Shown: in pieces, positions 1 to 46,627 of the stretch
Layout: the number at the start of each line of letters is the position of its first letter
Numbering within the stretch: the stretch's first letter is position 1
Assembly: GCF_002155965.1 (NCBI RefSeq)
Contig: NZ_MUMH01000036.1
Span: 1-46,627 of the forward strand
DNA length: 46,627 bases
Source of the DNA: Allokutzneria sp. NRRL B-24872
GTDB taxonomy: Bacteria; Actinomycetota; Actinomycetes; Mycobacteriales; Pseudonocardiaceae
Reading direction: 5' to 3'
Program-made: the position numbers and the translations under genes
Notes under the pieces: model-generated
The model's database searches: none
Seen by the model: the letters and a program-made list of their open reading frames with translations, nothing else
What the model was told of the DNA's origin: nothing

Positions 1-15
1 GTTGTTGCCAAAACG

Positions 16-49
16 CGAAAAACCCGGCCTGCGGAGTGCGCGGGCCGGG
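16..49 (-). terminator. Intrinsic terminator of gltA
   Basis: Read on the minus strand, CCCGGCC (43-49) pairs with GGCCGGG (23-29) and is followed by a run of five T (18-22). It lies about 40 nt past the gltA stop, so it is the likely end of that transcript. Confidence 0.75.
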
Positions 50-88
50 CTTCCGGAGTGCTGCGTGCGGGGGTGCGGAGTGCGGGTG

Positions 89-1420
<1,332 letters not shown>

Positions 1421-1642
1421 GCGAGTCCCTCTCACGCTCGGACGAGGACGGGTGGAAAACGGTCGGGATGTCCGTCCGCAGCACCGCCTCGTTGGGGTCC
1501 TGGAGACTCCAAGCTAGTAGGCGGTACGCCCTTTTCGCAGCCTTCGACTTACCCGCTCGGGGCAGTTGGGACAGGTATCACATAACGCGCGTACGGTCCG
1601 GTTCGCCGCCTTTGGTGGCTCAGACCACGCGCTTTGCGGTTA

Positions 1643-1664
1643 CTGAACGGTATCTGTACCGGTC
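1643..1664. promoter_or_regulatory. Palindromic operator-like site upstream of gltA
   Basis: The half-sites TGAaCGGTA and TACCGgTCA are separated by TCTG; all positions are symmetric except one pair and the centre. It lies about 225 nt upstream of the gltA start. This looks like the site of a dimeric regulator, but I cannot name the protein. Confidence 0.4.
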
Positions 1665-1827
1665 AGGGCGCCGTGACGAGCGCGGACGCGCTGGACCAAT
1701 GCCCGACGTGGGCACGGGCTCGACCAGATGACAACGGTGTCGCAACGGTTGAGCCATCCGGGCGAGCATCCCGCCCAGGCGGCAAAGGTCGCGCCCACCC
1801 ACACCACTCGGATGGTCGCAGAACGTG

Positions 1828-1865
1828 GCGGAGCCGGGAACTCCGCGTGACGTTCCCGGCTCCGC
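1828..1865 (-). terminator. Terminator of the permease-kinase operon
   Basis: A perfect 14-bp inverted repeat (GCGGAGCCGGGAAC at 1828-1841 and its complement at 1852-1865) with a 10-nt loop begins 15 nt past the kinase stop. There is no T-run, which is common for actinobacterial terminators. Confidence 0.7.
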
Positions 1866-1879
1866 ATCACGTTCATTCC

Positions 1880-2818
1880 CTATTTCAGCTCGTCCGCCCA
1901 CGGAGGTTCCGCGCCCGCCCTGGAACACGTGATCGCCGCCGCACGGGCAGCGAATTCCAGTGCCTCGCGCCAGGATTCCTCAGGCATTTCCCGCACGGAT
2001 TCCGTGGAAAGCGCGTTTGCCGCGTCCAGCCAGTGCAAGATCGCCGCGTGCACGGTGTCCCCGGCGCCGATCGTGTCCACCACCTCGACCCGCTGACCGG
2101 GCACGCGGACCAGACCACCGCTCGGCGTCAGGACCGCAAGGCCGTCCCCGCCGAGCGTCACCACGATGCCCGCGGGCCCCTTGCCCGCCCAGTCGCGCAG
2201 CGCGGGCCACGGGTCCTCCGCGTCGGCCAGCCACGCGGCGTCCTCCACGGAGAGCTTGAGCAGCCCGACGTGCGGCAGCCAGCCCAGGAAGCGCTCGCGG
2301 TAGGCGGCCGGATCGGTGATCAACGCGGCCCGGATGTTCGGGTCCAGCACGGTGAACCGACCGCGCTCGGACTCCCTCCGCAGCACGGCCTCGTACGCGG
2401 ACGCGCCGGGCTCCAGGACCATGCCGAGCGTGCCGAGGGAGACCGCGCGCACCTCCTCCGGCAGCGGCCCGGGATCGGTGACGAGCCGGTCCGCGGTGCC
2501 CTCGACGTGGAAGGAGTAGCGCGCGGAACCGTCCTCGGCGAGCCCGACGACGGCCAGCGTGGTCGGCTCGGCGCCGCGCTGGAGCAGTGAAGTGTCCACA
2601 GTGGACGCACCGAGCCGCCCGACGAGCGCGTCGCCGAAGAAGTCCGTGGACACCTTGGACAGGAACGACACCCGGCTGCCGAGCCGCCCGAGAGCGACCG
2701 CCACGTTGTACGGACCGCCGCCGAGGCGGGGCAGCAGCGCGGGCAGACCCTCCACAGTGGACTCACCGGAGGGCGATGGCACGAGGTCGACGAGGGCCTC
2801 CCCGCCGACCACGATCAC
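1880..2818 (-). CDS. PfkB-family carbohydrate kinase (fructokinase-like)
   Basis: Phosphorylates a sugar or nucleoside with ATP; the exact substrate is not evident. The protein has 312 residues, normal for the ribokinase fold. An N-terminal glycine-rich segment (GGGPYNVAVALGRLG, about residues 35-49) matches PfkB signature 1. The C-terminal VDTIGAGDTVHAA matches signature 2 with its catalytic Asp and anion hole. The GTG start overlaps the amidohydrolase stop by 4 nt (GTGA), which indicates translational coupling. It is the last gene of a minus-strand group running permease, epimerase, amidohydrolase, kinase. Fructokinase is the closest general match; the context does not settle the substrate. 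Confidence 0.85.
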   Translation of the reverse strand: MIVVGGEALVDLVPSPSGESTVEGLPALLPRLGGGPYNVAVALGRLGSRVSFLSKVSTDFFGDALVGRLGASTVDTSLLQRGAEPTTLAVVGLAEDGSARYSFHVEGTADRLVTDPGPLPEEVRAVSLGTLGMVLEPGASAYEAVLRRESERGRFTVLDPNIRAALITDPAAYRERFLGWLPHVGLLKLSVEDAAWLADAEDPWPALRDWAGKGPAGIVVTLGGDGLAVLTPSGGLVRVPGQRVEVVDTIGAGDTVHAAILHWLDAANALSTESVREMPEESWREALEFAARAAAITCSRAGAEPPWADELK

Positions 2819-4032
2819 GGCGCGCTCCGGCGGAACGGGTCGGTGACGACGCCCTCGCCGAGGTCGGAGTCGAAGCGGTAGACCTCGCGACCCTCGATGA
2901 ACACCTGGAGGGCGCGGCTCATCACGTCGAGCGGGTCGCCGGACCAGATCACCACGTCACCGTCGAGACCGGGCGTCAGCGAGCCGACGCGGTCGTCCAG
3001 GCCCATGAACTCCGCCGGATTGGTGGTGATGGAGCGCAGCGCCACGTCCGGGTCCAGGCCCTCCTTCACCGAGAGGGTGGCCTGGTGCACCAGGAAGTGG
3101 ATCGGCACCACGGGGTGGTCGGTGGTGATCGCGATCCGCACACCCGCCTTGGCAAGCAGGCCGGGGTTGCGCAGCGAACGATTGCGCAGCTCCACCTTGG
3201 ACCGCGAGGTCAGCAGCGGGCCGATGATCACCGGGACATCGCGCTCGGCGAGCACGTCGGCGATCAGGTGGCCCTCGGTGCCGTGGTTGATCACCAGGCG
3301 GTAGCCGAACTCGTCGGCCAGCCGCAGCGCCGTGGCGATGTCGTCGAGCCGGTGCACGTGCTGGCACCACGGCAGCTCGCCGTCGAGCACGCGGACCAGC
3401 ACCTCCATGGTGGTGTCCCGCTCGAAGGGCTTGTTCTCCTCGGCGGCGTGCGCGCGCCGGGCCCGGTAGTCCTGGGCCTTGGTCAGCGCGTCCCTGATCA
3501 CCGCGGCCACGCCCTGGCGGGTCGACGGCAGCGTCTTCTTGTCGCCGTAGACGCGCTTCGGGTTCTCGCCGAGCGCGCTCTTCACGCTGACCGGTTCGGC
3601 CACCAGCATCTCGTCGACCGTGCGGCCCCAGCACTTCATCGCCATCGTCTGGCCACCGATGGGGTTGCCGGAGCCCGGCTTGATCACCGCGGTGGTGACG
3701 CCGCCGGAGAGCGCGTCCGCGAAACCCATGTCGGCCGGGTTGATCGCGTCCAGCGCGCGCATCCTGGCGCCCACCGGGTCGGTCATCTCGTTGGTGTCCT
3801 GGCCGGCCCAGCCCTCGGCCTCCTCGTGCACGCCCATGTGCGCGTGCGCCTCGACGAAGCCGGGGAGCACCCACGAGCCGGAGGCGTCGACGACGGGGAC
3901 GCCCTCGGGCACCTCCACGTCGGCGTCCGCGCCTACCGCGGTGATCTTCCCGTTCTGGACCAGCACCGTTGCGCCGTCAATGGGGTCCCCGGCGACGGGC
4001 ACGACGTATCCACCTGTGATCGCGACATCCAC
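2815..4032 (-). CDS. Metal-dependent amidohydrolase
   Basis: A TIM-barrel hydrolase of the amidohydrolase superfamily (imidazolonepropionase/dihydroorotase-like), which probably cleaves a C-N bond in a cyclic or N-substituted compound. From GTG 4032 the protein has 405 residues. An N-terminal beta-sandwich leads into GFVEAHAHMG, whose HxH binds the metal. Later come conserved histidines (near INHGTEGH), and the barrel Asp in ITTDHPV. The longer reading frame upstream of 4032 only shadows the epimerase gene. The gene is coupled to the kinase by a GTGA overlap and follows the epimerase after 83 nt. The substrate is unknown; the neighbouring amino-acid permease makes an amino acid or amine derivative plausible, but that is inference. 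Confidence 0.85.
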   Translation of the reverse strand: MDVAITGGYVVPVAGDPIDGATVLVQNGKITAVGADADVEVPEGVPVVDASGSWVLPGFVEAHAHMGVHEEAEGWAGQDTNEMTDPVGARMRALDAINPADMGFADALSGGVTTAVIKPGSGNPIGGQTMAMKCWGRTVDEMLVAEPVSVKSALGENPKRVYGDKKTLPSTRQGVAAVIRDALTKAQDYRARRAHAAEENKPFERDTTMEVLVRVLDGELPWCQHVHRLDDIATALRLADEFGYRLVINHGTEGHLIADVLAERDVPVIIGPLLTSRSKVELRNRSLRNPGLLAKAGVRIAITTDHPVVPIHFLVHQATLSVKEGLDPDVALRSITTNPAEFMGLDDRVGSLTPGLDGDVVIWSGDPLDVMSRALQVFIEGREVYRFDSDLGEGVVTDPFRRSAP

Positions 4033-4115
4033 GGTCGGACGGTAACCGCTCCGTCCAACACTAGAAACCCGATCTGACCTGTTGAAGACAAACACGGCCA
4101 AGTGGTCACGTGCCG

Positions 4116-5033
4116 TCAGGCGATCGGGCGCAGACCCCAGCTGCCGGACCAGTCCTGGCCGGGCTCCAGCTCGCGCAGGTCGATGCCGGAGTTGAGCGCG
4201 TTGGTCGGGCAGGTCATCGGCTCCACCGCGATCGCGGAGCTGGCGCCGGGGAAGCCGGTGGTCGAGAACACCTGCACCCAGCCGAAGTCCGGCTCCGCCC
4301 AGATCTCCACGCCGGTCTCCGGGCCGACGAGGCGGTGCCGGATGATCCCGTCCTCGTCGGCGACGCAGCCGCCGTAGGTGTGGTCGAGCAGCATGCCGTC
4401 GAGCTTGCGGGGCTCGCGGAAGTCGAACTCGCCGCCGTCGAGCGGGGCGACGGGGCCGTTGGGCAGCAGGCGGTCCTCGTCGACCGGCAGGTTGGTCCGC
4501 GCGGCGAGCTGGAGGGTGCACTCGTACGCGGGCGCGTGGCCGGCGCGCGGGTAGGGGTGCACGCCCACGCCGAACGGCGTCTTGCGGTCGCCGACGTTGA
4601 GCATGGTGTGCGTGACGGTCAGGCCGCCGTCGGCGTCGAGCGCGTAGCGGACGGTGGTGCGCATCGGCACCGGCCAGCCCGCCTGGGCCTCGATGAGCAC
4701 GCCGAGGGTGATCGCCTCGGCCGAGCGCTCGACGACCTGCCAGGGGATCGTCCTGGTCAGGCCGTGGATGGCGACGTTGCGCTTGGACTCGCTGAGCTCC
4801 AGCTGCTGCGGCTCGCCGTAGAAGCTCCACTGGCCGTCGCGGACCCGGTTCGGCCACGGCGCGAGCACCAGCCCCGCCGAGAGCGGTGGTGCCTCGGTCT
4901 CGGCGAAGCTGGTGACGTACGGCGCTCCGGCCACTTCGAAAACCCGAAGGCACGCGCCGACCTCGGTGATGACGGCGCGCGCGGCTCCGTTGGTGATCTC
5001 GAACTGCTCGCCCGTAGGCTGCCCCGCTCCCAT
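4116..5033 (-). CDS. Aldose 1-epimerase family protein (mutarotase-like)
   Basis: Galactose-mutarotase-fold enzyme that interconverts alpha and beta anomers of sugars in the cytosol. The 305-residue protein shows the family features: ITEVGACLRVFEVAG near the start, a PWPNRVRDGQWSF segment with the conserved Arg (about residue 63), GVGVHPYPRAG with the catalytic His (about 158), and a C-terminal AVEPMTCPTNALNSG segment carrying the catalytic Glu. No clear ribosome-binding site precedes ATG 5033, so the start is less certain than the identity. It sits 41 nt after the permease and 83 nt before the amidohydrolase on the same strand. Confidence 0.88.
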   Translation of the reverse strand: MGAGQPTGEQFEITNGAARAVITEVGACLRVFEVAGAPYVTSFAETEAPPLSAGLVLAPWPNRVRDGQWSFYGEPQQLELSESKRNVAIHGLTRTIPWQVVERSAEAITLGVLIEAQAGWPVPMRTTVRYALDADGGLTVTHTMLNVGDRKTPFGVGVHPYPRAGHAPAYECTLQLAARTNLPVDEDRLLPNGPVAPLDGGEFDFREPRKLDGMLLDHTYGGCVADEDGIIRHRLVGPETGVEIWAEPDFGWVQVFSTTGFPGASSAIAVEPMTCPTNALNSGIDLRELEPGQDWSGSWGLRPIA

Positions 5034-5074
5034 GGGGGCAGCCTACGCAAACGATTCAGGTCTTCGATCCGGTC

Positions 5075-6469
5075 TTACTTGGTCAGCGCACCCGCGTCGA
5101 ACTCCGCCTTGAGGTGCTGCTTGCGGCGGAAGAAGAACCAGTTGATCATCCACATGACCAGGCCGATGCCGAGCAGGATGGCCGCGAGCACGTACTGCTG
5201 CGGGGCCCGCCCGGTGAACGGCAGCGCCAGGTAGGCGCAGGTGATCGCGCCGATGACCGGGACGATCGTGGGCGCCCTGAAGTGCTTGTGCTCGGCCTTC
5301 TCCTTGCGCAGCACCAGGCAGGCGATGTTCACCACGGTGAAGACGATCAGCAGCAGCAGCGCGGTGGTGCCGCCCAGGTCCTTCAGCGGCACGAAGGAGA
5401 CCAGGAAGATCGCGATGATGCTGGTGAAGCCGATGGCGATCCACGGGGTGCGCCGCGTCTGGTGCACCTTGGCGAAGGGCATCGGGATGATCTTCTCGTT
5501 GGCCATGCCGTAGACGAGGCGGCTGGCCATCAGCATGTTGATCAGTGCCGAGTTGGCGACCGCGAACAGGCCGATGAAGGAGAACAGGGCCAGCGGGAAG
5601 CCGGGCGCGCCGACCTTCACGACCTCCAGCAGCGCGCCGGAGCCCGCGGCCTTGAGCCCGGCGGCCGGGATCAGCAGCGAGGAGGTGACCGCGACCATCA
5701 CGTAGATCGAGCCCGCGACGGCCATGCCGAGCAGCATCGAGCGCGGGAAGATCTTGACCGGGTCCTTGCACTCCTCGGCCATGTTGACCGAGTCCTCGAA
5801 GCCCACCATCGCGAAGAAGGCCAGCGAGGTGGCCGAGGTGATCGCGATCAGCGTGCTCTGGTTGGCGGTGTTGAACTCCACCAGCCGCCCGGGATCGCCC
5901 TGGCCGTTGACGACGGCCATCACGCCGATGCCGACGATGATCACCAGGCCGGAGAGCTCGACGATCGTCAGCACCACGTTGGCCTTCACCGACTCGCCGA
6001 CACCGCGGAAGTTGATGAACGCCAGCAGCACGATGAAGCCGATGGCCACCCACGGCGCGGGCGTCTGCACGAACTCCTTGAGGTAGGTGCCGCCGAAGGC
6101 CACGGCCGCCGAGGAGGCGGAGGTGATCCCGGAGCACATCACCGTGAAGGCGATCATGAAGGTGAAGAACGGTTTGCGGAAGGCGCGGTTGGTGTAGAGC
6201 GCGGCACCCGCCGCCTTCGGGTACTTCCCGACCAGTTCGAGGTAGCTGAACGCGGTGAGGAAAGCGACGACGAAGGCGATCAGGAACGGCACCCAGAGGG
6301 CACCACCGACCTGACCCGCGACATCTCCCATCAGCGCGTACACGCCGGTGCCGAGGATGTCACCGATCACGAAGAACAGCAGCAGTTTCGGGCCGATGGC
6401 CCGCTTCAGCTCCGGTTGGCCTTCGGCCGCTGGGGCGGCGGCCGTGCTGGGCGGCGTCGTCTCGGACAT
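5075..6469 (-). CDS. APC-superfamily amino acid permease
   Basis: Inner-membrane secondary transporter for an amino acid or polyamine. The protein has 464 residues and about 12 hydrophobic segments, with a hydrophilic alanine-rich N-terminus (about residues 1-25). The first membrane segment, LLLFFVIGDILGTGVYALMG, carries the G-[ILV]-G-x-G-type substrate-binding motif in the form GDILGTG. The charged loop GFEDSVNMAEECKDP after TM6 is typical of the family. The gene heads the minus-strand group with the epimerase, amidohydrolase and kinase. Specificity cannot be read from the sequence. Confidence 0.9.
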   Translation of the reverse strand: MSETTPPSTAAAPAAEGQPELKRAIGPKLLLFFVIGDILGTGVYALMGDVAGQVGGALWVPFLIAFVVAFLTAFSYLELVGKYPKAAGAALYTNRAFRKPFFTFMIAFTVMCSGITSASSAAVAFGGTYLKEFVQTPAPWVAIGFIVLLAFINFRGVGESVKANVVLTIVELSGLVIIVGIGVMAVVNGQGDPGRLVEFNTANQSTLIAITSATSLAFFAMVGFEDSVNMAEECKDPVKIFPRSMLLGMAVAGSIYVMVAVTSSLLIPAAGLKAAGSGALLEVVKVGAPGFPLALFSFIGLFAVANSALINMLMASRLVYGMANEKIIPMPFAKVHQTRRTPWIAIGFTSIIAIFLVSFVPLKDLGGTTALLLLIVFTVVNIACLVLRKEKAEHKHFRAPTIVPVIGAITCAYLALPFTGRAPQQYVLAAILLGIGLVMWMINWFFFRRKQHLKAEFDAGALTK

Positions 6470-6533
6470 GCCAACAGAGTGTGCCTGGTCACTATCCGTA
6501 CAAGAAGCCAGCCGCGCCCATCTGTTCTTCGAG

Positions 6534-6794
6534 CTAATTCAAAAGGTTATTTCGCGATTGATCTTCATCTCCGCGACCGTTGCTGAGCAGATCACCCGGC
6601 TGGCAGTCCAGGACCTCGCACAACCGGGTGAGCGTGCTGAAACGGATGGCCCGCGCGCGACCGTTCTTCAGCACCGACAGGTTCACCACGGTCACGCCCA
6701 CCCGCTCGGCCAGCTCGGTCAGCGTCATCCCCCGCTCGACCAGCAGCCGGTCCAGGTGCACCCGAACGCCGTGGGTCTCGGAGTCCGCCGACAC
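6534..6794 (-). CDS. Small XRE-family transcriptional regulator
   Basis: An 86-residue DNA-binding protein that is almost entirely one Cro/C1-type helix-turn-helix: MTLTELAERVGVTVVNLSVL (about residues 23-42) followed by a third and fourth helix ending in CQPGDLL. It belongs to the short YozG-like type that is usually paired with a DUF2975 membrane protein, as here. The GTG start abuts the TAG of the DUF2975 gene with no gap, so the two are co-translated. The AT-rich ATCG/CGAT repeats in front of the operon (7445-7479) are its probable autoregulatory site. Confidence 0.88.
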   Translation of the reverse strand: MSADSETHGVRVHLDRLLVERGMTLTELAERVGVTVVNLSVLKNGRARAIRFSTLTRLCEVLDCQPGDLLSNGRGDEDQSRNNLLN

Positions 6795-7430
6795 CTACAC
6801 CGTCCCTTCGAGGTCCTTCTGCATCTCGCTGCCGATACGGATGATCCTCGCGAGCGACAGCAGCACACAACCGAGGATGAGCGGCCACACAGGGAATTCC
6901 CAGGGCGCGTACCAGGACCAGGAGTAGCGGGCGGGGTCGAGGAGCGAACTCAGGAAGGCGCTGCGCGCAACGGTCTCGATCAGGCTCGCGGCGGTGCAGC
7001 CGAGGACCAGCAGCCACCCCAGCACCCGCAACCGGCGCGCGGTCAACGCGGTGTGCAGCCCACTGTCCCGAACCGCGCTGACCAGGCGGTGGGCGAACGC
7101 CAGCAGCCCGATGTTCACCACCGTTCCCAGGTGGTTGGCGACGCCCCACAGCACGCGCTGCTCACCGGTGACGGGCTTGGCGCAGAAGCGGATCTCCAGC
7201 ACGTGCGCGTCCGTGCCCGGCCTCAGCCCGTCCATCTCCAGGGAGCGCTGCGTGACACCGCTGCTCTCCTCGCAGAGCACGTCCGATCCGAACGGGTGGA
7301 ACGAGCCGATGCCGACCACCGCGAGCAGGATGCTGACCGCGTAGCCCACCGCCACCAGCACCAACAGCACCCGGACGATCGCCGCGGCGGGCTCGGCCGG
7401 GTTGTCCAGCGGGTTGTTCTTCTGCGCCAC
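6795..7430 (-). CDS. DUF2975 membrane protein
   Basis: A 211-residue membrane protein with four predicted membrane segments: about residues 15-42 (IVRVLLVLVAVGYAVSILLA), a pair in the middle around LGTVVNIGLLAFAHRLV and VLGWLLVLGCTAASL, and one near the C-terminus (FPVWPLILGCVLLSLARII). A loop after TM1 contains two Cys. The function of DUF2975 proteins is not known; they nearly always accompany a small XRE regulator, as here, so sensing or modulating that regulator is a reasonable guess. It is first in a two-gene operon with the regulator. Confidence 0.82.
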   Translation of the reverse strand: MAQKNNPLDNPAEPAAAIVRVLLVLVAVGYAVSILLAVVGIGSFHPFGSDVLCEESSGVTQRSLEMDGLRPGTDAHVLEIRFCAKPVTGEQRVLWGVANHLGTVVNIGLLAFAHRLVSAVRDSGLHTALTARRLRVLGWLLVLGCTAASLIETVARSAFLSSLLDPARYSWSWYAPWEFPVWPLILGCVLLSLARIIRIGSEMQKDLEGTV

Positions 7431-7444
7431 CGTGCCTCCTGAGA

Positions 7445-7479
7445 CATATCGAAAAACGATGGTATCGCTTATCGATATG
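7445..7479. promoter_or_regulatory. Nested ATCG/CGAT palindrome, operator of the XRE-DUF2975 operon
   Basis: Outer arms CATATCGA (7445-7452) and TCGATATG (7472-7479) are perfect complements. A second inverted repeat CGAT-ggt-ATCG (7457-7467) lies inside. The site is 15 nt upstream of the DUF2975 start, and is far more AT-rich than its surroundings. Binding by the small XRE protein is the natural inference. Confidence 0.6.
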
Positions 7480-7504
7480 GCCCGCCAGTAACCACCATTG
7501 CTGT

Positions 7505-7510
7505 TACAGT
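7505..7510 (+). promoter_or_regulatory. -10 element of a probably leaderless arginase-family mRNA
   Basis: TACAGT ends 6 nt before ATG 7517, and no Shine-Dalgarno sequence precedes that ATG. A TANNNT box at this distance puts the transcription start at or next to the start codon, as in leaderless actinobacterial transcripts. Confidence 0.4.
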
Positions 7511-7516
7511 GGTTTC

Positions 7517-8413
7517 ATGAGGACCGTCGCCGTGCTGGACGCCCCGTCGAACCTGGGCCTGCGCCCGCCGAAGCCCGCGACCGTGCCCGGGACCGCCAAG
7601 GCACCCGGAGCCCTGCGCGAAGCGGGCCTGCTGACCGGGCTCGGCGCGGAGGACGCCGGGCACCTCGTCGCGCCGCGCTACGACCGGGAGGACTGGGAGC
7701 CCGGCGACGGCGTCTTCCACGCGCCGCTGATCGCCGAGTACGCGGAGCGCTTGGCAACGCGCGTCGGCAAGCTGCTCGACGCGGGGCGCTTCCCCGTGGT
7801 GCTCGGCGGTGACTGCGGAATCCTGCTCGGCACAGGGGAAGCCGTTCGCCGCCACGTGCCGCGGGCGGGGCTGGTCTACCTGGACGGGCACTCCGACTTC
7901 CGGCACGTCGGCAACTCGCCGCACGTCGGCGCGGCGGCCGGCGAAGCGCTGGCGCTCGTCACCGGCCGCGGCCAGGACGATCTGTCCAATGTGGACGGAA
8001 AGGGTCCGATCTTCGCGGACGAGCACGTGGTGCTGATGGGCATCCGGGACGACGACGAGGACCTGGACGAGCTGGCGGACACCAAGATCCTCGTGCGCAC
8101 GGCCTCCGCGATCAGGGCGGCGGGCGCGGCGAAGAGCGCGAAGTGGGCGCGGCGGCGGCTCGACCGGCTGGACGGCTTCTGGGTGCACCTGGACGTAGAC
8201 ATCCTCGACGCCGCGGTGATGCCCGCCGTGGACAGCCCGGACCCGGGCGGCCTTGAGCACGAGGAGCTGGCGGAGCTGTTGTCCGGCCTCACCAGCGCGC
8301 CGAACTGCCTCGGCGTCGAGGTGACCGTGTTCGACCCGGACCTCGACCCCGACGGCGGCCTGGCGGCGGCGTTGACCGCCACGCTCATCGCTGGGCTGGC
8401 TTCTCCTCGCTAG
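7517..8413 (+). CDS. Arginase/ureohydrolase-fold protein with altered metal site
   Basis: Member of the arginase/agmatinase/formimidoylglutamase superfamily, 298 residues, the usual length. Family motifs are present in order: GGDC at 97-100, DGHSDF at 123-128 and HLDVDILD at 224-231. In classical enzymes the first motif is GGDH, whose His binds one Mn; here residue 100 is Cys. The usual DAHxD is DGHSD and keeps all three ligands. The protein is therefore probably a hydrolase of a guanidino or related compound, but calling it arginase or agmatinase would go beyond the evidence. Its 3' end overlaps the convergent MFS gene by 29 nt. The mRNA may be leaderless. Confidence 0.8.
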   Translation: MRTVAVLDAPSNLGLRPPKPATVPGTAKAPGALREAGLLTGLGAEDAGHLVAPRYDREDWEPGDGVFHAPLIAEYAERLATRVGKLLDAGRFPVVLGGDCGILLGTGEAVRRHVPRAGLVYLDGHSDFRHVGNSPHVGAAAGEALALVTGRGQDDLSNVDGKGPIFADEHVVLMGIRDDDEDLDELADTKILVRTASAIRAAGAAKSAKWARRRLDRLDGFWVHLDVDILDAAVMPAVDSPDPGGLEHEELAELLSGLTSAPNCLGVEVTVFDPDLDPDGGLAAALTATLIAGLASPR

Positions 8414-9716
8414 GCGCGACGTAGCGCCAGAACGCCGGGAGGAACAGGACCGCGACCACGGTCAGCACCACCACGAGCACTCCACCGCCCGCAGCCGCGA
8501 CACCCGCGCCCGCGGAGGCGCCGACCGCTCCGTGCAGCATGTCGGCCACGCGCGGACCGCCCGCAACGACGACGGTGAACATGCCCTGCATCCGGCCGCG
8601 CATGTCGTCAGTGACCGCTGCCTGGAGCATCGCGCCCCGGAAGGCCATGGACACCATGTCCGCCGCTCCGCCGAAGGCCAGGAAGGCCACGGCCCACCAG
8701 ACCGAGCCGGAGAGCCCGAAGCCGATCATCGCGACGCCCCACGCCACGACCGAGACCGCGATGGCGACGCCGTGCCGCTCGACGCGCATGAACCAGCCGG
8801 AGAACAGCCCGCAGACCGCCGCGCCCAACGGGATCGCCGCGTAGAGCAGGCCGAGCGCGGGACCGCCGCCGGGCGGATCGCCGAAGGTGCGCTCGGCCAT
8901 CTCCGGGAACAGCGCGCGCGGCATGCCCGCCACCATCGCGATGATGTCGAGCAGGAACGAGGCGAGCAGGACGCTGCGGGTCGCCACGTAGCGGAAGCCG
9001 TCGATCACCTCGCGCAGTCCCGCCCGGCGCGAGGGCGAGTCGCCGACCGGCGGCATCGCGGGCAGCCGGAAGACCGCCCACAGCGTCGCGGTCAGCGCGA
9101 TCGCGTCGATCAGGAACAGCGTCGAGACGCCGACCAGCGGCAGCAGGACGCCCGCGAGCAGCGGGCCGAAGACGGCCGATGTGGAGAACGTGGTCGTGTT
9201 CAACGCCTGCGCGGAGGGCATCAGGCGCAACGGGACCAACCGGGCGAGCACCGCGCTGCGGGTCGGCATGTTCACCGCGAAGAACGCCTGCTGCACGCCG
9301 AGCAGCACCAGCACCGTCCACGGCGAGTTCATCCCGACAGCGGCCTGGCCCCAGAGCAACACCGAGGTCAGGGCCACGCCAACGTTTGTCACCAGAAGCA
9401 GCTTGCGGCGGTCGACCGCGTCGGCGATCGCTCCGCCCCAGAGCCCGAAGACGATCAGCGGGACGACGGCGAAGGCACCGGCCAGGCCGACCCACGCGGA
9501 GGAGCCGGTGAGGTCGAAGAGCTGCTTGGGAACCGCGACGGTGGCCAGCTGACTGCCGAGCGCGGTGACGATGCCGGACAGCCACAGCCGCCGGAAGTCC
9601 GGGATGCCCAGCGGCTCGGTGTCGATCACGATCCGGCGCAGCCACCCCTTGCGGACGGGGACGGGCGGGTCGATCGTCCCTGGCTGCTGACTCCGAGATT
9701 CCGCCTTGTCGTCCAC
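8385..9716 (-). CDS. MFS transporter (EntS/MFS_3 type exporter)
   Basis: Twelve-segment major facilitator in the inner membrane, 443 residues from GTG 9716. The first part of the mature protein, PLGIPDFRRLWLSGIVTALG, is the start typical of MFS_3 (enterobactin-exporter-like) proteins. The cytoplasmic loop GGAIADAVDRRKLLLVTN is the A-like motif of MFS proteins. Export of a small hydrophobic or siderophore-like compound is the family role; the substrate is unknown. The reading frame extends 33 codons further upstream, but GTG 9716 leaves a normal divergent promoter gap of 92 nt to the next gene. Its stop lies inside the end of the arginase-family gene. Confidence 0.85.
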   Translation of the reverse strand: MDDKAESRSQQPGTIDPPVPVRKGWLRRIVIDTEPLGIPDFRRLWLSGIVTALGSQLATVAVPKQLFDLTGSSAWVGLAGAFAVVPLIVFGLWGGAIADAVDRRKLLLVTNVGVALTSVLLWGQAAVGMNSPWTVLVLLGVQQAFFAVNMPTRSAVLARLVPLRLMPSAQALNTTTFSTSAVFGPLLAGVLLPLVGVSTLFLIDAIALTATLWAVFRLPAMPPVGDSPSRRAGLREVIDGFRYVATRSVLLASFLLDIIAMVAGMPRALFPEMAERTFGDPPGGGPALGLLYAAIPLGAAVCGLFSGWFMRVERHGVAIAVSVVAWGVAMIGFGLSGSVWWAVAFLAFGGAADMVSMAFRGAMLQAAVTDDMRGRMQGMFTVVVAGGPRVADMLHGAVGASAGAGVAAAGGGVLVVVLTVVAVLFLPAFWRYVAPSEEKPAQR

Positions 9717-9808
9717 GTTGTGAGCGTAGGTAACGACCGTCAGCAGAGAAAGCGTATTCCGGCTCACGTAGGGGATTCCCGGCTTCGGGACCCGTCCCGG
9801 AGGTCGTC

Positions 9809-11203
9809 GTGACAATCGGCCGCATGGACTTCCAGCAGCAGGCCGCTCCCCCAGCCAGGACGCACGACGCGCTGGCCGTCGCGCTCGGCAACGCCTCCCT
9901 GCTCGGCGTCGGCTACCTGCTGGCGGGGCGCCGCAAGCTCGCGGTCTTCACCGGGATCGTCACCGTGCTGCTCGTCGTCCTGCTCGGCACCACCTTCCGG
10001 ACGGGGTGGTTCGAGCTCGTCGTGCTGCTGTGGTGGCTGGCTCTCACCGCCCACGGGTGGTTACTGGCCGGTGGGCGCGCTCAGCGGATCAAGGTTCGCC
10101 GCGAGCGGAGCATCGCGCTCGGTGTGGCTCTCCCGGTGCTGGTCCTCGTGGGCCTGATCCGGGTCGACTCCGCGATGATCGGCAGCTCCGTCACCGAAGC
10201 TCGCGGCAACGGCGACTGCGCACAGGCGCTGACCGCGCTGAACCAGGTGTGGTTCGCCCACTACGTGGTCGACGCCCCGATGACCGTCGAGGGTGACGCC
10301 ACGGTTCGCGCGTGCCAGTGGCTCAAGGCGACCAAGTCCAAGTTCACCGTCGCGCTCACCGGAGACGTCGAGTCGATGAAAGCGGGTTTCCAGGGCCTGG
10401 CAGGACTTCGCGGCGAGCTGCCCGGCCACGAGAAGATGGCCGATGTCGTGCTCGACGGGTTCTTCGGCGGCCTGCCATCCAAGGAGCCCTGCGACACCCT
10501 CTCGATCACCGATGCACTGCGCGCGGAGAAGCTGAGCGGGAGCGAGGCAGATCGCTCCGCGCACGCCGTCGCCCGCGTCGAGCCCGCCGCGCTCATCGGC
10601 TGCGGCGACAAACTCATGACCACGCAGAGCTGGGCGGCGGCGCGGACCCGGTACGAGCAGTTGCTCAGCCAGTACCCCGGCACCGAGTTCACCGCGCGCG
10701 CCCAGGACGGCATCAAGCGAGCCACACTGGCCATCGAGCTGGCGCACGTGCGCTCGCTCGGGAAGAACTACTGCTCCAAGCCCGCGGCGTACAGCGGTGC
10801 GGCGCCCTACGGCCCGGGCACCAACCGCTCAGTGGTCTACGGCGACAACACCTACGTCTACACGAGCAAGTTCCCTGCCGAGTGGATCACCACCGACATC
10901 GGCGACGCCGTGCTGGTGCTCTGCGCGGGCGACAAGGACTACGGCGCGCAGGTCAAGACCTGCGCCTACCGCAACCAGGGCACCAACGCGCGCGAGAACA
11001 TCAGCTTCCACAACATCGCGATCCCGCTGACGGCCTACGAACTGCGGACCGGAAAGCCCGTTTTCCAGACCACCGTGGAGATCGGCGGAACGAGCTGTCC
11101 GTTCTTCGTGCCCGGTAGTGAGGTCAACGCGTCGTCGCAGTCCTACGTCACCCCGTCGGACGACCAGGTGCGCGAGGCGTTCTCCTACGTCGTGAACGAG
11201 TGA
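9809..11203 (+). CDS. Membrane protein with TPR-like domain, function unknown
   Basis: I do not recognise this 464-residue protein. It has a hydrophilic N-terminus, three or four membrane segments between about residues 20 and 120 (around LAVFTGIVTVLLVVLL, ELVVLLWWLALTAHGWLL and SIALGVALPVLVLVGLI), then about 340 residues that should lie outside the membrane. The middle contains a TPR-like helical pair (SWAAARTRYEQLLSQYPG, about 275-292). The C-terminal 120 residues hold several Cys (KTCAYRN, GTSCPFF) and look beta-rich. GTG 9809 is chosen over ATG 9824 because GGAGG lies 5 nt before it. A surface-sensing or envelope role is possible but not shown. Confidence 0.75.
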   Translation: MTIGRMDFQQQAAPPARTHDALAVALGNASLLGVGYLLAGRRKLAVFTGIVTVLLVVLLGTTFRTGWFELVVLLWWLALTAHGWLLAGGRAQRIKVRRERSIALGVALPVLVLVGLIRVDSAMIGSSVTEARGNGDCAQALTALNQVWFAHYVVDAPMTVEGDATVRACQWLKATKSKFTVALTGDVESMKAGFQGLAGLRGELPGHEKMADVVLDGFFGGLPSKEPCDTLSITDALRAEKLSGSEADRSAHAVARVEPAALIGCGDKLMTTQSWAAARTRYEQLLSQYPGTEFTARAQDGIKRATLAIELAHVRSLGKNYCSKPAAYSGAAPYGPGTNRSVVYGDNTYVYTSKFPAEWITTDIGDAVLVLCAGDKDYGAQVKTCAYRNQGTNARENISFHNIAIPLTAYELRTGKPVFQTTVEIGGTSCPFFVPGSEVNASSQSYVTPSDDQVREAFSYVVNE

Positions 11204-11210
11204 CGGGCGC

Positions 11211-11870
11211 TCAGGGCGCGAGCCGCTCGACCTTCCAGCCGTCGCGGTTGTCGCGGAAGCGCAGCCGGTCGTGCATGCGGTCCTCGCGGCCCTGCCAGAA
11301 CTCGACGATCTCCGGCCGGATGCGCCAGCCACCCCAGTGCGGGGGAACCGGGATCTGCTCGGCGTCGGCGAAACGCCTGCGCACGGAGTTCAGCGCGGAG
11401 TTGAGCGTGTTCCTGCCGGTGATCACGCGCGACTGCGGAGAAGCCCACGCGCCGAGCTGGGAACCGCGCGGACGGCTGTTCCAGTACTCCGCGGTCTCCG
11501 CAGCGCCGACCTTTTCCACGCCGCCGCGAATGCTCACCTGGCGTTGCATGGAGAACCACGGGAAAGTGGCGGAGGCATAGCGGGTCGCCAACAGATCGTG
11601 ACTCTTGTTCGAGGTGTAGTTGGTGAAGAACACCACGCCCCGGTCATCGAGCCCCTTCAGCAGCACGGTGCGTGAGGAAGGGCGGCCCTCGCGGTCGGCC
11701 GTGGCCAGGACCATCGCGTTCGGCTCGGGGATCTTGAACTCGATCGCCTCGTCCAGCCACAGTTTCAGCTGCTCGTGCCAGGTGTTCGCCAGCGAGGACT
11801 CGTCAAGCACGCCCGCTTCGTAGGACACCCTCATGGCTGGCAGTGCGATGTTCACGTCCGCGTCCGGCAT
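11211..11870 (-). CDS. pdxH: Pyridoxamine/pyridoxine 5'-phosphate oxidase
   Basis: FMN-dependent oxidase that makes pyridoxal 5'-phosphate, the cofactor of SerC and other transaminases. The 219-residue protein has the FMN-binding segment NAMVLATADREGRPSSRTVL with LLKGLDDRGVVFFTNYTSNK following, the STFPWF-like ATFPWFSMQRQVSIRG strand, and the PNPOx C-terminal region ending WKVERLAP, where the final RLAP is a family hallmark. ATG 11870 has GGAGGA at a good distance. It is divergent from citA, sharing a 241-nt promoter region. Confidence 0.95.
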   Translation of the reverse strand: MPDADVNIALPAMRVSYEAGVLDESSLANTWHEQLKLWLDEAIEFKIPEPNAMVLATADREGRPSSRTVLLKGLDDRGVVFFTNYTSNKSHDLLATRYASATFPWFSMQRQVSIRGGVEKVGAAETAEYWNSRPRGSQLGAWASPQSRVITGRNTLNSALNSVRRRFADAEQIPVPPHWGGWRIRPEIVEFWQGREDRMHDRLRFRDNRDGWKVERLAP

Positions 11871-12111
11871 GACGTTCCTCCGTGGAATTGCTGGCCGACC
11901 GACACAACCCGTGAGAGCGGACCGTACGGCCTCGACCGCCTTTGCGGAACCGCCTGGCCGGTGATGCATGCCACCGCACGAGGTGATTGCTGCCACCGAG
12001 TGTGCGGGTGGAGGGTTACTGCACCGAAACAGATGGAAGGCCGCCTTGTAAATCTGTCCGGGTGGCCACTAATGAGCCTTGCCGACAGCGGCGGGCGAGG
12101 AGGCTGATCGG

Positions 12112-13245
12112 ATGCACAACGCGGTGCAGGACGCGAGCGACGACAACGGGTTCCGCCCCGGCCTCGAAGGCGTGGTCGCCTTCCGGACCGAGATCGCGGA
12201 GCCGGACCGCGACGGCGGCGCGCTGCGCTACCGGGGCGTGGACATCGAGGAGCTGGCCGGCCGGGTCACCTTCGGCGACGTGTGGGCGCTGCTCGTGGAC
12301 GGCCGCTTCGGCGCGGGCCTGCCGCCCGCCGAGCCGTTCCCGATCCCGGTGCACACCGGCGACGTCCGGGTCGACGTGCAGGCCGCGCTGGCGATGGTCG
12401 CGCCGATCTGGGGCTACCGGCCGCTGCTGGACATCTCCGACGAGACCGCGCGCGAGGAGCTGGCCCGCGCCTCGGTGATGGCGCTGTCCTACGTCGCCCA
12501 GTCCGCGCGCGGCATCGGTGTTCCCGCCGTCCCGCAAGACCGGATCAACGAGTGCTCGACGATCACCGAGCGCTTCATGACGCGCTGGCGCGGCGAGCCC
12601 GATCCCGCGCACGTCAAGGCGATCGACACCTACTGGGTCTCCGCCGCCGAGCACGGGCTCAACGCGTCCACCTTCACCGCGCGCGTGATCGCCTCGACCG
12701 GGGCCGACGTCGCCGCCGCCATGTCCGGCGCGATCGGCGCGATGTCCGGGCCGCTGCACGGCGGTGCTCCGGCGCGGGTGCTGCCGATGATCGAGGCCGT
12801 CGAGCGGACCGGCGACGCGCGCCGCGTCGTCGCCGACATCCTCGACCGCAAGGAGCGGTTGATGGGTTTCGGCCACCGCGTCTACCGCGCGGAGGACCCG
12901 CGGGCCCGGGTGCTCCGCAGGACCTGCCAGGAGCTGGGCGCCGAGCGCTTCGAAGCCGCCGCCGCGCTGGAGAAGGCCGCGCTCGCCGAGCTGCGCGAGC
13001 GCAGGCCGGACCGGGCGATCGAGACCAACGTGGAGTTCTGGGCCGCCGTGGTGCTGGACTTCGCCGAGGTGCCGCCGCACATGATGCACGCGATGTTCAC
13101 CTGCGCCAGGACCGCTGGCTGGTGCGCGCACATCCTGGAGCAGAAGCGCACCGGCAGGCTGGTCCGCCCCTCCGCCGAGTACATCGGCCCGGCCCCGCGC
13201 TCCCCCGAGAGCATCGAGGGCTGGTCGGGCATCACCCCGGTCTGA
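12112..13245 (+). CDS. citA: Second citrate synthase, CitA type
   Basis: Citrate or 2-methylcitrate synthase-fold enzyme of 377 residues, similar to M. tuberculosis CitA. The two catalytic histidines are present: His216 in GPLHGG and His255 in GFGHRVY. The third catalytic residue, Asp in GltA (NVDFYTG), is Glu308 here (TNVEFWAA). This is a conservative change in a residue that deprotonates acetyl-CoA. ATG 12112 has GAGGAGG just upstream; an in-frame TTG at 12079 is less likely. The gene follows pdxH divergently and ends with a strong hairpin. Whether it uses acetyl- or propionyl-CoA cannot be told from sequence alone. Confidence 0.9.
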   Translation: MHNAVQDASDDNGFRPGLEGVVAFRTEIAEPDRDGGALRYRGVDIEELAGRVTFGDVWALLVDGRFGAGLPPAEPFPIPVHTGDVRVDVQAALAMVAPIWGYRPLLDISDETAREELARASVMALSYVAQSARGIGVPAVPQDRINECSTITERFMTRWRGEPDPAHVKAIDTYWVSAAEHGLNASTFTARVIASTGADVAAAMSGAIGAMSGPLHGGAPARVLPMIEAVERTGDARRVVADILDRKERLMGFGHRVYRAEDPRARVLRRTCQELGAERFEAAAALEKAALAELRERRPDRAIETNVEFWAAVVLDFAEVPPHMMHAMFTCARTAGWCAHILEQKRTGRLVRPSAEYIGPAPRSPESIEGWSGITPV

Positions 13246-13258
13246 CCCCGCAGACGGC

Positions 13259-13290
13259 CGATGCCCGGCTCCAAGAGGAGCCGGGCATCG
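13259..13290 (+). terminator. Terminator hairpin after citA
   Basis: CGATGCCCGGCTCC (13259-13272) is the exact complement of 13277-13290, giving a 14-bp stem with loop AAGA, 13 nt after the citA stop. There is no T-run. Confidence 0.75.
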
Positions 13291-13322
13291 GTTGAAGCCA
13301 TAACCATGGGGACGTGCACCAC

Positions 13323-13376
13323 GTACAGATGTACTTGATGTAGAGGCCGTTCCAGGTCTTCGCACCCAACTCTACA
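13323..13376 (+). ncRNA. Structured leader of the Abi-like gene, possible ncRNA
   Basis: Between the citA terminator and the Abi-like start there is a short palindrome GTAC-AGAT-GTAC (13323-13334) and then a 7-bp inverted repeat TGTAGAG (13339-13345) / CTCTACA (13370-13376) around a 24-nt loop. Some AbiF/AbiD-type genes are accompanied by a conserved structured RNA, so I flag this as a candidate only; I cannot match it to that family by eye. Confidence 0.25.
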
Positions 13377-13389
13377 CTTCGACCCCACC

Positions 13390-14073
13390 ATGTCCAAGAA
13401 CACGAACACGGCCACACACGCACTCCGCGAACGGCGACTCTCGTCAGACAGGCTTGCCCCATACGTGTTCGCATGCGGTGATGACCAGGCACATGCCCTC
13501 AGGCTGTACGAGTGGAACATCGAGCTTTCGGGCGCTCTCTACGAAGCCCTGGCCGTCGTCGAAGTCGTGGTGCGCAACGTCATCCACGACGAGTTGACGG
13601 CGTGGCACACGAGCCGAGGACTACCGGGAACGTGGCTGGACGATCCCCAACGACAACTGGGGGAGCCCGCGCGACGAGATCTGGCGAAGGCCAAGGAAAG
13701 AGCGCAACAGTGGCGCACCGTACGCGGGGTACGCGAAGCAACTCGTCCCGATCCACCGCCTGGTGCGATCATCGCCGAGTTGTCGTTCGGTTTCTGGAGC
13801 TTCCTGTTGGCCGCCCAGTACGAGCACACGCTCTGGACTCCCTCGATCCGACACGGCTTCCCCGGCACGAACAAACGCGAGCTGGTGCAACGGCCGCTGA
13901 GACGGCTTCACCAGATCCGAAACCGCATCGCCCACCTGGAGCCGGTTCACGCGCGAAATCACGAGGCGGACGAGCGCGACATGCACACAGTGCTGCACCT
14001 GGCTTGTCCCGAAACAGCGAACTGGGCGCGATCCATGCGACGAATAGCCGAGATCGCCAGCAAGAGGCCGTGA
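13390..14073 (+). CDS. Abi-like protein with HEPN-type RNase motif
   Basis: A 227-residue, mostly helical protein of the Abi_2/AbiD-AbiF type, associated with abortive phage infection. The N-terminal half contains the family stretch ALYEALAVVEVVVRNVIHDEL (split here as residues 49-56 and 57-69). The middle has LSFGFWSFLL (131-140), very typical of the family. Near the C-terminus R177-N-R-I-A-H182 is the R-x4-H motif of HEPN ribonucleases. Abi_2 proteins are thought to cleave RNA and halt growth on infection; this is known of relatives, not shown here. The gene stands alone between citA and a two-component system, with structured non-coding DNA on both sides, and looks like an accessory insertion. 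Confidence 0.8.
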   Translation: MSKNTNTATHALRERRLSSDRLAPYVFACGDDQAHALRLYEWNIELSGALYEALAVVEVVVRNVIHDELTAWHTSRGLPGTWLDDPQRQLGEPARRDLAKAKERAQQWRTVRGVREATRPDPPPGAIIAELSFGFWSFLLAAQYEHTLWTPSIRHGFPGTNKRELVQRPLRRLHQIRNRIAHLEPVHARNHEADERDMHTVLHLACPETANWARSMRRIAEIASKRP

Positions 14074-14500
14074 GCAGGCCAAGCGCATCCACCGGCCGGT
14101 GGACATCGCGTTCCACCACCCGTTCGTCGCGACCGGGCACCGAGGGACGACACCATGGGGTCATGAGCGGGAAGGAGCGTCTCGGCACAGCCCACGCCGT
14201 GACCGCTCCCCCGCTCAGGGCCGTCGCTCCCAGGTGCGACGGAGGGGAATCCGGGGGCCGGGGGCACCGGGCCGAGCGCTCGCGCGGGGAACAGGGGGGA
14301 CCGCTTCCCCGCGCGGGCGCGGCCACCACGGCGCGCCTCTCCTGCTCACAGCGCCGTGATCGTCCGCCAAAACCCAGTCGTGCGGACGACGCGCTCGGCT
14401 CCCGGGCCCGTCCGTGACGCCGAAGCGCGGGCGCTGGGAGCACATCGGCACCGCCCTCAGCTCCCTGGGCCACTGGCACGTGCCCACCAAGGGTTCCTCC
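14074..14500. other. Non-coding region with two strong dyad structures
   Basis: About 430 nt separate the Abi-like gene from the histidine kinase. A perfect 16-bp palindrome TCCACCGGCCGGTGGA lies at 14088-14103, 15 nt past the Abi stop. A hairpin with 11-bp perfect arms (CGCGCGGGGAA, 14281-14291, and 14305-14315) lies further on. Short ORFs here on either strand have no recognisable product. The region may hold the Abi terminator, the kinase promoter and possibly a small RNA. Confidence 0.5.
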
Positions 14501-15697
14501 GTGCAGGAGGAGCACGGCCGGAGCTGGTCGGAGAACGCGTGGCTGCGGGTCTTCCCGATGTGGGACGCCTTCTTCGCGGCGTTCCTCGCGCTCACGCTGA
14601 CCACGGTCTCGTTGGCGCCCAACAGCGTTCACACCGACAAGATGCGCGCGATCGCGCTGCTGTGCGCGATCGGTGTCTGGTACTGCCTTTTCGGTCGCTC
14701 CTCGATCGGCCGCAAGGGACCGCCGTGGGTCGGCATCGTCTACGTCGTCGGCGTGATGGTGCTCTACGGGCCCGCCGTCGCCGCGTCGCTGGACGCGAGC
14801 TCGATCCTGTTCGTGCTCGGCCCGCAGCTGTTCCTGTCGGTGCGCTTGCGGCTGGCCATCACGATGATCCTGCTGCTGGACCTCACCGCGATGGCCGTGC
14901 TGATCATCGAGGGCGAGCCGTGGCAGACGATCGCGGTGTACGGGATCTTCGCGCTGATGACCGCTTTCTACGCGCTGGCGTTCGGGCTCTGGCTCGACCG
15001 GATCGCCGAGGAGAACGCCGTGCGCGAGCGGCTGATCGACCAGCTGGAGACCTCGCGGGCGGAGGTCGCCCGGCTCTCCCACGAGGCCGGGGTCTCCGCC
15101 GAGCGCGAGCGGCTGGCCGGGGAGATCCACGACACCCTGGCGCAGGGCTTCACCAGCATCGTCACCCTCGTCCAGGCCGCTCAGTCCGAAATGGACAGTG
15201 AGCCGGACGCCGAGCTGGCCCGGCGGCACCTGGCGCTCGCCGTGCGCACCGCGCGGGAGAACCTGGACGAGGCGCGGGCGCTGGTCGGCGCGCTCACCCC
15301 GGCCCCGCTGGCGAACTCCTCGCTGGTCGAGGCGATCCGCAGGCTGGTCGAGCGGGTCGGCCACGACCTCGGGATCGCCGCGGAGTGCGTGGTCTCCGGG
15401 GAGCCGACGCGGCTGGCGACCGACATCGAGGTGATGCTGCTGCGCGCGACCCAGGAGGCGCTGAACAACGTCCGCAAGCACGCGGAGGCGAGCGCGGTCG
15501 CGGTGTCCGTGGAATTCACAGAAGAGGCCGTGCTGCTGCGGGTCGCCGATGACGGCGTGGGCTTCGACCCGGAGAGCAAGCCGACGGGCTTCGGCCTGCC
15601 GGGGCTGCGCGGACGGACAGATCAGGTGGGTGGCGCGTTCGCGGTGAGCAGCGCCCCCGGCGAGGGAACGGTGGTGAAGGTGGCGGTGCCGATATGA
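14501..15697 (+). CDS. NarL-type sensor histidine kinase
   Basis: Membrane sensor kinase of the HisKA_3 class, 398 residues from GTG 14501. The N-terminal half has about six membrane segments (residues 18-170) with no large extracellular domain, so it may sense a signal within or near the membrane. The dimerisation helix AERERLAGEIHDTLAQGF contains the phosphorylated His210. The ATP-binding domain has TQEALNNVRKHA (N box) and DDGVGFD (G box). GTG 14501 has AAGGG 7 nt upstream; an in-frame GTG at 14414 lacks a ribosome-binding site. The stop overlaps the regulator start by ATGA. The signal is unknown. Confidence 0.9.
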   Translation: MQEEHGRSWSENAWLRVFPMWDAFFAAFLALTLTTVSLAPNSVHTDKMRAIALLCAIGVWYCLFGRSSIGRKGPPWVGIVYVVGVMVLYGPAVAASLDASSILFVLGPQLFLSVRLRLAITMILLLDLTAMAVLIIEGEPWQTIAVYGIFALMTAFYALAFGLWLDRIAEENAVRERLIDQLETSRAEVARLSHEAGVSAERERLAGEIHDTLAQGFTSIVTLVQAAQSEMDSEPDAELARRHLALAVRTARENLDEARALVGALTPAPLANSSLVEAIRRLVERVGHDLGIAAECVVSGEPTRLATDIEVMLLRATQEALNNVRKHAEASAVAVSVEFTEEAVLLRVADDGVGFDPESKPTGFGLPGLRGRTDQVGGAFAVSSAPGEGTVVKVAVPI

Positions 15698-16326
15698 GCG
15701 ACGACCTGATCAAGATCATCCTGGTCGACGACCATCCCGTTGTGCGAGAAGGACTTCGCGGGATGCTCAACGCCGAGCCCGATCTGGACGTGGTGGCCGA
15801 GGCGGCGTCCGGGCCGGAGGCGCTGGCGATGACGCTCGCGCACCGGCCGCAGGTGGTGCTGATGGACCTGCGGATGCCCGGCGGGGACGGGGTGGCCGCG
15901 ACGGCGCGCATCCGCGCGGAGTGCCCGGACAGCAGGGTCGTCGTCCTCACGACGTACGAGACCGACAGCGACATCCTCCGGGCGGTGGAGGCGGGCGCGT
16001 CGGGCTACCTGTTGAAGGACACCTCGCGCGTGGACCTGCTGCACGCGATCCGAGCGGCGGGCCGGGGCGAGACGGTGCTCACGCCCTCGGTCGCGGCGAA
16101 GCTGTTCAGCCGGGTCCGGGGCGGCCAGGTGCCGAGCCTGTCCGCGCGCGAGGTCGAGGTGCTGCGCCAGGTGAAGCGCGGGCTCAGCAACGGCGAGATC
16201 GGCAAGGAGCTGTTCATCAGCGAAGCGACCGTGAAAACGCACCTCCTGCGCGTTTTCACCAAGCTCGACGTCTCCGACCGGACCGCCGCCGTGACCACCG
16301 CGATGGAACACGGCCTGCTGGACTGA
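15694..16326 (+). CDS. NarL/LuxR-type response regulator
   Basis: Partner of the kinase encoded just upstream, 210 residues. The receiver domain (1-120) has the acidic pair in VDDHPVVREGL, the phosphorylated Asp58 in VVLMDLRMPGGDG and the conserved Lys in YLLKDTS. The LuxR-type helix-turn-helix (about 145-205) begins LSAREVEVLRQVKRGLSN and contains ISEATVKTHLLRVFTKLDV. ATG 15694 lies inside the kinase stop (ATGA). Targets are unknown; the alpha/beta hydrolase 56 nt downstream may belong to the same transcript. Confidence 0.95.
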   Translation: MSDDLIKIILVDDHPVVREGLRGMLNAEPDLDVVAEAASGPEALAMTLAHRPQVVLMDLRMPGGDGVAATARIRAECPDSRVVVLTTYETDSDILRAVEAGASGYLLKDTSRVDLLHAIRAAGRGETVLTPSVAAKLFSRVRGGQVPSLSAREVEVLRQVKRGLSNGEIGKELFISEATVKTHLLRVFTKLDVSDRTAAVTTAMEHGLLD

Positions 16327-16341
16327 CCGGCTCTTCGCCGC

Positions 16342-16382
16342 GGAATGGTTTTCTCCGAGCGGGAATCGGGGAAGAACATTCC
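16342..16382 (+). promoter_or_regulatory. Hairpin covering the ribosome-binding site of the hydrolase gene
   Basis: GGAATGGTTTTCTCC (16342-16356) can pair with GGGGAAGAACATTCC (16368-16382): 15 positions with one mismatch and two G-U pairs. The loop is 11 nt. The 3' arm contains the Shine-Dalgarno sequence GGGGAAG and ends on the base before GTG 16383. It could control translation, or simply end the regulator transcript. Confidence 0.5.
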
Positions 16383-17141
16383 GTGACGATTGAGGCGAGC
16401 GGGCCGGAAGACGCACCCGCGATCGTGTTCCTGCACGGCGCGGGTGTGAACCGGAAAATGTGGCTGTCCCAGGTGAGCGCGCTGGAGAAGGAATTCCGCG
16501 TCATCACACTGGACCTGCCCGGCCACGGCCCGCTCGCCGACCGCCGCTTCCGCATGGCGGACGCCGTCGCCGAGGTCGCCCGGGTGGAGTTGGAGCGGCC
16601 CGCCCTCGTCGTCGGCCTCTCCCTCGGCGCGCACGTGGCCATGAGCTTCGCCGGGCAGTACCCCGAGCGCGTCGCCGGCCTGGTGGTCTCCGGCGCTTCC
16701 GGGGACCACACGGGCTTGGCCGGGCTCCGCCTGCGGGCCAATGCCGCGCTGCTCAGCACCGTCTTCCGGATCGTCGGTGACCGCACCGTGCGCAAGGCCG
16801 CCGCGCGCAGCTTCACCAAGCAGGCCGGTCGCGAGGTCGCCGCCGCTGTGCTCGCCGTCGGCGTCCGCCCGCAGGCCGGGCCGGAGATCCTGCGCGAGCT
16901 GGCCGGAGTCGACTACACCCCCGGGCTCAGCGCCTACGGCGGCCCCACGCTGATCCTCAACGGCGCCAACGACCGCGCGAACCGCCGCGCCGAGCGCCGC
17001 CTGCTCGCCGCCGCACCGCACGCCGCCGTCCGCGTCCTCGCCGGTGCCGGGCACACCGCCAACTGGGACCGAGCCCCCGACTTCACCGAGGTCCTGCGCG
17101 ACTTCGCCCTCTCCCTGGAGTCTAGCTCGAATTCGAGCTAG
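16383..17141 (+). CDS. Alpha/beta hydrolase
   Basis: Serine hydrolase fold, 252 residues from GTG 16383. The oxyanion-hole motif HGAG is near residue 20, the nucleophile elbow GLSLG near residue 81, the acid in LNGANDRAN near 200 and the catalytic His in GAGHTANWD near 222. The substrate is unknown. Its Shine-Dalgarno sequence lies in a hairpin. The last codons (ending S-S-S-N-S-S) and the TAG stop are read from the toxin-antitoxin operator palindrome at 17121-17142, so the natural C-terminus may have been changed when the toxin-antitoxin cassette arrived. Confidence 0.85.
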   Translation: MTIEASGPEDAPAIVFLHGAGVNRKMWLSQVSALEKEFRVITLDLPGHGPLADRRFRMADAVAEVARVELERPALVVGLSLGAHVAMSFAGQYPERVAGLVVSGASGDHTGLAGLRLRANAALLSTVFRIVGDRTVRKAAARSFTKQAGREVAAAVLAVGVRPQAGPEILRELAGVDYTPGLSAYGGPTLILNGANDRANRRAERRLLAAAPHAAVRVLAGAGHTANWDRAPDFTEVLRDFALSLESSSNSS

Positions 17142-17142
17142 A
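17121..17142. promoter_or_regulatory. Perfect 22-bp palindrome, toxin-antitoxin operator
   Basis: TCTAGCTCGAA (17121-17131) is followed directly by its exact reverse complement. A -10-like TAGAAT (17139-17144) overlaps its right end, and the antitoxin ribosome-binding site AAGGAGG follows at 17151. This is the arrangement expected for autorepression by a Phd-type antitoxin. It also contains the hydrolase stop codon. Confidence 0.8.
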
Positions 17143-17164
17143 ATTCCGGCAAGGAGGTGCTCGG

Positions 17165-17464
17165 GTGAACATCAACACCGAAGACATGGTGAGCGTGACC
17201 GAGGCCAACAGCTCACTGTCGCGCCTGCTCAACGACGCGAGTGCCGGGCGCTCCAGAATCGTGATGCGCAACAACAAGCCACTTGCCGCGATCGTGAGCC
17301 CTGAGGCGGCCGCGCGGCTGCGACACCTGGAAGAACTGGAAGAGGACCTGAAGTTGCTCAGCCTGGCGCTGGTGCGAACGGTCACCGACGACGGCGCTCG
17401 TCACAGTCTCGACGACGTCGCGGCCGAGTTCGGCATCGATCCCGCGGAACTGGATGAGGACTGA
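17165..17464 (+). CDS. Type II antitoxin, Phd/YefM family
   Basis: A 99-residue antitoxin: an N-terminal Phd/YefM DNA-binding fold (VSVTEANSSLSRLLNDASAG, then RIVMRNNKPLAAIVSPE) and an acidic helical C-terminus that should wrap the toxin. GTG 17165 has AAGGAGG 7 nt upstream. The toxin gene begins 3 nt after the stop. Phd-type antitoxins bind palindromes in their own promoter, which matches the operator at 17121. The tail EFGIDPAELDED resembles that of other actinobacterial YefM proteins paired with RelE toxins. Confidence 0.9.
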   Translation: MNINTEDMVSVTEANSSLSRLLNDASAGRSRIVMRNNKPLAAIVSPEAAARLRHLEELEEDLKLLSLALVRTVTDDGARHSLDDVAAEFGIDPAELDED

Positions 17465-17467
17465 GCT

Positions 17468-17854
17468 TTGGCCCGCGTTCTTCTCACCACCGAGGCCAAG
17501 GAAGACCTGCGGGACCTGGACGGTTCGGCCCGCAAGATCGTCCTGAAAGTGTTGAAGAAGCTGGAGACCGACCCGGAGAGCCGCGGAGCGCCGCTGGGCA
17601 GCCGCCCGGGGAGCAACCTGGTGACCTTTCGCAAACTCGTGGTCGGTGACCGCGACTACCGCGTCGTCTACCGGGTCGAGACGGACGGAACGGTCGTCGT
17701 GGTCTGGGTGATCGGCAAGCGCACGGACGGCGAGTGCTACGACCTCGCCGTGTCGCGCATCCGGCTGCACAGCGACGACCCGGAACTCCTCGGTTCACTG
17801 GTCGGCCTGCTCGATCGGGCCTGGGGACAGCGGGAGCGGACGACACGCCCCTGA
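17468..17854 (+). CDS. Type II toxin, RelE/ParE superfamily
   Basis: A 128-residue toxin partner of the antitoxin before it. The first 85 residues show the RelE/ParE fold: RVLLTTEAKEDLRDLDGSAR (helix 1), a second helix with LKKLETDPESRG, then LGSRPGSNLVTFRKLVVGDR and DYRVVYRVE, and the terminal strand VVVVWVIGKR. RelE members cut mRNA on the ribosome and ParE members poison gyrase; the sequence alone does not decide. The C-terminal 40 residues are longer than in E. coli RelE. The start is TTG, 3 nt past the antitoxin stop, which may keep toxin yield below antitoxin yield. Confidence 0.87.
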   Translation: MARVLLTTEAKEDLRDLDGSARKIVLKVLKKLETDPESRGAPLGSRPGSNLVTFRKLVVGDRDYRVVYRVETDGTVVVVWVIGKRTDGECYDLAVSRIRLHSDDPELLGSLVGLLDRAWGQRERTTRP

Positions 17855-17907
17855 CGTGGGGATGGACACCCGGTGGTCACACGCGGGTCATCCGGCTGCG
17901 ACACTGA

Positions 17908-19104
<1,197 letters not shown>

Positions 19105-19121
19105 TCCACCACTGGTTGCCC

Positions 19122-19162
19122 ACGGCCACATCGTGATCACGCAGTGTTCACGGTGTGGCCGT
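19122..19162 (+). terminator. Hairpin after serC
   Basis: ACGGCCACA (19122-19130) and TGTGGCCGT (19154-19162) form a perfect 9-bp stem starting 18 nt past the serC stop. A 10-bp palindrome CGTGATCACG lies in the loop. Confidence 0.6.
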
Positions 19163-19242
19163 TTCGGCTTCGTATCGTCACGAGATCAAAGATGCGTAAC
19201 CCCTTGCGCTTCGGGCAAGATCGCATGGGGAAGAGACATGAG

Positions 19243-19280
19243 TGTCGGCGCGCCTACGCCGTCAAGTAGGCACGCCGACA
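19243..19280 (+). other. Long hairpin in the sepH leader
   Basis: Arms 19243-19257 (TGTCGGCGCGCCTAC) and 19266-19280 pair over 15 positions with one mismatch around an 8-nt loop. A smaller hairpin, CCTC-TAGC-GAGG, follows at about 19289-19300, shortly before the sepH ribosome-binding site. These may be leader RNA structure or a second terminator. Confidence 0.5.
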
Positions 19281-19323
19281 TACCGTGACCTCTAGCGAGG
19301 TGAAGTAAATCGGGGAGGCAGTG

Positions 19324-20280
19324 ATGCGAGCGCTGCGAGTCGTCGGGCTCGGCGAGGACGGTCAGACCGTCGTGCTGGAGGACGCGGAACGTGGTGAGCG
19401 CTTCACGCTGCCCGCTGACGACCGGCTGCGCGCCGCCGCCCGCGGAGACCTGCCCAAGCTCGGCCAGGCCCAGATCGAGCTGGAGAGCCAGCTGCGGCCC
19501 CGGGAGATCCAGGCCCGCATCCGCGGCGGCGAGTCCATCGACCAGCTGGCCGCGTCGGCGGGGATCGACCCGCAGCGCGTCGAGCGCTTCGCCTACCCCG
19601 TTCTGCTGGAACGCTCGCGCACGGCCGAGCTGGCCCAGCGCGCCCACCCGGTCCGCGAGGACGGCCCCGACGTGCAGACCCTCGGCGAGGTCGTCGCGCA
19701 CGCCTTCAGCCTGCGCGGCCAGGACCACGAGTCGGGCAGCTGGGACTCCTGGCGCGGCGAGGACGGCAAGTGGGTCGTCCAGCTGCTGTGGCGGGCCGGC
19801 CGCTCGGACATCCGCGCGCACTGGATCTTCCACCCCGGAGCGCACGGCGGCACGGTCACGCCGCTGGACGAGCACGCCGCCGACCTGATCGACCCGACGC
19901 CCAACCGCTCGCTGCGCACGGTGCGGCCGGTGACCCAGCTGGCCCGGCAGGCGCTGGAGTTGGACGAGTCGCACGGCCCGCTGGAGCAGTCGCTGCTGCT
20001 GCCGCCCGCCGTCGAGGCGGACCCGGCTCCCCCTGCACCGCAGGAGCCGACCGGACACGGCCGCTACCAGCCGGAACCGCTGCCCGCGGAGATGGACCCG
20101 GGTCCGGCCGCCGAGACCGGTGAGCCCGAGCAGGCGGTCAGCACGGAGGTCGAGGAGCCTCAGCCCGAGGCCGATCGGCGCGCCGAGCCCGCCGCCGCCC
20201 GCAAGGGTGGCAGGAAGAACCACCCGATCGTCCCCTCGTGGGAGGACGTCCTGCTCGGCGTCCGCTCGCAGCGCGGCTAG
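19324..20280 (+). CDS. sepH: SepH-type cell division protein
   Basis: Actinobacterial FtsZ-binding protein that promotes Z-ring assembly. The 318-residue protein has the conserved N-terminal DUF3071 region (about residues 1-175), including LRPREIQARIRGGESIDQLA, a helix-turn-helix-like segment, and a WDSWRGEDGKW strand. A long low-complexity Pro/Glu/Ala linker (about 220-295) leads to a conserved tail, HPIVPSWEDVLLGVRSQR, the C-terminal motif of SepH. ATG 19324 is preferred over GTG 19321 because GGGGAGG stands 5 nt before it. Placement after serC matches Rv0883c. Confidence 0.92.
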   Translation: MRALRVVGLGEDGQTVVLEDAERGERFTLPADDRLRAAARGDLPKLGQAQIELESQLRPREIQARIRGGESIDQLAASAGIDPQRVERFAYPVLLERSRTAELAQRAHPVREDGPDVQTLGEVVAHAFSLRGQDHESGSWDSWRGEDGKWVVQLLWRAGRSDIRAHWIFHPGAHGGTVTPLDEHAADLIDPTPNRSLRTVRPVTQLARQALELDESHGPLEQSLLLPPAVEADPAPPAPQEPTGHGRYQPEPLPAEMDPGPAAETGEPEQAVSTEVEEPQPEADRRAEPAAARKGGRKNHPIVPSWEDVLLGVRSQRG

Positions 20281-20300
20281 CGCCGAGGCACCACGGACAC

Positions 20301-20335
20301 CAGGGCCCCTGTCGGATCTCCCGGCGGGGGCCCTG
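20301..20335 (+). terminator. Terminator after sepH
   Basis: CAGGGCCCC (20301-20309) pairs perfectly with GGGGCCCTG (20327-20335), starting 20 nt past the sepH stop and ahead of the convergent marR end. Confidence 0.7.
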
Positions 20336-20351
20336 CCGTTGCTGGCGCTGG

Positions 20352-20816
20352 TCAGGCTCGGATGCGGTCGACCATCGCGGAGAAGCGCGGTTCGGCGGCG
20401 GCGCGGTCCAGCTCCGCGGTCAGCACCACCTCGTAGGTGAGCACGGCGCGCTCGCACACCGAGCGTCCGCGCTCGGTGACCTCGGTGCACACGCCCCTGC
20501 GGTCGGTCTCGCAGAGCTTGCGGGTGGTCAGCCCTGCCCGCTCCAACCGCGCGACGAGCCTGCTGATCGAGCTCTGGTTGAGCCCGACGGCGTCGGCGAG
20601 GTCCTGCATCCGCAGGTAGCCGAGGTCGCTCTCGGCGAGGGCGCACACCGCGCGGTACTCGGACAGGCTCAGGCCGTAACCGCGTTGCAGCGCGCGTTCC
20701 AGCGCCGCCTCGATCTGCCCGAACAAGGCTGTGAGGGTGGACCACAGCTCTCGGTCCGCCGGGATCGGCGGCAACAACACCGGCATGGCTCGTTGTGCGA
20801 ACACCGACTCACTCAC
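20352..20816 (-). CDS. MarR-family transcriptional regulator
   Basis: A 154-residue winged-helix repressor. Helices around LSLSEYRAVCALAESDLG lead to the recognition segment MQDLADAVGLNQSSISRLVARLERAGL (split at about residues 71-97), then the wing KLCETDRRGVCTEVTERG. It sits where M. tuberculosis has Rv0880. It is divergent from the ABC exporter pair across 344 nt, and repression of that exporter is the simplest model. GTG 20816 is the longest start; AAGG lies too close to it, so GTG 20804 is also possible. Confidence 0.88.
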   Translation of the reverse strand: MSESVFAQRAMPVLLPPIPADRELWSTLTALFGQIEAALERALQRGYGLSLSEYRAVCALAESDLGYLRMQDLADAVGLNQSSISRLVARLERAGLTTRKLCETDRRGVCTEVTERGRSVCERAVLTYEVVLTAELDRAAAEPRFSAMVDRIRA

Positions 20817-21160
20817 CTTCTGCTGCCGTTATGGAAACGTCACCGCCACCAGTTCACCGCACGCGCCGCGCTCGCGCCTCCGACTGGAGGTCTACTTCTG
20901 CATGCCCCGGTGAGGTATTGCGCGAAAGCACCCCGCTCTAGTAGTCGGCCCGCCGAACTGCTCGTTCGGATGATCGGGATGCCTGCGGAGCGTGCCCGCG
21001 CGAACACGCGAAAATGAACCCGAATACGCACGTGCGCCCATTGATCAAGCACCCGCGAAGGGGGCGCCGCGTGCGTGCGGTCGGCGGAAAACCAGATGAC
21101 CACACGCCGCCGTTGGTCGTAGCGTCGCTGGTTCGAGCCAGACGCTAGGGGGATGTTCCG
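20817..21160. other. Divergent promoter region, MarR regulator and ABC exporter
   Basis: No ORF of note in these 344 nt. A short palindrome TTGATCAA lies near 21040. An inverted repeat AGCGTC (21121-21126) / GACGCT (21141-21146) just ahead of the exporter start could be an operator or a leader hairpin. I could not single out promoters. Confidence 0.5.
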
Positions 21161-22930
21161 GTGAGCGACCGGGGATCGACACTGAAAGAACTGCGAAGGC
21201 TGATTCCCTACTACCGAGCATCCCGGCTCCCCCTCCTCGTCGCGGGGATCTGCGCGCTCGGCGCCATGATGGCGGGGCTGACCATCCCGCTGGTGACGCA
21301 GAAGATCATCGACGGGCCGGTGCGCACCGGGGACACCGTCGGCCTGTTCTGGCTGGTGCTGCTCGTGTTCGGGCTCGGGCTGGCCGAGGCCGGTCTGCTG
21401 TTCGCGCGGCGGCAACTCTCCGCCCCGCCGAACAACCGGGCCGAGGCGGGGATGCGCGCGGCCCTCTACGCGCACCTGCAACGCCTGCCGCTGGGCTTCC
21501 ACGACCGCTGGCAGTCCGGCCAGCTGCTCTCGCGCGGGGTCGACGACGTCGCGACCATCCGCCGCTTCATGACCTTCACGCTGATCTACCTGGTGATCAA
21601 CTCCACCACGATCGTCGTGGGCCTGGTGATCATGTACACGCTCGCGCCGCTGCTCGGCGTCGCCGTGACGGTGTGCCTGCTGCCGCTGGTGGTGAGCAGC
21701 TACTTCTACGAGACCCGCTACCGCGTGGTGGCGCGGAGGGCGCAGGACCAGGCCGGTGACCTCGCCACCACGGTGGAGGAGTCCGTGCTGGGTGTGCGGG
21801 TGCTCAAGGCCTTCGGCCGGGGGAAGCACCTGCGCGCGCACTACCTCAGGCAGGCGGCCGACCTCCGGGAATCAGGTCTGCGCAAGCTCGCCGTGCTCGC
21901 GCTCATCTGGGCGGTGATCATCGCGCTCCCGGGCCTGGCGATCGCCGCTCAGCTCGGCGTCGGCGCCCACGGCATCGCCACCGGCAGCATCACGCTGGGC
22001 ACCCTGGTCGCCGCGGTCACCCTCACCACCTTCCTCACGTGGCCGGTGGAGTCGCTGGGGTGGTTCCTCGCCGAGATGAACTCCGCCGCCGCGGCGTGCG
22101 AGCGCTTCGGCGAGGTCGCGGACACGAAGCCGAGCGTCACCGACCCCGCTCACCCCGAGCAGCTGGCGAACCCGGTGCGCGGCGAGGTCCGCTTCGAGGG
22201 CGTGCGCATGCGCTACCCCGGCGCGGAAACCGACGTTCTGTCCACAGTGGACTTGACGCTGCACCCCGGGGAGACCGTCGCCCTCGTCGGCGCCACGGGA
22301 TGCGGCAAGACCACGCTGACCTCCTTGGTGCCGCGCTTCTACGACGTCTCCGCCGGGCGGATCACGTTGGACGGCAAGGACATCCGCACGCTCGCGCTGC
22401 ACGAGCTGCGTGGGCGGGTCGCGGTGGCCTTCGAGGAGGCCGTGCTGTTCTCCGCGACCGTGCGGGAAAACGTGGCCATGGGCACCGACCGGCCGACGAC
22501 GGAGGAGGAGGTCCGCGAGGCGCTGCGGGTGGCGAACGCGGAGGACTTCGTCGACGCGCTGCCGCAGGGCCTGGACACACCGATCGGCGAGCAGGGGTTG
22601 TCGCTGTCCGGCGGTCAACGCCAACGGCTCGCCCTGGCGCGCGCGGTGATCGGCCGACCGGCGGTGCTGGTGCTCGACGACCCGTTGTCCGCGCTGGACG
22701 TGCACACCGAAGCCGAGGTCGAGCAGGCGCTGCGCCGCGTTCTGCACGGCGTCACCGCGCTCGTGGTGGCGCACCGCCCGAGCACCGTGCAGCTCGCTGA
22801 CCGCGTCGCCGTGCTGCACGAGGGCCGCATCGTGGCGACGGGGACGCACCGCGAGCTGTTGGACTCCTCGACCGTCTACCGCACCCTTCTGTCCACAATG
22901 GACGAACCCGTGGAGGTGACCGCGCGATGA
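21161..22930 (+). CDS. ABC exporter subunit A, degenerate catalytic site
   Basis: Fused membrane plus ATPase half-transporter, 589 residues, of the MDR/lipid-exporter type. Six membrane segments fill residues 20-310. The ATPase domain has Walker A GATGCGKTT (about 378-386), signature LSGGQRQR and Walker B VLVLDDP, where Asp507 replaces the catalytic Glu. The Q-loop reads FEEAVLF, so its Gln is also changed. Such defects mark the non-hydrolysing site of heterodimeric exporters like TM287/288. The partner is encoded next, coupled by an ATGA overlap. The substrate is unknown. Confidence 0.92.
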   Translation: MSDRGSTLKELRRLIPYYRASRLPLLVAGICALGAMMAGLTIPLVTQKIIDGPVRTGDTVGLFWLVLLVFGLGLAEAGLLFARRQLSAPPNNRAEAGMRAALYAHLQRLPLGFHDRWQSGQLLSRGVDDVATIRRFMTFTLIYLVINSTTIVVGLVIMYTLAPLLGVAVTVCLLPLVVSSYFYETRYRVVARRAQDQAGDLATTVEESVLGVRVLKAFGRGKHLRAHYLRQAADLRESGLRKLAVLALIWAVIIALPGLAIAAQLGVGAHGIATGSITLGTLVAAVTLTTFLTWPVESLGWFLAEMNSAAAACERFGEVADTKPSVTDPAHPEQLANPVRGEVRFEGVRMRYPGAETDVLSTVDLTLHPGETVALVGATGCGKTTLTSLVPRFYDVSAGRITLDGKDIRTLALHELRGRVAVAFEEAVLFSATVRENVAMGTDRPTTEEEVREALRVANAEDFVDALPQGLDTPIGEQGLSLSGGQRQRLALARAVIGRPAVLVLDDPLSALDVHTEAEVEQALRRVLHGVTALVVAHRPSTVQLADRVAVLHEGRIVATGTHRELLDSSTVYRTLLSTMDEPVEVTAR

Positions 22931-24699
22931 CGCGCCCACTGGAGATCGAGGCCGAGCCGGGCCGCGCGCGCAAGCTGCTCGGCTCGCTGCTCCGGCCGCA
23001 CCGGGCGAAGGCGATCGTCGCGATGCTGTTGGTGCTGGCGGAGAACGCGGTGCACCTCGCGGGCCCGCTGCTGATCGCGGGCGCGCTCGACATCGGCGTT
23101 CCCGCCGCGGTGCGCGGGAATCCGACACCGATCGCGTGGTTCGTCGCGGGCTACGCGGTCAGTTCGCTGCTCACCGCCGGGCTGCGGTGGGGCTTCCTGA
23201 TGACGTCCGGGCGGATCGGCCAGGACGTGCTGATCGACCTGCGCGGCAGGCTGTTCACCCACTCGCAGCGGCTGTCGCTGTCCTTCCACCAGTCCTACAC
23301 CTCCGGCAAGATGATCGCGCGCGCCACCAGCGACATCGACACGCTCAGCGACCTGATCGACGAGGGCCTGGACGGGCTGATCTCCTCGGTGCTGACCGTG
23401 GTCGGCGTGACCGTGCTGATGCTGTCGCTGGACCACCGGCTGGCGCTGATCGTGCTCGCGGGCTTCGTGCCGCTGGTCCTCGCGACGCTGGCCTTCCGCA
23501 AGGCCTCCGCCGTCTGCTACCGCCGCACCAGGACCGAGATCGCCAAGGTGATCACACAGTTCACCGAGACGATGACGGGCATCCGCGCGGTGCAGGCCTA
23601 CCGGCGCGAGGAGGCGAACGCGAAGGTCCTCGACGAGCACAACGACGGCTACCGCGTCGCGCAGAACCGCGCGACGTGGGTGCTCGGCGTGTACCTGATC
23701 ACGCTGCGCCTCGTCGGCTCGCTGTCCTTCGTGATCGTGCTCGCGGTCGGCGCGTGGCTGGCGTCGGCGGAGAGCCTCGCGGTCGGCGTGCTGGCGGCGT
23801 TCCTCATCTACGTGCGCCTGTTCTACGACCCGCTGGAGCAGCTCGGCAACTTCCTCAACACCTACGCCTCCGCCAACGCGGCGCTGGAGAAGATCTCCGG
23901 CGTGCTGGCCCAGGAGCCCGGTGTTCCCGAGCCCGCGCGGCCGACGCCGCTGCCCTCCGCGCGCGGTGAGCTGCGGATGTCGTCGGTGTCCTTCCGGTAC
24001 TCCGGCGAGACGCCGATCGTGCTCTCCGGCATGGACCTCCGGGTGCCCGCGGGGCAGACGCTCGCGGTGGTCGGCGCGACGGGGGCCGGGAAGTCCTCGC
24101 TGGTCAAACTGTTCGCCAGGTTCTACGACCCGGAGGCGGGCGTGGTCTCCCTCGACGGCGTCGACCTGCGCGAGCTCAGCGACGAGGACCTGCGGCGCGC
24201 GGTGGTGATGGTGACGCAGGAATCGTTCCTGTTCACCGGCTCCGTCGCGGAGAACATCGCGCTGGGCAAACCTTCAGCGCAGCGTTCGGAGATCGAGGCG
24301 GCGGCGAGTGCGGTCGGCGCGGACAGCTTCATTTCGACCTTACCCGAGGGGTACGACACCGACGTGAACAAGCACGGCAGCCGCCTCTCCGCGGGGCAGC
24401 GGCAGCTCGTCGCGTTCGCGCGGGCGTTCCTCGCCGACCCGGCCGTGCTCATCCTCGACGAAGCGACGTCCAGTTTGGACATTCCGACGGAGCGGGCCGT
24501 TCAGGACGCGCTGGAGACCGTGCTCCGCGACCGGACCGCGGTGATCATCGCGCACCGGTTGTCCACGGTGCTGATCGCGGACCGCGTGCTGGTGATGGAG
24601 CGCGGCGAGATCACCGAGGACGGCTCGCCGGAGGAACTGCTCGGCCGTGGTGGGGAGTTCGCCTCACTGCACTCCGCCTGGACGGCGTCACTGGCCTGA
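22927..24699 (+). CDS. ABC exporter subunit B, catalytically intact
   Basis: Second half of the heterodimeric exporter, 590 residues. Six membrane segments (about 35-320) precede an ATPase domain with Walker A GATGAGKSS, Q-loop VTQESFLF, Walker B VLILDEATSSLD with the catalytic Glu512, and the switch His in IIAHRLST. The signature reads LSAGQRQL rather than LSGGQ, which is the expected weak signature facing the degenerate Walker B of the partner. Start and stop overlap by ATGA. A MarR gene is divergent upstream. Drug, lipid or peptide export are all possible. Confidence 0.93.
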   Translation: MTRPLEIEAEPGRARKLLGSLLRPHRAKAIVAMLLVLAENAVHLAGPLLIAGALDIGVPAAVRGNPTPIAWFVAGYAVSSLLTAGLRWGFLMTSGRIGQDVLIDLRGRLFTHSQRLSLSFHQSYTSGKMIARATSDIDTLSDLIDEGLDGLISSVLTVVGVTVLMLSLDHRLALIVLAGFVPLVLATLAFRKASAVCYRRTRTEIAKVITQFTETMTGIRAVQAYRREEANAKVLDEHNDGYRVAQNRATWVLGVYLITLRLVGSLSFVIVLAVGAWLASAESLAVGVLAAFLIYVRLFYDPLEQLGNFLNTYASANAALEKISGVLAQEPGVPEPARPTPLPSARGELRMSSVSFRYSGETPIVLSGMDLRVPAGQTLAVVGATGAGKSSLVKLFARFYDPEAGVVSLDGVDLRELSDEDLRRAVVMVTQESFLFTGSVAENIALGKPSAQRSEIEAAASAVGADSFISTLPEGYDTDVNKHGSRLSAGQRQLVAFARAFLADPAVLILDEATSSLDIPTERAVQDALETVLRDRTAVIIAHRLSTVLIADRVLVMERGEITEDGSPEELLGRGGEFASLHSAWTASLA

Positions 24700-24708
24700 G
24701 GGCGCGGG

Positions 24709-25302
24709 CTAGCCCAGCAGCAGGGCCAGCGTCAGGGCCAGCCAGGCGGAGAGCAGCCCGGCGGTGGCGCCGAGCGCGACCCACCGCCAGACCGGGACCG
24801 CCTTGGACAGCCACAGCGAGGGCGCCAGTCCTGCGGCGATCAGCACGTTGGCGCCGAGGGCGAACCACGGGCTGGCCTCGGCGAGACCGCTGGACAGGGC
24901 GATGATCACGCAGAGCACGAGCACGGCGACGAAGAGGCTCACGGTCAGCCCCGTCGCCCACGGGGTCGGTTCGCCGATCGGCACCGGGGGCGGCGGGACC
25001 GCGAGGCGCGCCCTCGGCACGTCGACGGTCTCGGTGCCTCCACCGATCGGGTCGCGGTAGCGGACCGGAACGCCCAGCAGCGCCGCGATCCGCCCGGCGA
25101 GCAGGCGGCCCCGGTGGGTGATCAACTCCAGTGCCGGGCCGTCCTCCCCGTGCGGGGGCGGGGAAACCTGGCGCGCGACGGAGGCCCACTCGTGCAGGGC
25201 GGAGACCAGGGCGGCGGGCAGCGCGAGGTCGGCAGGGTCCAGCGCGCGCCCCTCGCCGGCTCGGACGAGGACCGCCCGCCCCTGGTCCGCGCGCAGCTCC
25301 AC
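24709..25302 (-). CDS. DUF2537 membrane protein
   Basis: From GTG 25302 the protein has 197 residues: a soluble N-terminal part (1-105, starting VELRADQGRAVLVRAGEGRA) and four membrane segments in the second half (around VSLFVAVLVLCVIIALSSGL, FALGANVLIAAGLAPSLWL, WRWVALGATAGLLSAWLALT). It corresponds to M. tuberculosis Rv0882 in position. The longer upstream frame is rich in Ser and Pro and looks non-coding. Function unknown. Its stop is 9 nt from the convergent exporter stop. The SpoU methylase gene lies 58 nt upstream on the same strand. Confidence 0.75.
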   Translation of the reverse strand: MELRADQGRAVLVRAGEGRALDPADLALPAALVSALHEWASVARQVSPPPHGEDGPALELITHRGRLLAGRIAALLGVPVRYRDPIGGGTETVDVPRARLAVPPPPVPIGEPTPWATGLTVSLFVAVLVLCVIIALSSGLAEASPWFALGANVLIAAGLAPSLWLSKAVPVWRWVALGATAGLLSAWLALTLALLLG

Positions 25303-25360
25303 GGCAGAGGATCTTAGGGCCTTTCGGGTGAACGCCACCGTCGCGGGATCTCTTCGCCCG

Positions 25361-26203
25361 TCAGGAGGACGGGTCAGTTTCCCTTGACGTGTCTTGGATT
25401 CCGATGGCGTAGAAGGCGATCGCGGCGGCCGTGGCGACGTTGAGCGAGTCGACCCCGCCGTACATCGGGATGCGGACGGCCACGTCGGCGGCGGCAATGG
25501 CCTCCTCGGTCAGCCCCGGTCCCTCCGATCCGAGCAGCAACGCGGCCTTGCCCGTGTGCAGCCCCGCGGCGGACAGCGGAACGGAATCCGCGCGAGGGGT
25601 GAGCGCGGCGACCTTGAAACCGTTGTCGCGCAACAGATCCAGGCCAGCGGTCAGATCGTCGAGAAAGGCGAACGGCACTCGCAGCACGTGCCCCATCGAG
25701 ACGCGGACGCTGCGCCGGTAGAGCGGGTCGGAGCATCCAGGTGCGAGCAGCAGGCCGTCGAGGCCGAGCGCGGCGGCGTTGCGGAACAACGAGCCCAGGT
25801 TCTCGTGGTCGCCCACACCCTCCAGCACGGCGAGCCTGCGGGAGCGCGCGACGAGGTCGGTGACCGGCGGCTGCACGGCGCGGTCGGCGCTGGCCAGAAC
25901 GCCGCGGTTGAGGTGGAACCCGACCACCTCGGCCATGATCTCGGCGGTGGTCACGTAGGCGGGGACGTCCAGCGGCGCGAGCTGGTCCCCCAGCGCCTCG
26001 ATCCGGCGCCCGACACCGAGCAGCGCGCGGACCGGGAAGGGCGAGGCGAGCAGGCGTTCGACCACCACGACGCCCTCGGCGATCACCAGCCCCCGGCCGC
26101 CGGGCCGGTCGGGTCGGCGGTCGGCCGTGGACAGGTCGCGGAAGTCGGCCAGCCTCGGGTCGGCCGGGTCGTCGATGGTGATCACGTTCGCCACCTGCGA
26201 CAT
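25361..26203 (-). CDS. SpoU/TrmH-family RNA 2'-O-ribose methyltransferase
   Basis: SPOUT-class methylase that transfers a methyl group from SAM to a ribose 2'-OH in rRNA or tRNA. The 280-residue protein shows motif 1 LGSLFRNAAALGLDGLLLAP (with the catalytic Arg), motif 2 ALLLGSEGPGLTEE and motif 3 RIPMYGGVDSLNVATAAAIA, which form the knotted SAM site. The N-terminal 110 residues are an RNA-binding extension. ATG 26203 starts MSQVANVITIDDP. It sits where M. tuberculosis has Rv0881. The exact RNA target is not known. Confidence 0.9.
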   Translation of the reverse strand: MSQVANVITIDDPADPRLADFRDLSTADRRPDRPGGRGLVIAEGVVVVERLLASPFPVRALLGVGRRIEALGDQLAPLDVPAYVTTAEIMAEVVGFHLNRGVLASADRAVQPPVTDLVARSRRLAVLEGVGDHENLGSLFRNAAALGLDGLLLAPGCSDPLYRRSVRVSMGHVLRVPFAFLDDLTAGLDLLRDNGFKVAALTPRADSVPLSAAGLHTGKAALLLGSEGPGLTEEAIAAADVAVRIPMYGGVDSLNVATAAAIAFYAIGIQDTSRETDPSS

Positions 26204-26413
26204 TGTGCCGTTCTCAGATCCTGGACTACACCGTCCAGTAACAATCTGCGCTTTGCACTTCCTTGACCAGGACTTTGTCACACAATGTCATGTCGATGTG
26301 ACAGAGAGCACCGGTTTGGCCGCTGGTGGCGGGGGAACCGCTATGCGACGGTTGTCGTTCGCTTTGCCGCTGGTGTGCCCCTCGGAAACCAGCCGACCGC
26401 ACGGGAGGGCGGC

Positions 26414-27913
26414 ATGGGTAGGGACGTGTCGGAACGGACGTTCAGCAGGGAGGACCGGCAGCGTTATCGGGAGAAGGTCCAGCGGTGCCTGGACGCGCTC
26501 GCCCGGATGCTCGCCGAGAACCACTTCTCCTTCCCCCGCCAGCAGATGGGCCTGGAGATCGAGCTGAACCTGGTGGACCAGGCGCTCAACCCGGCCATGC
26601 TGAACGCGGTGGTGCTGGAGAAGATCTCCGATCCGCTGTTCACCACAGAGCTCGGCCAGTACAACCTGGAGATCAACGTCCCGCCGCGCCCCCTCGCCGG
26701 GGACGAGGCGCTGGAACTGGAGAACGAGCTGCGCGCGGTCCTGGACGGCGCGGACAGCAAGGCCCACGACGCGGGCGCCAGGATGGTGATGGTCGGCATG
26801 CTGCCGACGCTGCGCGCCGAGCACTTCGACCGGCGGTTCCTGTCCAGCAATCCGCGCTACGGCGTGCTGAACCGGCAGATCCTCGACGAGCGCGGCGAGG
26901 ACATGCTGCTGGACATGGAGGGCGTGCCGATGCCCGGCCGCCCCGGCGAGCGGCTGCGCAGCTACGCCGACTCGATCCTGCCGGAGTCCTCGTGCACGTC
27001 GGTGCAGCTGCACCTGCAGGTCGACCCCGACGACTTCGCCGCGCACTGGAACGCGGCCCAGTGCCTGGCGGGCGTGCAGGTCGCGCTCGCGGCGAACTCC
27101 CCGTTCCTGCTCGGCAAGGCGCTGTGGCAGGAGACCCGCATCCCCATGTTCGAGCAGGCCACCGACACCCGGCCGCAGGAGCTGAAGAACCAGGGCGTCC
27201 GGCCGAGGGTGTGGTTCGGCGAGCGGTGGATCACCTCGATATTCGACCTGTTCGAGGAGAACGCGCGTTACTTCCCCGCGCTGCTCCCGGAGGTCGAGGA
27301 CGAGGACCCGCTGGAGGCGATCGAGGCGGGCAGGGCTCCGCAGCTCGGCGAGCTCCGGCTGCACAACGGCACCATCTGGCGGTGGAACCGGCCGGTCTAC
27401 GACATCGTTGACGGCGTTCCGCACCTGCGCGTGGAGAACCGCGTGCTGCCCGCGGGGCCGACCGTGGTCGACGTGCTGGCCAACGCGGCGTTCTTCTACG
27501 GAGCGCAGCGGGCGTTGTGCGAGCAGGAAAGGCCCATCTGGAGCCAGATGTCCTTCCAGGCCGCCGAGGAGAACTTCTACTCGGGTGCCAGGCACGCCAT
27601 GCAGGCCCAGCTCTACTGGCCGGGCATCGGCTGGATTCCGCCGGACGAGCTGGTGCTGCGGCGACTGCTGCCGATGGCGCACGACGGCCTGCGCGCCTGC
27701 GGTGTCTCCGACGAGGCCCGTGAGCGCTACCTCGGCATCATCGAGCAGCGCTGCGTGACTCGTCGGACCGGTGCGTCGTGGCAGCGTGCAACCGTTGCGC
27801 GCCTTGAGGAACGCGGTCTCAGCCGAGACGCCGCGATCACCGGCATGCTGCAGAGCTACATCGAGCTGATGCACGTCGGCGAACCCGTCCACACCTGGTC
27901 ACTGGGCGCCTAG
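26414..27913 (+). CDS. Glutamate-cysteine ligase family (GCS2) enzyme
   Basis: ATP-dependent carboxylate-amine ligase of the GCS2 fold, 499 residues. The N-terminal [13 protein letters not shown] (about residues 40-52) carries the metal-binding Glu residues, [15 protein letters not shown] follows, and [16 protein letters not shown] and [15 protein letters not shown] are further core strands. Relatives join glutamate to cysteine or another amine; mycothiol-using actinobacteria do not need glutathione, so the true product may differ. ATG 26414 follows GGGAGGG. Its TAG shares the bases CTAG with the stop of the convergent ABC-F gene. Confidence 0.82.
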
Positions 27914-29556
27914 CGCCGCGTGCGCAGCTCGGTGACGTCGAGGGTGTGGTCGGTGGTGATGCGGGTGGCCAGCCTGCGGTCGTGGGTGACGAGGATGAGC
28001 GCGCCCGGGTACTCCGCCAGCGCCTGCTCCAGTTGTTCGATCGCGGGCAGGTCGAGGTGGTTGGTCGGCTCGTCCAGCACCAGGCACGTGGTTCCGCGCG
28101 CCTGGAGGACCGCAAGGCCCGCACGGGTGCGTTCTCCCGGCGACAGTGTGCGGGCCGGACGGAGTACGGCATCCGCTCCAACCCGGAACTTCGCGAGCAG
28201 CGTTCGTGATTCCACCGTGGACAGTCCGGTCGCCGCGGCGACCACGGCCAGCGTCGGCTCGTCGGTGGCGAAGGCGGCCCGGAGCTGGTCGACCTCGCCC
28301 ACCACCACGTTCGCCCCGGCGCTGCGGGCGCCGGAGACGAGCGGGAGGCGGCCGAGCACCGCCGCGATCAGCGTGGACTTGCCCGAGCCGTTGGGCCCGA
28401 CGACGCGCCACCGCTCACCGGCGCCGATGGTCAGATCGACCGGCCCGAGCGTGACGTCACCGCGTCGGACGACGGCTTGGCGCAAGGTGAACACGATGTC
28501 GCTCCCGCGCCCGGCCGAGGGCAGCGTCAACCGCAGCTCCCATGCCTCGCGCGGCTCGTCGACCTCTTCCAGCCGGTCCAGCTGACGCTCGGCGAGGGTG
28601 GCCTTGGCCGCGACGTTCTGCGCACCCTGCTTCCGGCCGGACCTGACGCTGCGATCGGGCTCGTCGTTGATCGCCTTCGCGCTCGTCGCGCGCTTGACGC
28701 CCGTGCGGGACCACTCCTTCGCCCGGCGCGAGCGCTGGACGAGGTTCTCGCGCTTGGTCGCGTACTGCTCGTAGGCCTCGCGGGCGTGCCGCTCCTCGTT
28801 CAGCCGTTCGTCCACATAGGACTCCCAACCGCCGCCGAACAGCTTGAGGCGGTGGGAGAACTCATCCAGCTCGGCGACCGTGGTGACGGTGCGGGCGAGG
28901 AACTCGCGGTCGTGGCTGACCAGCACGATCGCCGCGCGGCTGCCCACCACGTGCTGTTCGAGCAGCTCCAAGCCGCTGGTGTCCAGGTCGTTCGTGGGCT
29001 CGTCCAACAGGATCGCGTCCGCTCGCACCAGCAAGACCGACGCCAGCCGCAACCGCGCGGCCTGCCCGCCGGAGAGCTGGTCGGCGCCACGGCCGTCCAG
29101 CAGGTCAGCGGCCAGTCCCAGCCGTTCGCACACCGCGTCGGCCCGCTCGTCGAAGTCGGCGGCGCCGACAGCCGTCCAGTGGTCGAAGGCGTCCGCGTAC
29201 TCGGAGCCGGACGGGTTGTCCGCGAGCAGTTCGGCGGTGCGCTGCAACTCCCGCTCCGCACGGCCGACGCCGGTCCGCCGAGCGAGGTGGTCGCGCAGGG
29301 ATTCCCCTTGGCGCAGATCGGTTTCCTGCGTGAGGTACGCGACCGTGGCGCTGGGCGGACGGGTGCGGACGGTGCCTTCCTCAGGCGGGAGATCCCCGGC
29401 GAGCACGCGGAGCAGCGTGGACTTGCCGACTCCGTTCGGGGCGATGAGCCCTACGCGATCACCAGCAGCGACATCGAGATCTACCTCCGCGAGAACCGTT
29501 CTCGGACCGAATGACAGCGAAAGACCGCGCGCTACCAGAACGGACACCCGAACCAC
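27910..29556 (-). CDS. ABC-F family ATPase (possible ribosome protection)
   Basis: Soluble protein of 548 residues with two ABC ATPase domains and no membrane segments. Domain 1 has Walker [11 protein letters not shown], signature [12 protein letters not shown] and Walker [14 protein letters not shown] charged inter-domain linker follows (about 235-330, with [15 protein letters not shown]). Domain 2 has [22 protein letters not shown] and [16 protein letters not shown] proteins act on the ribosome; some give resistance to macrolides, lincosamides or streptogramins. GTG 29547 is an equally good start. It lies 32 nt after the FhuF-like gene on the same strand and may share its transcript. Confidence 0.9.
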
Positions 29557-29588
29557 GGTGCACCAGCCACCCCGGCTCGGCAACTGGT

Positions 29589-30281
29589 TTATCGGGCAAG
29601 CCTTTCCTCGTCACTCCGACGTGGGCAGCTGCGGCACTCGTCCTCCACCGGGATGGTCCACCACAGGCAGCACTTCGACCTCAGGAAGACCAGCTTGTCC
29701 CCCGCCGTCGATTCGACCAGGCGCCCGGTGTGAGCGAGCCAGGGCACTTGTGCGACGAGCGCCCTGTGCGCTTCGAGCAACTTCTCCTTCGGGGCACGGG
29801 CACGAGCCATCGCGGTGCCGAGCCCGAAGCCGATCTGCCCCGCTACCGGACTCCACGCGCACCCCGGCTCGACGGACAGCGCCTCCGCAAGCGCTCGCAT
29901 GTGCCCTTCCAGCACCAAGTCGGCCACGTCCGCCAGGCCGCTCGCCGAATCGGCAACGGGCTGAATCGCCTTCGGTTCAACGTAGACAACGCCGAACCCG
30001 TGCCCGTCTCCTCGGATCGAAACACCATCCGGATGCACGAGCACATCTCCGATGACCGTGGGCATGACCGTCACCTGGCACACGCGAATCGCATAGCAAG
30101 AAAGAAAAGTACGCGCCGCCGACGCGCGGAGGGTGTGCCCGCTCGATGTTTCCTCGATGTCGACGAGCGACCTCAGCACATCAGGCTCGTAGATCAAGTC
30201 TGCGCATCTGATCGCATCAGCGGGAGGCGTGCCGACGACGACCTCCGCCTCCGGGCAGCACGCCGCGAACAGCTCCTTCAC
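29589..30281 (-). CDS. FhuF-like 2Fe-2S protein in the B12 uptake operon
   Basis: A 230-residue protein whose C-terminus carries C204-C205-x10-C216-x2-C219, the unusual cluster motif of the siderophore reductase FhuF. The rest (residues 1-200) is compatible with a short FhuF-type fold. FhuF relatives reduce ferric siderophores in the cytosol. Here the gene overlaps btuD by GTGA in an operon led by a cobalamin riboswitch, so reduction of an imported corrinoid (Co(III) to Co(II)) is a reasonable alternative; this is inference. Four further Cys lie near the N-terminus (two in AACCP). Confidence 0.85.
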
Positions 30282-31036
30282 ACCGGCCCCTGAATGTCCA
30301 AAGTGGACCCGATCAGCCGCCCGCGAACGCCGAAGACGTCAGCGAGCAACCGCTCGTCCAACACCTCGGACGGAGTCCCGGACCCGACCAGACTCCCGTT
30401 GTCCAGCACAGCGATCCGGTCGCAGTAGGACACGGCGAGTCGCAGGTCGTGCAACGTCAGGAGAACTGCCAGCCCTTCGTCAGCCAGCTCGCGCAACAGG
30501 CCGAGCACGCCGAGCTGGTGCCGCAGGTCGAGGTGGTTCGTCGGCTCGTCCAGCACCAGGACTTCGGGCCGCACAGCCAGCGCACGAGCGATCGAGACGC
30601 GCTGCCGTTCTCCACCGGAAAGCGTGCGGACATCCCGATCGCGCAGGTCGACGAGCCCAGCAGCCCGGATCGCCGACTCCACCGCTTCGCCGTCCTCGGC
30701 GCGCATCGCCTCCAGCCAACCGCGATGGCACACACGCCCCTGCTCGACGACCTCGGTCACCGTCAGCGAGGCCGCGTGCTCCGGCTCCTGCGTGCTCGCC
30801 GCCAACCTCCGAGCGAGTTCCCTGCGCGGCAGTTCGTCTACAAAGGACTGTCCTATGTAGACCTTTCCGGCCGCTGGGGCGACCGCGCGGTACAGGGATC
30901 GCAGCAACGTCGTCTTGCCGCTGCCGTTCGGGCCGACGAGCCCGAGCACTTCGCCCGGGGTGACCGCGAGGTCAACGCCGTCGACCACGAACCGCCCGCC
31001 CAAGCGCACCCTGAGGCCGTCAGCGCGAAGGCTCAT
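30278..31036 (-). CDS. btuD: Cobalamin ABC transporter ATPase
   Basis: FecE/BtuD-type ATPase of 252 residues that powers the importer. Walker A GPNGSGKTT (about 36-44), signature LSGGERQRVSIARAL, Walker [17 protein letters not shown] and switch His in LTLHDLRLA are intact. The sequence family also serves siderophores and haem; the B12 assignment rests on the riboswitch at the head of the operon. ATG 31036 overlaps the permease stop (ATGA), and its own stop overlaps the FhuF-like start (GTGA). The reading frame upstream of 31036 is only a shadow of the permease. Confidence 0.88.
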   Translation of the reverse strand: MSLRADGLRVRLGGRFVVDGVDLAVTPGEVLGLVGPNGSGKTTLLRSLYRAVAPAAGKVYIGQSFVDELPRRELARRLAASTQEPEHAASLTVTEVVEQGRVCHRGWLEAMRAEDGEAVESAIRAAGLVDLRDRDVRTLSGGERQRVSIARALAVRPEVLVLDEPTNHLDLRHQLGVLGLLRELADEGLAVLLTLHDLRLAVSYCDRIAVLDNGSLVGSGTPSEVLDERLLADVFGVRGRLIGSTLDIQGPV

Positions 31037-32082
31037 CCCATCCTCCGTCGGTTCCGCAGCAACATCAGGATGAACAGCGGGCCGCCGACGGCAGAGGTGA
31101 TCACTCCGACCGGCAACTCCGACGGCGAGGCCAGCAACCGGCCGAGCAGGTCCGCTGCGACCAGAAAACCCGCGCCCAGCAAGGCCGAGACTGGAAGCAA
31201 GCGCCGCGCGTCGGAGCCGACGAGGAACGTCGCGACGTGCGGCACGATCAGCCCCACGAAGCCGATCCCGCCCGCGACCGCGACCGAGGTGCCCGCCAGC
31301 AGTGAGACGCCGATCAGCATCACCAGCCGGAAGCGGCGGGGGTTCACCCCGAGCGCGGTCGCGGCGTCGTCCTCCGCGTGCAGGAGATTGATCCGCCGAC
31401 CTGCCACGATGCCGCCCAGCACAGCCAGGACGAGCACCACCGCGGGTACCGCCAGCGCGTCCCACCTGGCGTCTCCGAGTCCGCCCGCGAGCCAGAACAG
31501 CACCTGCTTGGCCTGATCTCCCTTGGCATGCAAGAAGATCACGAGAGACAGGCCCGCACTGCACACCTGGCCCACCGCGAGCCCGGCGAGCACCAGCACG
31601 CTGACCGAGCCCGAGCGACCCGAGATCGCGAGCACCGCCAGCAGCACCCCGAGTGCTCCGACAAAGGCCACTGGCGGCAGCGCGACCATGCCTAGAACCT
31701 CTACCCCAAGCACCATCACCAGTGATGCCGTGAGACCGGCACCCTGTGAGACACCGAGGAGGTAGGGGTCGGCGAGGGGGTTGCGCGTGACGATCTGCGC
31801 GATGGCTCCCGCAATGGCGAGCGCCGCGCCGACCACCACGGCCATCGCGACCCTGGGCAGGCGGGAGTCCCACACGATCGACGCGCGCACCGGGCTCCAC
31901 GTCACGTCCACCAGCCAGGGCGCGAACGGCTCCGCGAGGATGCCCCACACGTGACTGAGGGGTAGCCACACGGAGCCGAACGACACTGCCAGCACACACA
32001 CGACCACCACGGCAGCCGTGAGTGCGAGAACCGTGAACAGCAGAGGTGGCCGCTTTCGAGCCACCCCAACGAGAACCGTCAC
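31033..32082 (-). CDS. btuC: Cobalamin ABC transporter permease (FecCD family)
   Basis: Ten-helix membrane subunit of a BtuCD-type importer, 349 residues. Landmarks are SRLPRVAMAVVVGAALAIAG near residue 75, TRNPLADPYLLGVSQGAGL near 100, the ATPase-coupling loop GVNPRRFRL and the C-terminal GFVGLIVPHVATFLVG. GTG 32082 overlaps the btuF stop (GTGA). As with btuD, the family does not distinguish B12 from iron chelates, but the upstream riboswitch does. Confidence 0.88.
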   Translation of the reverse strand: MTVLVGVARKRPPLLFTVLALTAAVVVVCVLAVSFGSVWLPLSHVWGILAEPFAPWLVDVTWSPVRASIVWDSRLPRVAMAVVVGAALAIAGAIAQIVTRNPLADPYLLGVSQGAGLTASLVMVLGVEVLGMVALPPVAFVGALGVLLAVLAISGRSGSVSVLVLAGLAVGQVCSAGLSLVIFLHAKGDQAKQVLFWLAGGLGDARWDALAVPAVVLVLAVLGGIVAGRRINLLHAEDDAATALGVNPRRFRLVMLIGVSLLAGTSVAVAGGIGFVGLIVPHVATFLVGSDARRLLPVSALLGAGFLVAADLLGRLLASPSELPVGVITSAVGGPLFILMLLRNRRRMG

Positions 32083-33044
32083 CAGGCCACACCGGGATGC
32101 AGGCCGCGCGCCAGCTTCTCCACCGCGTCAGCCAGGCGGATGCCCTCGATGAGGTCCGGCAGGGTCAGCGTGACGTACTTGCCCTGCGCCACGCCCGGGG
32201 TCTTGGCGACGAGCGGATGTCCTTGCAGGAAGGCACGTTTGCCGTCCAAGCCGCCCGCACCGAGGTAGTCCACCAGCACCACGGCCTTCGGCGCGCGCTC
32301 GGCGACCTGCTCCCAGCTCGCGTCACCGAAGATCTTCGGCAGGTCAGCGAAGATGTTGCGGCCCCCGGCTCGCTTGGCGATGTCGTTGCCCAGGCCGTGA
32401 CCCCCCACGGTGAACGCGGCCTTCTCCCCGCTGTCGTAGAAGAACACCGGCACCGGCTCGACCCCCTGGACCTTCGCCGACACCGCGTCGATGCGCCGCG
32501 TCGTCTCCTCCGCCAAGCTCTTCGCGCGCTCGGCCACCCCGAACGCCTTGCCGAACAACACCAGGTCCTCGGTGTAGGTGGTGATCCCGATCGGCCCCGT
32601 CGAGCACGACTCCGCCAGCAGCAGAGTCCGAATTCCCTTGCGCTCCAAGGCTTCTCGTCCGCGTCCGTCCTTCTCCGCGAACGCGCTCGCGTAGCCGCCG
32701 ACCACCACGTCCGGCTCCGCCGCGAGCACCTGCTCCATCGACGGGTACTTCTCCGCGATCAGCTTGATCTTCTTGTAGTCCGCCTCGATCGACGCGGGCA
32801 CGTCCGGGGTGTCGGGGTAGGCGGTCCCCACGATGCGGTCGGTCAGGCCAAGCGCGACCAGGATCTCCGTCGCGTGCTGGTTGAGGCTGACGATCCGTTG
32901 CGGCGGTGTCGGGAACGACTGCGCCCTGCCGCAGCTCGTCACGCTGGTGGCCGACGACGCGGGAGCGGGCGCCGGGGTCGCACACGCGGCCAGCGCGACG
33001 GTGAGCGCGGCAGCGCTGAGCGCACGCCGAAAAGACCTGGTCAT
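32079..33044 (-). CDS. btuF: Cobalamin-binding lipoprotein of the ABC importer
   Basis: Periplasmic-binding-protein-fold receptor, 321 residues. The signal peptide ends in VALAAC, with lipidated Cys21. The mature part starts with the short two-lobe PBP2 type (FecB/BtuF): QRIVSLNQHATEILVALGL, a PSMEQVLAAEPDVVVGG hinge region, and a C-terminal LPDLIEGIRLADAVEKLA helix. ATG 33044 has GGAAGG upstream and stands about 40 nt below the riboswitch. It is the first gene of the operon btuF-btuC-btuD-fhuF-like. Confidence 0.88.
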   Translation of the reverse strand: MTRSFRRALSAAALTVALAACATPAPAPASSATSVTSCGRAQSFPTPPQRIVSLNQHATEILVALGLTDRIVGTAYPDTPDVPASIEADYKKIKLIAEKYPSMEQVLAAEPDVVVGGYASAFAEKDGRGREALERKGIRTLLLAESCSTGPIGITTYTEDLVLFGKAFGVAERAKSLAEETTRRIDAVSAKVQGVEPVPVFFYDSGEKAAFTVGGHGLGNDIAKRAGGRNIFADLPKIFGDASWEQVAERAPKAVVLVDYLGAGGLDGKRAFLQGHPLVAKTPGVAQGKYVTLTLPDLIEGIRLADAVEKLARGLHPGVAW

Positions 33045-33069
33045 TGGCACCTTCCGTAGACCTCGACGG

Positions 33070-33235
33070 AGTTCGAGCCGAACGTGCTCGGGCAGGTGTT
33101 CGGGCTCGCCACCGCGCGTGCGGAGGCCCACCGTTGCGGGTCAGCGCCGGACTTCGACCGGTCTTCCCCTGCCTGAGACGTGTATTCGGTTGTCGCCCCG
33201 GATGCTCCCCGAGCTGCGGCGGGCCGGTCAAACCC
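33070..33235 (-). promoter_or_regulatory. Cobalamin (AdoCbl) riboswitch
   Basis: Read on the minus strand, the leader has GGCAGGGGAAGACCGGTCGA, then the B12-box core GCGCTGACCCGCAACGGTG (33129-33147), then GGCGAGCCCGAACACCTGCC (33091-33110). These match the conserved GGGAA...GGTCGAA-TCCGGCGCTG-CCCGCAAC-GTG and GAGCCCGAACACCTGCC parts of actinobacterial cobalamin riboswitches. A hairpin around GAGCACGTTCGGCTC lies just below, before the btuF ribosome-binding site, and may be the expression platform. The outer ends are approximate. Confidence 0.9.
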
Positions 33236-33302
33236 CTGGTACGGGTTGTGACCGTATTCCCACCTGGCACGTGTTTAGACCCACCGCGCGAGGTCGATCC
33301 AG

Positions 33303-33319
33303 ATGCAAGTAAGTTGCAA
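33303..33319. promoter_or_regulatory. Nur-type nickel box in the sodA promoter
   Basis: ATGCAA-GTAAG-TTGCAA matches the Streptomyces Nur consensus tTGCaa-N5-ttGCAA at all core positions. A third half-site, ACTTGCATC (33329-33337), is the exact complement of 33302-33310. The box lies 43 nt upstream of the sodA start. Nur with nickel represses sodF in Streptomyces. Confidence 0.65.
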
Positions 33320-33361
33320 CTAAGAGAGACTTGCATCAACGAGGCACACCGGAGGCTCACC

Positions 33362-33988
33362 GTGGCGCAGTACGTCTTGCCGGAACTGGATTACGACTAC
33401 TCGGCTCTGGAGCCGGCGATCATCGGCGAGATCAACGAGCTGCACCACTCCAAGCACCACCAGGCCTACGTCACCGGCGCCAACCAGACACTGGAGAAGA
33501 TCGACGAAGCCCGGGACAAGGAAGACTTCGGCTCCATCGTCGGCCTGGAAACCACCCTCGCCTTCCACCTCGCCGGACACGCCCTGCACCAGGTCTGGTG
33601 GAAAAACCTCTCCCCCAACGGCGGCGACAAGCCCACCGGCGAGCTCGCCGCGGCAGTCGATGAATTCTTCGGCTCCTTCGACGGCCTGCGCGCCCAGCTC
33701 AACGCCGCCGCCTCCACCATCCAAGGCTCCGGATGGGGCATCCTCGCCTGGGAGCCGGTCGGTCAGCGCCTGGTCACCCAGCAGCTCAAGGACCACCACT
33801 CCAACCTCTCCATCGCCACCACCCCACTGCTGGCCTTCGACGCCTGGGAGCACGCCTACTACCTCCAGTACCGCAACGTGAAGGCCGAATACTTCAACGC
33901 GCTCTGGAACGTCATCAACTGGAACGACGTCAACGAGCGCTTCGTCTCGGCTCGCGCGGGACAGAACGGCTTGCTGCTCCAGCCCTGA
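33362..33988 (+). CDS. sodA: Superoxide dismutase, Fe/Mn type (SodF-like)
   Basis: Converts superoxide to peroxide and oxygen. The 208-residue protein has the four metal ligands at the same positions as M. tuberculosis SodA: His28 (ELHHSKHH), His76 (HLAGHALH), Asp160 and His164 (DAWEH). His145, typical of the mycobacterial iron enzyme, is also present. No signal peptide. GTG 33362 has GGAGG 6 nt upstream. With the Nur-type box in its promoter, it is likely the iron enzyme that is switched off when nickel supports a Ni-SOD elsewhere in the genome. Confidence 0.95.
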   Translation: MAQYVLPELDYDYSALEPAIIGEINELHHSKHHQAYVTGANQTLEKIDEARDKEDFGSIVGLETTLAFHLAGHALHQVWWKNLSPNGGDKPTGELAAAVDEFFGSFDGLRAQLNAAASTIQGSGWGILAWEPVGQRLVTQQLKDHHSNLSIATTPLLAFDAWEHAYYLQYRNVKAEYFNALWNVINWNDVNERFVSARAGQNGLLLQP

Positions 33989-34028
33989 GACCTGGCAGTG
34001 GATGCTCCGACAAGCGAAGCTGCTCAGG

Positions 34029-34065
34029 AAGGACCCCGGCCATCCTTGGTGGCCGGGGTCCTTTT
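34029..34065 (+). terminator. Strong intrinsic terminator of sodA
   Basis: AAGGACCCCGGCCA (34029-34042) pairs with its complement at 34050-34063 around a 7-nt loop, and a T-run accompanies the 3' end. The roughly 75-nt 3' UTR ending here resembles the position of the s-SodF small RNA in Streptomyces. Confidence 0.85.
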
Positions 34066-34097
34066 GCGTTCAGCCGCAACCAACACCCTGACAAACG

Positions 34098-34177
34098 AAA
34101 AGCCCCTGACTCCCGGTCGGAAGTCAGGGACTCTTCATGTTCCCGAACTGACTGCCGCTCCCACCACGAAGCGGACA
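34098..34177 (-). ncRNA. Candidate iron-repressed small RNA
   Basis: From a predicted start near 34177 the minus strand gives about 80 nt. It contains a small stem CCGCT/AGCGG, a second small stem GTTC/GAAC, and then a 14-bp stem (arms at 34101-34114 and 34119-34132, loop GACC) followed by TTTCG: an intrinsic terminator. The promoter carries an iron box (34182-34200). No ORF longer than four codons is present. The terminator may also serve the MFS gene upstream on this strand. Confidence 0.55.
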
Positions 34178-34181
34178 GGAA

Positions 34182-34200
34182 TTAGGTTAGCCTAACTTCA
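34182..34200. promoter_or_regulatory. IdeR/DmdR iron box
   Basis: On the minus strand TGAAGTTAGGCTAACCTAA matches the iron-box consensus TTAGGTTAGGCTAACCTAA at 17 of 19 positions. It lies 3' of both flanking genes (sodA and the MFS gene converge here), so neither is its obvious target. Confidence 0.8.
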
Positions 34201-34212
34201 CCGGGGTGGCAA
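34184..34212 (-). promoter_or_regulatory. Sigma70-like promoter overlapping the iron box
   Basis: On the minus strand TTGCCA (34207-34212) and TAACCT (34184-34189) are separated by exactly 17 nt. The iron box covers the spacer and -10, the position expected for repression by Fe-IdeR. Transcription would start near 34177. Confidence 0.5.
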
Positions 34213-34219
34213 GCCCCAG

Positions 34220-35599
34220 TCACTTCCGGGTGAGCACCCGGAGCCGGACCAGCCGGCGGACCGGCAGTCTGATCCCGCCGCGGCGCATCAGCACGACCCC
34301 GCAGACCAGCGCGAACAGCAGCGAGATGGCTCCGCCGAGGAACACCGGCGAGCGCGGTCCCCAGTGCTCGGCGACCCATCCCATCAGGGGACTGCCGAGC
34401 GGGTTCCCGCCCAGGAACACCAGCATGTAGAGGCCCATCACCCGGCCGCGCATCTCCGGGGCGACCGAGAGCTGCACGATCGCGTTGGAGACCGTGGTGA
34501 AGGTCAGCGCGGCGGCTCCGGTGAGCACCAGCAGCGCGCCCATGGTCCACGGGTCGGGCATGAAGCCGGTGATGATCTCCAGCGCGCCGAAGGCCGCGGC
34601 GCCGCCGATGAGCAGTCGCTGGCGGGGCTGTCCCCTGCTGCTGCGCCGCGCGGCCATGATCGCGCCGGAGAGCGTGCCGACGGCGATCGCGGTGGACAGC
34701 GCGCCGTAGAGGGAGGCGTCGCCGTGGAACTCGTTGCGCGAGATGACGGCCAAGGTGGAGTGGAAGTTCAGCCCGAAGGTGCTCACCCCGAACGCCAGCA
34801 CCATGATCACGACCAGGTCGGCGCGCCCGCGCACGTAGCGCAGGCCCTCGCGGAGCTGGCCGCGCCCGCGCGGGACCGGCTTGGAGCGGAACAGCTCGGC
34901 CGGGTTCATCAGCACCAGGCCGGTGATCACCCCGGCGAAGCTGGCCCCGTTGACGACGAACACCCAGCCGGTGCCCACCCAGTTGATCATCAGGCCGGCG
35001 AGGGCCGGGCCGAGGATGCGGGCGATGTTGAAGGTCATCGAGTTCAGCGCCACCGCGTTGGTGACCTGCGCCTTGCCGACCATCTCCACCGAGAAGGACT
35101 GCCGCACAGGTGTCTCCACGGCGGTGAACACGCCCAGCACCAGGCAGAGCAGGTACACGTGCCACAGCTGCACCACACCGGTCACGTCCAGCGCGCCGAG
35201 GGTCAGCCCGCACAGGCCGATCGCCGCCTGGAGCACGATGAGGAACTTCCGCTTGTCCAGCCGGTCGGCGAGCACGCCCGCCCAGAGCGACAGCGCGAGC
35301 GTCGGGGCGAACTGGATCGCGACGGCGATGCCGAGGGCGACCGGGCTGCCGTCGGAGAGCTGGAGCACCAGCCAGTCCTGGGCGACGCGCTGCATCCACA
35401 CGCCGATGAGGGAGATGACCTGCCCGGAGGCGTAGAGGCGGTAGTTGCGGGTTCGCAGCGAGGAGAACATGCCGCTACGAGGCTTCTCGTTCTCCTGGGG
35501 CGCCTCTATATCCACAATGGACGGAGGGGGTGTGCCTGGCGGGGAGTGGTTGTCGTCGAGCGGACGCTGACTCCTGGTGTTCCCCGCGTGAATCGGCAC
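34220..35599 (-). CDS. MFS exporter (EntS/MFS_3 type)
   Basis: A 459-residue, 12-segment transporter. After a hydrophilic N-terminus of about 43 residues comes FSSLRTRNYRLYASGQVISL, the usual start of this family, then the A-like motif LWAGVLADRLDKRKFLIV. Twelve segments follow, with the RRSSRGQPRQRLL loop in the middle. The GTG start is 4 nt past the marR stop, but AAGGA almost touches it; a GTG near 35518 or the ATG of MFSSL are alternatives. Repression by the MarR protein and export of a drug-like compound are likely. Confidence 0.88.
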   Translation of the reverse strand: MPIHAGNTRSQRPLDDNHSPPGTPPPSIVDIEAPQENEKPRSGMFSSLRTRNYRLYASGQVISLIGVWMQRVAQDWLVLQLSDGSPVALGIAVAIQFAPTLALSLWAGVLADRLDKRKFLIVLQAAIGLCGLTLGALDVTGVVQLWHVYLLCLVLGVFTAVETPVRQSFSVEMVGKAQVTNAVALNSMTFNIARILGPALAGLMINWVGTGWVFVVNGASFAGVITGLVLMNPAELFRSKPVPRGRGQLREGLRYVRGRADLVVIMVLAFGVSTFGLNFHSTLAVISRNEFHGDASLYGALSTAIAVGTLSGAIMAARRSSRGQPRQRLLIGGAAAFGALEIITGFMPDPWTMGALLVLTGAAALTFTTVSNAIVQLSVAPEMRGRVMGLYMLVFLGGNPLGSPLMGWVAEHWGPRSPVFLGGAISLLFALVCGVVLMRRGGIRLPVRRLVRLRVLTRK

Positions 35600-35603
35600 T
35601 TCC

Positions 35604-36038
35604 TTACTGCCCCGCCATCCTGTCGATGATCTCGGCCGCGCGGGAGAGAACCTCCCGTTCGGACTCGTCCAGTTCCGCGAGCCGCTTGTCCAGCCACCGC
35701 TCGCGCGCGCAGACCTCCGCCTTGATGAAGGTCCGCCCGGCCTCGGTCAGGTCGACGATCGCCTGCCTGCCGTCGGTGGGGTGCGGCGAACGCGTCGCGT
35801 ACCCGTGTTCCTCCAGTGCGGCTATCACCCTGGTCATGGACGGGGGCTGGACCCCCTCGCGCGATGCCAGCTCCCCGGGGGTCAACGGCCCGCCCTTGTG
35901 CAGGCTGGACAACGCGGAGAGCTGGGTCAGCGAGACCGTGGAGTCGCTGCGCTGGGCGCGGAGCCTGCGGTTGAGCCGGACGACGGACAGCCTCAGGCGG
36001 CTGGCCAGGTTGGGCTCACCCGGTTCGGACTCCGACAT
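35604..36038 (-). CDS. MarR-family transcriptional regulator
   Basis: A 144-residue winged-helix protein. The helix-turn-helix LTPGELASREGVQPPSMTRV is followed by IAALEEHGYATRSPHPTDGR, the recognition helix and wing of the family, then LTEAGRTFI. ATG 36038 gives a normal N-terminus (MSESEPGEP). The longer upstream frame is a shadow of the lipase-like gene. It is first in a two-gene operon with the MFS exporter and probably represses it. Confidence 0.9.
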   Translation of the reverse strand: MSESEPGEPNLASRLRLSVVRLNRRLRAQRSDSTVSLTQLSALSSLHKGGPLTPGELASREGVQPPSMTRVIAALEEHGYATRSPHPTDGRQAIVDLTEAGRTFIKAEVCARERWLDKRLAELDESEREVLSRAAEIIDRMAGQ

Positions 36039-36055
36039 GTCTTTAGCATACCTCA

Positions 36056-37051
36056 CTATCTCGCTGCCGGAGCGCAGGTCCCTCCGACGTAGCAGCGCAG
36101 CGGCGGCTCGGTCTCGGTGGCCTGGCCACCGACGACGTCGAACAGCTCGCTCGGGCGCAGCAGCGGCAGGCTGGTCGCCATCGCCACGAGGTCGGCCCCC
36201 GGCAGCGCGCGATCCGAGCAGAGCGAGCCCGAGACCCGGCGCGGATCGGCCGCCCCCGCGTGCTCCAGGGCGTCCACCGTCAGCGCGTAGCCAACGGCGT
36301 CGGCGAGCAGCGTGAGATGTCCGGTGTGCCGCAACGGGCAGAAGACCTGCGTCGCGATGTTGGTGGCCTCCGGCAGCAGGCTCGCGGTCGGCTGCGGGGT
36401 CACCAGCTCGTCGAAGAGCGTGTGGATCGAGGTGTAGGACGGTCCCGGCGGGAGCTGGCCGAGGTTGACGTTGCGGATCAGCTGCGACTCCGGGTGCAAC
36501 TGGCGGACCGCGGGCTGGCACAACGGGTTGCGGACGCAGTGCTCCGCCGCCGCGCGCGATCCCCGGTAGGGCACGCCGAGCCCGACGTAATCGTCCACTG
36601 TGGACCGAATGTCGGGCCAGAACCTCAAGGCCCACAACGCGAGCACGCCGCCCTGGTCGTAGCTGACGACCGAGACCTTGTTGCCGCTGCGGGTGGCGAC
36701 GGTGCGGATCGCGTGCACGACGTACTCGGCCGCGTCCTGCATGTCGTCCATGCCCTTGCCCGGCAGGTCGAGCACGCACACCGGCCGGTTCAGCTTGCCG
36801 AGCGCGCGGCGGTAGCCCCAGTCCCATGTCTCCGCCGCGCTCAGCCCGGTGCCGTGCACGAGCAGCACCGGCTTCGCTGTCCCGGAGTCGTCCACGTCGC
36901 CGCCGCAGGACAGCGCCGTGTTCAGCGCGGACGCCGGGGTGTGCAGGACGGGGCCGGGTGGTGGGGGCTGGGGAACCGCTTCGGCCGGCAGCGAGAACGT
37001 CGCGATCACCGCAGCACAGGGCAGGAGCCGCCAGAGCTTGTTGATCCCCAC
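36056..37051 (-). CDS. Secreted CALB-type lipase homologue with Asp at the nucleophile position
   Basis: A 331-residue secreted alpha/beta hydrolase-fold protein. Signal peptide 1-25 ends in PAEA. The HGTG oxyanion motif is at 66-69. The nucleophile elbow reads S-Y-D-Q-G-G with Asp132 where Candida antarctica lipase B and its bacterial relatives have Ser (WSQGG). The acid Asp214 (FDELVTPQ) and His242 (RHTGH) of the triad are kept. The codon is a clear GAC. It may use an Asp nucleophile, as haloalkane dehalogenases do, or have lost catalysis. Cys pairs suggest disulfides. Confidence 0.8.
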   Translation of the reverse strand: MGINKLWRLLPCAAVIATFSLPAEAVPQPPPPGPVLHTPASALNTALSCGGDVDDSGTAKPVLLVHGTGLSAAETWDWGYRRALGKLNRPVCVLDLPGKGMDDMQDAAEYVVHAIRTVATRSGNKVSVVSYDQGGVLALWALRFWPDIRSTVDDYVGLGVPYRGSRAAAEHCVRNPLCQPAVRQLHPESQLIRNVNLGQLPPGPSYTSIHTLFDELVTPQPTASLLPEATNIATQVFCPLRHTGHLTLLADAVGYALTVDALEHAGAADPRRVSGSLCSDRALPGADLVAMATSLPLLRPSELFDVVGGQATETEPPLRCYVGGTCAPAAR

Positions 37052-37109
37052 GACTTCCGAGGCTAGGCGCCGTTCACCCGACCAGCCACGCGAGTCACCC
37101 GGCTGTGGG

Positions 37110-38558
37110 TCAGATGCCCAATGCCTGGCGGAGCGGGCCTACCGCGAAGTAGGCGATGAAGGCCACCGAGACCACCCACATCAGCGGGTGCACCCTGCGC
37201 GCCTTGCCGGTCACCACCTGGAGCAGCACGTAGCTGATGAAGCCGGCGCCGATGCCGTTGGCGATGGAGTAGGTGAACGGCATGACCACGATCGTCAGGA
37301 ACGCGGGCAGCGCGATGGTGAAGTCGGAGAAGTCGATCTCCCGCACCTGGCTGACCATGAGCGCGCCGACGATCACCAGCGCGGGCGCTGCGGCCTCGAC
37401 CGGGATGACCTGGTAGAGCGGCGTGAAGAACATCGCGACCAGGAAGAGCAGGCCGGTCACCACGTTGGCCAGCCCGGTGCGCGCGCCTTCCGCGATGCCC
37501 GCGGCCGACTCGATGTAGACGGTGTTCGACGAGGAGGACGCCAGGCCGCCCGCGACCGCGCTCGCGCCGTCGACGAACAGGGCCTTGCCGGTGTTGGGCA
37601 GCTGGCCGTCCTTGTCGAGCAGGTCGGCCTCCTTCGCGAGACCGGTCATCGTGCCGATGGTGTCGAAGAAGTCGGTCAGCACCAAGGTGAACACCAGCAG
37701 CGCCACGGTGATCGCGGGCAGTCGCCACCACGCGCCGAAGGACACGTCGCCGACCAGCGAGAGATCGGGAAGGCCGAAGAACTGGTCGGGAAGGCCCGGG
37801 TAGCCCAGGCTCCAGCCCCTGGGATCGGTGCCCTTGGACGGCCCGGCCTTGAAGATCGCTTCGATGACCATCGCCATCGCGGTGCTGCCGAGCACGCCGA
37901 TCAGGATCGCGCCCCGGACCTTGCGCGCCACCAGGACTCCGGTCAGCAGCAGGCCGAACACGAAGACGAAGGTCGGCCACGAGGCGATCGAGCCGTTGAT
38001 GCCCAGTCCCACCGGAACCGTGGTCTTGGCGTCGTCGGGCAGGCGGCGGACGAACCCCGCGTCGACGAAGCCGATCAGGCAGATGAACAGGCCGATGCCG
38101 ACCGCGATCGCCGCCTTGAGCTCCGGCGGCACCGAGTTGAACACCGCCGTGCGGAAGCCCGTCGCGACCAGCACCAGCACCACGAGGCCGTTGACCACGA
38201 CCAGGCCCATCGCCTCCGGCCAGGTCATCTGCGGCGCCAGGGTGACCGCGACCAGGCTGTTGATGCCGAGCCCGGTCGCGATGGCGAAGGGGTAGTTCGC
38301 GATCAGTCCGAAGAGGATGGTCATCACGCCGGCGACCAGCGCGGTCACGGCGGCGACCTGCGGGACCGGGAGGATGTTGCCGAGCACGTCGCGTTTGGCG
38401 CCCGCGTCGTCAGCCGCGAAACTGCCCATGATCAGCGGGTTCAGCACCACGATGTAGGCCATCGTGACGAACGTGACCAGCCCGCCGCGGACCTCCCGGC
38501 CCACCGTCGAGCCACGCTCGCTGATCTTGAAGTAGCGGTCCAGCCTGCCTGAGCCCAT
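37110..38558 (-). CDS. NCS2-family purine permease (AzgA type)
   Basis: Proton-coupled importer for adenine, guanine or hypoxanthine, 482 residues and about 13 membrane segments. It shows the AzgA-type N-terminus LDRYFKISERGSTVGREVRG, followed by TFVTMAYIVVLNPLIM, and the conserved NYPFAIATGLGINSLVA (binding helix). A central segment ending AAGIAEGARTGLANVVTGLL is also typical. ATG 38558 has GGGAG 5 nt upstream; an in-frame GTG lies two codons earlier. Monocistronic, divergent from the DUF2530 gene. Confidence 0.92.
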   Translation of the reverse strand: MGSGRLDRYFKISERGSTVGREVRGGLVTFVTMAYIVVLNPLIMGSFAADDAGAKRDVLGNILPVPQVAAVTALVAGVMTILFGLIANYPFAIATGLGINSLVAVTLAPQMTWPEAMGLVVVNGLVVLVLVATGFRTAVFNSVPPELKAAIAVGIGLFICLIGFVDAGFVRRLPDDAKTTVPVGLGINGSIASWPTFVFVFGLLLTGVLVARKVRGAILIGVLGSTAMAMVIEAIFKAGPSKGTDPRGWSLGYPGLPDQFFGLPDLSLVGDVSFGAWWRLPAITVALLVFTLVLTDFFDTIGTMTGLAKEADLLDKDGQLPNTGKALFVDGASAVAGGLASSSSNTVYIESAAGIAEGARTGLANVVTGLLFLVAMFFTPLYQVIPVEAAAPALVIVGALMVSQVREIDFSDFTIALPAFLTIVVMPFTYSIANGIGAGFISYVLLQVVTGKARRVHPLMWVVSVAFIAYFAVGPLRQALGI

Positions 38559-38601
38559 GCGCACTCCCTGCCGCGACGTTTCGGCCGGTAGCCTGCCCGA
38601 T

Positions 38602-38898
38602 GTGGCGGAGAAGAGCGAACCCGGTCAGGTCACGAGCGCGGAGAGCCCCGCGCCCCCGCCGCTGCCCCGCGCCCTCGCGGACCCGGTCCCGCTGATCGCC
38701 ACCGGCACCGCGCTGTGGTTCGTGGCCTTCGCGGTGCTGCTGGTGCTGCGCACCGCCTTCGACACCGGCCAGTGGGTCTGGGTGTGGACCACGCTCTGCG
38801 GCGGCGTCCTCGGCCTCATGGGCTGGTCGATCATCATGTGGCAGCGCCGCGCCTCCCGCCGAGGTTCCCGCACCGCCCAACAGGGCGACGGCCTCTAG
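38602..38898 (+). CDS. DUF2530 small membrane protein
   Basis: A 98-residue protein with two membrane segments (PLIATGTALWFVAFAVLLVL, about 29-48, and WVWTTLCGGVLGLMGWSIIM, about 58-77) and a basic C-terminus. It matches the actinobacterial DUF2530 family, function unknown. GTG 38602 starts VAEKSEPGQ; an ATG at 38557 in frame is possible but overlaps the divergent permease start. It ends 19 nt before the first repeat core. Confidence 0.75.
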   Translation: MAEKSEPGQVTSAESPAPPPLPRALADPVPLIATGTALWFVAFAVLLVLRTAFDTGQWVWVWTTLCGGVLGLMGWSIIMWQRRASRRGSRTAQQGDGL

Positions 38899-38916
38899 CC
38901 GCCCGCGCTTATGTGC

Positions 38917-39028
38917 TGAATGACTCGTTCGCCAACGTGAACGTGCTGAATGACTCGTTCAGCACGTTCAACCACCTGAATGACTCGTTCAGCAGGTTGA
39001 ACCACATGAACGAGTCATTCAGGTGGTT
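38917..39028. repeat. Array of four quasi-palindromic cores at 30-bp spacing
   Basis: The 15-bp core TGAATGACTCGTTCA begins at 38917, 38947 and 38977 (the first with a final G), and its reverse complement TGAACGAGTCATTCA begins at 39007. The 15-bp spacers are themselves related (GCACGTTCAACCACC, GCAGGTTGAACCACA). Units 3 and 4 form a perfect 22-bp inverted repeat (38970-38991 and 39007-39028). Unit 2 has 12-bp arms (38939-38950 and 38958-38969). The TAA of the ATPase gene (39027-39029) lies in the last arm. Confidence 0.9.
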
Positions 39029-41954
39029 ACGCGAGGTGGGTGGTGGCGGTGGGGGACGCGAGCAGCGCGGAGAGCTGGTGACGCTGGGGCCAGCGGTTCA
39101 GCACGTGCGCCAGGGCGCGGGCCAGGCCGGAGGGGGTCTCGGTGGTGTGGAGGCGGCCGGAGTCGTCGCGCCACCACTCGGCCTCGTGCACCGCTCCACG
39201 CACGCTCACCTCTAGGCGCTCGTGCAGGACGACCTCGCCGTCGGGGAAGGGCACGCCGATGAGGTCGCACGCCTCCACGACGCCGTCGAGGTCGGCCCAC
39301 TCGGACGCGGTGCCGGTGCTGACAACGAAAGCCTGCGCGTAGTCCGACGCGAGCGGGAGGTCGAGCAGGTCGGCGAGGACTTCAGGCGTGCCGCCGCCGA
39401 CGAGCGTGCCCGGGTCGAGCACGGGCAGCAGCCACGGGCCGTCGAGCACCACGGCGTACTCGGTGGACACGACGGCGCCGGAGAGCGCGCGGACGAACTC
39501 GGGAACGTCCACATCGGACGGTTCGAACAGCCCTTCGGAGACGGCGTCGGCGAGCACGGAGTGCGCGCGCAGCATCGTGCCGTCGCGCACGAGCCGGTCC
39601 TCATCACCAAGGCGCGCAAGCAGATCCTCGGCGTCGAAGGCGTCGTCGACCGACAGGCCGGAGCGGACGCCGAGCTGCACCAACAGGTCCTCGGACAGCT
39701 CCTCGGCGGGCACCACCTCGTAGAGCCCGGCGAGGTCGTCGGCCTCGGGCAACCGCCAGTGCGTCGGCGGCAGCCCGTCGAGCAGTGCGTAGCGGGTGAG
39801 CCACCAGCCGGTGTAGCCGTCGGGCTGCGTCAGCGCGCGCCACGTGTCGGGGTCGGCCGCGAGCAGCCGCAAAGCAGCGGGCCACGCGTCGTCGGCGACC
39901 AGGTCGAGGTCGCGGACCGCGCGCAGTTCGGCGGGCGGGTTCGCGTCGCCGTCGATCTCCTCCCACCACGCCGCTTCGTCGGCGAGGCGGTGGTCGGGGC
40001 CGACCGGGGACTGGTCGACGAGCACGGTGAAGCCGTCGAGCACGCCCACCGCGCGCAGCGTCTCGCCCGCCCACTTCGCCGCGAGGTCGTCGGAGAGCAC
40101 GCCAAGCGGCGCGTCCTCCTCGAAGATGTCCAGCAGCGGGGAACTCGGCAGCATCAGCTCGTCGGCGCGGTGGATCTCGCGCTCGGAGTCGCGCAGCGCG
40201 AGCGCGCCGAGCCAGTCGCGTGGACCTGCGTGCTCGACCAAGCGCAGCACGGCATCGGCGAGCGCGTCCACGTCCAGGTCGAGCCCGGCTTCGGCGTCGG
40301 CGACGCTGCGCTCGACGGAGGCACGGAGTTCTGGCGCGTCAAGGAGTTCGTCGGCTCCGGCACGCCCGGCGCCCAGGCGCTCCAGCAACGGGTGCGCGGC
40401 GTCGGCGTGCACGAGCCGGAGGCCGAGGGCGTCCACAGTGGACAGATCGGTGTCGAGGACCAGGGTGCCGCGCGGGCCGACCGCCATGCGGCCGTCGGTC
40501 AGCGGAACGGGCAGGGCGGCCAGCTCCTCGCTCGCCCTGGGATCGGCGTCGAGCAGCTCGGAAACCGCTTCGTAGAGCTGTTTCCACCACTCCGGCGCGC
40601 GATCGAGCCCGGTGACCGACTCGACCAGCTCGGCGAGCCGGACGCGCGGAACACCCAACGCCTGCAACGCTTTCGCGTGCGAGTTCTGCGCGAACTCAGC
40701 GGGCAGCAGGTTCGGCAGCACGTCGGTGAGCAGCTCGGCCAGCTCGGCGGAGGGCCGGTCCAGCACACGCGCCCGCGACGGCGCGATGTCCTCCTCGGCG
40801 ACCGAGGTCAGCCAGGAAACCGAGCGAAGCGCGGAGATCACCGCATCGCGCAGCTTTCCGTCCACATCGGACAGTGGGAACCCGGGAAGCGGCACGAGGG
40901 CGGTGCGGTGCTCGACCGGAAGGGTCAGCAGCAGGTCGGGGTAGCACTGCGCGGCGGCTTCGAGAACGCGGTCGGTGGCGGGACCCGCCATCAGCCTGCG
41001 GCGCGACGGCTCGACCGGCAAGGTCGCCAGGAGCCTTGCTGGCAACGACATCCGCTCGTCGGTCGGCGTCGGCGTGTGCAGGACGTCCTGGTCGAGCGGC
41101 CTTGGCGCGCCACCGGCGTCGAGCTGCACGGCCCAGCAGACCGTCCACTCAGGACGGAGGCGCGCCTCCGCACCGAGCCCGTGCAGATCGTCCTCGCCGA
41201 GCTTGCCGTCCCTGCGGTGCACGTGCCACGTGGTCGAACCCGAGTCCCCGTGCACGCGGAGATTGCCGTCGGGCAGGTCCTCGCGGCGCCAGCTCCGGCC
41301 GTCGATCTCCACCTCGGCCAGGCCGGGCAGGGCGAGCAGCAGGTCCTCCGCCTCGGCGGCGAAGCCCTTGATCACCTCGTCTGGGTCGATGTCCGCGCGC
41401 AGCGGCAGCCGGACCTCGGTGGTGAAGCCCTCCGGAACGCCGGGCTCGTCCGCGCCGATCGGCCACACCAGGCGCAGCACCGGCACGGCGCCCCCGCGCT
41501 CGGCCAGCGCCTCGGCGACGGTCGGCAGGTCCGCGCTCACCGAACGCGTGTGGTCGGCGGAGAACGCGATGCCGCCGGTGGTCGAGACGACCCTGGGCTC
41601 GTCGGTCACCGCGAGCACCGCGGAGAAGCCGACGCCGAAGCGGCCGACCCGGTTGGCGTCCTTCTTGGGCGAGGCGCGCAGCGAGGCCAGCGCGGCGACA
41701 CCCTGCGCGGTCAGCGCCTCACCGGTGTTCGCCGCGCGCAGCTCTCCGTCCACAATGGACAGACGGAGCCGTCCGCCGCTGCCGGCCGCGTCCGCGGCGT
41801 TCTGCGCCAGCTCGACGAGCAGCCGATCGCGGTAGCCGCCGTAGCGCAGGTCCTCCTCGGCGTTGGCGTCCTCGCGGAACCGGGTCGGCGAGGCGCGCCA
41901 CGCGTCCAGCACCGCCTGCCGCAGCGCGGCGGTGCCGAAGGGGTCCGTGCTCAT
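39027..41954 (-). CDS. Sacsin/Hsp90-like ATPase (GHKL fold)
   Basis: A large soluble protein of 975 residues. The N-terminal 200 residues are a GHKL ATP-binding domain of the sacsin type: LVELAQNAADAAG with the Mg-binding Asn52, ANTGEAL (75-81) in the nucleotide-lid position and GRFGVGFSAVL (about 104-114). The remaining 770 residues are Leu/Asp/Glu-rich and show no domain I know. Sacsin-type proteins are chaperone-like; some bacterial relatives are linked to defence, but this one looks conserved rather than accessory. ATG 41954 overlaps the DUF3027 stop (ATGA). Confidence 0.85.
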   Translation of the reverse strand: MSTDPFGTAALRQAVLDAWRASPTRFREDANAEEDLRYGGYRDRLLVELAQNAADAAGSGGRLRLSIVDGELRAANTGEALTAQGVAALASLRASPKKDANRVGRFGVGFSAVLAVTDEPRVVSTTGGIAFSADHTRSVSADLPTVAEALAERGGAVPVLRLVWPIGADEPGVPEGFTTEVRLPLRADIDPDEVIKGFAAEAEDLLLALPGLAEVEIDGRSWRREDLPDGNLRVHGDSGSTTWHVHRRDGKLGEDDLHGLGAEARLRPEWTVCWAVQLDAGGAPRPLDQDVLHTPTPTDERMSLPARLLATLPVEPSRRRLMAGPATDRVLEAAAQCYPDLLLTLPVEHRTALVPLPGFPLSDVDGKLRDAVISALRSVSWLTSVAEEDIAPSRARVLDRPSAELAELLTDVLPNLLPAEFAQNSHAKALQALGVPRVRLAELVESVTGLDRAPEWWKQLYEAVSELLDADPRASEELAALPVPLTDGRMAVGPRGTLVLDTDLSTVDALGLRLVHADAAHPLLERLGAGRAGADELLDAPELRASVERSVADAEAGLDLDVDALADAVLRLVEHAGPRDWLGALALRDSEREIHRADELMLPSSPLLDIFEEDAPLGVLSDDLAAKWAGETLRAVGVLDGFTVLVDQSPVGPDHRLADEAAWWEEIDGDANPPAELRAVRDLDLVADDAWPAALRLLAADPDTWRALTQPDGYTGWWLTRYALLDGLPPTHWRLPEADDLAGLYEVVPAEELSEDLLVQLGVRSGLSVDDAFDAEDLLARLGDEDRLVRDGTMLRAHSVLADAVSEGLFEPSDVDVPEFVRALSGAVVSTEYAVVLDGPWLLPVLDPGTLVGGGTPEVLADLLDLPLASDYAQAFVVSTGTASEWADLDGVVEACDLIGVPFPDGEVVLHERLEVSVRGAVHEAEWWRDDSGRLHTTETPSGLARALAHVLNRWPQRHQLSALLASPTATTHLA

Positions 41955-42838
41955 GACTCGGTCGCGGGCTCGGCCTCGGGCGCGGGATCGGCTTCAGCCG
42001 AGGGCTCGGCCGAGTGCGGGGTGTCGGTCGACGGCAGGTCCCCGCCGCGCGGCGTGTGGTCGATCTCCAGCACGGAGTCGTCGTAGACCACCTCGGAGAT
42101 CGGCACGATGGAGCTGGTGTCGACCTCGGCCTCGGAGTGCGCGCCGCAGCCGTACTCGGCGTGCACGACGCGCCCGTCCGCCGGGGCGAGCTCGTTGGCG
42201 CAGACCCCGAACGCGGCCTTCAGCGAGCCCTGGAGCTGGAGGAAGAAACCGCAGTTCCCGCAGTTGCCGGGGGCGGCCTTGGCCATGTCGCTGGTCGGGC
42301 CGAAGTCGCCGCGGTGCCAGCGTTCGGCGGCGTCGGTGCGGCCCTCGCGGGAGAGCACGCGCGGCCGGCCGAGGCCGATCTCGTAGGCGACCTCCTGCTC
42401 ACCGGGATCGTCGTTGAGCACGTAGCCGGGAGCGAGGCGCGCGTCGTCGGGGGCGGTCGGCAGCAGATCACCCGGACCGAGGTCACCGGCGCGGATGCGC
42501 TGGTTGTACGGCACCCAGTCGGGGGCGACGAGGGAGGACGGGCCGGGCAGCAGCACGACCTCGCTGACCGTGACGGGCTCGTCGGGGCCGACGACCGCGA
42601 CGGTCACCGCCCAGCGCCAGCCGCCGTAGCCGGGGTGCGCCGCCTCGAACAGGTGCGTGGCGGTGACGTCGTCCTCGGCCGTGACGCCGACGTGGTCACC
42701 GACCTCGCCGCCCGCCTCTTCCGCGGCGGCGCTCCTGGCCAGTTCGAGCGCGTCGACCAGCACCTCAGCGGGTTGCGTGGTCGCCGCGTCGTGGGTGTCC
42801 GCCGAATGGTGGCTGGCAGGAGTGGAGGTGGGCGTCAC
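41951..42838 (-). CDS. DUF3027 zinc-ribbon protein
   Basis: A 295-residue soluble protein of the actinobacterial DUF3027 family. A core of about 180 residues (VTATHLFEAAHPGYGGWRW and the DWVPYNQRIRAGDLGPGDLL segment) is followed by C193-x2-C196, C213 and C231, with His234 close by, a probable zinc site. The tail after 240 is acidic and low in complexity. It is translationally coupled to the Hsp90-like ATPase, so the two probably act together. The role is unknown. It may correspond to Rv0877, which is also divergent from the MFS gene in M. tuberculosis. Confidence 0.82.
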   Translation of the reverse strand: MTPTSTPASHHSADTHDAATTQPAEVLVDALELARSAAAEEAGGEVGDHVGVTAEDDVTATHLFEAAHPGYGGWRWAVTVAVVGPDEPVTVSEVVLLPGPSSLVAPDWVPYNQRIRAGDLGPGDLLPTAPDDARLAPGYVLNDDPGEQEVAYEIGLGRPRVLSREGRTDAAERWHRGDFGPTSDMAKAAPGNCGNCGFFLQLQGSLKAAFGVCANELAPADGRVVHAEYGCGAHSEAEVDTSSIVPISEVVYDDSVLEIDHTPRGGDLPSTDTPHSAEPSAEADPAPEAEPATES

Positions 42839-42896
42839 GGTTGACGATTGTGCCGCATGTCCGTACGGCCCTCGTCAGGCATGCCAGGCTGGCCGC

Positions 42897-43691
42897 ATGC
42901 GACGCGCAACCTGGCGGTACGGCGCGGTGGCCGCTGCGCTGGCTGTGGCGGTCGGCGCCGTGTGGCTGGCCGAGGGAGACACGCCCGGCGGAGCAACGGC
43001 GCAGCAGCTGCGCGTGGAGGTGCTCGGCACGCTCCCGCACGACACCTCCGCGTGGACGCAGGGCCTGGAGCTGCGCGACGGCGTGCTCTACGAGGGCACC
43101 GGCCTCAAAGGGCAGTCCAGCGTGCGCGAACTGGACCCGGTGACCGGAGCTGTGCGCCGACAGGTGCCGTTGCCCGAGCTGTTCGGCGAGGGCGTGACGG
43201 TGTCCGGTGACCGGCTCTGGCAGCTCACCTGGCAGGAGGGCGTCGCGATCGAGCGTGACCGCTCCGACCTGCGCGAACTGCGCCGGGTGAGTTACCAGGG
43301 CGAGGGCTGGGGGCTGTGCCTGGACGGGTCGCGGCTGGTGATGAGCGACGGCAGCTCCACGCTGACCCTGCGCGATCCCGCGACCTTCGCCGAGCTGGGC
43401 AGGGTCGAGGTCAGCCGGGACGGGCTGCCGGTCCGGGAGATCAACGAGCTGGAGTGCGCGGGCGGCGCGGTCTGGGCGAACCTCTGGAAACGCGACGAGA
43501 TCGTGCGGATCGACCCGGCCAGCGGGGCGGTGACCGCTACCGTGGACGCGTCCGGCCTGCTCAGCCAGGCGGACAGGACGGCGACCGACGTGCTCAACGG
43601 CATCGCCGCCGTACCGGGGACGGACGAGTTCCTGATCACCGGCAAGCTCTGGCCGAAGATCTTCCGGGTGCGGTTCGTGCCGGTGCGATAA
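42897..43691 (+). CDS. Glutaminyl-peptide cyclotransferase (plant type)
   Basis: Glutamine cyclase of the five-bladed propeller family, which forms N-terminal pyroglutamate on secreted proteins. The 264-residue protein has an uncleaved or cleaved signal segment (1-24, RYGAVAAALAVAVGAVWLA). The family core starts PHDTSAWTQGLELRDG and YEGTGLKGQSSVREL, then TWQEGVAIERD, EGWGLCLDGSRLVMSDGS and INELECAGGAVWANLW, ending LNGIAAVPGTDEFLITGKLWP. Clear family match. It is divergent from the DUF3027 gene (58 nt) and 52 nt before the MFS gene. Confidence 0.92.
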   Translation: MRRATWRYGAVAAALAVAVGAVWLAEGDTPGGATAQQLRVEVLGTLPHDTSAWTQGLELRDGVLYEGTGLKGQSSVRELDPVTGAVRRQVPLPELFGEGVTVSGDRLWQLTWQEGVAIERDRSDLRELRRVSYQGEGWGLCLDGSRLVMSDGSSTLTLRDPATFAELGRVEVSRDGLPVREINELECAGGAVWANLWKRDEIVRIDPASGAVTATVDASGLLSQADRTATDVLNGIAAVPGTDEFLITGKLWPKIFRVRFVPVR

Positions 43692-43743
43692 CGCGTGGTC
43701 AAGGCTGGGACACTGGCAGCACGACGTACGGCAGGATGAGGAC

Positions 43744-45642
43744 GTGACTGGTACCGGTCGGGGCCGCCCTGGTTGGGGCGGGGGCAACCGCAAGCGGCAC
43801 AAGGAGGCGCAGGAGCTGCACAGCTCCGCGGAACCGCCGCGCGGTGGTGACCGGCGCACCCGTCCCGACGAGCAGCCGTCCTACCCGTGGGACGAGGACC
43901 CGGACTACCAGGCACGACCCCGCCGCCAGCGCACCGAGCCGGAGACGCGGTACGAGCCCAAGTACTACCCGCCGGACAGCTACCCGCAGCAGCCGCCGCG
44001 CTACCGCGAGCGCTACAACTCCGACGGCTACCCGGTCCCGGTCGAGGACTCGGGCGGGCACGACCGGCACCAGGACAGGCACCAGGACAGGCACGAGGAG
44101 TACCCGGAGCAGCACAACCGGCTGGCCCCGCCGCCGGAGTACGGCTCGGCCGGGCCGAAGCTGCCGAAGAAGATCACCGTCAGCCGGGTCGCGGTCTACC
44201 GCACCCGTCAGCTCGGCCAGCAGGCCGTGCAGGCGTTCCGGCGCGGGGTGCACGCGGACGGGGCCGACAAGTCCGGGCTGGCCGCGCTGACCTACGCGGT
44301 GATGATGAACTTCGCGCTGGACGCGGCGATCGCGGTGGCGCTGGCCAACACGCTGTTCTTCTCGGCGGCCAAGGGCGAGAGCCAGGGCAAGGTCGCGCTC
44401 TACCTGCTGATCACCGTTGCCCCGTTCGCGCTGGTCGCGCCGGTCGTCGGCCCGCTGCTGGACAAGCTCCAGCGCGGCAGAAGACTCGCGCTGGCCGCCT
44501 CCTTCGCCGGGCGCGCCGTGCTCGTCATGGTGATGGCGACGAACTTCGACTCGTGGGGGCTGTACCCGGCCGCGCTGGGCGCGATGGTGCTGTCCCAGTC
44601 CTTCGGCGTGCTCAAGGCGGCGGTGACACCGCGCGTGCTGCCCCCGGACATCTCGCTGGTGAAGTCCAACTCGCGGATGGCCGTGTTCGGCCTCGGCGCG
44701 AGCGTGGTCTTCGGCGGCATCGCGGGCGGGCTCGGCCAGCTCATCCACGAGTCGGCCGCGCTCTGGTTCGCCGCGGTGATCTGCGCGATCGGCGTGTGGC
44801 GCTGCCTGCGCATCCCGGCGTGGGTGGAGGTGACCGAGGGCGAGGTCCCCGCGTCGCTGAGCGCCAAGGCCGACAAGCGCGACGGCAAGCCCAAGCGCCA
44901 GCCGATGGGCCGCACCCTGCTCGTCGGCCTGTGGGGTGCGGGCTCGATCCGCGTGCTGACCGGCTTCCTGACCCTGTTCGCGGCGTTCGTGATCAAGGCG
45001 CAGACCGAGGGCGACGCGGTGCTCCAGCTGATGCTGCTCGGCGTGATCGGGGCGGCGGCCGGGCTCGGCACCTTCCTCGGCAACGCCATCGGCGCGCGCC
45101 TGCAACTGGACAAGCCCGACACCGTGGTCATCGCCTGCCTGAGCACCGCGCTCACCTCGGTGGTGTTCGCCGCGCTGATGGAGGGCCTGGTCACCGCGGC
45201 CATCGTCGGCCTGATGGGCGCGACCGCCTCCGCGCTGGCCAAGGCGTGCCTTGACGGGGCGATCCAGACCGACATGCCGGACGAGTCGCGGGCGTCGGCC
45301 TTCGGTCGCTCGGAGACGATCCTGCAACTCGCGTGGGTCTTCGGCGGCGTGCTCGGCCTGCTGCTGCCGCCGGTCTACTGGCTCGGGTTCACCGTGGTCG
45401 CGTGCGTGCTCGCGCTCGGCCTGGTGCAGACCGTGCTGACGCACCGGGGCACCTCGCTGATCCCCGGCCTCGGCGGCGACCGGCCGCTGCGCCCGGGCAG
45501 CGAGGACCGGACCAAGCCCACGGCTCCCCCGGTGCCTCCGGGCTCACCGGGCTCTCCGGTGAGCAGGCCGGACGGCTGGACTCCCGGGTGGCCGGGCTCG
45601 CAGGGCCAGCCGGGCGGAGCCCCGCCACCGCACTCCCCGTAG
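43744..45642 (+). CDS. Large MFS-type membrane protein, Rv0876c-like
   Basis: A 632-residue protein with a long disordered N-terminus (1-150) rich in Arg, Pro and Tyr, containing short HQDRHQDRH repeats, then about 12 membrane segments (170-565) starting LTYAVMMNFALDAAIAVALA, and a Pro/Gly-rich tail. It resembles M. tuberculosis Rv0876c. The transport substrate is unknown, and the long cytosolic N-terminus suggests a regulatory or scaffolding part. GTG 43744 follows the glutaminyl cyclase by 52 nt; the DUF2771 lipoprotein follows after 9 nt, so the two are likely co-transcribed. Confidence 0.85.
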   Translation: MTGTGRGRPGWGGGNRKRHKEAQELHSSAEPPRGGDRRTRPDEQPSYPWDEDPDYQARPRRQRTEPETRYEPKYYPPDSYPQQPPRYRERYNSDGYPVPVEDSGGHDRHQDRHQDRHEEYPEQHNRLAPPPEYGSAGPKLPKKITVSRVAVYRTRQLGQQAVQAFRRGVHADGADKSGLAALTYAVMMNFALDAAIAVALANTLFFSAAKGESQGKVALYLLITVAPFALVAPVVGPLLDKLQRGRRLALAASFAGRAVLVMVMATNFDSWGLYPAALGAMVLSQSFGVLKAAVTPRVLPPDISLVKSNSRMAVFGLGASVVFGGIAGGLGQLIHESAALWFAAVICAIGVWRCLRIPAWVEVTEGEVPASLSAKADKRDGKPKRQPMGRTLLVGLWGAGSIRVLTGFLTLFAAFVIKAQTEGDAVLQLMLLGVIGAAAGLGTFLGNAIGARLQLDKPDTVVIACLSTALTSVVFAALMEGLVTAAIVGLMGATASALAKACLDGAIQTDMPDESRASAFGRSETILQLAWVFGGVLGLLLPPVYWLGFTVVACVLALGLVQTVLTHRGTSLIPGLGGDRPLRPGSEDRTKPTAPPVPPGSPGSPVSRPDGWTPGWPGSQGQPGGAPPPHSP

Positions 45643-45651
45643 GTTTGACGC

Positions 45652-46128
45652 GTGCGTCGACTCGCTCTCCTGCTCGCGGCCGCCGGTGCCACCCTCGCCG
45701 GGTGCGCCGCGCCGACCCCGCCGACCGTGACCTTCTACGCGGCGGGCACCTCCGTGGTGACCGGCCCCGCCCAGCACTGCGACGTGCAGGTGGAGAACTG
45801 CTCGGCCGACCCGGACGCGCACGCCGTGCTGCGGGTGCCGCCGGGCAGCCCGTTGCAGATCTCTGTGGACGCCCACGTCGGGGAGACCCCGTGGCAGGTC
45901 GTCTTCCGCTTCCGCGACGCGGCCGGCACGCAGATCGAGGGCCGCAGCGCGGTGTTCTACGGCGAGAACGAGCGGCTCGCCTACACCCTGCGGCTGCCGA
46001 CCAACGCCGCGCAGCTGGAGACGGTGGAGATCCAGCAGTTCGGCGGGGTGCTCGCGGCGCGCGAGGACGGCGGCGTCGACTTCGTCACCAGGGGAACCTG
46101 GGTGCTCTCCGTCGACGACCGCCGCTGA
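45652..46128 (+). CDS. DUF2771 lipoprotein, Rv0875c-like
   Basis: A 158-residue exported lipoprotein. Signal peptide with lipobox LAGC (Cys18), then a small domain with two Cys (HCDVQVENCSAD) that may form a disulfide, and beta-strands such as PWQVVFRFRDAAGTQIEGRS. It matches DUF2771; M. tuberculosis Rv0875c has the same place next to the MFS gene. Function unknown. GTG 45652 starts VRRLALLLAAAG. It ends 3 nt from the convergent cold-shock gene. Confidence 0.82.
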   Translation: MRRLALLLAAAGATLAGCAAPTPPTVTFYAAGTSVVTGPAQHCDVQVENCSADPDAHAVLRVPPGSPLQISVDAHVGETPWQVVFRFRDAAGTQIEGRSAVFYGENERLAYTLRLPTNAAQLETVEIQQFGGVLAAREDGGVDFVTRGTWVLSVDDRR

Positions 46129-46131
46129 GCG

Positions 46132-46521
46132 CTAGTTCGGGTCCAGTTCGCGGGCGACGGCGCGGACGACGTCGGCGACGACCTTGGTGGTCTTGCGGTC
46201 CGGGTAGCGGTTGCGCTGCAGGTCCGGCTGGACCTTCATCTCCAACAGCTTGATCATGTCCTCGACCAGGCCGTGCAGCTCCTCGGCCGGGCGGCGCTGC
46301 GCCTCGGCCACCGAGGGCGCGGGGTCGACGAGGCGGACGGACAGCGCCTGCGGGCCGCGACGGCCGTCGGCGACGCCGAACTCCACGCGCTGGCCGGACT
46401 TGAGCGCGTCGACCCCCGCGGGCAGTGCGGAGGCGCGGACGTAGACGTCCTCACCGCCGTCCTGGGTGACGAAGCCGAAGCCCTTCTCCGCGTCGTACCA
46501 CTTGACCCTGCCGGTCGGCAC
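46132..46521 (-). CDS. cspB: CspB-type cold-shock protein with C-terminal extension
   Basis: Single-strand nucleic-acid-binding protein. Residues 1-65 are the cold-shock domain: [17 protein letters not shown] (RNP1 region) and [10 protein letters not shown] (RNP2 region). The 60-residue extension ending [19 protein letters not shown] is the same kind as in M. tuberculosis CspB (Rv0871), so the family is longer than the 67-residue E. coli CspA type. GTG 46521 gives the N-terminus [10 protein letters not shown] of homologues; GTG 46530, with AAGGGA close by, would add three residues. Confidence 0.9.
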
Positions 46522-46627
46522 TATGCTCACCGTTCCCTTAGCTTCATGTTGCGCCCCGCGCGACTGCCCCGGATTCACCCTGCGGCGTCCTCGCATGACG
46601 AACGCGTCCTAGGGCCTGTCCTCAAAG

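Follow-up and report, generated by a model that had tools for sequence, protein, structure and literature searches.

The window, by which we mean the whole 46,627-nt stretch of DNA that was analyzed, contains two genes that converge on a short intergenic region, namely, a superoxide dismutase gene (sodA) on the plus strand and a gene encoding an MFS_3 transporter on the minus strand. An iron box, the elements of a minus-strand promoter, and a predicted small RNA (sRNA) lie between them. The features are as follows.

33362..33988, plus strand: Fe/Mn superoxide dismutase gene (sodA; Pfam PF02777/PF00081), converging on the sRNA
34220..35599, minus strand: MFS_3 transporter gene (Pfam PF05977), directly upstream of the sRNA promoter
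34207..34212, minus strand: -35 element TTGCCA, with a 17-nt spacer to the -10 element
34184..34189, minus strand: -10 element TAACCT, within the iron box
34182..34200, strand not assigned: DtxR/IdeR-type iron box, 17 of 19 positions matching TTAGGTTAGSCTAACCTAA, overlapping the -10 element
34092..34176, minus strand: predicted small RNA gene of ~85 nt with approximate, predicted ends (covariance-model match at 34085-34177 with 87.5 bits, the model having been built with the window sequence included)
34155..34174, minus strand: predicted 5' hairpin of 7 bp with the G-rich loop GUGGUG, based on fold and conservation, nearly invariant
34139..34154, minus strand: 16-nt linker CAGUCAGUUCGGGAAC, predicted to be single stranded, nearly invariant, and by complementarity the proposed seed for acnA mRNA
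34095..34138, minus strand: predicted intrinsic terminator hairpin with a T-rich tail, variable in sequence but with conserved pairing

Iron box, promoter, and predicted fold

The sequence-only reading of this region had placed a 17-of-19 iron box at a point where two genes converge and had recognized a minus-strand TTGCCA-N17-TAACCT promoter overlapping it. These observations were borne out. The box, TTAGGTTAGCCTAACTTCA, at 34182-34200 is of the DtxR/IdeR type and is the only site in the 46.6-kb window with three or fewer mismatches to the consensus; no such site was found in 100 shuffles. TTGCCA runs from 34212 to 34207 and TAACCT from 34189 to 34184, and the region is flanked by sodA (plus strand) and the MFS gene (minus strand). 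A generic consensus scanner applied to the locus reported neither the sRNA promoter nor the sRNA terminator, and its sole terminator-like match was the sodA-side hairpin at 34044-34058 on the plus strand.

Transcription of the sRNA is predicted to start at about 34176 and to end in the T-rich stretch. The segment 34091-34175 has a folding energy of -45.2 kcal/mol (z = -5.0), and the terminator stem is predicted to comprise 20 bp closed by a 4-nt loop. The terminator and T-rich tail proposed earlier are thus retained, while the stem length is not, as the 14 bp given for it form the inner part of the longer predicted stem. An Rfam search of 33900-34400 returned matches overlapping the RNA that scored far under the gathering scores, and no family was assigned.

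The dismutase had also been called an iron enzyme, a specification that is not supported. The Pfam assignment is Fe/Mn, no metal-specific NCBIfam model reached its cutoff, and the top (subcutoff) score came from a Mn model. Genes for a FecCD-type permease, a periplasmic binding protein, and, as judged by eye, an apparent ABC ATPase adjoin sodA at 30278-33131. The FecCD and binding-protein genes are without an iron box, and the model nearest to the binding protein, that of a putative F420-0 transporter, scored below its cutoff.

Conservation of the box-linked RNA in Pseudonocardiaceae

A DNA search with 34020-34240 gave matches in 35 of 60 genomes. These included 34 of the 36 Pseudonocardiaceae genomes, counting the window's own (G004 and G019 were without a match), and a single genome among the 24 from other families, in which the match was short (E = 9e-4) and lay away from the box. 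Most matches took in the box together with the beginning of the RNA. The 30 loci extracted share the box and, apart from minor differences, the core GTCCGCTTCGTGGTGGGAGCGGCAGTCAGTTCGGGAAC; a terminator is also present, but its sequence varies. A covariance model (R1), which does not demand the exact core, was run over 298 genomes of the order and matched 53 of the 54 listed Pseudonocardiaceae genomes at E < 2e-10, the exception being G288. Closer searches of G288, G004, and G019 yielded no credible copy of the RNA; assembly gaps are possible for the latter two. When one genome per named species was searched with the exact core pattern, at least 118 stretches matched. The genera among the matches listed (80 names) include Saccharopolyspora, Amycolatopsis, Lentzea, Actinokineospora, Prauserella, Saccharothrix, Kibdelosporangium, Kutzneria, Umezawaea, and Actinophytocola, as well as Actinopolyspora and others. 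NCBI taxonomy places Lentzea inside and Actinopolyspora outside the Pseudonocardiaceae, and the other genera we take to be members of the family. As loci collected by an exact pattern inflate invariance, the core seems more invariant than it really is.

Beyond the Pseudonocardiaceae, R1 matched 78 of 244 genomes at E ≤ 0.01 (best, 4e-5). From these 78 genomes, 22 hits in 19 genomes were examined and rejected as homologues, as all 22 were without a box (best, 11 of 19 positions) and appeared by eye to be terminator-like hairpins; the other 11 of the 33 rows inspected were paralogues or further hits within the Pseudonocardiaceae. One of the 22, in a sister-family genome (L180; G273:C27:192081-192188), carries the linker-like ACAGTCGGTTCGGGAACA, but its best box reaches only 10 of 19. 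A locus in a record named Nocardia sp. NRRL S-836 (L059) has the RNA, and its neighboring genes belong to the same clusters as those at the Lentzea loci L047 and L102; the strain is probably misnamed.

The linkage of box and core was scored at 179 places, some organisms being represented twice, 4 of which lay too near an end to be scorable. Upstream of 174 of the 175 scorable copies there is a box matching the consensus at 16 or more positions (16 to 18 of 19), located at -25 to -27 from the core start in 172 copies and at -22 in 2. The copies collapse to 145 distinct 150-nt sequences, and in 138 of these a -35 element (TTG or TTC) precedes the -10 element at a spacing of 17 or 18 nt. The boxless exception (L197; 10 of 19) is a second RNA copy in G136 that has degenerated, possibly a decaying paralogue. 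Joint conservation of box, RNA, and terminator in relatives had been put forward as a check on the initial reading, and they are indeed kept together in nearly all of the family genomes examined. Two genomes of one genus (G006 and G270) have three RNA copies each, with boxes of 14 to 16 of 19 and a one-base insertion ahead of the linker, and fall outside the core criterion used for box linkage. Two of the three copies (L198 and L201 in G006; L199 and L200 in G270) are ~300 bp or 1 kb apart, a close spacing that recalls the tandem arrangement of the PrrF pair.

Substitutions within the family follow the predicted structure. Across the 30 extracted loci, 92.6% of the structure cells are paired, compared to 42 to 55% when the partners are slid, and changes on both sides were found in 17 of 25 pairs. 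Sixteen of these 17 are in the terminator, where 16 of 18 pairs changed on both sides. In the 5' hairpin, 100% of the cells are paired, with one compensatory change from G-C to A-U and seven changes from C-G to U-G. The RNA is assigned to the minus strand because of the order in which box, promoter, and terminator occur and because an invariant U-G pair in the stem would be A-C on the opposite strand. Overall, we are highly confident that this is a real small RNA gene, driven from an iron box and present nearly family-wide.

Neighboring genes, as counted from simple open reading frame picks and single-linkage clusters, bear on whether the gene is autonomous. Upstream, at 76 of 144 distinct loci, lies a gene of the MFS cluster that runs in the same direction and mostly ends 6 to 160 bases ahead of the core, and the segment might accordingly be read as this gene's 3' untranslated region with its terminator, the box acting elsewhere. 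The nearly constant distance from box to RNA start, the presence of a -35 element of its own, and the retention of box and RNA at loci with different or opposite upstream genes make this very improbable. The downstream gene belongs to the superoxide dismutase cluster at 58 of the 144 loci, to an N-acetyltransferase cluster at 39 (Pfam PF00797 for one member), and elsewhere at the remaining loci. Its orientation is convergent to the RNA at 116 loci and the same at 20, and was not called at 8. As the downstream genes vary and 116 of 144 point toward the RNA, the RNA fits poorly as the leader of one gene. That the conserved core instead encodes a short iron-regulated protein is suggested by a GTG-GTG start followed by a 10-codon frame in the window, and the near-exactness of the core limits how firmly such a peptide can be dismissed. 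However, the open frame across the core ranges from 10 to hundreds of codons, with neither stop, length, nor reading frame conserved, and the 5' stem shows a compensatory change. The varying frame length, together with the one-base insertion in the G006 and G270 copies, argues that the core is noncoding, and we regard a protein product as extremely improbable.

Complementarity to acnA and other candidate targets

The 80 nt upstream of the acnA start codon were compared with the core in 18 RNA-bearing Pseudonocardiaceae genomes representing 17 genera. The leaders contain stretches complementary to the linker, for example TCCCGAACTGAC, CCGAACTGACT, or GTTCCCGAACT, and in 10 of the 18 the longest contiguous Watson-Crick run to the core comprises at least 9 bases. 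For nine of these 10 runs, the starting position is in the range from -50 to -23, a short distance ahead of the GGAG ribosome site, and for the tenth (G011) it is -73. No such run occurred in 17 acnA leaders from 19 genomes of other families (G042 and G055 were dropped because the start could not be reliably placed), a difference for which Fisher's test gives a P value of 0.0002 that is optimistic because the genomes are related. Among leaders of genes near the RNA loci, 7 of 651 (~1%) have a run of this length, 3 of 654 having been left out because they contain the antisense of the RNA itself, and 2.3% of shuffled acnA leaders (16 of the 18 were shuffled) reach it. Matches are therefore ~50-fold enriched in acnA leaders over other leaders. 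Furthermore, although the leader is variable over much of its length, the site is found in either of two registers that overlap, CCGAACTGAC and GTTCCCGAACT. In the window's own genome, the acnA leader GTTCCCGGACTCACCGCC offers an 11-bp run with one G-U pair from -34 to -24, and the predicted duplex (-20.3 kcal/mol) extends to -21.

The acnA leaders of the other 8 of the 18 RNA-bearing genomes are without a 9-nt Watson-Crick run. With G-U pairs allowed, the longest run is 11 in G000, G002, and G012 and 10 in G018, while pairing is weak in G005, G015, G016, and G023; G-U-allowed runs are, however, frequent by chance, as 9% of shuffled leaders contain one of at least 11. In G288, where no RNA was found, 12 nt of the acnA leader (L386) match the hairpin-loop segment (GCTCCCACCACG). 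None of the eight copies of this 12-nt word in that genome has a box, and chance or another cause can therefore also yield long matches. The acnA leader of G019 (L347), another genome in which no RNA was found, keeps a site resembling the linker complement, and an assembly gap may account for the missing RNA. Many acnA leaders (e.g., L246, L249, and L295) also share another element ahead of the linker complement, with the sequence GTGCGC(A/G)AGACTCG or a close variant. It follows a CAGGACAAGCGTACTGTT stretch and precedes the ribosome site, in a region reminiscent of AcnR operators.

Runs of at least 9 nt were likewise seen in 3 of 15 sdhC leaders (G003, G014, and G027) and in 5 of 17 sdhA start regions (G009, G011, G018, G021, and G029), using windows of 90 and 75 nt for the sdh genes, some of the sdhC starts being uncertain. 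The sites are in eight different genomes, and the RNA segments involved differ between genera. The bacterioferritin (bfr) model matched in only 2 of the 18 genomes, too few for a target test, and exact complements of the linker occur 8 to 68 times per genome, too many to name targets. We rejected sodA as a target, as only 3 of 77 distinct sodA leaders (3.9%, compared to a background of ~1.1%) have a run of at least 9 nt. This agrees with the initial expectation that targets would be found elsewhere.

The best explanation of these observations, in which we place good confidence, is a stand-alone iron-repressed sRNA that would spare iron by way of acnA. An iron-sparing function like that of RyhB had been suggested from the outset and gains support from the complementarity in acnA leaders, which makes acnA the probable chief target of such an RNA. 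From the sequence features described, we infer transcription, repression by iron, and repression of acnA and, less surely, repression of sdh. When iron is plentiful, an iron-loaded regulator of the DtxR/IdeR family bound to the box would cover the -10 element and block transcription. As iron falls, the ~85-nt RNA would be made, ending at its own terminator. Its exposed linker CAGUCAGUUCGGGAAC, perhaps aided by the G-rich hairpin loop, would then pair with mRNAs of dispensable iron enzymes, mainly that of acnA at ~20 to 50 nt upstream of the start codon, and this pairing would hinder ribosome loading and thereby spare iron. A near-invariant RNA of this kind, present almost throughout the family, would account for a decrease of iron enzymes under iron scarcity even where these have no repressor site themselves. 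The family includes important producers of antibiotics, among them Amycolatopsis and Saccharopolyspora.

It is also conceivable, though rather unlikely, that the iron-repressed sRNA is real and has some other main task, such as protein binding or another regulon, with the acnA matches being secondary or due to chance. Loop and linker are both nearly invariant, which is more than a single target would seem to demand; the leaders properly examined are those of acnA, sdh, and sodA; and the G288 match occurs without the RNA. Nevertheless, the enrichment of acnA matches, their absence from the 17 leaders of other families, and the persistence of the site in either register within an otherwise variable leader favor iron sparing through acnA.

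Comparison with known iron-responsive sRNAs

To our knowledge, few sRNAs controlled by DtxR/IdeR have been described. A search of the open-access literature found no description of the present RNA. An sRNA prediction for Saccharopolyspora erythraea names the iron-related sernc293 (PMC3827479), which we rejected as the present RNA since it belongs to a different kind of locus, overlapping the start of an iron transporter gene. The accessible part of a reannotation paper on the same species makes no mention of iron (PMC4008361). A screen for IdeR sites in S. erythraea kept only intergenic sites with an annotated start codon no more than 500 bp away (PMC8464063). A filter of this type would drop the window's box, as the nearest start codon is ~820 bp away.

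Another actinobacterial sRNA, s-SodF of Streptomyces coelicolor, arises by processing from the 3' end of sodF under nickel control (PMC3919588). The two RNAs are alike in size (~90 nt), in a strong stem and few U residues, in lying beside a superoxide dismutase gene, and in acting, predictedly so for the present RNA, at an mRNA leader. In contrast, the present RNA lies on the opposite strand and is served by an iron-box promoter of its own, and it neighbors a superoxide dismutase gene at only 58 of 144 loci.

Among the closest known parallels is the iron-responsive MrsI (ncRv11846) of mycobacteria, which two reviews describe as an RNA of ~100 nt that is located between blaI and Rv1847, has an IdeR site, uses a short apical-loop seed, and targets bfrA, fprA, and hypF (PMC8628891, PMC11188477). 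As in MrsI, an IdeR/DtxR box overlaps the promoter of an intergenic small RNA, and the two also share a structured fold, a predicted intrinsic terminator, a short seed, and the repression of iron proteins, which for the present RNA is a prediction. However, the predicted seed here is the linker and not an apical loop, the predicted chief target is acnA, and the neighbors are MFS and superoxide dismutase genes, N-acetyltransferase genes, and others, in place of blaI and Rv1847.

Box-linked RNAs near BlaI genes, with a core resembling CUGAGGGCUGCAG, were found in a sister family (f8) that is apparently the Mycobacteriaceae. Judging by synteny, they are presumably MrsI. Such RNAs (L219, L220, L224, L234, L238, L239, L240, and others) occur in several genera of f8 with a well-conserved core similar to CTGAGGGCTGCAG, and their alignment (A2) provides a ready basis for an MrsI family model. 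A covariance model (R2) of 13 of these BlaI-linked RNAs recovered each of the 7 f8 genomes on which it was run, including 5 that had supplied model sequences. In 22 Pseudonocardiaceae genomes it found nothing credible, with one weak hit (E = 0.003), and its best E value on the 30 core loci plus the window was 0.036. Conversely, R1 matched only terminator stretches, and these in 2 of 14 MrsI-like loci. As each model ignores the other family, the present RNA does not qualify as a member of the MrsI family. An MrsI relative diverged past recognition would share the common layout of iron box, 5' hairpin, linker, and terminator within ~85 to 105 nt, and the sister family does have an MrsI-like RNA. 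Given the lack of cross-detection and the different neighbors, with BlaI confined in this comparison to the MrsI-like loci, we consider such common descent quite unlikely. The best reading would be an RNA that works like MrsI or RyhB and is not an MrsI homologue by either model or synteny. We see about an even chance for a broader proposal, in which sister families use mutually exclusive, nonhomologous DtxR/IdeR-repressed sRNAs (MrsI and the present RNA) for one job, through independent invention or replacement at the family level, with the acnA site shifting register while the RNA stays fixed and with two seeds, the G-rich loop and the linker, serving a wider regulon.

We know of no chaperone for the present RNA. 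Several features place it beside the established iron-sparing sRNAs. Like RyhB/PrrF, FsrA of Bacillus, and IsrR of Staphylococcus, which are iron-repressed and trans-acting and target aconitase, it appears to be transcribed from a promoter under an iron repressor, as indicated by the box at nearly fixed spacing, and it would pair with iron-enzyme mRNAs near the ribosome site, as judged by complementarity. Some species have duplicate copies of those sRNAs, as G006 and G270 do here. In contrast to those RNAs, which are under Fur control, its box is of the DtxR/IdeR type, its exposed loop is G rich and not C rich, and its predicted pairing with acnA lies upstream of the ribosome site. RyhB, PrrF, FsrA, IsrR, and MrsI are reported to be unrelated and yet all to target aconitase mRNA (PMC9410917). 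With its predicted acnA site, the present RNA fits this pattern and would add a further case of one regulatory solution having been invented repeatedly and independently.
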